Of a stretch of 64,000 nucleotides of DNA, positions 1-64,000 are shown piece after piece. Every line of letters starts with the position of its first letter. The first letter of the stretch is position 1. The position numbers and the translations under genes are program-made. The notes beneath the pieces were generated by a model, which searched no databases, had not been told where the DNA came from, and saw only the letters and a list, made by a program, of their open reading frames with translations. This DNA comes from Anaerolineales bacterium (GTDB taxonomy: Bacteria; Chloroflexota; Anaerolineae; Anaerolineales; E44-bin32). Location: NCBI GenBank assembly GCA_016927115.1, contig JAFGNH010000025.1, forward strand, positions 1 to 64,000. Reading direction: 5' to 3'.

Positions 1-117
1 ATCTGACATGCTTCTCTTGTCAAAATGAGCGTTTCGATGCAAACTAATTGGAATAGCAACTCATCGATCCACTATCATCGGTACCCCAGTTCCTAACCAT
101 TTGAGGAGGTTCAATTC

Positions 118-1902
<1,785 letters not shown>

Positions 1903-1927
1903 TACTCGATCTGCATTCTGCTGAGCA

Positions 1928-1966
1928 AAACAGGCTGTCCCGGAATTCCAGGGACAGCCTGTTTAT
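1928..1966. terminator. Rho-independent terminator (likely bidirectional)
   Basis: aaacaggctgtccc - loop - gggacagcctgttt inverted repeat with flanking A/T runs between convergent genes. Confidence 0.85.
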
Positions 1967-1997
1967 TATTCGACACATCGATGAAAGAATCGGGTAA

Positions 1998-2783
1998 TTA
2001 TGGAACGATCAACTGCCCGTTGTTCGCTGCGGAAGGAATGTGTTCTGGCTTCTTTCCTCTGGCAAAAAAGGTGGGGACATAGAGGATTCTGGTTCCATCA
2101 AGCCATGCTTTTCGCTCCAGCTCAGCATAGAAGGTAGTTTCATCCGGAGAGAGAATCCCAGACAGATCAGAGATTAATGTCTCCCATTCAGAAGTAAACT
2201 CCGCTGGCAGTGAAAAATCCGTTGTCCATTCACCTCCGATCACACCTGTTTTAACAGAATTCAAACCGGAAACGGAGAGAAGGGAACGCAGTTTTCTTCC
2301 CAATTCAGGATCGCAGCCCTGTTTGCGGAGTGCGTCCTGTTGGAGCCCCCCCAGCGCTTCCAGTGGTGAGGGGTAATCGATTCTTCCCCCATAGTCAGGT
2401 TCTGCGAAGAGAATCAAAGACTTTCCGGGCTTCAATACACGGATCATCTCTTGGAGAGCTGTCTGTGGATTGTGCAGCCAGAGCAGCAGGAAGTGGCAGC
2501 AAACAAGATCAAAGCTGTCGGAAGGAAATGGAATCCTGAAAGCATCGGCGGAAATGTAGGATGGCCCTGGGGATACCTTCGTTGCCAATCGGATATCATC
2601 GAGCAGGATGTCTATCCCGAACACATTGCCAGGCAGTTCCATTGTAACAACGCCTGTGCCGCATCCGACATCCAGTGTTCGCTCCGGTACCGGCTGACAT
2701 TCAGCCAGCAGGTACTCACGTATCTGCTGTGTCCACACTGCTTGAGCCGTGTAGCGGCTATGTCGCCGATCAGGTGTATCCAT
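1998..2783 (-). CDS. class I SAM-dependent methyltransferase
   Basis: LDVGCGTGVVTMELP motif I; FDLVCCHFLLLWLHNP; MIRVLKPGKSLILFAEP. Confidence 0.85.
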   Translation of the reverse strand: MDTPDRRHSRYTAQAVWTQQIREYLLAECQPVPERTLDVGCGTGVVTMELPGNVFGIDILLDDIRLATKVSPGPSYISADAFRIPFPSDSFDLVCCHFLLLWLHNPQTALQEMIRVLKPGKSLILFAEPDYGGRIDYPSPLEALGGLQQDALRKQGCDPELGRKLRSLLSVSGLNSVKTGVIGGEWTTDFSLPAEFTSEWETLISDLSGILSPDETTFYAELERKAWLDGTRILYVPTFFARGKKPEHIPSAANNGQLIVP

Positions 2784-2797
2784 GTGCTTCTCCGGGT

Positions 2798-2840
2798 AAA
2801 AAAGACAGGTCCAACCCGTAATTCAGGGAGGGACCTGTTG
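2798..2840 (-). terminator. Rho-independent terminator downstream of the 2859-4016 gene
   Basis: On the minus strand: acaggtcc ... ggacctgt stem followed by ctttttta. Confidence 0.75.
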
Positions 2841-2858
2841 CACTTTGAAAACGAGTGA

Positions 2859-4016
2859 TCAGGATCGGGAGCATGCCTTCTGCCAGATGTCCTCCCATGG
2901 ATCACGCAGGATATTGCCAAGGATTTCATTAATCCCCTGTGTGGGAAGAACATCACCGTCTGGTTCAATATACAGCCAGGCCCGGCCAGCTCCCTGGGGC
3001 ACATCCTCCAATTCGATTGCGATTGGATTGGAGGAGGAGTAGGGTGCTGTAATATCCCAGATCAGATCCATTTCAAGTTGTGCTGCCATTTCACGGGCTT
3101 GCTCCAGAACCCGAATATACTCGGGTGAAGAATCCGTACTGGACAGAGATATGGCGGGGACACCCATGCCTTCAAGCAGGTGCAGCTGGCGATCAATATC
3201 CTCCCAGTTTGTATTGCTGATAGTGAGGTGGACTGCGGTAAAAATATCAGAAGCCAATGCCTGTTTGAGGCCTTCACGACTCTTCGTATCCTCCGGGAGC
3301 AGGACAACCAGCAGATGGTCCAGGCCGGCCTGGGCAAGCTGTTCGAGATAGTCCGGGTCTGCCAGGCGCTGCGCCTGGGTAAGAACACCGGTAACCTGTC
3401 CGAGGTCTTCAGCATGCTGGATCAGGGCTACCAGGTCGCTGCGACGCGTAGGTTCGCCGCCTGTGAAGACCACATGTGGAATACCGGCATCCCATGCGAG
3501 ATCCAGGACCCGTTTCCACTCTTCTGTGCTGAGGACACGATCGACGCGCTGGCGAGCAAGCGAATCAAGTATTCCATCAGGATCGAGCTCATAAGTTAGT
3601 GCAAGATCCAGCCTGTATGGAGCACTTGGAAGATGCGCGTAAGGCTCATTACGATCCAACCCCAGGAAGGTAACCGGGTCTACATCCGGGAAAGTTGCCA
3701 GGGTAACGATGCGCTGGCGGATGGTTTCCTGGTCGTGCTCTGATTCCTGCTTCGAAACACGATAGCGGCGGCTAACGGTCCTCGCCGCTGATTTTGTGTC
3801 CTGCCCCTGAACGATTTCATACGCATGTGCTGCAGCAGTCTGGTTCAGATGGAGGACAGTGGCAGCGTTAACGATCAGCAGTCCCTGCCCATCCTGTTCG
3901 ATGCGGAGGTGAAGTCGATAGGGGATGGTCGAATCGGGCGGTGCCTGGTAATGATAAACCCCAGGCTGGATTGGTTCCGGAGGGGCACCGAAAAGTTTAT
4001 CTAATATAAAGGCCAT
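2859..4016 (-). CDS. PqqD-like/radical SAM-fold protein lacking Fe-S cysteines (predicted pseudoenzyme)
   Basis: Collinear with the adjacent radical SAM/SPASM enzyme (PSAPYRLDLA-TY, GIPHVVFTGGEPTRRSDL, IEPDGDVLPTQ, GNIL-WEDIW) but the CxxxCxxC region reads ELDPDGIL and only one Cys exists (third from last codon region). Confidence 0.85.
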   Translation of the reverse strand: MAFILDKLFGAPPEPIQPGVYHYQAPPDSTIPYRLHLRIEQDGQGLLIVNAATVLHLNQTAAAHAYEIVQGQDTKSAARTVSRRYRVSKQESEHDQETIRQRIVTLATFPDVDPVTFLGLDRNEPYAHLPSAPYRLDLALTYELDPDGILDSLARQRVDRVLSTEEWKRVLDLAWDAGIPHVVFTGGEPTRRSDLVALIQHAEDLGQVTGVLTQAQRLADPDYLEQLAQAGLDHLLVVLLPEDTKSREGLKQALASDIFTAVHLTISNTNWEDIDRQLHLLEGMGVPAISLSSTDSSPEYIRVLEQAREMAAQLEMDLIWDITAPYSSSNPIAIELEDVPQGAGRAWLYIEPDGDVLPTQGINEILGNILRDPWEDIWQKACSRS

Positions 4017-4037
4017 TCAGGACTCCCTTCAACGTGG

Positions 4038-5414
4038 TCAGCTGTGGCTGACCAATTCTGTGATCGGTATTTGCGGCTGTATTGTTTTTAAGGCGAGCGG
4101 ACAGCCACCGCCGCACGTTGATAGCAGCTGACACTCATAGCAGGCTTCCGGCACGTATTTCCGATCGCGCAACCAGAGCGCCAGGTCATGGTTCCAGATT
4201 TCTTCCCATTGCTGTTCAAGGATATTTCCCATCGTGCTGTAGAAGGATTGGCAAGGAATCACGGAGCCATCTGGTTCCACACACATGTTGTAGCGTGCTG
4301 CTGTACAGCTTTTCACGCCCAGCTCCATCTGGACCGGATCAAAATGACAGTACTGAGTGGGGGTATACCACACCAGGCGCTGGCCATTCCGATCTATAGC
4401 TGTGCGTACCTGCTGAAGCAGATCGTGCAACTCCTCCTCATGAAGGCCGGATCCTACTTTTCGCCCCTTTCCGGAATAAATCAGGGAATTCAACCCAACC
4501 GTGGGGACGCCCAGCTCTGCCAGAAACTCGATAGTAGGAAGAATGGTGTGTTTATTCTCCGTGAGCAGTGTCGTGTTGGTCATCAGATATAAACCTGCCT
4601 TGATCGCACTTCGGATGCCCGCAACTGTCTCCTCCCACGCCCCCTTGCTGCGGACCATACGATCATGTATAGCAGCATCTGCTGATTCAAGTGTAATCTG
4701 GACATGGTCCAATCCTGCATCGATAAGTTCCTGCAGGTACACGGGATTGGAGAGGCGACGGCCGTTGGTAAGGAGGCCGGTTATCTGCCCTTGTTGCTGG
4801 GCATAGGCAATCAGCTGCGGTAAATCATCGCGAAGGGTTGCTTCTCCTCCCGTAAAGATGATATGTGGGATACCCTGATCCCAGGCGATCCGGATGACCT
4901 TTTTCCAGGAATCGGTATCCATCTCCGGGTATGATCTTGGGCGGGCGTTGTAGCAGTGGGCGCAGTCGTTATTACAGCGGTAAGTGACCGCCAGGTCCAG
5001 CCGATATGGTGCACTGGGTGACTGGCTGAAGGGCTGGAGGATTTCCAGATTGAGATCGTGGATGGGGCAGGCACCATCCGGCCGGATCAATTCCTCCACC
5101 AGTTCGGCTGTTCCTTTAAAGTCCCGGATGGCTGCATCAGCAGAAATCTTATACTTGTGTTTGATCCATTGAACGGCATCCTTGACTGAAAAACCTTCCA
5201 AATGCAGCCATGCCATGGAAGCTGCCGTCGGGTTGAGATGGTAGGCTTTTGCTGCGTCTACCAGCAGGAGTCCCTCTCCGGAAGGTTCAATCCGGAGGTG
5301 GACTTTGGCTTTACTGTCGGCGGATACACGATCGTAGCTGTGAGTACCGGCAGCTGGTGTGAGCTGCATCCGCCCGGGCGAAGAATTTTCCTTCTTCGCA
5401 AAGGGAAACTTCAT
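4038..5414 (-). CDS. radical SAM/SPASM protein with N-terminal PqqD-like (RRE-type) domain
   Basis: AVTYRCNNDCAHCYN (CxxxCxxC), FTGGEATLRDDL, SPASM cysteines CTAARYNMCVEPDGSVIPCQSF...CYECQLLSTCGGGCP; start chosen at MKFPFAKK (5414), overlapping the upstream stop as ATGA; the ORF-track extension to 5471 is antisense-like coding overlap. Confidence 0.92.
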   Translation of the reverse strand: MKFPFAKKENSSPGRMQLTPAAGTHSYDRVSADSKAKVHLRIEPSGEGLLLVDAAKAYHLNPTAASMAWLHLEGFSVKDAVQWIKHKYKISADAAIRDFKGTAELVEELIRPDGACPIHDLNLEILQPFSQSPSAPYRLDLAVTYRCNNDCAHCYNARPRSYPEMDTDSWKKVIRIAWDQGIPHIIFTGGEATLRDDLPQLIAYAQQQGQITGLLTNGRRLSNPVYLQELIDAGLDHVQITLESADAAIHDRMVRSKGAWEETVAGIRSAIKAGLYLMTNTTLLTENKHTILPTIEFLAELGVPTVGLNSLIYSGKGRKVGSGLHEEELHDLLQQVRTAIDRNGQRLVWYTPTQYCHFDPVQMELGVKSCTAARYNMCVEPDGSVIPCQSFYSTMGNILEQQWEEIWNHDLALWLRDRKYVPEACYECQLLSTCGGGCPLALKTIQPQIPITELVSHS

Positions 5415-7111
5415 CGACCGCCTCCAGCACAGGCGCAGGCACAGCCTGCGCATGCACAGGCACATGCACAACTGCTGCCACCACCACCGCCACTGCTTCG
5501 ATACCCCCCAGAGGAGGTTTTGGGTACGGGATTGGTCTTCTTGGTGATGCCGTTGGTGAAGTTCGTCAGATTGGATACGATATTGCCGGCGGTGTTCTGG
5601 ACCCCACCGACAACAGAAGCTGCAAATGCGGATCCTGGCAGTGTGGGTAGATTAACTCGGCCACCCATACCTGTGGATGCAGTGACCGAACCGGGAGTGC
5701 TGGACTTGCCGCCACCGGCTCCACCGATGGAACTTGTACCTCCACGGTACGATGGCCGGAAGGCTCCCCACCACATCGGCACGTAGACCGGGCCTGTACG
5801 GAAGGTTTTTTCTGTGCGATCTGCAAAATCGCGGTCGAGCATGGTCCATTCAAGTGTATCTGCGTAGCGCTCTGAACGTACTTCAGGGGTCTCCGCATTT
5901 TCCACCATTTCCCAGGCTTTATCTACAATAGACTGATAATATTTTTTGGTTTCCTTAAGGCTGAAGCCTTTCATTTTCTTCTGAACTGACTTGATCGTCG
6001 TTGTAAACATGGCTTGAAGCGCCACGTCTCTACTTACCTTTTTCTCATTAACTATGGCGTCCAGGAATTCCTTTTCATATGTTCGTAAATCTTCAGGGAT
6101 AGTATCGGTTTTCTCTACTTTCAGTGGATCTTCCGATACAACGCGAGCGGCACCCTTTTTAACCAGACTGAAAAGGATCATCGTCAGGATGGTATTCAGA
6201 GGTTTTTCAAGCAGAATGGCTGATTCTACTGCAGTCAAGCCACGTTTGATGCCGTGGCCTTCAATTGCGATTTTCGGGGGAAGGTACTGCATTCGTCGTT
6301 TTCGGTCAGCCCTGACGGCCAGAGTGATAAAGCCGATGATCAACAGGAAGAATCCAGAAAAGCAGCAGAGAGCAGTAAGTGCATCAGAGTCTAGTCCGAG
6401 TCGCTGGCTGACAGTTGGTGTCTGGATATTCGCACTGGGAACAACGGCCATCGGAAAAGAAGCGCCGAAAACGTAGGGTGTGTAGGCATTGCCGGTTTGG
6501 TTGCGCCAGACATACAGCACGCGCCCATCCCCATCAAATCCAGTAACCGGCTCAGATTGCGGCCAACCTTTTGGAGGATCAAAATAGAACGGCTCCTCTG
6601 GCTCGATACCTGGAGGGAGGTGGAAGGATACTGTTAGATCAGTTGTGCCGGAAACATATTCCTCTCCAAACCAGGTGGGAGCGAACATGACACTGGCGTA
6701 GTCCTTCTGATCGGCAGTGTACAGCATATCCTGAATTCCGGTAGCGGTCATCGTGACGGTGCCGGTTTGTCCTGGTTGGATGGCGTTTGCGCCCAGACCG
6801 AGCTCGATGCCGTCCACATAAGCCGAATAGGCAATATGGGATATTGTGTTCCCGTTGACCTGGGCTGAGATACTGTTGAGGCTGTAATTTTCAGTGGGCA
6901 TGCCCACGTCAATGTAATCGATCGGGTCTGCCCAGGTATTGTTGGTGAAAACTAACACATAGTCCAACCGGGCAGAGCCATCAGTTTCGATATAAAGGTC
7001 TACCCGCAATTCATCCAGGCTGAATGAGTATGTTTGTGCGAACACAGGCATACTTGCAGGCAGAAAGAGTAAGAGGACAACAATTACGCTGAGGATCAAT
7101 TTTCTGACCAT
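5411..7111 (-). CDS. DUF2207-like membrane protein with Cys-Ala-rich C-terminal tail
   Basis: Signal peptide, predicted DUF2207-type extracellular domain (LRVDLYIETDGSARLDYVLVFTN), TM segments, Gly-rich linker, tail SSCACACACAGCACACAGGGR. Confidence 0.8.
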   Translation of the reverse strand: MVRKLILSVIVVLLLFLPASMPVFAQTYSFSLDELRVDLYIETDGSARLDYVLVFTNNTWADPIDYIDVGMPTENYSLNSISAQVNGNTISHIAYSAYVDGIELGLGANAIQPGQTGTVTMTATGIQDMLYTADQKDYASVMFAPTWFGEEYVSGTTDLTVSFHLPPGIEPEEPFYFDPPKGWPQSEPVTGFDGDGRVLYVWRNQTGNAYTPYVFGASFPMAVVPSANIQTPTVSQRLGLDSDALTALCCFSGFFLLIIGFITLAVRADRKRRMQYLPPKIAIEGHGIKRGLTAVESAILLEKPLNTILTMILFSLVKKGAARVVSEDPLKVEKTDTIPEDLRTYEKEFLDAIVNEKKVSRDVALQAMFTTTIKSVQKKMKGFSLKETKKYYQSIVDKAWEMVENAETPEVRSERYADTLEWTMLDRDFADRTEKTFRTGPVYVPMWWGAFRPSYRGGTSSIGGAGGGKSSTPGSVTASTGMGGRVNLPTLPGSAFAASVVGGVQNTAGNIVSNLTNFTNGITKKTNPVPKTSSGGYRSSGGGGGSSCACACACAGCACACAGGGR

Positions 7112-7177
7112 AAGATCTCCTGATAGAAAAAACCAGCTCCGGCAGAAAGGAAGCCGCTGCCGGGATACTGAATCAAG

Positions 7178-7558
7178 TTACCATTTTGGCTCTTCGGTGA
7201 GCTGGTAGCTGGAACCGCAGTAGGGGCAGTTGACTACCGGAGCTCCCGCCAGCATGGTTATATGTTCACTGCTTAAAGTCCCCCCGCAGCTTTTGCAGGT
7301 CATGGTTTCCAGATTTACATCCCCAGAAAGTTCAATCTGTTGTGTAATCTGGACCTGTTGCTTTTCTGCCTTGGCTTTCCTGCCGACAAGCCAGATAGTT
7401 ACAAATCCAACTAACAGTAAGACAATACCCACCAGGATATTGCCGATATTTCCATTTTCACCGAATGCTGCAAGAACAAAAAGCACACCAAACAGAATCA
7501 CAATGGCGGCAAAAATATTAGCAATCAATTTTCCAGCAGACATTCCTCCTCCTGACAT
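7178..7558 (-). CDS. small membrane protein with C-terminal zinc ribbon
   Basis: Two hydrophobic segments then CKSCGGTL...CPYCGSSY. Confidence 0.75.
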   Translation of the reverse strand: MSGGGMSAGKLIANIFAAIVILFGVLFVLAAFGENGNIGNILVGIVLLLVGFVTIWLVGRKAKAEKQQVQITQQIELSGDVNLETMTCKSCGGTLSSEHITMLAGAPVVNCPYCGSSYQLTEEPKW

Positions 7559-7890
7559 ATAAACCTGAATTTGAAATCAGCCCCACTATAGCAAACACTT
7601 GTTTTGAATACAAATGCGGATACCTTTTTATCCATTCAGGTATCTTCCAGACTTGCCACCTGATTGTATACTGCAATAATACAATCTATTCTCCATCTGT
7701 CTGACACTCAGCCGACAACTGATAGGTTCCGAGTTACAGGGAGATCAGTAAGAACCTTCAATGTTGCTGAGGGTTATTACCAAGGCAGGATTTGAACAAT
7801 TAGGCAACCTGTCTGAATGTATGATATCACTCATATGGATTTGTCTTGACCTGATTGGCCAGGTCATTACAATTGGGCATGGAGGATCGA

Positions 7891-8508
7891 ATGCTTGCAA
7901 ACTGGATTACACTTTCAAGATATCCTTTGTTATTGATTTTCATTGTTTTGATTTACTCCCGTAATGCAGCAGCCACACTGGTTTCTGTACCGCTGCTGTT
8001 GATCGCAATTCTTCTGGATTCGGTCGATGGCTATATTGCTCGTTCGAATAAAATCACGAGCATGATGGGAAGTGTGCTTGATATTGCCCTCGACCGGACG
8101 TATGAACTTGTGCTGTGGATTATTCTGCTGCATCTGGGTATGGTACCGGTGGCGATTCCGTTGATAGTCGTGATTCGAACCGTGATGACTGATGCGCTTC
8201 GCAGCCTCGGCGTGAGTGAAGGGAAGCGTCCATTCGATCAACAGGAGGGCAGTCTGGGATCATTTCTAGTAAAATCGCCCTGGATGAGATCAAGCTACGG
8301 CTTCAGTAAGATCCTGGCATTCTGTGGGCTAACGCTTGCGTATGCTTTTTCGCTGATGCCTGAGCATAGCTGGGCACAGCAAAATGCAGCCTTATTTAAG
8401 GATATCTTTGTTGTAGCAGCTTGGATTGCTGCCATGTTATGTGTTGTGCGCGGACTGCCTGTTGTTGTGACCTATGGGAAGCTGCTTTTCAGCGAGAAGC
8501 ATGATTGA
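7891..8508 (+). CDS. CDP-alcohol phosphatidyltransferase family protein
   Basis: DSVDGYIARSNKITSMMGSVLDIALDR matches the DGxxAR-x8-GxxxDxxxD motif; ggagg RBS before the ATG at 7891. Confidence 0.9.
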   Translation: MLANWITLSRYPLLLIFIVLIYSRNAAATLVSVPLLLIAILLDSVDGYIARSNKITSMMGSVLDIALDRTYELVLWIILLHLGMVPVAIPLIVVIRTVMTDALRSLGVSEGKRPFDQQEGSLGSFLVKSPWMRSSYGFSKILAFCGLTLAYAFSLMPEHSWAQQNAALFKDIFVVAAWIAAMLCVVRGLPVVVTYGKLLFSEKHD

Positions 8509-8520
8509 GAGGATCCCGGT

Positions 8521-9411
8521 ATGGATGTAAACACCATTGCAAAGAGTTCACTTGGTCCTATAGCAGCATTTACACTTGCCAGAATTCTGCCGAGGAGCTT
8601 TGCTTTCTGGATGGCCGATCGCATAACGGCTCATCTTTCCCGAAATCAATCCAGTGAAATGGTACAGGCAATCCGCTCGAATCAGGCGGTAGTACAGTCG
8701 TTGGAAGAGGGCGATCCTGTATTGGATAAGGCTGTCTGGAATGTGCTGAGACATGCAGGGCGATGCCAGGTTGACCTCTACAAAGCTATCGGAGCTGGTC
8801 CCCGGGCGCTTTTACGTTCCTGTAAGATGGAAAACAGCCTGGCAGAAGGGCTGGACTACTGCCGGGAGAGCAAGCGCGGGCTGGTTGTTGTTGGGGCTCA
8901 TATGAGCAATTTTGATATGTTCCTGTTATCAATTCACAGCAGGGGGATTAAAGCACAGGTACTTTCCTATCCAAATCCGCAGGGAAGCTACCGGGTACAG
9001 AACCGTATCAGGAAGAAGTTCGGTGTGGATCTGGCTCCTACTTCGATGAAAAGCCTGCGTACTGCCTTCCGGACTCTTTCATCCGGGGGCATTGTTGCTA
9101 CCGGGGTTGACCGGCCAGGACTTGGAGGAGAGCCACTGAAGTTTTTTGGCAGGCAGGTTGTATTACCGGTTGGGCATGCACGTCTGGCTGTCCGCACCGG
9201 ATCTCCGATCCTTGCTGGTGTGGTTCAAAGCAATGGTTGGGGGAAATACCAAGCAATCGGATCCCCTTTGTTTGAGCCAGAATCCAGCGGCGATGAACAT
9301 CAGGATACCCTGGATCTTGCCCAGCGAGTTCTGCAGTGGTTTGAAGATTGTATTCGGGAGAGACCTGAGGAATGGCTCATGTTTTATCCGGTGTGGGAAG
9401 AAACGGGATAA
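8521..9411 (+). CDS. lysophospholipid acyltransferase family protein (LpxL/HtrB or PIM acyltransferase-like)
   Basis: GLVVVGAHMSNFDMFLLSI (HxxxxD-like), GVDRPG, directly downstream of the CDP-alcohol transferase. Confidence 0.8.
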   Translation: MDVNTIAKSSLGPIAAFTLARILPRSFAFWMADRITAHLSRNQSSEMVQAIRSNQAVVQSLEEGDPVLDKAVWNVLRHAGRCQVDLYKAIGAGPRALLRSCKMENSLAEGLDYCRESKRGLVVVGAHMSNFDMFLLSIHSRGIKAQVLSYPNPQGSYRVQNRIRKKFGVDLAPTSMKSLRTAFRTLSSGGIVATGVDRPGLGGEPLKFFGRQVVLPVGHARLAVRTGSPILAGVVQSNGWGKYQAIGSPLFEPESSGDEHQDTLDLAQRVLQWFEDCIRERPEEWLMFYPVWEETG

Positions 9412-9542
9412 CCCGTCTGAGGGATTGAGGATAAAATGGGGAATAGCAGCAATAAGGTTTCCGGTACCCGTTAAACCGGGAAATATTTCTGTATTGGATC
9501 TTCGGGAAGAATCAACCCATCCATGTTTTTTCATAGAGGTGA

Positions 9543-11573
<2,031 letters not shown>

Positions 11574-11699
11574 AAGCGGGAAGTATTCCGGAAGGTTTAG
11601 CCAGATTTTTCTCAACTGCAGAACAAATCGGACAGGTAAAGGAAAAATGAAGGAAAAAAACCGCGTTTTTTTTCAAAAAAGTAATTACAGGGATCAGCC

Positions 11700-12893
11700 G
11701 TGACCGATCTGATCCTGAAACCCGGACGAGAACGTTCTGTTCTCAACCGCCATCCATGGATATTTTCCGGTGCCGTAGCAAAACTTGAGGGAGATGTTCT
11801 CTCCGGTGGCACTACAGAAGTACTTTCATCTGAGGGTGAATGGCTTGCCCGCGGTGCCTATTCACCCCATTCAAAAATCCGGCTACGGATCTGGACCTGG
11901 GAGCAGAACCAGTTAATTGATGAGCAATTCTTCAGATCCCGCATCCTGCGGGCTGCTTCCCTGCGAAGTGATTGGCTGCAGAAGGATGGTGTCAAATCAT
12001 ACCGGCTTTTCTATGCTGAATCAGATGGTCTGCCAGGCCTTATTGTGGATCGATATCAAGATTTTCTGGTGCTGCAGTTCCTCTCAGCAGGGCCGGAATA
12101 TTGGCGAGAGACTATTCTGGATATGCTCTTCGAAATTCCCGATGTCTCGGGCATTTATGAGCGATCAGATGTGGAGGTTCGCAAATTGGAGGGGCTGGAG
12201 CTGCGGACAGGTCTTTGCAGGGGGAAGGAGCCCGGGCAGGATCTGTTGCTGGAAGAAGGATTTCTGAAAATCAGGGTAGATATTAAAAACGGTCATAAAA
12301 CAGGTTTTTACCTGGACCAGCGTGAACATAGACGCTTGATCCACGATCTGCCAGGAAAAGGGCGGATGTTGAACTGTTTCTGCTATACAGGGGCATTTAC
12401 CACCGCAGCGTTATTGGGCGGTGCATCAGAAGTTGTGTCTATAGATTCTTCGGAAGATGCTATTACGCTGGCCAGGGAACATATCAAACTGAATAACCTG
12501 AATCAGGATAAAGCGCATTTCATTGTTGGGGATGTATTCAAGGAGCTGCGAACACTGCGGGATAAGGGAGAATCCTTTGATACGATTGTGCTTGATCCTC
12601 CGAAGTTTGCTCCCACTGTTTCACAAGCAAAAGGCGCTGCCCGGGGTTATAAGGATATCAACCTGCTGGCGTTTAAACTGCTTAAACCGGGTGGAAGGCT
12701 GATCACTTTTTCCTGTTCAGGCGGGATCCATCGTGACCTTTTTCAAAAAATTGTAGCGGATGCTGCGAGGGATGCAGGTGTTGATGCGGTTATTGAGAAG
12801 ACTTTAAGTCAGCCTGCCGACCATCCAATAAGCCTGCAGTTCCCTGAAAGCCGTTATCTTAAGGGGCTGGTATGCAGGGTTGTACCCGGCTAG
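11700..12893 (+). CDS. class I SAM-dependent rRNA (cytosine-C5) methyltransferase, RlmI-like
   Basis: N-terminal PUA-like KPGRERSVLNRHPWIFSGAV; GFYLDQREHR; LNCFCYTGAFT; LDPPKFAP; GTG start. Confidence 0.9.
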   Translation: MTDLILKPGRERSVLNRHPWIFSGAVAKLEGDVLSGGTTEVLSSEGEWLARGAYSPHSKIRLRIWTWEQNQLIDEQFFRSRILRAASLRSDWLQKDGVKSYRLFYAESDGLPGLIVDRYQDFLVLQFLSAGPEYWRETILDMLFEIPDVSGIYERSDVEVRKLEGLELRTGLCRGKEPGQDLLLEEGFLKIRVDIKNGHKTGFYLDQREHRRLIHDLPGKGRMLNCFCYTGAFTTAALLGGASEVVSIDSSEDAITLAREHIKLNNLNQDKAHFIVGDVFKELRTLRDKGESFDTIVLDPPKFAPTVSQAKGAARGYKDINLLAFKLLKPGGRLITFSCSGGIHRDLFQKIVADAARDAGVDAVIEKTLSQPADHPISLQFPESRYLKGLVCRVVPG

Positions 12894-12931
12894 GGAAATC
12901 ACCAGGAAAAGGGAATTTTAAAATATCAAGA

Positions 12932-12968
12932 AACGGTAAGGTTATGATCCACAGAACCTTACCGTTTT
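12932..12968 (+). terminator. Rho-independent terminator
   Basis: aacggtaaggtt - loop - aaccttaccgtt followed by ttt. Confidence 0.85.
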
Positions 12969-13000
12969 TATTTCTGCAGCGATTCCTCTGTTACGGAGGG

Positions 13001-14344
13001 TCAGCCATTTTTCATTTTGTTGCGCATTGAAACCCGGAGAGCATATTGATGAAGCTGTTTCAACCGGGCGGTTTGCTCGGGGTCCAAATCTTCCTGATAA
13101 GCCCCTTGCATCATTGCATTCAGGCAGTCCTCATCGATTTCCTCTGCGCGAGAATTGATCAGCGTCTTGGCTTCTTCAATATCTTCGGAATCCATAATTT
13201 CCTGAGCCAGCTGGAGGCCGCCGGGCAGGGAAGATCTGATAAGGTTTCTTATCTGTTGGTCAACTGTATTCAAACGATCGAGGAGTTCATGGTCTTTCTT
13301 TTCCTGGGCTGTGCGAATATTCGCTTGCAGGATTCCCAGAAAGAGCTCATCAATATACGGCAGCGCAGCCATCACTGCCTTCTCCACTTCCTTTGCGTTT
13401 ACGATGGATTGAAGGAGGGCATTGGATTGATTGACCCTTGCTTCCTGCAGCTTATCGATTTCATCGGTTAGATCGAGGATGGTCTTCCGGAGCTTTTCCA
13501 GCCGTTCTTTCTCGGAATCCACAGCAGCATCAATTTTCTCAGTGAGGAGCTGGAAGAAGGTGTAATCGAGAGCAGGCCGTATCATGCTGACCAGAGCGGA
13601 GACCCGATCTTCGTTCGGAGCTTTGATCAATAGATCAAGAATCGCCTCGCGATCCAGTTTATCGCCGTATTCTTTCAGGCTTTCGGCCGCAGTCCGGATT
13701 TCCTTCTCCTGTGTTTCAAGCTTTTTACCAAAGGTTGTCAGGCGGAGTAAGGCTTCGATTTTTTGGGCAGCCGCAGTTCTCGCTCGTTCATCAGGAGTTG
13801 CTTGCAGTGCGTAGCTGGCAAGTTGGAAAAAAGTCTCATCCAGGTCCTGATCATGCTCGCTTGCGAACATTTCATGCTGGTCATCTGGCAGGCGTAGTAT
13901 GTCTTCGAGCAGGCGCATTTTTGCTTTCTGATCTTCTATCTGTTCCTTTGTGATTCCGTCTGCCTCCAGGATTCGTTCCACCAATCCCTGGAAGGTAAGA
14001 GCTGATTGGGGCTGCAGAAGATAGGCTTTGCGTTTTTCCATAGGCAGACTGTTTGTTACTTCATTGATCAGTTTGCCGATTATCCGTTCCTGCTCATTCT
14101 TGGGCAGCCCAACTTCGACAGGAATGTAAGTAAGCAGCAGTTCCTTCTGGGGATCATGATAAACAAGAGGCGTCGGAATCTGCCACTGCGTATTACACAC
14201 AGGGCACTGAGCTGCGTTAAGTGAACCTGAGAGCAGATGTGCTTTCAGGTTCGGGTTTGTACCAACATCGATGAGTTGATAGAATTCCGCCTGGACGGGA
14301 TTCTGACAATTAGGGCAGCGTATTTGTGTTATATTTGCTGGCAT
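13001..14344 (-). CDS. CpXC domain-containing protein with coiled coil
   Basis: N-terminal IRCPNCQNPVQAEFYQLIDVGTNP...CPVCNTQWQIPTPLVYHDP; long helical C-terminus. Confidence 0.8.
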   Translation of the reverse strand: MPANITQIRCPNCQNPVQAEFYQLIDVGTNPNLKAHLLSGSLNAAQCPVCNTQWQIPTPLVYHDPQKELLLTYIPVEVGLPKNEQERIIGKLINEVTNSLPMEKRKAYLLQPQSALTFQGLVERILEADGITKEQIEDQKAKMRLLEDILRLPDDQHEMFASEHDQDLDETFFQLASYALQATPDERARTAAAQKIEALLRLTTFGKKLETQEKEIRTAAESLKEYGDKLDREAILDLLIKAPNEDRVSALVSMIRPALDYTFFQLLTEKIDAAVDSEKERLEKLRKTILDLTDEIDKLQEARVNQSNALLQSIVNAKEVEKAVMAALPYIDELFLGILQANIRTAQEKKDHELLDRLNTVDQQIRNLIRSSLPGGLQLAQEIMDSEDIEEAKTLINSRAEEIDEDCLNAMMQGAYQEDLDPEQTARLKQLHQYALRVSMRNKMKNG

Positions 14345-14370
14345 AGGTAACCTTTACAATAATGTGATAT

Positions 14371-15933
14371 TTACTCGGAATTACACGGGAGCGAGAAACA
14401 AATTCTCGCGCCATCCTGATAGGATTCATCCACCCAGATGTGGCCTCCATGTGCTTCGATTACCGCTTTGGCCAGGTATAAACCAAGGCCTGCACCAGAA
14501 GTCTTTTTTACAGCTGTGCGAGCTCTATAGAAACGGTCAAAGATATACGGAATGTCGTCCGGATCCACGCCGGGCCCGTGATCGCTGACACAGAGTATGT
14601 ATTCATCGCTGGTGCTTCGGCCGGATAGGGTGATCTCACCACCATCAGGTGAATATTTTACTGCGTTTGAAAGCAGATTTGTAATAACCTGGGTGATTCT
14701 TTCCTCATCTGCTATGATGACTGCGAAATTTTCTGTAACAGTGCTCTGGAAAGTATGTTTCCCGGATTGTGTCTTGAAGCGTTCGATCAGACGTGTTGTG
14801 AGCCTGCCGAGATTGACTTCCGACAGGTTAAGGACAGGAGCACCAGATTGAAGTCTTGAGGCATCCAGCAAGTCGTCGATAAGCTCTGCCAAACGGTCTG
14901 ATTCTTCTTCGATTACTGCCAGGCTGTCCTGTACCGTTTTCCGATCCCAGTGTGCGTCCTCACGCCGAAGTGTACCCACATAACCTTTTATCAGCGCAAC
15001 AGGGGTGCGCAGTTCATGGCTGATAACGGAGATGAAAGAGCTTTTGAGTTCTTCAGCCTCGCGGAATTTTGTAATATCCCGAATGTTTGCCACAATACTG
15101 AGCAAGCTTTCATCTGCTGAAAAAATGGGTGCATAGGTTATCCCGATGCTGATCAGACTCTTATCCTTTCGAATAAGGTCGCCCTCAACGTAAATCGAGG
15201 AGGGTGAATTCTTGGCAGGCCATCCGGTAGAGATTGCTTCTTCGAGAGAGGAACCAGGTTCACGCCGTTTCCATTGGATGATAGCGGCATGGTTCTGATA
15301 CAGGACATCTTCTTCCATATGCCCTGTCAGTCGAGAGCAGGCAAGATTAAAGCGGCTGAATTGCAGCTCCGGGTTCAGCAGGAAAAGCCCATCTGCTGTG
15401 GAATCAAGGACTGCATCAAGAAATTTCTTCTGCTGGGTAGCCTGGGTGAACAACCGTGCATTCATGACAGCGATCGCTGCCTGTGAAGCAAAAGACTCCA
15501 GAAAAGATGTATCCTCCGCAGAGAAGCGGCTGCGGTAAGAGCGAAACATAAAAATAGTGCCCACCACTTTCTGTTCAATCAGGAGAGGTAATCCGACACT
15601 TGTCAGCAAACCGTGGGATGCTGATTGGATGATACGTTGGAGGCGGGTGTTGACCTCCATGATTTCGAACCGGCCTGGATCTTCTGATTCAGGGATTTCC
15701 TTAAAAAGCGGTTCAAGATGTGAGAGAAATGCAGGATTGATCCCATACGATGCTGAGATTCGCCAATCGCCATTTTCTTCACGCAGTGCGATAAGACCCG
15801 CATGGCTGGCAAGGAGTTCGGCAGAGGCACGCAGAAGACGCGCCAATACTGTGCGGAGGTCAAGCTCCTCTGTGATCGATCTGGATATTTCCAGAAGGTA
15901 ATCACGTTGCCGAACCCTGAAATCAGGCAGCAT
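14371..15933 (-). CDS. GAF/PAS sensor histidine kinase
   Basis: VISHELRTPVALIKGY H-box, NLLSNAVKYSPDGG N-box, DHGPGVDPDDIPYIFDRFYR, GAGLGLYLAKAVIEAHGG. Confidence 0.93.
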   Translation of the reverse strand: MLPDFRVRQRDYLLEISRSITEELDLRTVLARLLRASAELLASHAGLIALREENGDWRISASYGINPAFLSHLEPLFKEIPESEDPGRFEIMEVNTRLQRIIQSASHGLLTSVGLPLLIEQKVVGTIFMFRSYRSRFSAEDTSFLESFASQAAIAVMNARLFTQATQQKKFLDAVLDSTADGLFLLNPELQFSRFNLACSRLTGHMEEDVLYQNHAAIIQWKRREPGSSLEEAISTGWPAKNSPSSIYVEGDLIRKDKSLISIGITYAPIFSADESLLSIVANIRDITKFREAEELKSSFISVISHELRTPVALIKGYVGTLRREDAHWDRKTVQDSLAVIEEESDRLAELIDDLLDASRLQSGAPVLNLSEVNLGRLTTRLIERFKTQSGKHTFQSTVTENFAVIIADEERITQVITNLLSNAVKYSPDGGEITLSGRSTSDEYILCVSDHGPGVDPDDIPYIFDRFYRARTAVKKTSGAGLGLYLAKAVIEAHGGHIWVDESYQDGARICFSLPCNSE

Positions 15934-15942
15934 AATGGCGGT

Positions 15943-17259
15943 TTATCTCTCCTTCTCAGCTTCGGTGATGGAGGCTTCCAGGATCTTCAGGGATTCATCG
16001 ATAATCGATTGTGAGATATTCAGCGGTGGCGCAAGACGAACAACGCTCTCACCACATCCCAGTGTGATAAGACCATTTTCAAATGCGATTTTTTCCACCC
16101 GATCACGCAGAGCCTTGTCCGGCTTGCGAGATTGTTTATCTTTGACAAAATCAATTCCGATCATAAGACCTTTACCACGTACATCTCCAATAGATGGATG
16201 GCGAACCTGGATTTCAGCAAGTGCGTCCATAAAATAGGTTCCCATTTCAGCCGCATTTTCCCGGAAGGATGCACCAATCAGTTCGAGTGTTGCCAGCCCT
16301 GCGCTGCAAGCCAGTGGATTCCCGCCATACGTGTTGCCGTGAGCACCCATGGGCCAATCCATCACGCTCTCTCTGGCCATAATCCCGCCCAGCGGAACGC
16401 CGGATGCTATGCCCTTTGCAAAGCAGACAATATCTGGCTCTACGTCCCAGTGCTCGATAGCCCACCACTTGCCTGTACGCCCGACACCTGCCTGGACTTC
16501 ATCATCAATCAGCAGGATGCCATATTTATCGCAGAGCTTCCGCAAAGCGGGGAAGAATCCATCTGTGGGAACAATGTATCCGCCTTCTCCCTGGATCGGC
16601 TCAACAAGGATGGCAGCGCAGTCATCAGGAGGAAGTGCATGCTTCAGGATGACATTTTCGATGTAATCAACGACCGTTTCACCATAATCGCGGCCATTTG
16701 TCTCCAGGATTGGACGGTATGGATCGGGATACGGGGCATGCACGACACCATTCATCAGCGGCATGAATCCCTGGCGGTATACTGGTTTACTGGCAGTGAA
16801 AGCCAGAGCTCCCATTGTACGACCATGAAAGGCTCCATAGAACCCGATAAACTGCTGCCGGCCTGTATGGTGGCGGGCCAGTTTGATCGCTGCTTCTACT
16901 GCTTCTGCACCGGAGTTTCCCAGAAAAATCTTTGCCGGCTCTTTAAACGGAGCGGTAGATACCAGTTTTTCGGAAAATTTAATCCAGACCGGATGGTAAA
17001 AATCCGAGGATATGTGCAGAAATTTTTCTGCTTGATCCTTGATTGATTGAACTACTTTAGGATGGCTGTGTCCGGTTGAGCACACCGCAATTCCAGCCGC
17101 GAGGTCAATATAGCGGTTCCCCTCAACATCCCAGACTTCAGACCCCTTTCCATGATCCATAACAAATGGGTATGCTCGTGGATAGGATGGCGAAATAACA
17201 GCTTTATCTCTCTCTAAATAGGCTTCAGTTTTAGATCCAATCTGTTTTGATGTGCTCAC
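15943..17259 (-). CDS. class III aminotransferase (acetylornithine/4-aminobutyrate aminotransferase family)
   Basis: FLGNSGAEAVEAAIKLAR, GFYGAFHGRTMGAL, LLIDDEVQAGVGRTGKWWA, CFAKGIASGVPLG. Confidence 0.92.
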   Translation of the reverse strand: MSTSKQIGSKTEAYLERDKAVISPSYPRAYPFVMDHGKGSEVWDVEGNRYIDLAAGIAVCSTGHSHPKVVQSIKDQAEKFLHISSDFYHPVWIKFSEKLVSTAPFKEPAKIFLGNSGAEAVEAAIKLARHHTGRQQFIGFYGAFHGRTMGALAFTASKPVYRQGFMPLMNGVVHAPYPDPYRPILETNGRDYGETVVDYIENVILKHALPPDDCAAILVEPIQGEGGYIVPTDGFFPALRKLCDKYGILLIDDEVQAGVGRTGKWWAIEHWDVEPDIVCFAKGIASGVPLGGIMARESVMDWPMGAHGNTYGGNPLACSAGLATLELIGASFRENAAEMGTYFMDALAEIQVRHPSIGDVRGKGLMIGIDFVKDKQSRKPDKALRDRVEKIAFENGLITLGCGESVVRLAPPLNISQSIIDESLKILEASITEAEKER

Positions 17260-17529
17260 GAATTGGTTACCTCCATGGGGTAGGATGAGTTTGTTGAATT
17301 CTCATTGCTCTTCGATCCTGTTTGATCTGACAGGTCCAGACAGGCGTCAAGCTTGAGGGTGGAGATCCTTACTCACGAAATTATATCACTGCACATTAGT
17401 GTAGCCATACTGAAGGCAGCATTTGGAAGCAACCATCCAGAATCCCACTCCTGGAAAGGGTACAAGCGGGGCATCTGTGATGAGAAAACTCCTGTGGCCA
17501 TGATATTCCCGGTCTGAGCGATTCCTGCA

Positions 17530-17566
17530 ATAAAAAAAGGCTGTCAGAATTATTCTGACAGCCTGT
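17530..17566 (-). terminator. Rho-independent terminator downstream of ftsH
   Basis: aggctgtcagaa/ttctgacagcct inverted repeat with T-run on the minus strand. Confidence 0.85.
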
Positions 17567-17584
17567 TGTGTGCTGGTGAAGGGA

Positions 17585-19480
17585 TTAATTTTTACTGGTG
17601 AGTTGATACGGAGTACCACCATTCTTTACTGGCACTTCGATATCAAATAGTTCTTCAAAAGCTTTTCGCTCGAGTGTTTCCTGTTCGATCAGGGTTTGAG
17701 CGATCAGATCAAGTTGTACACGGTAATTGGAAAGAATTTCAAGAGCACGTTCGTAGGAAGATTCAACAATCTGCCTTACTTCGCTATCGATAATTTCCGC
17801 AATACTTTCAGAGTAGTCTCGCTGTTCTGAAATTTCTCTGCCAAGGAAAACCAGTTCTTCTTTCTGGCCATAAACCATGGGGCCGAGCTTCTTGCTCATA
17901 CCCATGCGGGTGACCATGGTTCTGGCCTTTTTTGTTACCTGCTCCAGATCATGGGAGGCGCCGGAAGTAATATCGTTAAAAACCAGTTCCTCTGCGGCGC
18001 GGCCACCAAGACTACCGGTAATGTCGGCCAGCAATTTGTTTCGCGAAATCAGAATGCGGTCCTCTTCGGGCAGGGCAATGGTGAAACCACCTGCCATACC
18101 ACGGGAAATTATGCTGACCTTATGGACGGGGTCGCATTCCGGGATGGCATGCATAACAACTGCATGTCCTGCTTCATGATACGCAACAATTTTCTTTTCC
18201 TCATCGGTGATGAGTCGGCTTTTTCTTTCGGGTCCGGCAATGACGCGTTCCACAGCTTCTTGAAGCTCGTCGGCTTCAATAATCTTTTTGTCCCTGCGGG
18301 CAGCCAGGATGGCAGCTTCATTGACCAGGTTTTCCAGGTCAGCACCGACAAAGCCTGGAGTCGCCTTTGCCACTACAGCGAGATCCACATCCGGACCAAA
18401 TGGTTTACCCCGGGCGTGTATCTTCAGGATAGCTTCCCGGCCCCGCATATCCGGTCTATCAAGAATTACACGGCGGTCGAACCTGCCGGGGCGCAGCAAT
18501 GCAGGATCCAGCACGTCAGGCCGGTTGGTTGCGGCCATAATGATAACGTTGGTATCAGTATCGAATCCGTCCATCTCCACGAGAAGCTGATTCAGGGTTT
18601 GTTCGCGTTCGTCATGGCTTCCGCCCAGTCCAGCGCCACGCTGGCGGCCGACTGCGTCGATTTCATCCACAAAGACGATACATGGAGAATGGCGTTTTGC
18701 CTGTTCGAACAGATCACGAACGCGGCTGGCGCCGACACCGACAAACATTTCGACAAATTCAGAGCCGGAGATGGTGAAGAATGGCACACCAGCTTCACCG
18801 GATACCGCTTTCGCCAGCAGCGTTTTTCCTGTTCCTGGTGGGCCCATCAACAACACACCCTTCGGAATCCTGGCGCCAAGGCTGATGAATTTTTCAGGTT
18901 CCTTCAGGAATTCAACAACTTCGCTGAGTTCTTCCTGCGCTTCCTCAACACCTGCGACATCTTCGAATGTAACTGTTGGCTGGTCACCGGTGAACATTCG
19001 TGCCCGGCTTTTGCCAAATGAAAGCGCTTGATTGTTACTGCCTTGAGCCTGGCGCAGCATGAATACCATCAAGCCAACCACGAGAAGGGCTGGGAGGATG
19101 TAGGTTATCAGGCTGAGTACTGTATTCCAATCACTGGGTTCTTTGATTTCAAGCTGGACATTATCTGCTGAAAGATGGTCAGGTGATACACCCAGGTTTC
19201 CCAGCTGTTCAACCAGTGTCGTGGAAGACTCCTTGCGGGATAAGGCATTGCTGCCATCACGCATAACAATCTCAAGCTCGTTTTCATCCACTATGATTTT
19301 GGCAATTTCACCCTGTTTGATCAGGTCAGCCAATTCATTGAAGTAAAGACGGCTGTCCTGGGGCATGCTGCCGTTAAAGCGGATGATGAGTACTGCCACA
19401 ATGACGATTAGCATAAGCACAACGAGTGAGCTTCTGCCCATGGGGCTATTTTGCTGTAAATCTCTTTTCGGTCTGTTCAT
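17585..19480 (-). CDS. ftsH: ATP-dependent zinc metalloprotease FtsH
   Basis: [23 protein letters not shown] Walker A, SRH region, HEAGH zinc site. Confidence 0.98.
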
Positions 19481-19571
19481 GAATACTATCTAATCTCCGA
19501 ATGCAATCGCTATGAAATATGGAATATCATTGAATTATACCGCAGCTGAAGGTGACCTGCTAGAAATCATG

Positions 19572-20615
19572 CTACGGGGCGTTTATTGGACAGGTTGGAT
19601 AAAGCAGGCAAATCCAGATCCAGAACGGTACAAGACCTCCTATAGCTACAAACGCCAGTAAACTGAGAGTAATGGCAAGCCAATCAATTCTTATGATGTC
19701 TGCAGATGGAAACAGTTCTGTTTTTTCATTTGATTCGTCATTTGGTAAGGCTGATATCGAAAAACCTTCCTGCGGTAATTCGAGTTCTTTGCTCTCATAC
19801 ACTTCCAGTACCCGGCCGAATTGGTCCGCCGTTCGGTAACGAGCTGAAGGCTCCTTGGCGAGGACTTTAAAGATGATCTGCTCCAGGGTTGCGGGAATGT
19901 CGGCATTCAGCTGACGTGGAGAGGGTGGAGGTTGGGTTAGATGCATTTCAAGCAGTTCCTCTGCATCTGTATGAATAAAGGGCAGCGAACCTGTAACCAT
20001 TTCATAGAGCATGATGCCCAGTGAATAAACATCACTCGCTGCTGAAGGAGCACCACCTGCTGCAACTTCAGGAGCAAGATACTGCGGGCTTCCCCAGATG
20101 ATTTCGGAGTGTTCTTCCGGGTTGATATCTGCCAGTGTACGGGCAATTCCGAAATCAGCGATTTTAACTCGTCCATCTGTGGTCAGCAAAATGTTCTGTG
20201 GTTTCAAATCACAATGTACCAGACCAGCGCGATGTGCATAGCCGGCGCCTGAACAGATCTGCTGCATGAGATGTACTGCCAGAGGGATGGGCAGCGGGGA
20301 ATTTTGCCGGAGGTAGCTCTTCAGGTCCTGTCCTTCAATATATTCCATCACCAGGTAGGCGATTTCACTATCCAGACCAAAATCGAACACGGTTACAAGG
20401 TTGGGATGGCTGAGATTGGCAGCTGCGCGGGCTTCGTGGTGAAATCTCTCGATAAACTGGGTATTGTTTGATAATTCAGTGTGCAGTAGTTTGATAGCAG
20501 TGTCACGCAGCAGGTTTTTATCCTGTGCATGATAGACATCTGCCATTCCTCCGCTTCCAAGATGGGAGAGAATCCAGTAGCGATTGGCAATCAGTGTTCC
20601 TGGTTTAATATCCAC
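19572..20615 (-). CDS. serine/threonine protein kinase with C-terminal TM segment
   Basis: HLGSGGMADVYHAQD, LVHCDLKPQNILL, IADFGIAR, GSPQYLAPE. Confidence 0.93.
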   Translation of the reverse strand: MDIKPGTLIANRYWILSHLGSGGMADVYHAQDKNLLRDTAIKLLHTELSNNTQFIERFHHEARAAANLSHPNLVTVFDFGLDSEIAYLVMEYIEGQDLKSYLRQNSPLPIPLAVHLMQQICSGAGYAHRAGLVHCDLKPQNILLTTDGRVKIADFGIARTLADINPEEHSEIIWGSPQYLAPEVAAGGAPSAASDVYSLGIMLYEMVTGSLPFIHTDAEELLEMHLTQPPPSPRQLNADIPATLEQIIFKVLAKEPSARYRTADQFGRVLEVYESKELELPQEGFSISALPNDESNEKTELFPSADIIRIDWLAITLSLLAFVAIGGLVPFWIWICLLYPTCPINAP

Positions 20616-20719
20616 AACAGCTCCTGTTCAGGTGGATTCTAATCGCAGAATGGAACGCGGGCAAATGATTATACCTTACTATGATTGAACTTCAGATTAT
20701 AATGTGAGCGGAGGAATGG

Positions 20720-21706
20720 ATGACAAAGACAGCTGCTCTGATCCACAATGATGCTGCCGGACCTGTTCCCTCGCGAACATTATTATCCCGGGCAGTTCGT
20801 GAGCTTGAAAGAGGTGGATGGGAAATTGATGTATACGAACCGGAGAGCGGTCGCAGTATCTCGGATCTTGCCAGTCAGGCAGTACACCAGCAAAAGGATG
20901 CTGTTTTTGTTGCCGGGGGCGACGGAACTGTGGGAAGTGTGGCAGCTGTACTCGCAGGCAGTGACACGGCGCTCGGCGTGCTTCCTGCCGGGACAGCCAA
21001 TGTATGGGCACAGGAGTTGGGTTTGCGGGGATTGGACTGGATCCATTTGTATGCACTGGAGGAAGCTGCGCGGCGTCTTGTTGAAGGCAGCGTTCGCGAG
21101 GTGGATGTAGGCGTGTGCAATGATCTGGCTTTCTTGATGTGGACTGGCATCGGACTTGATGCCCAGGTTGTAAGTGCGATGGAGCCACGCGAACGCTGGG
21201 AAAAGACATTTGGAATAGCACACTACGCAAGCCAGGCTCTGGTCAGCACAATGATGTACACAGGGGTTCCCATGCGGGTTTCTTCTGGTGAAAAGCAGTG
21301 GGAGCGGCGGTTTTTAATGGCGATTGCATCCAACATTCGGTCTTATGCAGGCGGAATTGTCGAACTTTCTCCCGATGCAAAGGTTGATGATGGTCTGTTG
21401 GAATTCTGGCTTTTCGAAGGCAAGAATATGGCTGATGCACTCTGGATCGTTCTTCAGATTCTACGGGGGGATTTGATGGAAACTCCAGGAGTGGTCCATT
21501 TCCAGGCAGCTGAGGCATTATTTGAGGCAGAAGGGACACTTACGCTCCACATGGATGGAGAACCCCGTCAGATGGAGCCTCCCCTCAGATTTTCTGTTAA
21601 ACACAAATCATTGAAAATAATTTGCCCTGCAGAACGCACCAACCCGCTTTACACGGTTCTTCATCCTCCGGTGCTGCCAGGTTCTTCACCAGGGTCGGAA
21701 TTGTGA
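20720..21706 (+). CDS. diacylglycerol/lipid kinase family protein
   Basis: VAGGDGTVGSVAAVL GGDGT motif, LPAGTANVWAQELG; ~328 aa. Confidence 0.9.
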   Translation: MTKTAALIHNDAAGPVPSRTLLSRAVRELERGGWEIDVYEPESGRSISDLASQAVHQQKDAVFVAGGDGTVGSVAAVLAGSDTALGVLPAGTANVWAQELGLRGLDWIHLYALEEAARRLVEGSVREVDVGVCNDLAFLMWTGIGLDAQVVSAMEPRERWEKTFGIAHYASQALVSTMMYTGVPMRVSSGEKQWERRFLMAIASNIRSYAGGIVELSPDAKVDDGLLEFWLFEGKNMADALWIVLQILRGDLMETPGVVHFQAAEALFEAEGTLTLHMDGEPRQMEPPLRFSVKHKSLKIICPAERTNPLYTVLHPPVLPGSSPGSEL

Positions 21707-22179
21707 AGAGGTCTGCTGATGTTGTGAAAATACTGCTGCCGGCTGCAGGATTTTTAAGCGGCCTGTTTCTGACACTGCTGTTTTTGGTGCTGTTGCCGAA
21801 AATATTTTCACTGAAGGGGACAACATCATCCGCTGGCTATACGGCTACGGTGATTCCATATGTCTTTACAAAACCACAGCAGACGGAAACACAGGAAACA
21901 CCAACAACGGCAGGTTCACAGCTTGACCTGAATATTGTAAAGTATACAGCAGGCGATAGCGTGATTGTCAGCCATACGGAAGGCCAGGGACTACGGCTTC
22001 GAGAGTATCCTTCGCTTGGCTCGCAGATGCTTTTCCTTGCCCAGGAAGGGGATCTGTACATAGTTGTAGGAGGGCCTTCGGATGCGGATGGATACCGGTG
22101 GTGGTATCTGGAGAATCAACAGGATACTGCACAAAGGGGCTGGGGGGTTGAGGAATTTTTAGAACAAATTAATGAGTAG
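21703..22179 (+). CDS. SH3-like domain membrane-anchored protein
   Basis: GTG start overlapping the upstream stop; N-terminal TM; GQGLRLREYPSLGSQMLFLAQEGDLYIV SH3b-like. Confidence 0.7.
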   Translation: MKRSADVVKILLPAAGFLSGLFLTLLFLVLLPKIFSLKGTTSSAGYTATVIPYVFTKPQQTETQETPTTAGSQLDLNIVKYTAGDSVIVSHTEGQGLRLREYPSLGSQMLFLAQEGDLYIVVGGPSDADGYRWWYLENQQDTAQRGWGVEEFLEQINE

Positions 22180-22239
22180 CATTTGCTTTTTTTGCTAAAC
22201 TGGGCTAGGATGTGCTCCCTTCAAACAGGAGGGCGATCA

Positions 22240-22566
22240 GTGCAGCCTATAGAGATTCAGGTTCAAAAGGCACAGAAAACAGTTCGCATTCAGTGGGAAA
22301 ACGGCGAAGAGAAGCGGTATAGTTTCTCTGCTCTGCGGACTCACTGCCCCTGTGCAGATTGCAGGGTGGAACGGGAGAGAAATGCCCGGGGCGGTCAACT
22401 GCAAATCCCCTTGAGAATGAATGATTGGACTGATCTGGATCGAGTGGAATTAGTCGGAAATTACGCACTGCGCATATATTGGAAAGATGGGCATCAACAT
22501 GGAATTTACTCATGGGACGTTCTCTATGGCATTCCATCGAAGCCCAGCGAGGAAAAGGAGTCGTAG
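22240..22566 (+). CDS. DUF971 domain-containing protein
   Basis: YSFSALRTHCPCADCRVERE...VGNYALRIYWKDGHQHGIYSWDVLY; GTG start after gagg. Confidence 0.85.
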   Translation: MQPIEIQVQKAQKTVRIQWENGEEKRYSFSALRTHCPCADCRVERERNARGGQLQIPLRMNDWTDLDRVELVGNYALRIYWKDGHQHGIYSWDVLYGIPSKPSEEKES

Positions 22567-22569
22567 AGA

Positions 22570-23127
22570 GTGTCGGATCCCTTAGATGAGCTGTTGGTAT
22601 ACGCTGAGCGTTCCTATATCCGTATGGAGGCGGAGCAGATAATCAGCGAATGCCTGCGGATAGGCGATGAAAGTGATTTTAACCATCTTATACAGCGGCT
22701 CTTTCTGGCGGGTTCATCGTCTATAGGGATATTAAGGGACATTCTGGAAGAAATTCGGATCAAGAAAAACGCTCTCAACAAGGAAAGTCTTGGGGTTCGT
22801 CAGGGCTTGCTGGATTCAATGGTTGAATTGGGCGTTGATTTTCCCCTCAGTTTTCTCTCAGAAAATCCGGAACATCTATTCCTTGTCCGTGAAAACCATT
22901 TGTTTGAGGATATCGCCTCTGCGGCTCCCATGCTGGATGAACGAAGCGTACATTTAGTGCAGGATATCTGCCGTGATGCCAGGGACCGGATTCGAATTCT
23001 AGCCAAACGGCTGAGCATGCTGAATACACTGGAGCGCACAGTCCGTGATTGGATGTCCAGTCTGGCGTATCAGGCAACGCGATCCAGGGATGATAATTTA
23101 CGATCACATACAGATCTTCCGATGTAA
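22570..23127 (+). CDS. hypothetical protein
   Basis: Intact 185-codon ORF, GTG start directly after the DUF971 gene. Confidence 0.6.
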   Translation: MSDPLDELLVYAERSYIRMEAEQIISECLRIGDESDFNHLIQRLFLAGSSSIGILRDILEEIRIKKNALNKESLGVRQGLLDSMVELGVDFPLSFLSENPEHLFLVRENHLFEDIASAAPMLDERSVHLVQDICRDARDRIRILAKRLSMLNTLERTVRDWMSSLAYQATRSRDDNLRSHTDLPM

Positions 23128-23147
23128 TAAAAGAGATCGGGAAAAAC

Positions 23148-23178
23148 AAAAAAGCCGCTGCACTTCAGCGGCTTTTTG
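23148..23178. terminator. Rho-independent terminator (bidirectional)
   Basis: aaaaagccgctg-cactt-cagcggcttttt between convergent genes. Confidence 0.88.
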
Positions 23179-23201
23179 CTTTTAAGTGGCATGGATTGAG
23201 A

Positions 23202-23855
23202 TTATAAGTAGTCTTTCAGGTTATGTTCGACTGCATATGCAGCAGCCTCAGCGCGGTTGCGGACATTCAGTTTGGATAGAATACTGCTGACGTAATTACG
23301 AACGGTTCCCTCTCCAAGAAAGAGCATCTCGGCAATCTGGCGGTTGGTTCTACCCTCGGAGACCAGTTGGAGAACATGCATTTCCTGCTGGGTCAGGTCA
23401 GAAAATGCCGAAGCTTCTTCCTCCCGGGCGGCTTTACGGACTTCCTGGAATACCCGCTGTGTTACTGCAGGATCCAGCAGTGCTTCTCCCCTTCCAACCG
23501 CTTCAATGGCGTTGATCAGGTCATCTCCTCCAATTTGCTTAAGGACATAACCGGCGGCGCCGGCGCGGATTGCTGAGAACAGCATTTCATCTTCAGCGTA
23601 CGAAGTCAGCATGATAACGCGGGTTTTTGGGTATTTATTGGTAATTTCCTGACAGGCTTCAATACCAGAGCCACCTTTTAACCGGATATCCATGACGATG
23701 ACATCGGGTTTGTGGGATTGAGTTTTTTCGATAGCTTCTCTGGCGGTGGCTGCTTCAGCAACAACTTCCAAGTTTGGATTCTTATCCAGCAGCGCACGTA
23801 AGCCAAGTCGAACAACTTCATGGTCATCAACTAAAAGGATGCGTTGGCGTGCCAC
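23202..23855 (-). CDS. NarL/LuxR-family response regulator
   Basis: [70 protein letters not shown]. Confidence 0.95.
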
Positions 23856-23977
23856 AGGGCTTCCTTTCCAGGTTCCTATGAATTTAATTCAGTTTTATTC
23901 TACTTTAGCTGGATTCAGTCAGCAAGGGGCAGCTGCCCCGCATATACAGGAAGGATCTGCATATGAGGCCTGGTTGA

Positions 23978-24703
23978 TCATGCTTTTTCTGACGCATGTG
24001 CCCGGCGGTAATCAACAAACCTGTAGCCGACACCGCGTTCTGTAAGAATGTATTGTGGATTGGAGGGATCTAATTCGAGTTTTTGACGCAGATAGTTGAT
24101 ATAAAGCCGAAGATAGTGCGTCTCATCCCTGTACTCATAACCCCATACTTTTGCCAGCAGCTGCTCATGAGGGACAACCCAACCGGCATTCTGCACAAGG
24201 TGGTAAAGCAGTTTATACTCCGTGGGTCGCAGCTTTACCAACTGTCTATCAACCCAAATTTCTCGCCGGTCAAAATCAATTTTAAGGCGGTCATCTACCT
24301 GAATGAGGTCATGCTGAGCTGGGCCGGGGAGCTCGGTCCGGCGAAGTACAGCCCGGACTCGGCTGACCAGCTCACGCGGGCTGAATGGTTTTGTGATGTA
24401 ATCATCCGCCCCAAGCTCAAGCCCGCGTATCTTATCTTCCTCTTCGCCTTTTGCTGTAAGCATGATGACAGGAACCGAGGATAGGTCGCGGATCATTCGC
24501 AGTGTTTCAAAACCGTCCAGATCCGGCATCATGATATCAAGCAGAATCAGATCCGGCATCTTATCGCGCAGTTTCTCAAGGGCGAGTGATCCGGATAAGG
24601 CTTCATAGACTTCAAATCCATCATGTTCGAGATTTAATCGAATGAAATGGATCATTCGCGGTTCATCATCAACCACGAGAATTCTTCTACGTGTTCTGGC
24701 CAT
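23978..24703 (-). CDS. OmpR-family response regulator
   Basis: [28 protein letters not shown]; winged helix [34 protein letters not shown]. Confidence 0.94.
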
Positions 24704-24713
24704 AAAACTGTGA

Positions 24714-24956
24714 TTACTCCCGGATGAAACTGATGATATCCTCCTCCTCTGCAGTGGGGAGAAGCTCAATATAGTTGATGCGGTGGAACGGAAGGATTAT
24801 CGATACCACATTCTCGAGGACATGGGGCAGGTCTTTTCCATCTCGGCGGCGGGGATTATTCAATGTGATGAAACTATCTGTTGCGCCTGGAAAATCTTCG
24901 ACCTCTGCCCGAATAGGGTCTTCATTACTGACATGGACAAGTACAGGTATAGGCAT
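24714..24956 (-). CDS. small conserved-looking hypothetical protein
   Basis: 80-aa ORF tightly packed between FHA and OmpR genes. Confidence 0.6.
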
Positions 24957-24966
24957 GGAGTTCCTT

Positions 24967-25479
24967 TCACCTTAAGCGGGTAATCAACTGCAGGCGCATC
25001 CGCCCCAATTGAAGAATATCACCATGGCGGATAGGGAAGGGGCGTTGAGGTTCAAGAAAATGACCATTAACCAGGGTGCCATTGGAGCTGTCGAGGTCAA
25101 TCATATAAATACCCTCACTTGTGAGGCGGATTTCTGCATGGATTCTTGATACCCCGTAATCATAAGCATCATATGCTGTCAGATCCACGTCTGGCATAAT
25201 TGCCTGGTTCTTTTTTGTCCTTCCCAGCGTATAATTATTGCGACCGACCAGAGAAAGAATATCACCAGATTTGATCTCCTTCAACCCCAGCAATGCACCA
25301 GACTCCAGAACCGGACCTTCCGGTGTTGTCGGTTTGGTTACAACAGCTTCACGGTCGATCGATTCACGTGTAACTCTTATCGTGGGCATGGAGGAGAGGT
25401 GAACCAGGCGTGTTCCACATTCGCTGCAGAATATGGTTCCAACAAACTCCTGATGCCCACAATTAGGACACCTGATCAT
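24967..25479 (-). CDS. FHA domain protein with N-terminal zinc ribbon
   Basis: CPNCGHQEFVGTIFCSECGTRL; YTLGRTKKNQ...DYGVSRIHAEIRLTSEGIYMIDLDSSNGTLVNG. Confidence 0.92.
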   Translation of the reverse strand: MIRCPNCGHQEFVGTIFCSECGTRLVHLSSMPTIRVTRESIDREAVVTKPTTPEGPVLESGALLGLKEIKSGDILSLVGRNNYTLGRTKKNQAIMPDVDLTAYDAYDYGVSRIHAEIRLTSEGIYMIDLDSSNGTLVNGHFLEPQRPFPIRHGDILQLGRMRLQLITRLR

Positions 25480-26954
25480 GAACCCTCCGTCTTAGCCGGA
25501 AGGAGCAGAGCACGGGTTCCATATTTCAGGAACTTGCCTCCCTGGCTGGAAAACTTGCGTGTATGTGTAACCCGGGCTGCTTCGTTCAGGGCTGCTTTCG
25601 CAAGCTCCCGCTCTCCTGCGGCAAGCAGTTGAGTAGCGAGGTTTTCCAGGCGTCGGGCTGCCTGCTGTGCCTGGCCTATTTCTGCCTCATGCCTGGCTTT
25701 CTCCTGCATTTCATAGAGAGAAATTCTGCTAATTGCCTGTGAGATATCCTGTGGCGGAGGATCCATATCAGGTTTCTCGCTGACAGGAATATCTATTTTC
25801 AGGGGCAGCGGGGTAGATTTATTATTTACTCCGAGTATATCACCATCGATTGTAAGGTGTGCCATTTCAAGATGAGAGATCTGGCCGATGGGGTGAATAA
25901 CCATCTCAAGCAGCAGCCGAATTCTACCATCCCGCGGCAGGTGGCCGAGAAGGAGGGGGAATTGATCACCAAGGGGGTGTGGATCCGGTTCCAGCCGGAA
26001 TGTGGAGCGGAGATCCACCTGCTGCGCGAATGCACCTTCGATAATAACCCGGTTGGCCACAACTTTTTCGAGATTGTGAAATATTTTACTCAGCAGGGCT
26101 GAAATAACTGAGGGCGAATCAAGGAAGAGGACATTGCCACCAGTTCTGGATGAAAGGTCATCCAGAAGCAGATCATTCCAGTCTGAACCAATTCCGAGAG
26201 AATTGATTGTTATTCCCAGATCGGCGGCTTTTTTTGCCAGGGAAATGCAGAGATCCTCATCACCATATGTTCGGCCATCGGTGAACAGAATCAGATGGTT
26301 TACACCATCCCGTAGAAACGTCTGCTGCAGAGATTCCATACTCAAATACAATCCCTGCCCGATTTCAGTACCTCCTCCTGCCTGCAGCAGGCTTAATCTC
26401 GCTCTGGCAGTTGTGATTTCCTGTGCCTGGTCTGCTGAAACAATCACTTCAGCCTTATCCGAAAAAGCAACCACTGTTGCCCGGTCATCTCTTTCAAGAC
26501 TCTCGAGGATTCGGATGGTAGCTGAACGGACCTGATCCAGGCGAGGACCGCGCATGGAGGTTGACTTATCAATCACGATGCAGACATTAATGGGTGGGCG
26601 GAAAACGGGAATGTTTTCCGATGGTTTAATATCAAGCAGTAAATAGTGAACCTGTGGTTCTCCTAACTGCAGCAGACACTTACGACTGCTCTGGACCTCG
26701 CAAGTATAGCTTGCATCTTCAATCTTCTCTTGCTCGGTTTCCATCAGCTCCTGGTCGTAAGCGATTCGTAATTCCAGATCAGTCAGAGTCTCGTAAGCCT
26801 GGTTGATCAGCAGAAAACGCTCCGTTGCGTCAGCTTCCTTACTGGTGTCAGGATGGATTGCACGGGCAGCGTTTCGATACGCATGCCGAATCGTTTCAGG
26901 ATCCGCGTCTCTAGGGACATTGAGTAGACTGTAATAATCTATCTCCCCCGTCAA
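25476..26954 (-). CDS. J-domain (DnaJ)/VWA domain fusion protein
   Basis: DYYSLLNVPRDADPETIRHAYRNAARAIHPDTS (HPD) then VCIVIDKSTSMRGPRLDQVR (MIDAS DxSxS); 4-nt overlap with the FHA gene. Confidence 0.92.
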   Translation of the reverse strand: MTGEIDYYSLLNVPRDADPETIRHAYRNAARAIHPDTSKEADATERFLLINQAYETLTDLELRIAYDQELMETEQEKIEDASYTCEVQSSRKCLLQLGEPQVHYLLLDIKPSENIPVFRPPINVCIVIDKSTSMRGPRLDQVRSATIRILESLERDDRATVVAFSDKAEVIVSADQAQEITTARARLSLLQAGGGTEIGQGLYLSMESLQQTFLRDGVNHLILFTDGRTYGDEDLCISLAKKAADLGITINSLGIGSDWNDLLLDDLSSRTGGNVLFLDSPSVISALLSKIFHNLEKVVANRVIIEGAFAQQVDLRSTFRLEPDPHPLGDQFPLLLGHLPRDGRIRLLLEMVIHPIGQISHLEMAHLTIDGDILGVNNKSTPLPLKIDIPVSEKPDMDPPPQDISQAISRISLYEMQEKARHEAEIGQAQQAARRLENLATQLLAAGERELAKAALNEAARVTHTRKFSSQGGKFLKYGTRALLLPAKTEGS

Positions 26955-26972
26955 TGTGACACCTCCATTGGA

Positions 26973-27896
26973 TTAGGAAGGCGGGAAGTAAACAAGAATC
27001 ACCGAAATGTTATCCGGTCCACCAGCGGTATTGGCGGCAAGGACCAGATCATTGCACGCCTGCTGCAGTGTAGGGGCATCATTGATGATCTTATGAATCT
27101 GGTGATCATCGACAACCCCCCACAAACCATCTGAGCAAAGGATTAATGTTGCATCCTGAGGCGCTGGGTGTGTAATGATATCAATTTCAAGATTCGCTCC
27201 CTGGCCGATTGCCCTGTAGAGTACATTGCGCTGCGGGTGGACTGCTGCTTCTTCCACAGTGATCTGACCCAGTTCACAGAGACGTTCAACCAGCGAGTGA
27301 TCCCGTGTGAGCTGCTTTATGGAATCCTTGGAGCAAACGTAGGCCCGGCTGTCTCCAACATGACCGATGGTTATATGATTTCCCATGTAAAGCACGGTGG
27401 TCAGGGTTGTGCCACCACCGGGAACTTTTTCAACGACATTCAGATTGGAATCTTCCATTGCTTCACGCACAAGTTCCTGCAGAGGCTGATTTTCTGTGTC
27501 CGAACTTGAGTTATAGAGATGCAGGAAGACCTTATCAACCAGGTGGCTGACAACTGTGTTGATTGAAATGGCGCTTGCCAGTTCACCGGCTCGATGGCCG
27601 CCCATGCCATCAGCGATAATGTACAGACCGAATACAGATGGCAGTTCCTGTCCCTCTGAATTGGTATGCATGAAAAACAGGGAGTCTTCGTTATGGCTTC
27701 TCTCCAGACCTGTTGACTGAGCACTTGCGGCGATAATCCGTTTTTGCGGAAGTTCTGCAGCAAGGATTTGCTGTGCCTGTGGGTTCAGTGGCGCAGTGTC
27801 AAGACTATCAGGGGCAGGGGTTTTCCCCGCTTTTCCGGATCTGCCCAGAAGGTGCTGCAGGGCACGAAGTAATGGATTTGCAGCTATTTTTGCCAT
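26973..27896 (-). CDS. PP2C-family protein serine/threonine phosphatase
   Basis: YIIADGMGGHRAGE, GHVGDSRAYV, LILCSDGLWGVV, DNISVILV; start at 27896 preferred. Confidence 0.93.
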   Translation of the reverse strand: MAKIAANPLLRALQHLLGRSGKAGKTPAPDSLDTAPLNPQAQQILAAELPQKRIIAASAQSTGLERSHNEDSLFFMHTNSEGQELPSVFGLYIIADGMGGHRAGELASAISINTVVSHLVDKVFLHLYNSSSDTENQPLQELVREAMEDSNLNVVEKVPGGGTTLTTVLYMGNHITIGHVGDSRAYVCSKDSIKQLTRDHSLVERLCELGQITVEEAAVHPQRNVLYRAIGQGANLEIDIITHPAPQDATLILCSDGLWGVVDDHQIHKIINDAPTLQQACNDLVLAANTAGGPDNISVILVYFPPS

Positions 27897-27914
27897 AAAT
27901 ACTTGCCTCATTAG

Positions 27915-29801
27915 TTAGGTCAGTAAAGCATACAATTTATGATCAAGCGAACCTACGTACAGTGTACGTGTAATTTCATCTATAAAAGCTGTGCCTGTAA
28001 TCGGTCCGTTAGTCCTGAATTTCCAGCGCAGTCTTCCCGAGCGCATATCAAGACAGTACATTGCGCCATCAACAGATCCAATATACACCGAATCCTCTAC
28101 AATGACAGGTGTTGCTGTAACCTGGTGTTCGGTTTTGTAGCGCCAGATTTCATGACTTGAGGATGCATCTATGCAGTATACATGACCATCAGCACAACCA
28201 GTATATATTTTACCTTCAGAATACACCGGGGATGAAACAATCTGGCGTCCCATCCTGAAGCGCCACAATTGCCAGCCGGCTTCTGCTTCCACTGCGTACA
28301 GGGTCCAGTCCAGGGATCCGAAGTAGAGAATCCCGTCTACTATGATAGGGGAAGATGTAATTGCCCGTTTCGCATGAAAACGCCATTTCATCTCGCCTCG
28401 GAAATCAAAGGAATAAAAATCGCCGGTCTCACAACCAAAAAACACACGGTCTTCAATAACCAGTGGAGTGGAGCGAATGGCACTTGCTGCATTTGCCCTC
28501 CAGGCGCGTTGCCCTGAGAGCATATTTACGACGTGCATAGAACTGTCGTCTGATCCGAAAAAGAGATGATTCTCATATATGACAGGGGAAGAACGAATCG
28601 GGCCTTCTGTATAGTAGGACCATATTATCTGACCGCTGCTTAAAGATACGGCATACATGCGGTGGTCTTCCGATCCAAAGAAAACCATATCGTCATATGC
28701 CGTAGGCTTGGTGGCGATACCGCCTTCGGTTGCATATTTCCAGAGGAATTTCCCCGATTTTGCATCCAGTGCATACAGGTTGTTGTCGTAACACCCAATG
28801 AGGACTGCACCTTCGTGAACAAGTGGAGAAGCGCGAAGCTCATCCTCGCATTCGAAGGACCACAGTTCTTTTACGTCTCCCTCACGGGCGAGCGCGGTTT
28901 TCAACTTCACCGAATGGAGGATTCCTGTATCAGTGGCAACGCCCAGGAGGGCTTGCTTGAACATCTCTGTACTCGGATAACGGTCTTTAGGATCATACGC
29001 GAGGGAGATTTTTATAGCTTCCTCAAGCTGTAAAGAAACTGCTGAATTTATTGACCGGATCGGGCGTTCGGCAAATGAGAAGGGTGGCTCTGCTCGCGGG
29101 TCCCGCTTTGTAAGCAAATGATGGAGTGTTGCTCCAAGTGCATAGATATCACCAGGAGGTGATGCTTCGCCGCGGTATTGTTCCGGAGGCGAATAACCCT
29201 CCGTACCAATCATGGTGCCTTTTTCCCCGGGTTGGAAGTTCCGTGCTATGCCAAAATCGATAAGGCGGATGTGACTCAGTTGATCGATCATGACATTGGA
29301 TGGTTTCATATCACGAAAGACAATCGGTTGCGGCTTGTGATTGTGGATATAACTCAAAACATCGCAGAGTTCGATGCCCCAGGATATCACTTGCTCCTCA
29401 TCCAGAAAGCCCTCAGTTCCTTTGAGAATAGCCTCCAGGTCCTTCCCCTCAATAAATTCCATGACAAGGTATGAGCTGTTTTCATGGCTGAAATAATCAT
29501 AAATGCGGGGGATAGCAGGATGGGAGAGTGTCGCCAGCATATCTGACTCACGCTCAAAATTCTTGATGATCATCTCATGCATGGTTGGATCCGAAGCAAG
29601 ATTGATCATTTCCTTTACGGCTACAAGTTTTGTCACATTGGGGAAATGTAAATCACGACCTTTATAGACCGAACTCATTCCGCCGGAGCCAATATTTCCT
29701 AGAATGAGATAACGGTCCTGTAAGGTGATACCTGGTTGGAGTTTACCAATGTGGCCGGTTGATCCGGGCACGCCTCCCAATGATCTGGTTGTCCTACGCA
29801 T
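27915..29801 (-). CDS. serine/threonine protein kinase with C-terminal PQQ-like beta-propeller
   Basis: IGSGGMSSVYKGRD, IVFRDMKPSNVMI, IDFGIAR; repeated LYALDAKSGKFLWKY-type PQQ blades. Confidence 0.93.
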   Translation of the reverse strand: MRRTTRSLGGVPGSTGHIGKLQPGITLQDRYLILGNIGSGGMSSVYKGRDLHFPNVTKLVAVKEMINLASDPTMHEMIIKNFERESDMLATLSHPAIPRIYDYFSHENSSYLVMEFIEGKDLEAILKGTEGFLDEEQVISWGIELCDVLSYIHNHKPQPIVFRDMKPSNVMIDQLSHIRLIDFGIARNFQPGEKGTMIGTEGYSPPEQYRGEASPPGDIYALGATLHHLLTKRDPRAEPPFSFAERPIRSINSAVSLQLEEAIKISLAYDPKDRYPSTEMFKQALLGVATDTGILHSVKLKTALAREGDVKELWSFECEDELRASPLVHEGAVLIGCYDNNLYALDAKSGKFLWKYATEGGIATKPTAYDDMVFFGSEDHRMYAVSLSSGQIIWSYYTEGPIRSSPVIYENHLFFGSDDSSMHVVNMLSGQRAWRANAASAIRSTPLVIEDRVFFGCETGDFYSFDFRGEMKWRFHAKRAITSSPIIVDGILYFGSLDWTLYAVEAEAGWQLWRFRMGRQIVSSPVYSEGKIYTGCADGHVYCIDASSSHEIWRYKTEHQVTATPVIVEDSVYIGSVDGAMYCLDMRSGRLRWKFRTNGPITGTAFIDEITRTLYVGSLDHKLYALLT

Positions 29802-29924
29802 GAGTCCAATTCACCATTAGTGGATTATAGCATTTCGAAAGCAAATATTAATAAATTGATAGACATATCATCACGGATAACATTAAAAAATGCAACCGTT
29901 CCGTCATGCAAGCTCAGATAGTTT

Positions 29925-30941
29925 TCAATATTGCCTGTTCAGAAGTCGTTCAGCAAGGTCGGAAAGGATAATTTTACACTCCTTGCTTGCCCCCGAACAG
30001 GTCAGGCTTTCCAGCGCCAGATTGGTATGACGATGTGCCTCTTCGAGTGTGGTTTCGCGTACCCCGGCATTGTTTAATAACTGCAGCATGGTATCCATGT
30101 CGGTTTGAGAGAAGGATGGTTTCGACCACGCCGCAGCGAAGTCAACTGAATCTCTCAAACCGAGCAGCACCGGAAGGGTCTTCTTTCTGGAGAGGATATC
30201 GGCGCCGGTAGGTTTGCCGGTCTCGCCAGAATCTCCCCAGATTCCCAGGATGTCATCGAGCAGTTGGAAAGCCATCCCGAGATGGAACCCGAATTTCTGG
30301 TAGAAAAGTGATTGGTTTTCATTCACCCCGGCAAGGACGGCCCCGATCTGACAGGAAGCTGCCAGAAGTGAGGCGGTCTTACCCTGGATCATGCGGTAAT
30401 ACTCATCGATATTAACCCCACTACGGGTTTCAAAGGTTAGATCGAGATGCTGACCTATGGTCAGCTCCAGGCTCGCATTGTTCAGGATCTGTAGAGCTGT
30501 GAGGATGGTTTCCGGAGATGAGTACTCTTTTTGCATCCGATCCAGGAACATATGAGCGAGTACGAATAGTGAATCACCGGTATTAATGGATTGAGCTGTA
30601 CCCCAGACAGCCCAGAGTGTCGGTCTGCCGCGGCGGGTATCACTTTGATCCTGGATATCATCATGGACCAGAGAAAAGTTATGAATGGTTTCAACAGCTG
30701 CTGCTGCCGGCAGAGCATCCTCCCATCGTCCGCCCGCAGCCTGGCAGCAGAGGAGTGTCAGCAGAGGGCGAACGCGTTTTCCCGAAGCTCCTTGATTGCC
30801 CTGATCCCAACCAAAGTGATGGTTGACCATTGTTTTCATCTCTGCATTGCAGGCTTCATCAAGCCATGACTGCAAGGAGAGTAGTGTATTCTCAATCGCG
30901 GTTTTCATCTTTTCAAGGGAAGCAGTATTGGTCCCAGTCAT
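29925..30941 (-). CDS. polyprenyl synthetase (trans-isoprenyl diphosphate synthase)
   Basis: LVHDDIQDQSDTRRGRPTLW first Asp-rich motif; LLDDILGIWGD second; TAATG overlap with fni. Confidence 0.93.
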   Translation of the reverse strand: MTGTNTASLEKMKTAIENTLLSLQSWLDEACNAEMKTMVNHHFGWDQGNQGASGKRVRPLLTLLCCQAAGGRWEDALPAAAAVETIHNFSLVHDDIQDQSDTRRGRPTLWAVWGTAQSINTGDSLFVLAHMFLDRMQKEYSSPETILTALQILNNASLELTIGQHLDLTFETRSGVNIDEYYRMIQGKTASLLAASCQIGAVLAGVNENQSLFYQKFGFHLGMAFQLLDDILGIWGDSGETGKPTGADILSRKKTLPVLLGLRDSVDFAAAWSKPSFSQTDMDTMLQLLNNAGVRETTLEEAHRHTNLALESLTCSGASKECKIILSDLAERLLNRQY

Positions 30942-31975
30942 TAAATACTCTCTACTACGGGTTTTGATCTGAGCTCATTCAGTGAAGAACAGCCGGAAAC
31001 GAACATCGCTGTACGCAGCTGTTGCAGAAATATTTCTACTGCTTGTGAAGCGCTGTATTCGTCCTGTGATGAAGCAAGGAGGAAGGGCCTGGCGGCGCCG
31101 GCAAGATCTGCGCCCAGAGCGATGCTTTTTGCAGCATCCACACCATTCCGGATACCTCCGGAGGCAATGATTGGCAGTTTTGGATAAGCCTCACGCAAGC
31201 TGAGCAGGGCATCTGCTGTTGGGATTCCCCAGTTGTTGAATGCGTCAGCAACTTCATGCAGCATGTGGCCTCCAGCGCGGATTTTCTCTACTTTTGCCCA
31301 GGAAGTTCCTCCCGCACCTGCGATGTCGATCACCTGTACTCCGGCATTCACAAGCTGACGGGTAGTGGCGACATCAATTCCCCAGCCAACTTCTTTGATG
31401 AGCACAGGAACTTCCAGCGCATGGCAGACAGCTTCTATTTTCTTTAGCAAGCCGGAAAAATTGGTTTCTCCTTCGATCTGCAGGGCTTCCTGAAGTGGAT
31501 TCAGGTGGAGGAAAAGACCATCAGCATGCAGCAGATCTACAGCATAACGGCAGGTGTCAATACTGTAGCCGTAATTAAGCTGAACAGCCCCCAGGTTCGC
31601 AAAGATCAGTGTGTTTGGTGCAGCTTCCCGGACGATGGAGAAAGAGCGTGCAGTTTCAGGATCTTCCACGAAAGCTCGCTGGGATCCGACTCCAATGGCG
31701 ATTCGGTGTTCTTCTGCTGCGATAGCCAGCTGCCGATTCAGAATCCTGGCTTTTTCTGTTCCACCTGTCATCGAGGAGATCAGAACGGGGGCATTCAATC
31801 GTGTGCCCAGGAATGTTGTATCGGTCTGTATATCCGCCAGATTGATTTCCGGCAGTGCTTTATGGATCATTCTGAATCGCTCGAATCCAGATGTAATTCC
31901 GGATCTCACGTCATGCTCAAGATTGATCCTGATATGGTCATTCTTTCGTTGTGGAAGTTGCGTATCTTCAGGCAT
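30941..31975 (-). CDS. fni: type 2 isopentenyl-diphosphate Delta-isomerase
   Basis: [76 protein letters not shown]. Confidence 0.95.
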
Positions 31976-32092
31976 AGTTATGTGTTCAACACTCTGAATG
32001 GGTTTGGAATTTTATTAATCAGCTTGCATACTCACAGACCCTTGCTTACAATCAGGATACTGACTTACTCTCAAACACCTCTGGAGGTAATT

Positions 32093-32329
32093 ATGGCAGA
32101 CACATTCGCAGAAGTAAAAGGAATCATTGTGGAATTGTTAGGTGTCGAGGATTCAAAGGTTACCCTTGAATCCCGTTTTCGGGAAGATCTCGAAGCGGAT
32201 TCCCTCGACCTTGTTGAGCTGATCATGGCTTTCGAAGAAAAGTATGGCGGCGAAATTTCAGATGAAGAGGCACAGAAGATTCAATCTGTGGGTGACATTG
32301 TCGGCTATATTGAAGCGAATATGAAATAG
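32093..32329 (+). CDS. acpP: acyl carrier protein
   Basis: 78 aa from internal ATG at 32093 with ggagg [26 protein letters not shown] phosphopantetheine site. Confidence 0.96.
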
Positions 32330-32650
32330 TTCATCTTCATTTACAGCGGTATCAAACGTTGACCTGACAGGATTCTTGCTTCTTGATGCCGGATGTGAGG
32401 AACAATCTGGTATGGAGCCGGGAATAGCAACTGGATTCTCGGCTGTTTTTTTACTTGTTTGGCAGTATCTCATTACAACAGTCACGTGATGGCTTTATCT
32501 ATTCATACAATAACGTGGCAACAATACATCATGCTGTAAGTTATGACCCATAGTGTACTCAGAGTTCGGAATAAAGAAATCGGAGGATGGTAGTTGAGGT
32601 TGAGAACCACTTTTCCGCTGTTTGTGAATGCCCATTATATGCAAAGAGAA

Positions 32651-32690
32651 AGGGCTGTCCTGTGATTTATGGAACAGCCCTTAATTATAT
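32651..32690 (-). terminator. Rho-independent terminator
   Basis: aagggctgt ... acagccctt inverted repeat downstream (minus strand) of 32725-33123. Confidence 0.6.
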
Positions 32691-32724
32691 TCAAACAAAC
32701 CGCTTTTATCTTGTGGGGGGGTGC

Positions 32725-33123
32725 TTAATCCATATCTTTCTTCTTCATCCCGGTATCAATCGTGTGTAGAAGTTCGGGTGCATCTTCGAGAACATCAATG
32801 AGATTATAAGGCAGTTCCGACATCATGGGAGGGAGTGGGGCGTTTGCAATTGATTGTATCTTTTCCGGGATTGGCGGAATAGTTGCATGGTGTCCATTTG
32901 ATCCATTCACGCGTTGGCGAACAATTCGAGGGCCATCTGTGATCCAACCCACGTACGCGCCTTCAACATTGTAGACAGACTTGTCTTTCTGAACCCAGCC
33001 AATCCATTCCCCTTGTATGTTATATAGATAGGGATACATCATAATTGCCGAGAAATCACCGGGAGTAGTGTATATCGGAATTTTAGTTCCATGCTGCTTA
33101 ATACCGTTTTCTAGCATTGGCAC
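32725..33123 (-). CDS. small beta-rich protein resembling 4-fold beta flower domain proteins
   Basis: Repeated YLYNIQGEWIGWVQKDKSVYNVEGAYVGWITDGPRIVR. Confidence 0.65.
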   Translation of the reverse strand: MPMLENGIKQHGTKIPIYTTPGDFSAIMMYPYLYNIQGEWIGWVQKDKSVYNVEGAYVGWITDGPRIVRQRVNGSNGHHATIPPIPEKIQSIANAPLPPMMSELPYNLIDVLEDAPELLHTIDTGMKKKDMD

Positions 33124-33325
33124 CTCCTTGATGACCCAGCTTATGGCTGTGTTCAGATCAATTGCGGGGGACAGGTTTATTTCTTGAGCAGAAAGAACCG
33201 GGAAAAGGAAACGCTCAAACAGATCAACCTTCCACTTCTATATATACCTATTATCGCGGATATTTTCCACCCGTAAAGAAGTACTGGTTGAATTAACTCT
33301 GAATTTATCCATAGGCCAGTGAAAT

Positions 33326-33835
33326 TTACTGTATATCGGAGTAAGTCCAGAGCCGGTTTGCACCAAAATTCCAGAACATAACAACGATCACAGCAATTGC
33401 CAGGGCTAGATTCCTGCCGAGTGTAACGCTGTCCAATGTGCCAGGGAGAATACTGAGCAGCTTGTTGACTGCACTTGGTTGAGCCAGGAGTGGCAGAAGC
33501 TTGTTCTCTGAAAAGGAAATCATCGGCTTTTCAGACAAGACAAACACCGGCGTACGGATAACCCAGCCAACGATATTAATAAGGAAGAATTGAGAAGCCT
33601 GTCGGAGTACTGGTTTTGACCGCGAATCCGGATAGGTCCATATACGGTTCCAGAAGAAGTTACTGGCTACAGCGGCGATAAAGGATAAGGTGCTGGCTGC
33701 AACACTCCAGACATTAAATACTCCATTCAGCAGATTAAAAGTGCCAAAATCAACGACTGCACCAATAGCACCGACTACCATGAATTTGATGAAGCGTTTG
33801 CTTTCACGCTTGATCCGGGCTGATTTTATGCTCAT
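33326..33835 (-). CDS. GtrA family membrane protein
   Basis: [22 protein letters not shown]...[16 protein letters not shown] overlap with the upstream epimerase. Confidence 0.88.
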
Positions 33836-34782
33836 AAGCGGCTGCGAAAATCATTAATGGTTTGTTCTAGGCCAGATGATAAGGAAACAGAGGGCGACCA
33901 GCCGAGGATTTCAAGCGCCCGGGAAATATCCGGCTTTCTACGCTGAGGATCTTCCGGGTCTCGACTGTCGGGTTCGATCTTCAAACCGCCCTGATTTGCG
34001 GTTATTTCATTGATCGTATTGGCCAATTCGATGATTGTCATTTCGTTGGGATTACCAATATTTACCGGCTCGTGAAAATCCGACATCAGCAGCCGGACGA
34101 TTCCATCAACCAGGTCATCGATATAGCAGAAGCTGCGTGTTTGTTCCCCGTCTCCGTAGATTGTAAGCGGTTTATTCTCAAGCGCCTGGCAGATAAAGTT
34201 CGGGACTACACGGCCGTCATCAAGGCGCATTCTTGGGCCATAGGTGTTGAAAATACGCACGATACGGGTATCAAGGTTGTGATAGCGGTGATACGCCATG
34301 GTGATAGCTTCTGCAAACCGCTTCGCTTCATCGTAAACCGAACGAGGACCGATCGGGTCGACGAATCCTCGATAGGATTCTTTCTGGGGGTGTTCCTGTG
34401 GATCTCCGTAGACTTCGGATGTCGAAGCGAGCAGGAAGCGAGCCTGATGTGCATTGGCTACACCAAGTGCGTTATGGGTGCCAAGTGACCCCACTTTAAG
34501 GGTCTGAATCGGCAGATTCGGGTATCCAAAGGGAGATGCTGCATTAGGGCTGGCTGGTGATGCAAAGTGCAAAACGGCATCCAATTTGCCCGGGATAAAA
34601 ATAAAGTTGGATACATCAAGCTTATAGAACTCAAAGTCATCTCTTCCGAATAGATGCTGAATATTTTCGAGACTTCCTGTAACCAGATTATCTACCACGG
34701 CAACCTGGTGATTCTCTTGCAGCAGGCGATCACATAAATGGGATCCAATAAAACCAGCGCCACCTGTAATTAATATTCTCAC
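33832..34782 (-). CDS. NAD-dependent epimerase/dehydratase (UDP-glucuronate decarboxylase-like)
   Basis: [50 protein letters not shown]. Confidence 0.92.
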
Positions 34783-34836
34783 GTTCTCTCTCCTGTTCCA
34801 GTAAAAACCGACATGTATCCTACCACCAGTGCTGCT

Positions 34837-36423
34837 TCACTTCCAGTCACAGGCAGTAACCTGCCCACTGCCGGTGAGCTGGGATGCGTCCTCATCTGTC
34901 GTGTTGTATAACCAGAGATCCTGATTATGGATGAAGAGAATTGCTTCATCATAGGGTGATGGAATGGGTGGGTAGGGTTCGAGCCCGATTGTATTGTCCG
35001 GGGGAAAGAGGCTGCTGAAGTTGCTTCCGTCAGTATCCAGCCGAGCAAGGTTGTAACGAGTATTCATCAACTGGGCGGCGTTGACAGGCGTAAGCAAAAT
35101 GAGCCAGGTGTCTGTAATCTCATGGTCCCGGATGGAGATGGTGGGGTAAGCAAAAATGCCCGTTTGCTCAAGTAGAACCTGCCCGGATCGCGACGTAGTG
35201 TCCAGTGCCAGCAGCGAGAAAGAGCCCGGATTCTGTGTGGTGTATGCCTGGTTTCCTTCGCTGTGGATATGCACATAGAGAATCTGGCTTTCAGGCCCCC
35301 AGGCTATATCAGGTGTCCACACATAATCATTCCCGACTTCAAAAGGCACAACCTCCAGCAGCGTTTCAAAAGAAGGGTTGCCAGGGTCGACGAGGCCGAT
35401 GGCATCCGCCCGGGTAAATGCAAACCGGGAAGCATCCGGTGACCAGGAAAAGAATGTTCCCCACCATCCGTACTGCCCTCCCGGATTTTCCTCAAGTACA
35501 ATCTCGGTTTGCAGCAATCTGCCTCCCGGGCTTAGGGACAGGATTCTCAGATCATTGTTTGCCTGCCAGCCGGGAGAGGAGGAGCGCGGTTCCACGGTGC
35601 TGTATGCGATCTGATAATTGTCCCTGGTGGGTTTGGGAGACCAGGACGCAAAGTGGACAACGTTACTGATTTTCAGATCGATGGGCTCAAGATCGGAGTT
35701 ATCTGTTGATATGATCCATAACGAATTGATCTCCTCACCTTCCTGATGCTCATCAGCGCGGGAATAAAGCAGCCATTTACCGTCAGGAGATAACTCAAAT
35801 ATTCTGCTGTCCAGGTCTCCAGTAAGAACCAGTGGTTGTTTCGTGTGAGAAGTGCCGTGCATCATCCACGCATTACCTGCATCGATATAAACAATCATCC
35901 CTTCCAGCTGCACCGGTAAATAAGAAGGCTGCACACCAACCATCAAAATTTCTGTCCGGGGAGGGGTTAATGTGACGCGGTTGGCGATTGTCTGGGAGGT
36001 TTCAACACCGTCAATGAACAGGATTCGAATGGTGATTTCTTCCAGGCCATTTTCTCCAGGTTGGAGCATAATTTTATCGCCGGCAGGCAGGCTTTCACTG
36101 TGAATATTCTGGCGTGTGAATGGAAGGATCGCAGTTTCAATTTCGAATTCTTCTCTGACACGGGAAAGGGTGATCGTTGTATCCACATTCAGAACGCTGA
36201 ACAACGGCGGGTCGACCTGGTCCAGTGCTCCGGTGGAAAATTCGGCTTTCTCCAGCGCCTCGCGGACGGTGGTTCCACGCGGAAGAGAGAGTGTTATCGT
36301 TTGATTGTCTGCCTGAATGGAAACAGAAATCTGTTGGGAGTCGGTTGATGAGCATGATCCGGAAAACAGCAGGATCATGCCAAGTATAAGCAGAACCAGA
36401 TTGTTACCTGTCAGGTGCTTCAT
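34837..36423 (-). CDS. lipoprotein with ubiquitin-like/G5-type N-terminal region and beta-propeller-like C-terminus
   Basis: Lipobox LLFSGSC; EFEIETAILPFTRQNIHSESLPAGDKIMLQPGENGLEEITIRILFIDGVETSQ resembles G5; repeated WD40/PD40-like strands. Confidence 0.7.
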   Translation of the reverse strand: MKHLTGNNLVLLILGMILLFSGSCSSTDSQQISVSIQADNQTITLSLPRGTTVREALEKAEFSTGALDQVDPPLFSVLNVDTTITLSRVREEFEIETAILPFTRQNIHSESLPAGDKIMLQPGENGLEEITIRILFIDGVETSQTIANRVTLTPPRTEILMVGVQPSYLPVQLEGMIVYIDAGNAWMMHGTSHTKQPLVLTGDLDSRIFELSPDGKWLLYSRADEHQEGEEINSLWIISTDNSDLEPIDLKISNVVHFASWSPKPTRDNYQIAYSTVEPRSSSPGWQANNDLRILSLSPGGRLLQTEIVLEENPGGQYGWWGTFFSWSPDASRFAFTRADAIGLVDPGNPSFETLLEVVPFEVGNDYVWTPDIAWGPESQILYVHIHSEGNQAYTTQNPGSFSLLALDTTSRSGQVLLEQTGIFAYPTISIRDHEITDTWLILLTPVNAAQLMNTRYNLARLDTDGSNFSSLFPPDNTIGLEPYPPIPSPYDEAILFIHNQDLWLYNTTDEDASQLTGSGQVTACDWK

Positions 36424-36465
36424 TGCTGCTCGCATATCCCGCTGGTATAATCCTGAGGTGTGCCG

Positions 36466-37056
36466 TCAGCGAAGTTTCCCAACCAGTGCCAATTCTCCGC
36501 CGGCAATTGCAATCGATTGAATACGAATCCCGGTAGCGAATGATCCGATGCTTCCGGTGAATGCTTCAGTAAGGACACTTGAGATGCTGGAGCGCAGTGC
36601 CTCAGGCATCGGGAAGGGTCCAAGGTCAGCAGAGATGATTTCAAACGACAGATCTCCCGTTTCTGTTAAAACGGGCAGAATTGAGATCAAAACAGAAGTC
36701 TCCAGATAGAATTGGGTGGCTGTTCCGTAGATCTGCAGTGTACCATCTCTCAGGTAGACCTGTGGGGATGTGATGAGCGCTTTTTCCTGACTGGCAAGGC
36801 GCTGAGCGAGGAAACTGGTTAATTGTGCTTCGTTAAAAATGACCATTACTTCCCCGGATTCGTCGACACCCTGAATCGCTGATTCCCAGATCTGAGAGAA
36901 CGACTGAGCCATATCGTCGGATGCCTGAATGACCGATCCGGGCGCAGCTGGACCCCCGATGTTGATCTGACAGGCCAGCGAAGCAGTTGACAGTGCAAGT
37001 ATAAACAGCATCAGGGCAGACCGTGCTGAATGGAGCGAGTGATTTGACTGAGTCAA
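36466..37056 (-). CDS. lipoprotein, hypothetical
   Basis: LMLFILALSTASLACQ lipobox; start uncertain (TTG 37056 or ATG 37011). Confidence 0.65.
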   Translation of the reverse strand: MTQSNHSLHSARSALMLFILALSTASLACQINIGGPAAPGSVIQASDDMAQSFSQIWESAIQGVDESGEVMVIFNEAQLTSFLAQRLASQEKALITSPQVYLRDGTLQIYGTATQFYLETSVLISILPVLTETGDLSFEIISADLGPFPMPEALRSSISSVLTEAFTGSIGSFATGIRIQSIAIAGGELALVGKLR

Positions 37057-37721
37057 GGCAAAATTCTCCTGAAATTGAATCCGAACGCGATTATAGCACG
37101 AACGAACAGAACAAACAGGATGAGCACCTGCAGGATGAGGTTCAAAAACAGGAACTGAGCATCGAATCTCGCCTGGAGGCGCTTTTATTTGTCTCTCCGT
37201 TTCCAACCCCGCTTTCACAGTTTGCTACCGTACTGGAAGTCACCACCCGAACGGTTGAAAAAGCAGTTGAGATATTAATTGAAACCTATCGGGAAAGAGG
37301 GATCAGACTACAGCTGCATGCGGGAAAGGCACAGCTTGTATCAGCACCTGAGGCGTCTCAGGATGTACAGACTTTTCTAAATCTGGAGAGTACAACGCGA
37401 CTGACAAAAGCTGCGCTGGAGGTATTGAGTATCGTTGCTTACCTGGGCCCGGTTACACGACCACAGATTGATGCAATCCGCGGGGTGAATTCAGACAGTG
37501 TGTTGCGAACAATTCTGCGTTACGGGCTGATTGAAGAAACCGGTCGCAGTGAAGGCCCTGGTCGACCATTTCTCTATGCTGTAACCTCTGAGTTCCTGCA
37601 GAGTTTTGGTCTTGAATCGCTGGATTCGCTGCCGAAACTCGGTGTCACGCTTGATGTAGAGCAGCGGGGGGCTCTTGTGGAGACAGATTCTGAAGAGAAC
37701 GACATTTCCATGGTGGAGTAA
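37023..37721 (+). CDS. scpB: segregation and condensation protein B
   Basis: SRLEALLFVSPFPTPLSQFATVL; TKAALEVLSIVAYLGPVTRPQIDAIRGVNSDSVLRTILRYGLIEETGRSEGPGRPFLYAVT; true start may be further downstream. Confidence 0.92.
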   Translation: MLNGASDLTESRQNSPEIESERDYSTNEQNKQDEHLQDEVQKQELSIESRLEALLFVSPFPTPLSQFATVLEVTTRTVEKAVEILIETYRERGIRLQLHAGKAQLVSAPEASQDVQTFLNLESTTRLTKAALEVLSIVAYLGPVTRPQIDAIRGVNSDSVLRTILRYGLIEETGRSEGPGRPFLYAVTSEFLQSFGLESLDSLPKLGVTLDVEQRGALVETDSEENDISMVE

Positions 37722-37914
37722 TACCCCAGGAAAGCGGGATTTAAAACCGGAAAAATCGGATTTACAGGCAGGGTCAGTTGTGCGATCTGCCGGGATGGGA
37801 AAGGTATGTGTGTTCTCCCGAATTATCATTCGGAACACAGAAAACGCCTTCGCTATCAGCGTGTGCGGCAAATACAGAAGTATGAACCGGGTATAATGAC
37901 ATCCGGGAGGACAG

Positions 37915-38700
37915 ATGGAAGAGAGACTTCAGAAGATTCTGGCACAGGCCGGGATTGGTTCCAGGCGGTCCTGTGAAAAGTTGATCCAGCAGAGATTGGT
38001 CACGGTGAATGGGAAAACTGCCGTGCTTGGACAGAAAGCTGACCTCGGTATTGATACTATTGCAGTCAAGGGACAGCGTATCAACGGCGAGGAAGAGAAA
38101 GTCTATATCGCTCTCTATAAACCAAGAGGAGTCCTTTCCACAGTAAAAACACCGGAAGATGTAAAGACAGTACTGGACATGGTGGACCACCCGGCACGGC
38201 TGTATCCGGTCGGGCGATTGGATCGGGACAGTGAAGGGCTGATATTATTAACGAATGATGGTGACCTGGCATACCAGCTCTCTCATCCGAGGTTCGGCCA
38301 TGAGAAGACCTATCGGGTGCTGGTAGCCCGCCAGCCGGAACCAGAAATGCTGGAAGCGTGGCGTTCGGGGGTTGAAATGCCGGATGGGTATAAAACAAAG
38401 CCGGTCCAGGTTGATATTGCTGGTACAAAAGGCCGTGGTGTCTGGTTAAATATCAGGATGAAAGAAGGGCGGAAGCGCCAGATACGTGAAATGGCGCGCT
38501 CGATAGGGCTGCCTGTAGTGAGTATCAAGCGAGTACAGATAGGTCCCCTCAAATTGGGGGGATTAAAACCAGGGGAGTGGCGTGTATTGACACAGCAGGA
38601 GAAACAGGCACTGCTGACTTCGGTCAGAGGAACGGGGGTGAAATCAAAAGCTGCGACAACCTCAACCCGCAAGAGAGACCATCGCCGGAAGGATACGTAA
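37915..38700 (+). CDS. pseudouridine synthase (RluB/RsuA family)
   Basis: S4 domain LQKILAQAGIGSRRSCEKLI; YPVGRLDRDSEGLILLTNDGDLAYQLSHPRF. Confidence 0.95.
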   Translation: MEERLQKILAQAGIGSRRSCEKLIQQRLVTVNGKTAVLGQKADLGIDTIAVKGQRINGEEEKVYIALYKPRGVLSTVKTPEDVKTVLDMVDHPARLYPVGRLDRDSEGLILLTNDGDLAYQLSHPRFGHEKTYRVLVARQPEPEMLEAWRSGVEMPDGYKTKPVQVDIAGTKGRGVWLNIRMKEGRKRQIREMARSIGLPVVSIKRVQIGPLKLGGLKPGEWRVLTQQEKQALLTSVRGTGVKSKAATTSTRKRDHRRKDT

Positions 38701-39264
38701 GGCAGACCACCCCCAGGATGAATGAAGTTGCCAGAGGCTGGAATGCTTTCCCTGTATGAGGAGATCCTGGAGAAGGAGACCCATGGTTCAAGAGAGGTTT
38801 TCGAGAATGGTTGTGTTTGAGGAATTCATCTGAACAGGTTTATATTCTGTCTAAGCCGGTTTATAATGGGGTTCGCTATCAATCTAATTGGAGCCTGGAT
38901 CTGAATACGGATCAGATTGTACAGAAGCGCAAGCGCAGACTTGTGACAGGATTGTGCCGCCGTTTTCTACAAACGGATATTAACTGCCACATCACACATT
39001 CTCAAGCTGTATATAAAGAATCATACATTCGATATGGGAGCAGTGGGGCGTGCTCTGAACCATTACTGATTCATATTCGGATTGAAGTTCCAAACTCCAG
39101 AGACCCTGACGAAAAAGTATTTCTTCTTTCCAATCCCAAGCGGAACAATAATCTTAACCGGCAGCATAGTCAAATGCCAGCAGAGTATATGTTCAGATCT
39201 GACAACGGCTTTTCCAGATTTATGGAAGGTGCGAACAGCTGCGCTAAACGAAAAAGGAGCGAGC

Positions 39265-40407
39265 ATGAAAATACATGAATACCAGTCGAAAATAATTTTT
39301 GCCGAACATGGTATACCGATTCCTGCAGGGCGGGTTGCTGCATCAGCAAAAGAAGTGAAATCCATTGCGGCAGAGTTGGGTGGCCGGGTGGTTGTAAAAT
39401 CTCAGGTACTGGTAGGGGGCAGGGGTAAGGCAGGGGGCATTCGTGTTGCGGAAACACCCGAAGAAGCTGAAGGTATTGCTACGAAAATCCTCGGTATGAC
39501 TATCAAGGGGCTGCCGGTCCGCAAGGTCCTCGTTGATGAAGCCGCAAGCATAAAAAGCGAAATCTATCTGGGTATCACAAATGATCGCACAAACCGCTGT
39601 CCAGTAATGATAGCTTCTGCTGAGGGTGGAGTTGAAATTGAGGAAGTGGCTCGAAAGGACCCTGGAAAGATCATCCGTGTTCGTATAGATCCGCTGCTGG
39701 GGTTAAGGGATTACCAGTCACGCTACCTTGCGCAGATGATTGAACTGCCCAGGTCCTTCTGGCGGGAGTTTCTAAAGATCACGAGGGGGTTGTACGCCAG
39801 CTATGTGGACACCGATGCTTCTCTCGCAGAGATAAATCCGCTGGTTATCACAGACGATAAGCGACTGCTGGCACTGGATGGGAAGATGGTCGTGGATGAT
39901 AATGGTTTGTTTATCCACCCTGAACTTGAAGAAATGCGAGACGATGATGAAATTAAAAAAGAAGAGCGCCAGGCCCGTATGTATGGCCTATCTTATGTCA
40001 AACTAGAAGGCAATATTGGCTGTATGGTTAATGGTGCGGGACTCGCGATGGCGACAATGGATGTGATCAAACTGTTCGGAGGTGAGCCGGCAAACTTTTT
40101 GGATATCGGAGGTGGAGCGAGCGCAGAGAAAGTTGCATCTGCGATTCGAATAATCCTGTCTGATTCCAACGTAAAGGCAATACTTTTCAATGTCTTCGGT
40201 GGCATTACCCGCTGTGATGAGGTTGCCCGGGGTATATTGTCAGCAATGGAAACCATCGATACTAGTGTACCCATGGTTGTCCGCCTGATCGGAACGAATG
40301 AAGCAGAAGGGAGGAGACTGCTTCAAGGTCAAAGTATGACCGTGGCCACCTCGCTGGTAGATGCCGCCCAGAAAGCCGTCAGCCTTGCGAAGGAGGGCGT
40401 ACAATGA
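39265..40407 (+). CDS. sucC: succinyl-CoA synthetase (ADP/GDP-forming) subunit beta
   Basis: Start [22 protein letters not shown] with ggag [25 protein letters not shown]. Confidence 0.96.
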
Positions 40408-41267
40408 GCATTCTGATCAATAAGGATACCCGTGTTCTTGTCCATGGGATAACCGGACGCGAGGGAATGTTTCATTCGTCTCAGATGCTGGAGTATGGGA
40501 CCAATGTAGTCGCCGGTGTGACACCTGGCAAAGGTGGAGAGTGGGTACTGGGAGGAAAGGTTCCGGTTTTTGACACTGCGAAGCGCGCAGTTGAAACAAC
40601 CGGGGCCAACTGTTCTGTATTATTCGTTCCGGCACGGTTTTCTGAAGACGCTATGCTCGAGGCGGCGGATGCTGGTGTGGATCTGATCATCTGTATCACC
40701 GAAGGAATCCCTGTTCAGAGTATGATGCGGGTTACCCGGTATCTCAGCCAGATTGGAACGAGATTAGTAGGGCCAAATTGTCCTGGTTTGTTGTCACCGG
40801 GTGAAAGCAAAGTTGGTATCATACCCGGGCATATCACAAAACCAGGCCATGTTGGCGTGGTTTCCCGCTCAGGCACACTGACCTATGAAGTACTTTATGC
40901 ACTCCTGCAACATGGCATGGGGGTTTCCACCTGTGTCGGGATTGGCGGAGATCCTGTTATCGGGACTTCTTTCACAGATGTTCTCGCGCTTTTTGAAGAT
41001 GACCCACAGACAGAAAGTGTTGTCCTTATCGGTGAAATCGGTGGAATAGATGAGGAACTGGCAGCAGAGTATGTCTCGGATCATATGACAAAGAAAGTTG
41101 TGGGATTTATCGCCGGACGTTCTGCTCCTCCCGGAAAAAGAATGGGACATGCTGGAGCGATCGTTGAAGGTGGGACAGGCCTGGCGAAGGATAAAGTTGA
41201 AGCATTGGAGCGGGCTGGGGTTGCGGTTGCCGCGAATCCAGAGGAAATTCCAGATTTGATTGATTAA
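40404..41267 (+). CDS. sucD: succinyl-CoA ligase subunit alpha
   Basis: [72 protein letters not shown] overlap with sucC. Confidence 0.97.
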
Positions 41268-41280
41268 GAGGACGGATCAG

Positions 41281-41318
41281 CACTCCTGAAGGTTGTACCT
41301 CGGGCACCTTCAGGAGTG
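41281..41318. repeat. Perfect 13-bp inverted repeat (stem-loop) between sucD and rsmD
   Basis: cactcctgaaggt - 12 nt - accttcaggagtg, no T tract. Confidence 0.85.
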
Positions 41319-41334
41319 TATCCAGGAGGTTAGT

Positions 41335-41898
41335 TTGGCAGGGTTAAGAGTAATAGCCGGGAAGGCAAAGGGCAGGAAGCTTCTCATGGTACCGGGTGAT
41401 TCAACCAGGCCGGTCAGTGACAGGGTTAAAGAGGCGTTCTTCAATATTATCGGCCCGGATATTCAGGATGCTGTGTTTCTGGATCTGTTCGCAGGAACCG
41501 GCAGTGTAGGCATTGAAGCACTGAGCCGCGGTGCCGCGGAGGTTGTGCTGGTTGATCGTGATAGGCAGGCAATCAGGACAATCGAACAGAATTTAATAAA
41601 CACAAATCTTAAAGAAAATGCTGTTGTTCTGAATCGGGATGCTTTTAAATCCCTGGGGCAGTTTAAGGATAAGCGCTTTGATTATGTATACATTGCGCCT
41701 CCGCAGTATATAGGGCTTTGGAAACAAGCACTGCTGGCTCTGGATCAGAAGCCGGATTGCCTGTATCCGGATGCTATGGTGATTATTCAGATACATCCCC
41801 GAGAATTTGAGGAGCTGGAGCTTCAAGCCCTGAACAAAATTGATAAACGGAAGTATGGCAATACGCTTCTCGTCTTTTATGAGTATCCCGGAACCTAA
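41335..41898 (+). CDS. rsmD: RsmD-family 16S rRNA (guanine966-N2)-methyltransferase
   Basis: LRVIAGKAKGRKLLMVPGDSTRPVSDRVKEAFFNIIG; VFLDLFAGTGSVGIEALSRGA; TTG start. Confidence 0.88.
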   Translation: MAGLRVIAGKAKGRKLLMVPGDSTRPVSDRVKEAFFNIIGPDIQDAVFLDLFAGTGSVGIEALSRGAAEVVLVDRDRQAIRTIEQNLINTNLKENAVVLNRDAFKSLGQFKDKRFDYVYIAPPQYIGLWKQALLALDQKPDCLYPDAMVIIQIHPREFEELELQALNKIDKRKYGNTLLVFYEYPGT

Positions 41899-42434
41899 CT
41901 GCTTTTTTCCACCAGATCCGGGGTGTCCATCTGAATATCCAGCTTCCCCTCGTCGGTGTATTGGTACAGGGCTGCAAAGGGCGGGCTCTTTCCCGCGAGC
42001 ACAGCAATGGATTTTTCTATCAGCATGGGGGTGTCTTCCATCAGGGGCAGGCTTTTGAGATCCTCTATGGAAATCCAACTTGCTTCTCCTTCAGGGGAGA
42101 CAAGTAGTGCTTCTGATGCGATCATACGTAGTCCTCCAGCAAATATATAAAGTGCTATACCGGGGCTGCTTGCGGTGTTTATCATTACTGTACCGCAGAG
42201 CTGCAGTGAATCGGGTACAAGACCAGTTTCCTCCTCAATCTCACGTAGAGCTGAGCGGAAGATGGATTCCCCCTGATCAACATGGCCTCCTATGCCGTTG
42301 TACTTCCCAGCCCAGGTCCCTTTTAATCCGCTGTATCTGATGAGGAGCACCTTGTTCTCACTGAACAGAAAACACAAGGTGCGGGGAATGACAGTATATT
42401 TTCTTGTTTCGATACGCTGCTTCTTCTCATTCAT
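41895..42434 (-). CDS. NUDIX hydrolase
   Basis: GGHVDQGESIFRSALREIEEETGL Nudix box. Confidence 0.93.
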   Translation of the reverse strand: MNEKKQRIETRKYTVIPRTLCFLFSENKVLLIRYSGLKGTWAGKYNGIGGHVDQGESIFRSALREIEEETGLVPDSLQLCGTVMINTASSPGIALYIFAGGLRMIASEALLVSPEGEASWISIEDLKSLPLMEDTPMLIEKSIAVLAGKSPPFAALYQYTDEGKLDIQMDTPDLVEKSS

Positions 42435-42823
42435 CAGTTACCTCTATGGATCGATCTTTATTGGTTGTTAATGATATCTTACCTGATCGTATCTGCATGC
42501 CAACTCTTTTCGAATTCTTTTTAAGGGTACCGCGAGAATCCCCGCAGACAGAATTGGATGGACTGTGCTGTATAGTATATGGGAAAGCACTACACACTGG
42601 CAGGTGAAGTACGCTTTTTGATATCCTTCAGCTGCCTGTCTCACAAGGAGGTATCTGACAGTTGTAATTTCCAGTTATTAACTTTTCATATATGCAAAAA
42701 GGCAGCAATCGAGCTTCTGAGGCTTCCTGGCAGGCCTGAATACAATCCTGGAAACCGTAGCAAATTTCCCCTTCAGACCTCGAAGACCAGAGTCGGGATG
42801 TCAGGAACTGGTCAGGATTTTGT

Positions 42824-42852
42824 TTGCCCTTCAGTTTGGGTATGGCTATAAT
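42824..42852 (+). promoter_or_regulatory. sigma-70-type promoter
   Basis: ttgccc - 17 nt - TATAAT upstream of the 42901 gene. Confidence 0.6.
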
Positions 42853-42900
42853 CAAATCAGTGAATCAGGAGATAATAAACGAGTAGATGAGGAGAAAAAG

Positions 42901-43416
42901 ATGACTGACCCGCTTGGAAAAATATCTGAAGGACAAGGAGTAGTAGCCAAGATCCGCAACTTCCTTTCCGGCTTTATTGGGTATGTTGAAGCAGGAAATC
43001 GACGTACAGCCGATAAAATGCTGCGCGAAACGATATCGATGCGTTTTGAGGAGCAGTGGTCGCGGATGTCAGAACTCCAGCGAGAATTTATCAGCAGTGG
43101 TAATCTCGAATTGGTGGATGATCTGGAAGCTGCTGCCATAAAAATCAGGACCTTTGCAGACCGGATTAAGACAGCATCCTACGGCTATAGCGGCTTTTTT
43201 GATGCTGTCAACATAAATAAGGATGAGATTCAGAAATTGTACGAGTTTGACCTGTCGATGTTGGAGAAAAGTGAACAGGTCGGCCGGGCAGTGGATAATG
43301 TCGAGCAATCTATTGGAACTGATGGTTTGCCTGCATCCATTCGCAACCTGGTCAGCTTAAGCCAGGAAGTGATTGATATCTACAATCGTCGTGAGGAAGT
43401 GATCCTGTCGATCTGA
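42901..43416 (+). CDS. hypothetical helical protein
   Basis: ATG at 42901 with gagga RBS; immediately upstream of the SPFH gene. Confidence 0.7.
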   Translation: MTDPLGKISEGQGVVAKIRNFLSGFIGYVEAGNRRTADKMLRETISMRFEEQWSRMSELQREFISSGNLELVDDLEAAAIKIRTFADRIKTASYGYSGFFDAVNINKDEIQKLYEFDLSMLEKSEQVGRAVDNVEQSIGTDGLPASIRNLVSLSQEVIDIYNRREEVILSI

Positions 43417-43456
43417 GGAATCTCGGATCGAATTGTTCAATGAGGAGTATAAAAAA

Positions 43457-44497
43457 ATGGCGAGAATCTTTGATGTAATTGAATATCCGAATGAGATGCG
43501 TGATGAAATAGTGCATCGTTTCCCGGAGACAGGTTCCGGCGATTTTCGAATTGGCAGCCAGGTGATTGTTCGGGAATCGCAGAATGCTGTTTTCTACCGC
43601 GACGGTAAAGCTCTGGATAACTTTGGCCCCGGCCGGCACACGATTACTACAGCCAATGTGCCGGTTCTGATTGATTTTATCGGCAAAGCGTTCAACGACC
43701 GCACTCCTTTCACTGCTGAGGTTTATTATGTGTCGATGCGTGAATTTGCTGAGCAGAAATGGGGAACACCTCAGCCGATCATCGTTCGCAATCCTGGCAT
43801 GGGGTTGGGAGTAGCGCTGCTCCAGGGGTTCGGAACCTACAGCTTTGAAGTATCGGATCCTCAGCAGTTTGTCACTCAGATCGTGGGAACCTCAGGCTCA
43901 TATCGCACAGTCGAAATTGAGAACCGTCTCCGGTCGATGCTGATCTCCAAAATGGCTGATCTGCTTGGCGAAACAACGGCAGCAAAGAGTGTTCCAGAGT
44001 TGATTGCGCTGACTGAGGAGATGGGAAGCGGGGTCCGTGCCAAATCACAGGATGATTTCAAGGCAATCGGCCTGACGCTGAAGAGCTTCTATATTGAAAG
44101 CCTCAAACCCTCTGACAAATCAGCAGAGGAACTTCGTGCAATGGGTATGCTCGATATGGCAACCTATACCCAGCTGCAAGCGGCAGACGCGATGCGGGAT
44201 GCGGCACAGAATCCGAGCGGTGGTGCAGGCCTTACCGCAGGCATCGGAGCAGGGATGGGGATCGGAAATGTTCTGAGCCAATCCCTTTCTCAGGGAATGA
44301 ATGCCCCGGGCGCTGCACCTGCGGCAGGCGCTCCAGCAGTTCCTGATGTTATGACACCAACAGAAGCTGCTTCTTATCTGAAGGTGGCGGAAGAAGACGT
44401 TGTTGCTGCGATCGAGGAAGGCCAGTTGAAGGCCAAGAAGATCGGAAAGGCGTATCGGATCAGTAAAGAAGCACTGGATGAATTTCTGAGCAGCTGA
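43457..44497 (+). CDS. SPFH/band-7 domain protein with C-terminal excisionase-type HTH
   Basis: SQVIVRESQNAVFYRDGKALDNFGPGRHTITTANVP SPFH; C-terminus MTPTEAASYLKVAEEDVVAAIEEGQLKAKKIGKAYRISKEALDEFL. Confidence 0.88.
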   Translation: MARIFDVIEYPNEMRDEIVHRFPETGSGDFRIGSQVIVRESQNAVFYRDGKALDNFGPGRHTITTANVPVLIDFIGKAFNDRTPFTAEVYYVSMREFAEQKWGTPQPIIVRNPGMGLGVALLQGFGTYSFEVSDPQQFVTQIVGTSGSYRTVEIENRLRSMLISKMADLLGETTAAKSVPELIALTEEMGSGVRAKSQDDFKAIGLTLKSFYIESLKPSDKSAEELRAMGMLDMATYTQLQAADAMRDAAQNPSGGAGLTAGIGAGMGIGNVLSQSLSQGMNAPGAAPAAGAPAVPDVMTPTEAASYLKVAEEDVVAAIEEGQLKAKKIGKAYRISKEALDEFLSS

Positions 44498-44521
44498 TTT
44501 TCATCTCACTTCAAAAAGCGG

Positions 44522-44553
44522 AAAGCCGTCCTTCTCAGGGCGGCTTTTTTGTT
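44522..44553 (+). terminator. Rho-independent terminator
   Basis: aaagccgtcc-ttctc-agggcggctttttt. Confidence 0.85.
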
Positions 44554-44576
44554 TAATCCGGAACTGTCAGGGTTTA

Positions 44577-45251
44577 TCAGGAGAACTGTTCGATAAGGCG
44601 GGAAGTATCTTCCTCTGAGAGTGGGGAGCCTTTCGGAAGTTTACGAAGCAGAGGTTTGATTTTCTTCTGGTGTACACAGAGCACAGGAGCGTTTTCCAGA
44701 TTTACTTCTGCATCGCGATGAAGGAAGACTACGATAGGTGTCAGGGTGACCACGGTTTCAGGCAGGACGGACTTGAACTTTTTCCGGGCGGCTCCAATAT
44801 TACGTTCGATCTGAGCTGCAAGGTCTCTGTTCTTTGTTTTCTTTGTTTTGTTGTTCTTTTTTGTTTTGAGGGAATACCATTTCCCATCTTCGTAGAGGAC
44901 CTTTCCGTTGTCCAGTGCGGGGATAAGCGAATATACGCCTGTTGGTGAGACAAGAACATGATCAGCTCCCAGTTTGAATTGGAACAGATGGAAGTTCGAA
45001 TCCAATCCTTTAACCGACGCTGCGATCATTTCATCCACGCGTGGTTGTCTTGACCAGCGGTTGATCATACCGATCCCGATCTGAGAGCTGAATAACCCTA
45101 TCATTGCCAGAATGAAAATGGTGTTGATATACTCCGGTTTCGACATGGAAAGCAACAGCGCGATAACCATGACCGCCAGGCCTCCGAAAGAAAGTATCTT
45201 TCCGATTTTGGCTTTAAGCTTGATTCCCACTTTATCAATATAGACTTGCAT
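44577..45251 (-). CDS. membrane protein with NERD-like domain
   Basis: Two TMs; GADHVLVSPTGVYSLIPALDNGKVLYEDGKWY; Lys/Asn-rich linker. Confidence 0.6.
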   Translation of the reverse strand: MQVYIDKVGIKLKAKIGKILSFGGLAVMVIALLLSMSKPEYINTIFILAMIGLFSSQIGIGMINRWSRQPRVDEMIAASVKGLDSNFHLFQFKLGADHVLVSPTGVYSLIPALDNGKVLYEDGKWYSLKTKKNNKTKKTKNRDLAAQIERNIGAARKKFKSVLPETVVTLTPIVVFLHRDAEVNLENAPVLCVHQKKIKPLLRKLPKGSPLSEEDTSRLIEQFS

Positions 45252-45309
45252 ACCTACTCCTGTATCAAAAAAAATGTCCTGATAAGGAAACCCTGTTTCA
45301 GGAAGTCGA

Positions 45310-46293
45310 TTATTTTATGCCCGATTGCATCGCTGCAAGCAGATTATGCTCTACAGCTTTTCGGGCTTCTCCGATGGCACTGACCAGAGCCCGGGCATCG
45401 GATCTGCCATGACCAACAAAAACAAGACCCTGTACACCGAGCAGTGGAGCTCCACCGTATTCAGAGGGGTCAAGGATTGAAAAAACACGTTTGAAGGCCG
45501 GTTTCGCCAGCAGTCCTCCGAGGCTGGTAATAGCGCCGGCCTGGATTTGTTCCTTGATCAACTCCACAAGGAATTTCGCCACAGCTTCGCTCGATTTAAT
45601 CAGAATGTTTCCGTAAAAGCCATCTGTTACGACAACATCTGCTTCACCGGCGAAAACCTCCTTGGGTTCAAGGTTGCCAATAAAATTCAATCCACTTTCC
45701 TTCAGCAGCGGAAAAGTATCCTTCACCAGCTGGTTTCCTTTTCCTTCTTCCTCACCGTTTGAAAGAAGCCCCACGCGAGGTTCCGGGATGCCATGAACTT
45801 TTTGTGCGTACAGGGACCCGAGCCTGGCGAATTGCAGCAGATATTCAGGTTTACAGTCTGTGTTGGCTCCGACATCGATAACAATTGCAGTGCCATTGGC
45901 CACAGGAACGGTTGGCGCAAGGGCCGGGCGTTTCACTCCGGGGATTCGGCCCAGACGGAAGATAGCGTTTACCAGCGCACCACCTGTGTTTCCTGCTGTA
46001 ACGAATGCATCCGCTTTATCCTCTTTGAGGAGATCCATACCTACAGCCATTGAACTGGAAGCTTTCTGACGGGCGGTTCTGGCGGGTTTATCTGTCATCT
46101 GGAAGACCTCGGAAGCATGGATGATTTCCACCAGTCCGGTTTCAGGCTCCAGGGCCTCCAGTTTTGGCTTGAGTTCCTCTTCCTTTCCTACCAGCAGAAC
46201 AGGATCTCCCCATTTCTTCGCAGCCAGGACAGCTGCCTCCACTTCGGGAATCGGACAGGTATCACTGCCCATGGCATCAAGAACAATTCTCAT
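45310..46293 (-). CDS. plsX: phosphate acyltransferase PlsX
   Basis: MRIVLDAMGSDTCPIPEVEAAV; FVTAGNTGGALVNAIF; VIDVGANTDCKPEYLLQFA; GGAPLLGVQGLVFVGHGRSDARAL. Confidence 0.96.
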   Translation of the reverse strand: MRIVLDAMGSDTCPIPEVEAAVLAAKKWGDPVLLVGKEEELKPKLEALEPETGLVEIIHASEVFQMTDKPARTARQKASSSMAVGMDLLKEDKADAFVTAGNTGGALVNAIFRLGRIPGVKRPALAPTVPVANGTAIVIDVGANTDCKPEYLLQFARLGSLYAQKVHGIPEPRVGLLSNGEEEGKGNQLVKDTFPLLKESGLNFIGNLEPKEVFAGEADVVVTDGFYGNILIKSSEAVAKFLVELIKEQIQAGAITSLGGLLAKPAFKRVFSILDPSEYGGAPLLGVQGLVFVGHGRSDARALVSAIGEARKAVEHNLLAAMQSGIK

Positions 46294-46326
46294 TTGTGAT
46301 TTCTCCCAACTTTTTTATACCGCGGG

Positions 46327-46354
46327 TTGACTTTCCCGGTTCATAGGCTATAAT
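46327..46354 (+). promoter_or_regulatory. sigma-70-type promoter for tRNA-Leu
   Basis: TTGACT - 16 nt - TATAAT, 20 nt upstream of the tRNA 5' end. Confidence 0.75.
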
Positions 46355-46374
46355 ACCGCGGAATTCAGATAATT

Positions 46375-46456
46375 GCGCTGGTGCTGGAACTGGCAGACAG
46401 GCATGGTTGAGGGCCATGTGTCGCAAGACGTGCGGGTTCGACCCCCGCCCAGCGCA
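46375..46456 (+). tRNA. tRNA-Leu (anticodon GAG)
   Basis: Acceptor GCGCTGG/CCAGCGC, anticodon arm CATGG-TTGAGGG-CCATG, T arm GCGGGTTCGACCCCCGC; class II variable arm; CCA not encoded. Confidence 0.95.
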
Positions 46457-46508
46457 CCTGAAAAGAAGCTGCACAGAAGCAGCTATTTTTGATTCTCTTC
46501 TCTTTTTC

Positions 46509-47243
46509 TTATTCAGGGGACACAGAGTGATAGATCTCTATATGTGTGGTTTCCGGAGCCATGGGAAGCAGAGGGATAGTCAGTGTCAGCAGATGGCTTA
46601 TTTCCGCTGATAGCGAAACATGTTCCGGGATTAACCGGGTAAGCGGCGTGAGATCTGGGGTAACCCCCATGGATGGTGCCTGTTTGCTGAGTGCTATGAA
46701 TATGCGCTGCTGGGTTGAGAGCAGTGCTTCCGAGTCGGTAGAAAGAAAGGTAACCAACCCGATCACCTGGTCCCCATGGAGTTGACCGCCATCAAATTGG
46801 ATACCCCCAAGATAATCAACAAATGTGGAAAAGGCGACTTGATCGAAAACGATCCATTGATCTGGCGTTAACGGCGTTTTCTGTTGTACAGCTGCGAGGA
46901 AGTTGCTGGAAAGACCCTCCGAGTCGGAATACTCGAAACGGGACCGAAGTGAGGAGAGATCCTGTGAGGTGTCGGCAGAACCCACAGGGAGACCAAGCAG
47001 GAAAATATCCTTTGCCGGCAGCCTATACGTCATAAACCATGTCCCAAGAAGCTGTGGATTCTCTGAGTGGAGATTGTCTACCCAGATCAAAAGAAGAGTT
47101 GTTTGTTGTTGGTCGAAGGCTGTTTGTGGTGTCGGTGTAGCCTCTGCTGTTGCAGGCGACCGCATCCAGACACTGAAGAGACCCAGCGCAAAGCAGGCTA
47201 TCGCAACAAGGAAGATGATGGGTGTTGGTGATTTATTTTTCAT
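46509..47243 (-). CDS. LytR/CpsA/Psr-like membrane-anchored protein
   Basis: N-terminal TM; FSTFVDYLGGIQFDGGQLHGDQVIGLVTFLSTDSEALLSTQQRIFIAL. Confidence 0.6.
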   Translation of the reverse strand: MKNKSPTPIIFLVAIACFALGLFSVWMRSPATAEATPTPQTAFDQQQTTLLLIWVDNLHSENPQLLGTWFMTYRLPAKDIFLLGLPVGSADTSQDLSSLRSRFEYSDSEGLSSNFLAAVQQKTPLTPDQWIVFDQVAFSTFVDYLGGIQFDGGQLHGDQVIGLVTFLSTDSEALLSTQQRIFIALSKQAPSMGVTPDLTPLTRLIPEHVSLSAEISHLLTLTIPLLPMAPETTHIEIYHSVSPE

Positions 47244-47333
47244 AAGCAGTGGACTGATCCTTCAGGCGTCTGCACTTGAGATTGTACTCTGGTGCACGTG
47301 AAGCCGCAATCAGCCCACCGGAAATCTACTGGG

Positions 47334-47537
47334 TCAGAATAGAATCACCTGGAGTAATCCCCCTGCGGCCCAGCCAAGAATATAAGCCACGCTTCCCCAG
47401 AGAAGAATCGGTGCGTATCGTACGATCACTTGAACCGTATCCTTATTCTCCAGGGCGAATTCAGCCAGCACAACCAGCATACGCCAGAATGTTAACTGGA
47501 CCTGTATTCCCGCAGGAGTGGCTAAAATTTTCTGCAT
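47334..47537 (-). CDS. small membrane protein
   Basis: 67 aa, hydrophobic C-terminal half, RBS-like gaagaga, tightly packed. Confidence 0.6.
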   Translation of the reverse strand: MQKILATPAGIQVQLTFWRMLVVLAEFALENKDTVQVIVRYAPILLWGSVAYILGWAAGGLLQVILF

Positions 47538-47550
47538 TGTTCTTCTCCTT

Positions 47551-47784
47551 CTACCTGGATGTGCTTATACGCAGGATACGGCCGTGGGAATCGGTAGTCA
47601 CCCGTACAATTCGATTGAGAGATTTCCCACCGGGAAGGTTTACTTTACCCCGATAAATCAGCAGGTAGTGAAAACTCCCATTGGGGACTGATTGCCGGCT
47701 GACAGTAGGCCGCGCCCCAGACATTTCTGGAAATTGGCGAGAGACTTTTTTGTTTATTTTTGAAATAGCATCTCTGTCTACCAT
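47551..47784 (-). CDS. small protein homologous to the C-terminal module of the 50282-52924 protease
   Basis: FPEMSGARPTV...GSFHYLLIYRGKV...RIVRVTTDSHGRILRISTSR vs LPGMSDAECVI...GQHYIFTFSKDI...RFARVTIDHTGKIMKLVVSK; TAATG overlap with ftsZ. Confidence 0.75.
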   Translation of the reverse strand: MVDRDAISKINKKVSRQFPEMSGARPTVSRQSVPNGSFHYLLIYRGKVNLPGGKSLNRIVRVTTDSHGRILRISTSR

Positions 47785-48929
47785 TATTCCCTCATTTCAC
47801 TCATCAAAGCCCGGCGCCGAAGAAATGTTGGTACATCAATATCGTCTGTGGAAAGAATGTGCTCCGGAACAGGAAGGTTTTCACGAGCAGTTTTTGAAGA
47901 GGAGGACAAAATATTGCGAACAGGTTGCGCTCCAATACCGGTGATGATCAGAATTACCTGAGTGCGGTTCTGCATATCCGGATTATTGGATGCCCCAAGG
48001 ATCAGATCTGCATCTGGGGCAACAGCTTTTCGTAGTTCGAGCACAGCGTCACCGACCTCAATGAGGCTGAGGTCATCGCCACCGGTAAAGTGGACCAGCA
48101 CTCCCTGTGCCTGATCCAGACTGTCTATTGTCAACAGAGGATGGTGGAGCGCCTGCTGGATGGCTGAGACTGATTTCTGGGGGCCTTCTCCCAATCCAAT
48201 AGACATGAACGCACCGCCGCCACGCTGCATAATTTCCCTGACATGGGCAAAATCAACATTAATTAGACCGGGCTGTGTCACAAGCTCAGCAATTCCCTGT
48301 ACTCCCTGACGCAGCACATCATCCGCAACGCGGAAAGCAACCTCGAGACTGAGATTCTGCGGAATAATCTGCAGTAATCGATCGTTTGGAATGGTAATCA
48401 AAGTATTTGTATGGGGGCGAAGTTTCCGTATGCCCTCACTTGCGTTTCTTTCACGCCGGGCCATTTCAAAGGTAAACGGCGTGGTAACAACCGCAATTAC
48501 GACCGCTCCTGTCTCTCGGGCGATTTCAGCGGCCACCGGTGCTGCGCCAGTACCTGTACCACCACCCATTCCGGCAGTGATAAAAACCATATCGGAGCCT
48601 TTGAGTGCGGCTGCTATCTCACGACTGCTTTCCATAGCGGCTGCAGCCCCGATCTTGGGATCACCACCGGCACCCAGGCCGCGTGTAATTGTCGGGCCCA
48701 GGCGAATCCTGGTTTCTGCAAGCGATTTGTCCAGTGCCTGGTGATCAGTGTTGGCCGCGATAAAATCAATACCGGTCAGTCCCAGCTCAATCATCCGGTT
48801 TACGGCATTCGAACCGCCGCCTCCCAGGCCGAGAACCGTTATCCGGGGTTTCCCTATTTGTGAAAAATCTTCTGTAGAAGGCCCGGGTTTTAATGCTGCT
48901 CTGACTCTGATAGGTCTTGTCTCATCCAT
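47784..48929 (-). CDS. ftsZ: FtsZ-family cell division protein
   Basis: GGGGSNAVNRMIE, AGMGGGTGTGAAPV tubulin signature, C-terminal DDIDVPTFLRRRA; start MDETRP at 48929. Confidence 0.95.
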   Translation of the reverse strand: MDETRPIRVRAALKPGPSTEDFSQIGKPRITVLGLGGGGSNAVNRMIELGLTGIDFIAANTDHQALDKSLAETRIRLGPTITRGLGAGGDPKIGAAAAMESSREIAAALKGSDMVFITAGMGGGTGTGAAPVAAEIARETGAVVIAVVTTPFTFEMARRERNASEGIRKLRPHTNTLITIPNDRLLQIIPQNLSLEVAFRVADDVLRQGVQGIAELVTQPGLINVDFAHVREIMQRGGGAFMSIGLGEGPQKSVSAIQQALHHPLLTIDSLDQAQGVLVHFTGGDDLSLIEVGDAVLELRKAVAPDADLILGASNNPDMQNRTQVILIITGIGAQPVRNILSSSSKTARENLPVPEHILSTDDIDVPTFLRRRALMSEMRE

Positions 48930-50220
48930 AACGTTCTCCTGATTGTTCAGAGGTTTGCACTTCTGGTTCACTTTCTGAAACAAGGTCGCTGAAAGGAGCC
49001 AGGTCAAGGCGGGAGACGATACAGGATTCAGCGCGCAGACTATCCTCGATTACTGAAGGGAATTGTGTTTCATCGCCAACCACTGTAACGCGTTCTGCAT
49101 AGCGAGCTTCTTCTGCTGAGAAGCCGATAACCGGATGAGCAGTCCGGATAAAATCTCCGAAGCTTTTCCAGTCCCAAAGGCTCCCGGCATCGAGATCCCG
49201 CGGTAAAAGCACATAATGGACGATAGGTTTGACTGGTATCTCCTGGGGGACTGCGGATGCTTGTTTATTCTGCGTTGAATGTAACAGGGTCTGCATTGCC
49301 TTTACCACCGGCAGCGGTTCCGAGATGCTGGGGAACCATGCTGAATCTGTGCCGGGAGTAGAAGATGCGAGGCAGTAGAAGGAAAAGTTTAGCAGGTTAC
49401 CGGGAAGAGTTTTATTCTGCAGCAGTCTTGTGATGGACAGGGTGTCCTCACTATGCCTGTCCAAATCAACCCGGGTTGGTTCGGCAGTGGGCAGCGAAGA
49501 ACCGCCTGCGGCAACCAGAAAAGAGGGTATCTCACCGATAATCTTTTTATAGATTGCCGAATACCAATCGAAAATACGCAAGCCGCGCTGATCCTGAGAC
49601 CCTTCCGGTGTGTGGTAGGGCAAGGACTCCGGCCAGTTTTCCGGTCCGCCAATTCCCCAATCAAGCTGCTGGTTGTATGTCCAGGCATAGACGGACAGGA
49701 CAAGCTGTTTGATCTGGTCAGGTGCACGACGCTGGAGTGCAGACAGGGCAGCTTCCAGGAAAGCAGTATCCCAGTAATCTCCACCTGGCTCGAGCGGCGG
49801 AAAAATGGCTTTCAAACCCGCTGTTCGCTGAGCTTGCAATACCGGGATAAGGAAATCTGTAAAACGTTCGATCAGTCGTATCCTGGTCCACTCATTTTGT
49901 CGCCAGCTGGACTGACAGTTGGGCCGATCAAACACGACAACATACTGCACACCCCAACGGGCATACAAGGACAGGAGGTCGGAATACCCTTCCACCAGTG
50001 TTCCAATCCGGACAGGAAGGCGGACTACGGGTGTAATGCCTGCGTCGATAAGACTCTTCAGGAAATGCTCAGGGATAGCTCGGTGGGCTGAAGAGGTGAG
50101 TGTCAGCCATCTAGCCCCAAGAGACCGCAGGATCGGAAGCCAGGTAGCCAGATCTGCCTGAGAGTAATGCAGATCATCCGGATAGTAGTGGTAGCCTAAT
50201 TGGCGCAGTTCCTCTGTCAT
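48922..50220 (-). CDS. TIM-barrel/glycoside-hydrolase-like protein
   Basis: LGARWLTLTSSAHRAIPEHFLKSLIDAGITPVVRLPVRIG; DWGIGGPENWPESLP; overlaps ftsZ by 8 nt. Confidence 0.55.
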   Translation of the reverse strand: MTEELRQLGYHYYPDDLHYSQADLATWLPILRSLGARWLTLTSSAHRAIPEHFLKSLIDAGITPVVRLPVRIGTLVEGYSDLLSLYARWGVQYVVVFDRPNCQSSWRQNEWTRIRLIERFTDFLIPVLQAQRTAGLKAIFPPLEPGGDYWDTAFLEAALSALQRRAPDQIKQLVLSVYAWTYNQQLDWGIGGPENWPESLPYHTPEGSQDQRGLRIFDWYSAIYKKIIGEIPSFLVAAGGSSLPTAEPTRVDLDRHSEDTLSITRLLQNKTLPGNLLNFSFYCLASSTPGTDSAWFPSISEPLPVVKAMQTLLHSTQNKQASAVPQEIPVKPIVHYVLLPRDLDAGSLWDWKSFGDFIRTAHPVIGFSAEEARYAERVTVVGDETQFPSVIEDSLRAESCIVSRLDLAPFSDLVSESEPEVQTSEQSGERYG

Positions 50221-50249
50221 GATTTAATTTCCTTCCTGCCGGATAAATT

Positions 50250-50265
50250 TGCAAGAACCATGCCG
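50250..50265 (-). promoter_or_regulatory. sigma-54 -24/-12 type promoter
   Basis: Minus strand CGGCATGGTTCTTGCA vs TGGCACGNNNNTTGCA (2 mismatches, GG-N10-GC spacing intact), 30 nt upstream of the 50220 start. Confidence 0.6.
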
Positions 50266-50281
50266 GTTCCGTTTCTGACTG

Positions 50282-52924
50282 CTATTTTGAGACAACCAGC
50301 TTCATGATCTTTCCCGTATGATCGATAGTAACTCTGGCGAAGCGGGAGTGTATCCGGTTGGCTGAGCGGATGTCTTTTGAGAAAGTAAAAATGTAGTGTT
50401 GGCCATTCTCACCTGGGACGAGCTTGGCATTGGAAGCCTGTATACCCTGTCCGATGTGGGAATAGATCGGCGAGTGGATCACGCACTCCGCATCGGACAT
50501 TCCGGGCAGGTAGCTGGCCATGATGGTTTTCACTTTCGTCAGCATCATCGGATCAAACTCGGATTCCGGCAGCACAGTTTCTTTGGAGGTCGAAACAACT
50601 TTCATCGAAGCCGGCCGATTTTTTGAACGGGAAGAAGTCTTGCTGTCCGACTGTGAAGCAGCTGCTGTAAACAGAGGGTCACCGAAAAGGACGAAAGAAA
50701 TCAGGGTTTTCTGATCTTCTCCATCAAGGAAGCCCTGTCTTTCATGCATTTCAGCTGCAAGTCTCAGCCTGGCCTGTCGCAGCGCTTCTCCAGCCGGGAT
50801 GCGCTGTTTCAGATTTATCCAGAAAAGTTTGCTGAGCAGATCAGCAGCAATAAGCGGAGTATTGACGGAACCATAAGAGATCTTCGTTGAACCCACGACA
50901 ACTTTGCTGCCGGAGGCAAGGAAGCGCAGTGAAATCGCGCTTTCTGAAGTTTTATCGACCGTATTCGCTCCATAACATGCTTCTGTAAATATGACCTCAG
51001 GAGCGGAGCCGCTGTTGAGAATGTCATCAGGGCGGAGTGCAACAGGGAATTCTTCCACGTCCGGGGTGGTAAATGGGTCTCGCTGGCCGAACCATTCCGG
51101 AGAATCCTCCAGCCCATGCAGGTTGAAATAAGAGAAACGGACACCTGCTGAGCCATCAGGCGGGTAGGGGCCTGCTTCGACAGGAGGGGATGTTTGCAGG
51201 GAGCGTGGCGAGCCGATTACCCGGAACACATCCATGGCTGCTTTACGCCAGATATCTGCACTATAGCCTAATGCACTGGTTTGGTTTCCGGTGATGCGGC
51301 CGAACAATCGGGATATCCAATTCCGGATTTTTCCGAAGATACCGGTTTTCTGTACAGGGTTCCGGTGGTACTCAGCTGTATCGGTAAGTGCCTTCAGCAG
51401 CTCATCGATTTGATCGGAGGGGAACCGTCCTACAGGCCATTCGGGTGCATAGTAGTTTTCATCCGTAGTGCCATAGGGGTTATCCGATAGGATCACATCA
51501 TCATCATCATCCGTGGGGTTAGGGAGCTGATGGAAGGGGATCACTTTATCGCTGCCAACGATCAAAAGAGCGCCAATCATCTCGCCCTGATTCCGAAGCG
51601 CCTGATCAAGATCGGCAAGCCGCAGTTTAATCTGCCAGGCGTTGCCTGGGTCAGCAGGTGCAAGCTGAAAAGCAGAGAGCGAGTTTGGATCATCGATAAA
51701 GAGAATATGTGCATTCCACGCCGGCCGGCGTTTCATCATCAAAACAAGATTAACCAGTGCTTTATTGATTCGTTCGAATCCTTCGTCGTCAAGTGTCTGC
51801 ACAAGGCGTGTGCGGCTGGAGAGGATGATGTATGCCGGTTTACGGCCATCGTCAGCCCGCTGGGTTCGATCAACTTTCAGCCTTTGTGCAAGCTGTTCAA
51901 ACTCAGCTTTAATTTCCTCAAGTTCATTCTGTCCGGAGATAGATTCATCCCCGGACCGTGGGCCCTGGAAAGCTTCCCAGGGTTCGGGCTGCGGCAGGTC
52001 AGCGGGATCGATATCCACTTCTTCTTCAGTATTGATGTCAGAGGAGCCATTCTTGGCAACAGCGTGAGATTGGTTGGTCTGGTTCTCCGTATTCTCTATA
52101 AAGGATGCTGAATTCTCAGTTGAAGCAGAGGTGCTTTCCAACGTTTCCGTAAGGAGGTTATCACCCAGTACCGCGGATACCTGTGCAGGAATAGCAGATG
52201 AGAACTGAGCATTCAGGGAAGAAGGCCACAAATTCCTGTATGGGTTGTCCAGGTCAAAAACATACGCAGCTGCTTCGCCGGCGGGATCTTCAGCTGCTGC
52301 CTGATGCAGCAATTCAACACCAAGTGAAGTTTCTCCGCTCCGCATTTTCATCTGGCCGAGCAGCAGCCTGACAGGGACACATTCAGGCCAGCGGTCCTGG
52401 GTCTGCAGCAGCAGCGCTTCCAGGATTTCCGGAGGTTTCGACTGTGCGTAGATCCGTGCTGCAATCCAGGTAGGCAGAGGGAGATCCGGTCCGAGTGCGA
52501 GTACATCCTCAACTGCAGCAGCTGCGGTAGCATACTCCTGCTTGTTGAGCGCTGCATATGCCAGGGAAAGTCCGGCCGCCCAGGAAGGGCTGCCTTCCGG
52601 GATGGGCGTATTCTTCAAAGCAGCGATACAGGCATTCACTGTGGGAAGCAGGTTGAACTGCTTTAAATAGATAATGACACTGGCTGCCAGTTCGTACGCA
52701 GGCAGGTATTCCGGGTTGGTGATCCATAATTTCTTCAACCTTGCCAGAGCATTTTGTGCAAGGTTCTGATCGTATTCGGCCCGGGCAAGAAGACAGGTCA
52801 CCTCAGAATCACCAGGCCAGAACGTCAGCCAGTCTGTTGCCAGGTTGCGGGCTGTGTCCGGTCGTCCGGCAATAAAGGCCGCATGGATTGTTTCCAGCCA
52901 GGTATCTCTTCGAATTTGTGTCAT
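50282..52924 (-). CDS. TPR-containing C25 (gingipain)/clan CD caspase-like protease
   Basis: N-terminal TPR; EWPVGRFPS; SYFNLHGLEDSPEWFGQRDP (His) and VIFTEACYGAN (Cys); VLFGDPLF. Confidence 0.78.
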   Translation of the reverse strand: MTQIRRDTWLETIHAAFIAGRPDTARNLATDWLTFWPGDSEVTCLLARAEYDQNLAQNALARLKKLWITNPEYLPAYELAASVIIYLKQFNLLPTVNACIAALKNTPIPEGSPSWAAGLSLAYAALNKQEYATAAAAVEDVLALGPDLPLPTWIAARIYAQSKPPEILEALLLQTQDRWPECVPVRLLLGQMKMRSGETSLGVELLHQAAAEDPAGEAAAYVFDLDNPYRNLWPSSLNAQFSSAIPAQVSAVLGDNLLTETLESTSASTENSASFIENTENQTNQSHAVAKNGSSDINTEEEVDIDPADLPQPEPWEAFQGPRSGDESISGQNELEEIKAEFEQLAQRLKVDRTQRADDGRKPAYIILSSRTRLVQTLDDEGFERINKALVNLVLMMKRRPAWNAHILFIDDPNSLSAFQLAPADPGNAWQIKLRLADLDQALRNQGEMIGALLIVGSDKVIPFHQLPNPTDDDDDVILSDNPYGTTDENYYAPEWPVGRFPSDQIDELLKALTDTAEYHRNPVQKTGIFGKIRNWISRLFGRITGNQTSALGYSADIWRKAAMDVFRVIGSPRSLQTSPPVEAGPYPPDGSAGVRFSYFNLHGLEDSPEWFGQRDPFTTPDVEEFPVALRPDDILNSGSAPEVIFTEACYGANTVDKTSESAISLRFLASGSKVVVGSTKISYGSVNTPLIAADLLSKLFWINLKQRIPAGEALRQARLRLAAEMHERQGFLDGEDQKTLISFVLFGDPLFTAAASQSDSKTSSRSKNRPASMKVVSTSKETVLPESEFDPMMLTKVKTIMASYLPGMSDAECVIHSPIYSHIGQGIQASNAKLVPGENGQHYIFTFSKDIRSANRIHSRFARVTIDHTGKIMKLVVSK

Positions 52925-55900
52925 GATTCCACCACCGGTTGAAAGGTTTGCCCGTGGACCAGTTCAAGTGCACGCACAGCTGCGAGCTGGTGCATGATAT
53001 CGGGGTCCTTAGGGTTGAGGGAGGCAGCCTGCTTCAGCATAAAACCTGCTTCCTGATATGCTTTTAACTTCTTCAGGATCATTCCAGCCATGAAGTGTGG
53101 AGCGGCCTGGTCTGGATCCAGTGAAATTGCTTCCTGGTATGCTTGCAGTGCAAGACTGAACTGTTTACGTTGTTCGAATATTTTTCCTCTGGCAAGTTGA
53201 ATTTGTGAATTAGCAGGATTCAACTCGGCTGCGGTATCGAGTTCATCTAGTGCATGATCCAGCTGGCCGGTTTCCATACAGAGGGTACCTAATTTGATCC
53301 TGTAGCCAGGATTACGGGGTGCAAGCCGGACCGCTTTTGTGAGTGCTTCAACGGCCTGGTTGTTCTGACCAATCGCCTGATAGGCGTCAGATAACAAAGC
53401 CCACAACTCCTCATCCGATGGGTCCTCTTCGATAAGTTGTTTCAGTTCCTGAAGGGCCTCATCCATCTTGCCGGTTTCCAACTTCAAGCGGGATCGTTCG
53501 ATGGCAAGATATTTCGTTTCGGGTATCAGGTTGCCTGCTTTTTCAAGAGCCTGCAGAGCGAGATCCGGTTCGCCGGCCGAGCGATGGATTTCACTGAGCA
53601 GGAGCAGTGCTTCAGCATGTTCCGGTTCGTCCTGCAGTAAAATGTGAACCAATTCAACAGCCTGGACAAAATCCTGCTGGGCCGCTGATGTTCTGGCCCG
53701 TCCGAGATAGTACGCCTCACCAGAAGCGCCCAGATCACCAGCACGCTGGAACCAGCGGGCTGCCTTAACCGGCTGCTCAAGTTCAAGCGCCAATTGACCC
53801 GCCTCAACGAATATTCCAGAATCTGCAGGGCTGGTGCGGATTGCCTGCTCATACACCTCGGTAGCTTCGGCCAGCTGGCCATCCTGAGCCAGGTTTTGTG
53901 CTAGTGAGCGGAGGAAAACGGTGTTTTCGGGCTCAAGAATCACAGCCTGCTGCAAATGGGGCAGTGCTGAGGCTGTATCTTCAATACCGGCATAGATTTG
54001 CCCGAGCGCGTTCTGCCACAGCGGTTCGTTTTCCCACCGGGTGACAGCTCCGGTCATTGATTGGCAATATGATTCGATTTCCCCCTCAATAAGCCAGGAT
54101 GCCGCCTCCAGGTACTCCAGTACAGGTTGGAGATTCGGGTTGATCCTGAGAGAGGATATCGTTTTCCTGGCCATGGAAGTCTGTTTGTGATTGACCAGCG
54201 CAATCGATATCAACAAGGATTGCCAGTCATCCAGCTGTGTTTGCTGGTGGATTTTATGGAGGGTATCCAATGCCTTTGAAGGTTGGTTACTCCGGAGCTG
54301 GGTTACCGCCAGGCTGGTAAGGAACTCGGGGGTGAGATCTGGGTCAGCGACCGAGGAGATCTCTTCCATGGTTTCCTTTGTAAGGTGGAGCATGGCCAGT
54401 TTGAAGCGCAAATTTATCAGGTTGTCGCTGAAGGTTGTTTCTGTGCTGAGCTGATCGACATTTTCCGGATAGGTGGGGGGCAGGGTAATCCCGTTGAAGG
54501 AAGCTGACTTTACTGCATGAGTGCGGATATCACACAATTCCCTCAATACAGAATCTGCTTCACGAGCGGCCAACCATGCCTGCTGCATTTCCTGCTGAAT
54601 TGCAGTGGTCTGATTTTGCTGTACCTCTTGAATCCCTGCGAAAACCTGAATACTGATATCCCAGTAGCCCAATGCTCGTGCGGCTCGTGAAAGCCAGAGT
54701 ACATCGTCTTCAGTGGTAACTGGTTGGGCATGTGCACGAGCAAACAGGTCGAGTGCCTGGTCGTAGGATTTTTCTTTCGCTGCTGCCAGCGCTGCAATTG
54801 AAAGCGAGCCAGCAGGGAGCGGTGTGTTCCATTCCATTGTTGATATGATGTTAAATGCTTCACTGGACTTATTCTGCAGGAGCAGGCACTTTGCCAGCAG
54901 AAGCTGAATCTCATGAGTGGATGGAGCTAAAGAAAGGGCCTTATCGAGCAGTATTTTCGCATCACTTAGTTCATCCAGCCTGATCAAACCATCAGCAGCC
55001 TTTGTGAGGACCGCAGGGTCATCAGGCGAAAGCGCAACAGCTTTGCGATACGACTGGCGTGAATCGATATGGTCACCTTCAGTAAGCTGGTAGGCAGCAA
55101 GCTGCAGCGGAAATGCAGCGCACTCGGTGAACCGGGAAGCTGCCTGATTGAGCAGCTCAGTGGCTGCAGCGCGCCGGTCCAGTTTCCAGAGGGCTTCACC
55201 GGCCCGCAGAAAACCTTCCGGATCCTGTGGAGCCTGCTGCGTGTATTTTCGCCACGCTTTCTGCGCTCCCTGGAAATCATTGGACCCTTCGCTCGCTTCC
55301 GCCAACTGGCGGAGAAGCCCATTTTCAAGAGGCAGTGTGTTGATCCCATAACGGAGAACACGAACCGCATTTTCATTCAAACCAGCTTTCAGCAGTAATT
55401 CACCAGCTTTAATCAGTGTGGATGCAGAATGCCGGCCGTAGTAGAGTGCTGCAGCAGCCGAATCTCTAACGTCCTGGAGTCGATCCTGTGCCAGCCGAAG
55501 GGAAGCAGCATTCAACCAGGTTGAAGCGCTTTGAGGATACTTTTCCAGCATCATCTGCAGAATCTCTTCAGCCCTGGCTTCAGACCCTGAAGCAATTGCT
55601 GCCTGCAGGAGCAGTGATTGGGCGGCTTCATGGTCTTTCCGGAGTGAGAGTATCTGTGACGCTGTATCCATACACTGCTGGAACATACCTGCTTGCAGGT
55701 ATGCCTGTGCCAGAGGGAGCATCACATCGGTATCACCGGGTAGTGCTTCCATAGCTGATTCGAGGGTGGTTAGCGAGAGGATCAGATTTTCTTCTTCTGC
55801 TGCTGTACTCGCCAGGTTCAGAAATGCCATTTTCTGCATCTCACGATCAGTCGAGGCAGAAGCGGAGGCCAGGAAAGCCTGGTACTGCTGGCGTGCTTCT

Positions 55901-58068
55901 GCCCCGCGTCCTGCTGCAGCGAGGCTTTCAGCGAGCCAGAAAACGGCCTGATCCAACCCTTCCTTCCTTACTGCCTGCTGGAGGTGTAAAACAGCCTTTT
56001 CGAGCATGTTGCCATTATGTTGGCTTGCCAGGAAGAAAATCCTTCCGGCGGAAAGATTCTGCTCAGGCTCAAGATGAAGGGGAAGTTCTGCGAGCAACGA
56101 GGCAGCTTGAACAGCACTTCCCTCCGCCTCGGTCAACAGAGCGAGATTAAGCACGAGTTCCCAGTTCCGTGGCTGCAGCTCATGAGCTTTCTGCAGCACG
56201 ATGCTGGCCTTGGGATCCGCCATCTTCTGCAAGAGAGAGGCGTAGAGCATAGCTGTACGTGCAGACCGCTGATTCAGCCTGAACGCACGTTCGGCAAAAC
56301 CCAGGGCTTCGCTGTACCGGTTCTTTGTATAAAGCCAGTCTGCATATGCAGTCAGGAGTTCGGGGTCATCCAGTACAGCCTGATTGGCTCGGGCAAAAGC
56401 AGTCTCGATTTCTCCATCGGCAGCCGTGTCTTTCAGAGTATTTATGTAAGCCAGCCATAAAGCCGGCTCGTGGGGATACTCTGTCAGGAGCGAATTCATT
56501 CGCTGGGCTGCCTCATCCGTCTTTCCCAGACGGGATAAAGCCTGACAATGAATGGTTTCTGCCAGAAGGTCTTCCGGGTTTTCCTCAAGCATCAATGCAG
56601 CTGTAGACTGGGCGAGTTCCGCTGAACCGGCTTCCAGTGCGCATTGTGCCATATTGGCTCGTTCCAACGGCTCCACGTCGGTGAGTTTTTCCCAATGGGG
56701 CAGAGCCTGAGCGTGCTTCCCGATTGCCTGAAGGGCTAAAGCCAGAATTTTACGTCCGGGAAGCGAACCAGGGGCCATTGATAGCCCGATCTGGGCGGTT
56801 TCAACCGCTGAACGGTAGTCTCCGCTTGCATACAGCTGTGCAGCAAGAATAGAATGGGCTTCCGGATTTCCCGGATTCATGCTGGTGTATGTCCGGGCGA
56901 CTTCCAGAGAGGCCTGTTGTCCGCTGGTTTTATCCAGGGTATCAAGCAGCACTGCAACCCAGTAAGCGAGATTGCCTTCAATATCCTGAATACCGTCAGC
57001 TGCCTGTGACAGCAGAACCTTTGCCCGTTCGATTTCACCCAGTTCCCGCTGAGATATGCCGGCAGCAATGCACTCCTCAATGCTTTCACAAGCGTCAGGG
57101 AGGACTGCGAGTGCTTCCTCATACTGCCCGAGGTTGTTATATGCCTGTGCAAGCAGTGCTCGCCGCAGGTGGGATGGTTCTGTCTGGAGTGCCTGCTTCC
57201 TGCGGGAAGCTTCCTTTTTATAATCCTGTTCTTTCCATGCAGCTTCAGCCAGCTCATCTGCCAGGATCGCTTGCAGGGAGGAGAGGTTTTCAAAGCTGTT
57301 TTCGAGGTCCATATCAGGATTTGCAGAATCAACCGTAAGCAGCTTTTTCGCAGCCTGGTTGACCGCCAACCCGGTGATTCGGTGCTCAAGGGAAGCGGAT
57401 GAGGTTCCTGCTTCTTGAGAGAGCTCTGCGGTAATTGCCGCGACCAGTTCCGTCTCTCCTCTGTTTTGAAGCCTCACTGCAATTCTATTGAGGTCCTCAA
57501 TGGGAAGGGAAACAAACCTGCGGGCTGCTCCTATAAGACCTTCATTTGCGATCAGGCAGCTGCACAGAAGCTGCAGCGCTTCTTGCTCTTCCGACAGCGA
57601 AAGAAGAGAAAATAGCTCGTTACCTGCAGGCAGGTATGGCCATGCAAAAAGCAGGGGTTCCTGCCAGAAGGCCGGGTTGTTCAGGACGACGTTCGCAACT
57701 TCATTTTCCCAACCAGTACGGTCGGCGGCTTGTAGAATATGTGATGCGAAAGAAGCGGCTTCTTCAATCGTCTTTGGACTCCGTTGTTCTGGCAGCACAT
57801 CTGACCAATCTGTTTCCTTTCCCTTCTGGGCCAATGAGCCTGGCTGGAGGGTTTCCGGTTTCTGATTGATAGCCAGAAAGGCTAACCGGGACGGTGCCAG
57901 GTTATCGGGTGAGACCTGGTCTGTCGCTGCAAGCACAGCAGGCCGATGCAGATATTCCCACGCCAGCGGTGATCGCATCAGGCGACCAACTGTTGCGGGG
58001 ATTTCACCAGGAGACAAGATTTTGCTAAGACGAGCCAGTACTTCAGTGTCCGCGATCATACAGATCAA
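52921..58068 (-). CDS. giant TPR-repeat protein (1715 aa)
   Basis: Dozens of TPR units, e.g. LAYWVAVLLDTLDK, AEATEVYEQAIRTSPADSGIFVEAGQLALEL; ATGA overlap with the protease gene. Confidence 0.93.
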   Translation of the reverse strand: MICMIADTEVLARLSKILSPGEIPATVGRLMRSPLAWEYLHRPAVLAATDQVSPDNLAPSRLAFLAINQKPETLQPGSLAQKGKETDWSDVLPEQRSPKTIEEAASFASHILQAADRTGWENEVANVVLNNPAFWQEPLLFAWPYLPAGNELFSLLSLSEEQEALQLLCSCLIANEGLIGAARRFVSLPIEDLNRIAVRLQNRGETELVAAITAELSQEAGTSSASLEHRITGLAVNQAAKKLLTVDSANPDMDLENSFENLSSLQAILADELAEAAWKEQDYKKEASRRKQALQTEPSHLRRALLAQAYNNLGQYEEALAVLPDACESIEECIAAGISQRELGEIERAKVLLSQAADGIQDIEGNLAYWVAVLLDTLDKTSGQQASLEVARTYTSMNPGNPEAHSILAAQLYASGDYRSAVETAQIGLSMAPGSLPGRKILALALQAIGKHAQALPHWEKLTDVEPLERANMAQCALEAGSAELAQSTAALMLEENPEDLLAETIHCQALSRLGKTDEAAQRMNSLLTEYPHEPALWLAYINTLKDTAADGEIETAFARANQAVLDDPELLTAYADWLYTKNRYSEALGFAERAFRLNQRSARTAMLYASLLQKMADPKASIVLQKAHELQPRNWELVLNLALLTEAEGSAVQAASLLAELPLHLEPEQNLSAGRIFFLASQHNGNMLEKAVLHLQQAVRKEGLDQAVFWLAESLAAAGRGAEARQQYQAFLASASASTDREMQKMAFLNLASTAAEEENLILSLTTLESAMEALPGDTDVMLPLAQAYLQAGMFQQCMDTASQILSLRKDHEAAQSLLLQAAIASGSEARAEEILQMMLEKYPQSASTWLNAASLRLAQDRLQDVRDSAAAALYYGRHSASTLIKAGELLLKAGLNENAVRVLRYGINTLPLENGLLRQLAEASEGSNDFQGAQKAWRKYTQQAPQDPEGFLRAGEALWKLDRRAAATELLNQAASRFTECAAFPLQLAAYQLTEGDHIDSRQSYRKAVALSPDDPAVLTKAADGLIRLDELSDAKILLDKALSLAPSTHEIQLLLAKCLLLQNKSSEAFNIISTMEWNTPLPAGSLSIAALAAAKEKSYDQALDLFARAHAQPVTTEDDVLWLSRAARALGYWDISIQVFAGIQEVQQNQTTAIQQEMQQAWLAAREADSVLRELCDIRTHAVKSASFNGITLPPTYPENVDQLSTETTFSDNLINLRFKLAMLHLTKETMEEISSVADPDLTPEFLTSLAVTQLRSNQPSKALDTLHKIHQQTQLDDWQSLLISIALVNHKQTSMARKTISSLRINPNLQPVLEYLEAASWLIEGEIESYCQSMTGAVTRWENEPLWQNALGQIYAGIEDTASALPHLQQAVILEPENTVFLRSLAQNLAQDGQLAEATEVYEQAIRTSPADSGIFVEAGQLALELEQPVKAARWFQRAGDLGASGEAYYLGRARTSAAQQDFVQAVELVHILLQDEPEHAEALLLLSEIHRSAGEPDLALQALEKAGNLIPETKYLAIERSRLKLETGKMDEALQELKQLIEEDPSDEELWALLSDAYQAIGQNNQAVEALTKAVRLAPRNPGYRIKLGTLCMETGQLDHALDELDTAAELNPANSQIQLARGKIFEQRKQFSLALQAYQEAISLDPDQAAPHFMAGMILKKLKAYQEAGFMLKQAASLNPKDPDIMHQLAAVRALELVHGQTFQPVVES

Positions 58069-58071
58069 CTC

Positions 58072-58407
58072 CTAAGCAGGTATGGCTGCAATTTGCTGGA
58101 GCGCCCAGAAGGATGCCCCCATCAATCCAAGGCCAATCAGCATCAGGAAAGCGCCGATGCCGGTTGATGTGCGTACCAGCTGATTGACAGCATAGACCAG
58201 TTCCGATGCACTTGAGACCAGCCCTGCAACTTCCTGTGCCAGGCCCTTCTGGCCCAATTCAGCGGTGCTGGACGCGAGAGCCTGGATCTCACTGGCATAC
58301 CCGCGGCGCAGCAGGATGTAAACGCCCAGCAGGAAGCAGAAAGCACCCAGCACAAAAATGGCGGCGGTAACAAGCAGTCGGGTTTCTAAAACTGAGAATG
58401 GGAACAT
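58072..58407 (-). CDS. small membrane protein with two TM segments
   Basis: LVTAAIFVLGAFCFLLGVYILLRRG ... IGAFLMLIGLGLMGASFWALQ. Confidence 0.75.
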   Translation of the reverse strand: MFPFSVLETRLLVTAAIFVLGAFCFLLGVYILLRRGYASEIQALASSTAELGQKGLAQEVAGLVSSASELVYAVNQLVRTSTGIGAFLMLIGLGLMGASFWALQQIAAIPA

Positions 58408-58442
58408 GGAATACCTCCAGATAGATCATCTGAGATATTCAG

Positions 58443-58458
58443 TGCAAGGATCGTGCCA
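58443..58458 (-). promoter_or_regulatory. sigma-54 -24/-12 promoter
   Basis: Minus strand TGGCACGATCCTTGCA, exact match to TGGCACG-N4-TTGCA, 36 nt upstream of the 58407 start. Confidence 0.9.
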
Positions 58459-58474
58459 GTTTAGTTAGTGTTCC

Positions 58475-59641
58475 CTAGTTCTGGAATTCAGGAGGAAGGT
58501 GATTGATATCAATAGTTTCATCATCGCAGAAGAGCATTGCACGTTCGATCGTATGGCGCAGCTCGCGGATATTTCCCGGCCAGTAGGGCTGCTTGAGTGC
58601 TTCGAGTGCACGTGGGGAAGCGCTGCTGATGGCAGTTCCCATACGAGGATTCAACTGGCGGATAAACGTTCCCACCAGTGCCGGGATATCAGCCTTGCGT
58701 TCACGCAGGGGTGGTATATGCAGGTCCAGTACCTTCAGGCGGTAAAACAGGTCTTCACGGAAGGTCTTTTCGGCAACCATTGCAGGCAAATCACGGTTGG
58801 ATGCGGCCAGAATCTGGATGTCAACAGATATTTCTGTAACTCCGCCGACACGCCGGAAGGAGCGATCTTCGAGGACTCGCAGTAATTTTGCCTGCATATC
58901 CGGTTTTGTAGAAGAAATTTCATCGAGAAACAGGATTCCGCCATCGGCAACTTCGATTAACCCGGGTTTTTTCTTGACAGCGCCGGTAAATGCGCCTGCT
59001 TCGTGGCCAAAAAGCTCAGATTCAATCATGGTATCGGGAAGGGCGGAGCAGTTAATCGGGATGAAGGATTTATCGGCGCGCGGGCTCATCTGTCTGAGTG
59101 CCTGTGCCAGAACTTCCTTGCCTGTACCGGTTTCTCCGGTAATCAACACGGAAACGGACGCCTGGGCAGCCCGTTGGGCTTCATGCATCAGTTTTTTCAT
59201 CTCCGGCGTGTCACCAACGATCATTTCCACCTGTCCGGATGAAGCTCTGCGAAAAAGGTCGATTTCCCGGCGCATGGTTACGATCTCGCTGGAACGGTCA
59301 ACAGCCTGCTGCAAGCGCTGAAGGTCAAGCGGCTTCTGCAGGAAATCAACAGCACCTTTTTTCATTGCTTCAACGGCGGTGTCAATTTCACCGAAAGCCG
59401 TGATCAGAATGACCGGCGGGCTGGGGTTTTCAAGGGCAATTGTGTCCAGGAGAGACAGTCCGGAACCGTCCGGCAGCATTACATCGAGGAGGATAATGTC
59501 CGCTTCACCAACACCGATAATTTCCCGGGCTTCAGCCAGAGAACCCGCTTCAAGTGTCTGGTAACCGGCGTCTTTGAGTGCTTCGCCCACAAAACTACGG
59601 GCGATTTCTTCGTCATCAATGATCAAGACTGTAATCGACAT
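58475..59641 (-). CDS. NtrC-type sigma-54-dependent response regulator lacking C-terminal DNA-binding domain
   Basis: Receiver VLIIDDEEIARSFV/IILLDVMLPDGSG; GETGTGKEVLAQAL; ELFGHEAGAFTGAV; stops at WPGNIRELRHTIERAMLFCDDETIDINHLPPEFQN. Confidence 0.95.
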   Translation of the reverse strand: MSITVLIIDDEEIARSFVGEALKDAGYQTLEAGSLAEAREIIGVGEADIILLDVMLPDGSGLSLLDTIALENPSPPVILITAFGEIDTAVEAMKKGAVDFLQKPLDLQRLQQAVDRSSEIVTMRREIDLFRRASSGQVEMIVGDTPEMKKLMHEAQRAAQASVSVLITGETGTGKEVLAQALRQMSPRADKSFIPINCSALPDTMIESELFGHEAGAFTGAVKKKPGLIEVADGGILFLDEISSTKPDMQAKLLRVLEDRSFRRVGGVTEISVDIQILAASNRDLPAMVAEKTFREDLFYRLKVLDLHIPPLRERKADIPALVGTFIRQLNPRMGTAISSASPRALEALKQPYWPGNIRELRHTIERAMLFCDDETIDINHLPPEFQN

Positions 59642-59644
59642 GCA

Positions 59645-61618
59645 CTACTCCTGTCCGGATTTAGGTGCAGCTGGGATCTGTATGGTAAAGATTGTACCCG
59701 CTCCCGGATAACTTTCAACTGCGATATGCCCTTTATGAGCGTTCAGAATACGGCGGCTGATCGCCAGGCCAAGCCCGGTACCACTCTTTTTCGTTGTGAA
59801 GAAAGGATTAAAGATGCGATCAATTAACTCCTGTGGTATTCCGGGGCCCGTATCTGCGATTTTTATCTCAACCATCTCACCCTGTGGCGTGATCGCCTTT
59901 TCAAGCGAAACGGAGAGTGTGCCTCCCTCTTCCATTGCCTGCATGGCATTGGTGATCAGGTTCACCAGGACATGCTCCAGTGTCCGCTGATCAGCCAGTG
60001 CAGCCGGTGCAGAGGTATTAAAGGCGGTGTAACATTCAATATTAGACTGCTGCAGGCGTGGTTTCCAGCGTTGGAGCAGGCGATCGAGCAGATCCTGGAG
60101 CAAGAGAGGCTCCATTTTTAATTCCAATGGGCGGGCAAAGAAAAGAACATCACTGAGGAGTTGATCAAGCCGGGTACATTCCTTTCGGATCCGGTCCAGT
60201 GAGGGGAACAACTCATGATCCTCACCCAGCCGTGAACCGATCAGCTGAACACCAGTGCTGATATTATTGATCGGGTTGCGGACTTCGTGAGCGAAAATGG
60301 CAGTTACTTCGCCCAGAAGTGCACGCTGGCTGAGGGCTTCATTCTGATCGGCAATCGCCTGTTTTTCTGATTGATCGGAGAAAACAACCAGCAGAGAGGG
60401 CTCTTCCCCACCGGATCGTGGGTGGACAGAAAGACGAATGGGGAAGGGGGTGCCATCCCTGCGGTGGATCACAAGGTTCGATTCGGCAGAAAGCGGCTGT
60501 CCATGCGATGCAAGCAGCCAGGAGAGTATGTCTGTAGAGCTTACAAGCACGTCCTGTACGCCTCGTCCCTGCAGGTCACGCACAGGGCTGCCGAGCATTT
60601 TTGCAGCTGCAGGGTTGATGTACTGGACTTTGTAGCTGCTGTCCAGGTGAAGGATGCCATCGGTAATAATAGCGGATTGGTCTTCCAATTTTGTTTGCAG
60701 CAGGCTGAGTCTCTGTTGAAGCGTCGAAAAGGTCTGTCTTTGCAGTTCGAGCAATATACCTGCATGGAGGATGGTGGCGGCTGCTTCCATCAGATTTTGG
60801 CTGGATTCTGACACTGCGCCCGGTTCTTCCCAACCGATAACAAGCAGTCCGATCAGGGCATTCTCGCTGCCGATAGGAGTGATGTGGAGCGACTGCAGGC
60901 CGGATGCACGGGCTGCTTTTTTCAGGGGATGGTCCGGCCGTTGTCCAAGGCTCCAGGAGGAAGGTTTCTCCAACGTATCCATATCGTTCAGCTGCAGGAC
61001 TTCAGGGAAAGATGCCGGAAGTGCGCTGGCCAGATTGTAGACTGGCTCCTGAGGCGCTACACGATAGATGCCCGTCATGGCTGCGGCAAGCAGTGCTGTG
61101 GTTTTCTGCAATGCATCTTCAAGGGAAGGATTCTCCGTATTGAACAGAGCATCCATCATACCTTTAAGCAGAAGGAACTGCTCCTGCTGAGCTGTATTCA
61201 GGCGTTCATTCCGGGTGCGGATGCTTGAGGCTCGGGCAATTATCAGGATATCATTCTGTGCAGCTGGGACAGGACGGGCTTCCAGATCGATCCGGAGGAT
61301 ACTACCCGGATGTGTTCGCATGGCCAGATCTGTCAGCGTAATTTCTGCGCCGGATTTACAATCGAATAACGCCCTTTTCAGGTCACTTCCACTATCGCCA
61401 GGGAAGAGAGAAAGAGGGCTGACCCGTTCGAGATCTGATCGGGCATAACCTGAAAGCACAAGAAACGCATGATTTACGGAAATAAAACGGCAGCCATCAT
61501 TGCTGATAACAAGGATACTATCCGGCAGAATGTCGGATAGTATCCGGAAATACTCTTGATAGGGGTTGGGTTTCAGCAGCCTGGAAATTGCACTGCCTGA
61601 AAGGTTGGGCCCAGACAA
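59645..61618 (-). CDS. PAS/GAF-like cytosolic sensor histidine kinase (NtrB type)
   Basis: FAHEVRNPINNISTGVQLI H-box; NLITNAMQAMEEGG; ADTGPGIPQELIDRIFNPFFTTKKSGTGLGLAI. Confidence 0.94.
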   Translation of the reverse strand: MSGPNLSGSAISRLLKPNPYQEYFRILSDILPDSILVISNDGCRFISVNHAFLVLSGYARSDLERVSPLSLFPGDSGSDLKRALFDCKSGAEITLTDLAMRTHPGSILRIDLEARPVPAAQNDILIIARASSIRTRNERLNTAQQEQFLLLKGMMDALFNTENPSLEDALQKTTALLAAAMTGIYRVAPQEPVYNLASALPASFPEVLQLNDMDTLEKPSSWSLGQRPDHPLKKAARASGLQSLHITPIGSENALIGLLVIGWEEPGAVSESSQNLMEAAATILHAGILLELQRQTFSTLQQRLSLLQTKLEDQSAIITDGILHLDSSYKVQYINPAAAKMLGSPVRDLQGRGVQDVLVSSTDILSWLLASHGQPLSAESNLVIHRRDGTPFPIRLSVHPRSGGEEPSLLVVFSDQSEKQAIADQNEALSQRALLGEVTAIFAHEVRNPINNISTGVQLIGSRLGEDHELFPSLDRIRKECTRLDQLLSDVLFFARPLELKMEPLLLQDLLDRLLQRWKPRLQQSNIECYTAFNTSAPAALADQRTLEHVLVNLITNAMQAMEEGGTLSVSLEKAITPQGEMVEIKIADTGPGIPQELIDRIFNPFFTTKKSGTGLGLAISRRILNAHKGHIAVESYPGAGTIFTIQIPAAPKSGQE

Positions 61619-61621
61619 CGA

Positions 61622-63043
61622 TTACACTCTGGCGGCAGCCGGCGCTTTTTTATGCCGCAGCCGGGCCGGTAAGATACCTTCAATCGAACGATATTTCGCC
61701 ACCGTTCGACGGGCAATACTGATATTCTGCTTTCTCAGCAGTTCCACAATTTGTTCATCAGTGTAGGGCTTGGTTTCTTTGCGGACAATGTCTTTGATAC
61801 GATCCCGCACTGACAGGCTCCGGTCAAAAAAGCGGCTCAGCGGGATGATCCGTCCATCTGGAAGCGCAACCGATTTACTGGAAACAGCTCGGGAAATTGT
61901 GGATTCGTGCACACCGATTTCTTCTGCAATTGCTGCCCGGGTCATCGGAGACAACTCTCGATCGCCCCGAAGAATGAAATTGCGCTGTTTGCCGACCAGG
62001 ATTTCCATAAGCTGGCGCATGGTATTGTTCCGCTGCTGCATGCACTTCACAAAGAGATTTGCCCGATCCAGGTGTTTGCCCCAGGCGTCGCTTTTGCTGT
62101 CTTCGGCAGAAGCAGCGGCTTTGCGGAAGAGCGGGTTGACACGCAGCCAGCCGTATATCGGGGCGAAAATTTCGACCACCAGTGCACCTTCGGGATCAAC
62201 GGGATTGTGACTGATCAGGATGTCGGGTGTGTGGTAGATGTTAGGATCGGCGGCAATAGCCTGACGCCCGGATCCCCAATAGGCACTGGCGGGGTAGGGG
62301 TTAAGGTTATCATGAATGAATTGGACAGCTGTACGGACTTTCTGCAGGCTGATCTTCAGCTTGCGGGAGATTGTCTCGTAGTCTTTTTTACCCAGCTCGG
62401 AAAAAAGAGTCAGAATAATCTGCCGTGCGTAGCCGATGATTAGATTCTCAGGCTCTTCTTGCTGGATCAGATCGAGCTGCACGAGCAGAGCATCACGCGG
62501 GCCGCTGGTGGCTAATCCTGGAGGATCGGTATGTGAAATCAGGTCAAGCACACGTGTGACCTGCTCCATCGGGGAGCGTGTCAGGCGGGCGAGCATTACG
62601 GGTGGGTCCTGCAGAAACCCGTTATCATCCAGACTGGAGAGGATGTAAACAGCGAGTTTGCGATCCTCAGGCCGGATATCCGCTGCCAGCTGGCGAAGAA
62701 CGGAGAGGGAAAGATCTTCCGGTGCTGCCGGCTCCTGATCCGCCAGGCCGTCTTCTGAGGAACGGGATCGGCCCGGAGCGAAGGATTCGCGCGGTGACAG
62801 GAACACAATCGGCTCATCCTGGCTGCGGGCGGCGCTGCATGCCGGACAGGGACCTGGCGAACGCAGCGGGCGATGGCAGGAAGGACAGACACTCTCATCG
62901 ACGATTTCCAGGGCAGGATTTGAAGAAATCTCGTGCAGGATTTCCTCGCGCAGGTCCTGGTTTGAAAGCACCAGCAGGCTCATTGTTTGAGCCAGGTGTG
63001 CTGTAGCAAGTGGTCGGAGTGATTGGTCTTGAATTTGGAACAT
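61622..63043 (-). CDS. rpoN: RNA polymerase sigma-54 factor
   Basis: Region I QTMSLLVLSNQDLREEILHEISSNPALEI; core-binding region; RpoN box ARRTVAKYR. Confidence 0.96.
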   Translation of the reverse strand: MFQIQDQSLRPLATAHLAQTMSLLVLSNQDLREEILHEISSNPALEIVDESVCPSCHRPLRSPGPCPACSAARSQDEPIVFLSPRESFAPGRSRSSEDGLADQEPAAPEDLSLSVLRQLAADIRPEDRKLAVYILSSLDDNGFLQDPPVMLARLTRSPMEQVTRVLDLISHTDPPGLATSGPRDALLVQLDLIQQEEPENLIIGYARQIILTLFSELGKKDYETISRKLKISLQKVRTAVQFIHDNLNPYPASAYWGSGRQAIAADPNIYHTPDILISHNPVDPEGALVVEIFAPIYGWLRVNPLFRKAAASAEDSKSDAWGKHLDRANLFVKCMQQRNNTMRQLMEILVGKQRNFILRGDRELSPMTRAAIAEEIGVHESTISRAVSSKSVALPDGRIIPLSRFFDRSLSVRDRIKDIVRKETKPYTDEQIVELLRKQNISIARRTVAKYRSIEGILPARLRHKKAPAAARV

Positions 63044-63097
63044 GAGAATCCCTCGATTTGTGAGTATACTTCAGGATGAATGCCTGCGCAATATCGT

Positions 63098-63113
63098 TGC
63101 AAGATATGTGCCA
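63098..63113 (-). promoter_or_regulatory. sigma-54 -24/-12 promoter upstream of rpoN
   Basis: Minus strand TGGCACATATCTTGCA matches TGGCAC-N5-TTGCA, 55 nt upstream of the rpoN start. Confidence 0.85.
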
Positions 63114-63234
63114 TAATTGCTGTGATAAAATCTGTGTCAAAGAGAAATCGGCATTGAGTATCGGCGTATAGCCTCGCTTCAATCGGGTGTTTTTTGGGTT
63201 TTTCCCTGAAATACAATGCCTGGAGGATGTATTA

Positions 63235-64000
63235 TTGAGAACGGTCACTGTGATAGGAGGGGGGCTGGCGGGCTCTGAAGCAGCCTGGCAGATTGCGCAG
63301 CAGGGTCTGCCGGTGGATCTATACGAGATGCGGCCGGATGTTCAGACCGGAGCACACAGAACCGGTTTTTTTGCCGAGCTGGTGTGTTCCAATTCATTGG
63401 GTTCATCCATACCTGACCGTGCATCCGGCTTGTTGATGGAAGAGCTTCGAATGCTTGGCTCAATATTGCTGACCTGTGCAGAGCAAGCTAAAGTGCCAGC
63501 GGGCGGTGCTCTGGCTGTAAACAGGACACTTTTTTCTGCAACAGTGACCGAAAAACTGGAAAATCATCCACTGATAAGGATTCATCGGGAGGAAGTTAAG
63601 GCCATTCCAGCTGGAAATTCAGTCCTGGCGAGCGGCCCGCTGACCTCTTCTTCTCTCGCAAAAGCCCTTCAAGCCCTTACAGGAGAGGAAAATCTGGCTT
63701 TTTTTGATGCGCTTGCGCCCATTGTGTCTGCCGACAGCATCAACTGGGATATTGCTTTTAAAGCGTCACGATATGATCGCGGCACGTTGGAGGAGGGTGA
63801 TTACGTCAACTGTCCGCTGTCACAAATAGAGTACACCCAGTTTGTGGAGGCGCTGCTGCAGGCAGAGACAATACCGCTGAAGTCTTTTGAGGAAGAGATT
63901 AAAGAAGGTGTACGAGCGGGGATGCATGGTTTCTTTGAAGGTTGTCTCCCGGTCGAAGTGATTGCAAGGCGGGGGTTCGATTCGCTGGCGTATGGTCCGA
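63235..64000 (+). CDS. trmFO: methylenetetrahydrofolate--tRNA-(uracil-5-)-methyltransferase, truncated by window end
   Basis: TTG start: LRTVTVIGGGLAGSEAAWQIAQQGLPVDLYEMRP...FAELVCSNSLGSS; open to the window end; not in the ORF track. Confidence 0.93.
   Translation, partial: MRTVTVIGGGLAGSEAAWQIAQQGLPVDLYEMRPDVQTGAHRTGFFAELVCSNSLGSSIPDRASGLLMEELRMLGSILLTCAEQAKVPAGGALAVNRTLFSATVTEKLENHPLIRIHREEVKAIPAGNSVLASGPLTSSSLAKALQALTGEENLAFFDALAPIVSADSINWDIAFKASRYDRGTLEEGDYVNCPLSQIEYTQFVEALLQAETIPLKSFEEEIKEGVRAGMHGFFEGCLPVEVIARRGFDSLAYGP

Follow-up and report, generated by a model that had tools for sequence, protein, structure and literature searches.

Radical SAM-SPASM enzymes are known mainly as builders of small natural products. 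Regular cysteine repeats encoded next to such enzymes are described by the NCBIfam families ACGX and Cys-every-fifth, whose substrates are small peptides, and in the QhpD/QhpC system a radical SAM-SPASM enzyme forms thioether crosslinks in quinohemoprotein amine dehydrogenase. In 2025, TIGR04222 membrane proteins with Cys-rich tails were proposed to be substrates of MNIO (DUF692) enzymes (PMC12452194), and the idea that a full-size Cys-tailed membrane protein might be a RiPP-type substrate is therefore not unprecedented. Here we describe a locus in which the gene for a membrane protein with a Cys-Ala tail adjoins that for a radical enzyme of the kind that modifies peptides. Direct observations are the genes and their anatomy, the tail's invariance and its genetic linkage to the enzyme. 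Since this arrangement recurs in many bacteria and some Asgard archaea, we infer, without biochemistry or mass spectrometry, that the tail is very probably the substrate of the enzyme and is modified by it.

The cassette and its Cys-Ala tail

The window analyzed (the whole stretch of 64,000 nucleotides) comes from a Chloroflexota draft genome (contig C16 of 204, 4.8 Mb in total). It contains a minus-strand cassette, transcribed in the order TM/zinc-ribbon gene, membrane protein, radical SAM enzyme, paralog and methyltransferase, with the following features.

7178..7558, minus strand: small zinc-ribbon protein, 126 aa, with TM segments at residues 11-29 and 41-59, then a C4 zinc ribbon; C-terminus PKW
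5411..7111, minus strand: DUF2207-like membrane protein, 566 aa; proposed substrate scaffold
5414..5470, minus strand: Cys-Ala tail CACACACAGCACACAGGGR, residues 548-566 of the membrane protein; proposed modification site
5411..5414, minus strand: ATGA, in which the membrane-protein stop overlaps the enzyme start (...GGTCGATGAAGTTT... in the sequence)
4038..5414, minus strand: PqqD-radical SAM-SPASM enzyme, 458 aa; proposed modifier of the tail
5085..5348, minus strand: N-terminal PqqD-like RiPP recognition element of the enzyme, ~residues 23-110
4953..4976, minus strand: radical SAM motif CNNDCAHC (C147, C151, C154), invariant in the enzyme alignment
4101..4307, minus strand: SPASM region, with C370, C388 and CX2CX5CX3C (C425, C428, C434, C438), all invariant in the alignment
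2859..4016, minus strand: degenerate radical SAM paralog, 385 aa; PqqD-like domain retained, Fe-S cysteines gone
1998..2783, minus strand: class I SAM-dependent methyltransferase, 261 aa (Methyltransf_11, 1e-20)

The zinc-ribbon, membrane protein, enzyme and paralog genes all have the coordinates and strand given in the original prediction, whose observation was confirmed as real and proved stronger than its reader could see. That prediction also closed the cassette with a terminator. A stem-loop is indeed present at ~2819-2805, but it is an ordinary one, such matches being no more common than in shuffled sequences, and it does not end the cassette, since the methyltransferase gene, missing from the prediction, lies beyond it and travels with the system. 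The ATGA overlap is predicted from the sequence to couple translation of the membrane protein and the enzyme. The cassette is flanked by a gene for formate-tetrahydrofolate ligase (FTHFS) on one side and by genes for a CDP-alcohol phosphatidyltransferase and an acyltransferase on the other, and no peptidase, exporter or MNIO gene was found among the identified flanking genes. In the loci examined, no short precursor-peptide gene was seen, so that this RiPP criterion was not met, and the sole conserved Cys-rich partner of the enzyme was the full-size membrane protein.

The tail is a near letter-perfect Cys-Ala repeat, CACACAGCACACAGGGR; the window membrane protein ends SSCACACACAGCACACAGGGR, and its C-terminus is given as GGGGGSSCACACACAGCACACAGGGR. 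The common form, (CA)nG(CA)nGGGR, was found on the same scaffold in at least 70 proteins when GTDB genomes were scanned at the DNA level for the tail itself. When 40 scaffolds from bacteria and Asgard archaea (30-62% identical to that of the window) were aligned, 14 of the 22 invariant columns fell within the last 17 residues. Among 85 scaffolds selected by homology and no shorter than 400 aa, 80 ended in GCACACA(CA)nGGGR, and the other five were truncated, frameshifted or ran into N's, indicating that the tail is not due to chance. Synonymous codons within the tail varied freely, with all six codons used for the final Arg, which indicates that selection acts on the peptide. Codon-count invariance at the final positions was partly built in, because the filter demanded GGGR; the unbiased figures for tail invariance are those from homology-selected proteins and from a filter asking only for CACAGCACA. 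The split between G(CA)3 and G(CA)4 was considered as a repeat number read by the enzyme, but it did not map cleanly onto enzyme clades and no such claim is made.

An AlphaFold2 model of the scaffold (mean pLDDT 83) predicts a signal peptide, a beta ectodomain (residues 30-226), a TM helix (242-276), a helical, winged-helix-like part and a disordered tail, with residues 532-566 modeled as disordered. A basic stretch, RADRKRRMQ, directly follows the TM helix, and Gly/Ser linkers and an amphipathic helix lie between the wHTH-like part and the disordered tail. As the signal peptide is followed by a single TM helix, we infer with good confidence that the ectodomain is outside the cell, and that the tail and the long C-terminal part are in the cytosol, where the tail should be reachable for a radical SAM enzyme. 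The family assignment in the original prediction holds only as a resemblance: the window scaffold is DUF2207-like, but it falls under the Pfam cut-off (18 versus 33 bits for PF20990). The scaffold of a sister system, whose tail carries CHSAC repeats, does pass PF09972 (25.5 bits; cut-off 24.4), and on this sequence evidence the window scaffold is considered a distant relative of DUF2207. A sequence search of the scaffold against solved structures gave no match, and the fold search returned generic beta-sandwich matches only (M1 aminopeptidases, ribophorin I/Ost1; TM-scores ~0.25), so no function can be inferred from them.

A C-terminal core behind an upstream recognition region is also the layout of RiPP precursors, raising the possibility that the scaffold is a giant leader whose tail, once modified, is cleaved to release a small natural product. 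This is very unlikely, given that no peptidase or exporter lies beside the window cassette and none is obvious in the Asgard slices, that the tail, unlike antibiotics, is nearly invariant across phyla, and that the scaffold has a conserved ectodomain of its own.

The radical SAM enzyme and its companions

The window enzyme scored 103 bits against Radical_SAM (PF04055) and 42 bits against SPASM (PF13186). The requirements for radical SAM-SPASM membership were met, with CxxxCxxC and the SPASM cysteines invariant in 17 diverse homologues, all 17 of which matched PF13186, and two auxiliary clusters are expected in the SPASM region. PqqD in the window enzyme reached 18.5 bits, under the cut-off of 23.4, and searching the source genome of the window for the PF05402 family gave no match, since single members lie below threshold. 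Scanning the 17 homologues revealed the domain in 15 (best 4.1e-6), in agreement with the N-terminal PqqD-like domain originally predicted, and in the AlphaFold2 model of the enzyme (pLDDT 85, pTM 0.87), residues 23-110 form four strands and three helices. A PqqD-like recognition element fused to the enzyme, as expected of a RiPP-type maturase, is thus present.

The closest fold neighbours of the enzyme, best first, were SkfB (6efn), SuiB (5v1t, also with precursor peptide), PqqE (6c8v) and CteB (5why), and weaker structural matches included the epimerase EpeE; the best PDB sequence match was SkfB (1e-29). None of the NCBIfam maturase models was reached (bits/cut-off: PqqE 128/381, SkfB 73/300, AlbA 67/850, StsB 85/625). 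The four best neighbours, all peptide-modifying enzymes, favor a modification of the tail. SPASM similarity does not fix the type of reaction, since PqqE and SuiB make C-C bonds. The enzyme might accordingly act on the tail by Ala epimerization, C-C or C-N crosslinking or Cys oxidation rather than by thioether formation; all such reactions are known among SPASM enzymes, SuiB, PqqE and EpeE are among the neighbours, and alternating residues are reminiscent of radical epimerase substrates. However, no reactive side chain other than Cys and the final Arg is fixed in all tails, SkfB, the top match in both sequence and fold, is a sactipeptide maturase, and the thioether-former CteB was also matched, so that we hold a chemistry other than thioether formation to be possible but doubtful. 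Our best guess for the bonds remains Cys-S to alpha-carbon thioethers, an inference that could go either way. Formation of a Cys-to-Ala alpha-thioether by a radical SAM enzyme has precedent in ruminococcin C (PMC8188230).

The paralog had been predicted to be cysteine-less; CxxxCxxC and all SPASM cysteines have indeed been lost, but one stray Cys remains. No Cys was found among the invariant columns of a 14-member paralog alignment. The radical SAM fold is kept (41 bits), PqqD matched 12 of the 14 members (best 1.5e-8), and we infer that the paralog is probably a substrate-binding or scaffold partner. The methyltransferase, a probable accessory modifier, also adjoins the enzyme in Hodarchaeota, Heimdallarchaeota and Sigynarchaeota, and at two Asgard loci (L351 and L203) it stays with the enzyme even though the scaffold is on another contig. 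This linkage, together with the failure to find the paralog in three Asgard slices that have the enzyme beside the scaffold, suggests an ancestral core of scaffold, enzyme and methyltransferase. In most genomes the cassette opens with the zinc-ribbon gene, and the protein ends in PKW in eight of nine diverse members, the Sigynarchaeota member ending in PVW. A two-TM zinc-ribbon gene of similar kind also adjoins the CHSAC system.

Linkage of enzyme and tail across genomes

At the order level, enzyme and scaffold were each present in 93 of 151 genomes; 91 had both, 56 had neither, and the four with only one (2 + 2) had it only as pieces on short contigs. At the phylum level, 301 Chloroflexota genomes were searched, of which 20 contained the tail pattern, 21 the enzyme and 20 both (Fisher, 2.6e-30, kinship of genomes ignored), while a reversed-pattern control gave zero. 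The co-occurrence suggested as a check in the original prediction was therefore found, with a Cys-tailed gene in 20 of the 21 enzyme genomes phylum-wide. The odd genome was rejected as a case of an enzyme without a tail, because its enzyme is a sister form, adjoining a related scaffold that terminates in CHSACHSACHSACVHDACHSAC.... The prediction would have been refuted by enzymes found mostly without a Cys-tailed neighbour, and this was looked for and is not so: 84 of the 93 order-level enzyme loci hold the tail, and most of the others are cut contigs. The zinc-ribbon gene accompanied the enzyme at 79 of these loci, the paralog at 78 and the methyltransferase at 62, and these counts, that of the tail included, are lower bounds, since many contigs are short.

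GTDB genomes, only part of which were covered, were also searched for CACAGCACA independently of the enzyme. This tail-first scan yielded at least 80 loci, and 70 among those listed were C-terminal tails of the same scaffold. The enzyme was no more than 3.5 kb from the tail in 56 of the 70 and elsewhere in the genome for 12 of the other 14, so that 68 of the 70 tail-bearing genomes among the matches listed hold the enzyme. Tails without an enzyme were rejected as a class, because the remaining two are on short contigs, about at the edge. Among the matches listed, the bacterial carriers were Anaerolineae and other Chloroflexota, Pirellulales, Armatimonadetes, Acidobacteriota, Aminicenantes, Zixibacteria, Coatesbacteria, Fermentibacteria/Hyd24-12 and Edwardsbacteria, and the Asgard carriers were Hodarchaeota, Heimdallarchaeota and Sigynarchaeota. 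Most carriers are metagenome bins, and single cases may be mis-binned. Gene order varies across lineages, with the scaffold before or after the enzyme, and the flanking genes differ as well. The pairing of enzyme and tail is not rigid, as seen in one family (f8), whose enzyme comes from another, longer clade and is encoded away from the tail gene, beside a tail-less relative.

A search for the CHSAC class found it in 21 of 150 genomes. In 19 of 22 loci, the CHSAC-repeat tail directly precedes a PqqD-SPASM enzyme; two of the other three are cut by contig ends, and the third is a true exception, with no tail gene beside the enzyme. The CHSAC enzymes form one fully supported branch of the enzyme tree, and the enzyme clades match the two kinds of tail, although this match does not single out the tail, since scaffold and tail diverge together. 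The CHSAC scaffold scored 34 bits against TIGR04222 (cut-off 43), and the ACGX enzyme model gave 97 bits for the sister enzyme, far under its cut-off of 400.

Descent within an order can keep neighbours together, and the two genes might be paired by hitch-hiking, without any functional link between enzyme and tail. This explanation is close to refuted by the co-occurrence, because the linkage holds over many phyla and two domains despite changed gene order and flanks, and the pairing recurs in the second tail family, CHSAC. It remains conceivable that the Cys array is left unmodified and serves as a metal or cluster binder or a redox switch, with the enzyme acting on another target in the same pathway. 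Soft metals would be ligated by alternating cysteines, the cassette also codes for a zinc-ribbon membrane protein, and Streptococcus mutans tolerates acid and peroxide less well once a DUF2207 protein is deleted (PMC10457818), by analogy no more than a hint to the role. We consider an unmodified array unlikely, since the enzyme bears a PqqD-like recognition domain, has no other conserved partner in all lineages and is found with the tail gene in lineages from Asgard archaea to Chloroflexota, and since fixed Ala, Gly and final Arg residues are rarely required by metal sites.

Proposed modification and comparison with known systems

Taken together, these findings point to what is probably a RiPP-like protein-modification system with an integral membrane protein as its substrate. 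The original reading, a modification system made up of a membrane protein and a PqqD-SPASM enzyme, is supported by the co-occurrence of enzyme and tail; the modification and the thioether chemistry are inferred. In the proposed mechanism, the membrane protein would insert with its beta ectodomain outside and its (CA)nG(CA)nGGGR end in the cytosol, and the PqqD-like domain of the enzyme would dock on the scaffold, probably aided by the degenerate paralog with the same domain. The radical SAM and SPASM clusters would then oxidize the tail, with hydrogens abstracted along it, and Cys sulfur would most likely be joined to the alpha carbons of Ala or Gly in a sactionine-like manner. This could stiffen a floppy repeat on the inner side of the membrane and perhaps make it metal- or redox-active, and a second modification by the methyltransferase is possible. 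A stress or metal function of the tail is only a guess. We lean slightly toward the broader view that, in both domains, a radical SAM enzyme dedicated to this task and accompanied by a pseudo-enzyme and a methyltransferase crosslinks a near-universal Cys-Ala tail and so creates a novel thioether or redox/metal motif at the cytosolic face, with CHSAC as at least one parallel version.

That enzyme and membrane protein form a conserved pair, and that the tail is preserved to the letter all the way from Chloroflexota to Asgard archaea, speaks for a role in basic cell physiology and not for an antibiotic. If the proposal is true, it would provide testable biochemistry for the widespread and uncharacterized DUF2207/TIGR04222 class of proteins, and cultured members, e.g., Ornatilinea apprima and Leptolinea, make the system open to testing. 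The system had been predicted to be undescribed, and this stands as far as the search reached: there is no NCBIfam/Pfam model for the pair, no curated model in these collections being reached by scaffold or enzyme, and no description was found in literature on DUF2207/radical SAM, Anaerolinea SPASM, Asgard radical SAM RiPPs, or CHSAC or CACACAG tails, in a search that left subscription journals largely outside.

In comparison with described systems, this one works like a RiPP system, except that the short precursor peptide expected of RiPPs was not seen. It shares with the sactipeptide and ranthipeptide systems (SkfB, AlbA, CteB/SCIFF, RumMC) the combination of PqqD-like, radical SAM and SPASM domains and a Cys-rich substrate. 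In contrast to their short peptides, the proposed substrate in the window is a 566-aa membrane protein; no curated maturase model was reached, and no peptidase or exporter was seen. ACGX and Cys-every-fifth likewise combine a Cys repeat with a SPASM enzyme, but on small peptides rather than a full-size membrane protein. QhpD/QhpC is similar in that part of a working protein, not a natural product, is modified; it differs in its substrate family, QhpC being a small periplasmic subunit. The paralog resembles the haloarchaeal pseudo-SAM/SPASM protein TIGR04347, in which a radical SAM fold minus its Fe-S cysteines is retained as a partner, although it scores only 45 bits against a cut-off of 525.

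The TIGR04222/MNIO pairing likewise has a full-size membrane protein, a low-complexity Gly/Ser tail with Cys, and an adjoining peptide-modifying iron enzyme, and there is distant similarity between the scaffolds (TIGR04222 matched 3 of 40 window-type scaffolds, best 0.0015). Membership in TIGR04222 itself was rejected, since the window scaffold gave no match, none of 101 relatives exceeded the 43-bit cut-off, and no MNIO was present among the identified window neighbours. The two systems differ in the enzyme, a PqqD radical SAM-SPASM protein rather than an MNIO, and in the tail, which in the window is a fixed Cys-Ala repeat, cytosolic by topology, whereas the TIGR04222 tail is predicted to lie outside the cell (periplasm). 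This comparison suggests that Cys-tailed membrane proteins have recruited two unrelated modifiers, MNIO and radical SAM enzymes.

A second gene order in the CA-tail system

In six loci from other genomes (L189, L223, L225, L205, L097 and L120), a second order of the CA-tail system was found, in which the genes run zinc ribbon, long enzyme, second radical SAM protein, scaffold and methyltransferase. The second radical SAM protein of these loci is partly degenerate with its SPASM cysteines retained, and wherever the tail is complete, its last block consists of four CA units. The small zinc-ribbon protein (window 7178-7558) and its homologues end in PKW in nearly all members.

The long enzyme of family f8

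In the order-level family f8, the enzyme is long, at ∼540 aa (L105, L112, L119, L125, L139, L143, L148, L163 and others), and has its own GGGGCSGCSGSCGTGG segment after SPASM. The CA-tailed scaffold of this family adjoins the paralog, while the long enzyme adjoins a scaffold relative of 290-340 aa without a tail. It looks as though an enzyme of a different clade, which carries a cysteine motif in cis, has taken the place of the usual one here.

The sister CHSAC system

Loci of the sister system were observed in Chloroflexota (L292, 8090-9808; L293, 2646-5794; L297-L298; L327-L350), where the DUF2207 protein has a conserved CHSACHSACHSACVHDACHSAC...VSRF repeat at its C-terminus. Directly after it comes the PqqD-SPASM enzyme that belongs to this system; next in order are a coiled-coil protein and a zinc-ribbon protein with two TM helices. 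At L347 (genome G490), an enzyme of the CHSAC clade has no adjoining tail gene, and only the coiled-coil gene follows it.

DUF2207-like proteins near the CHSAC system, ending in a Gly run without Cys
L349, 12593-14575
L350, 11576-13462

The C-terminal Gly run is unbroken in both proteins. Judged from sequence, they look like a cousin of unmodified appearance, and would be of use as a control.
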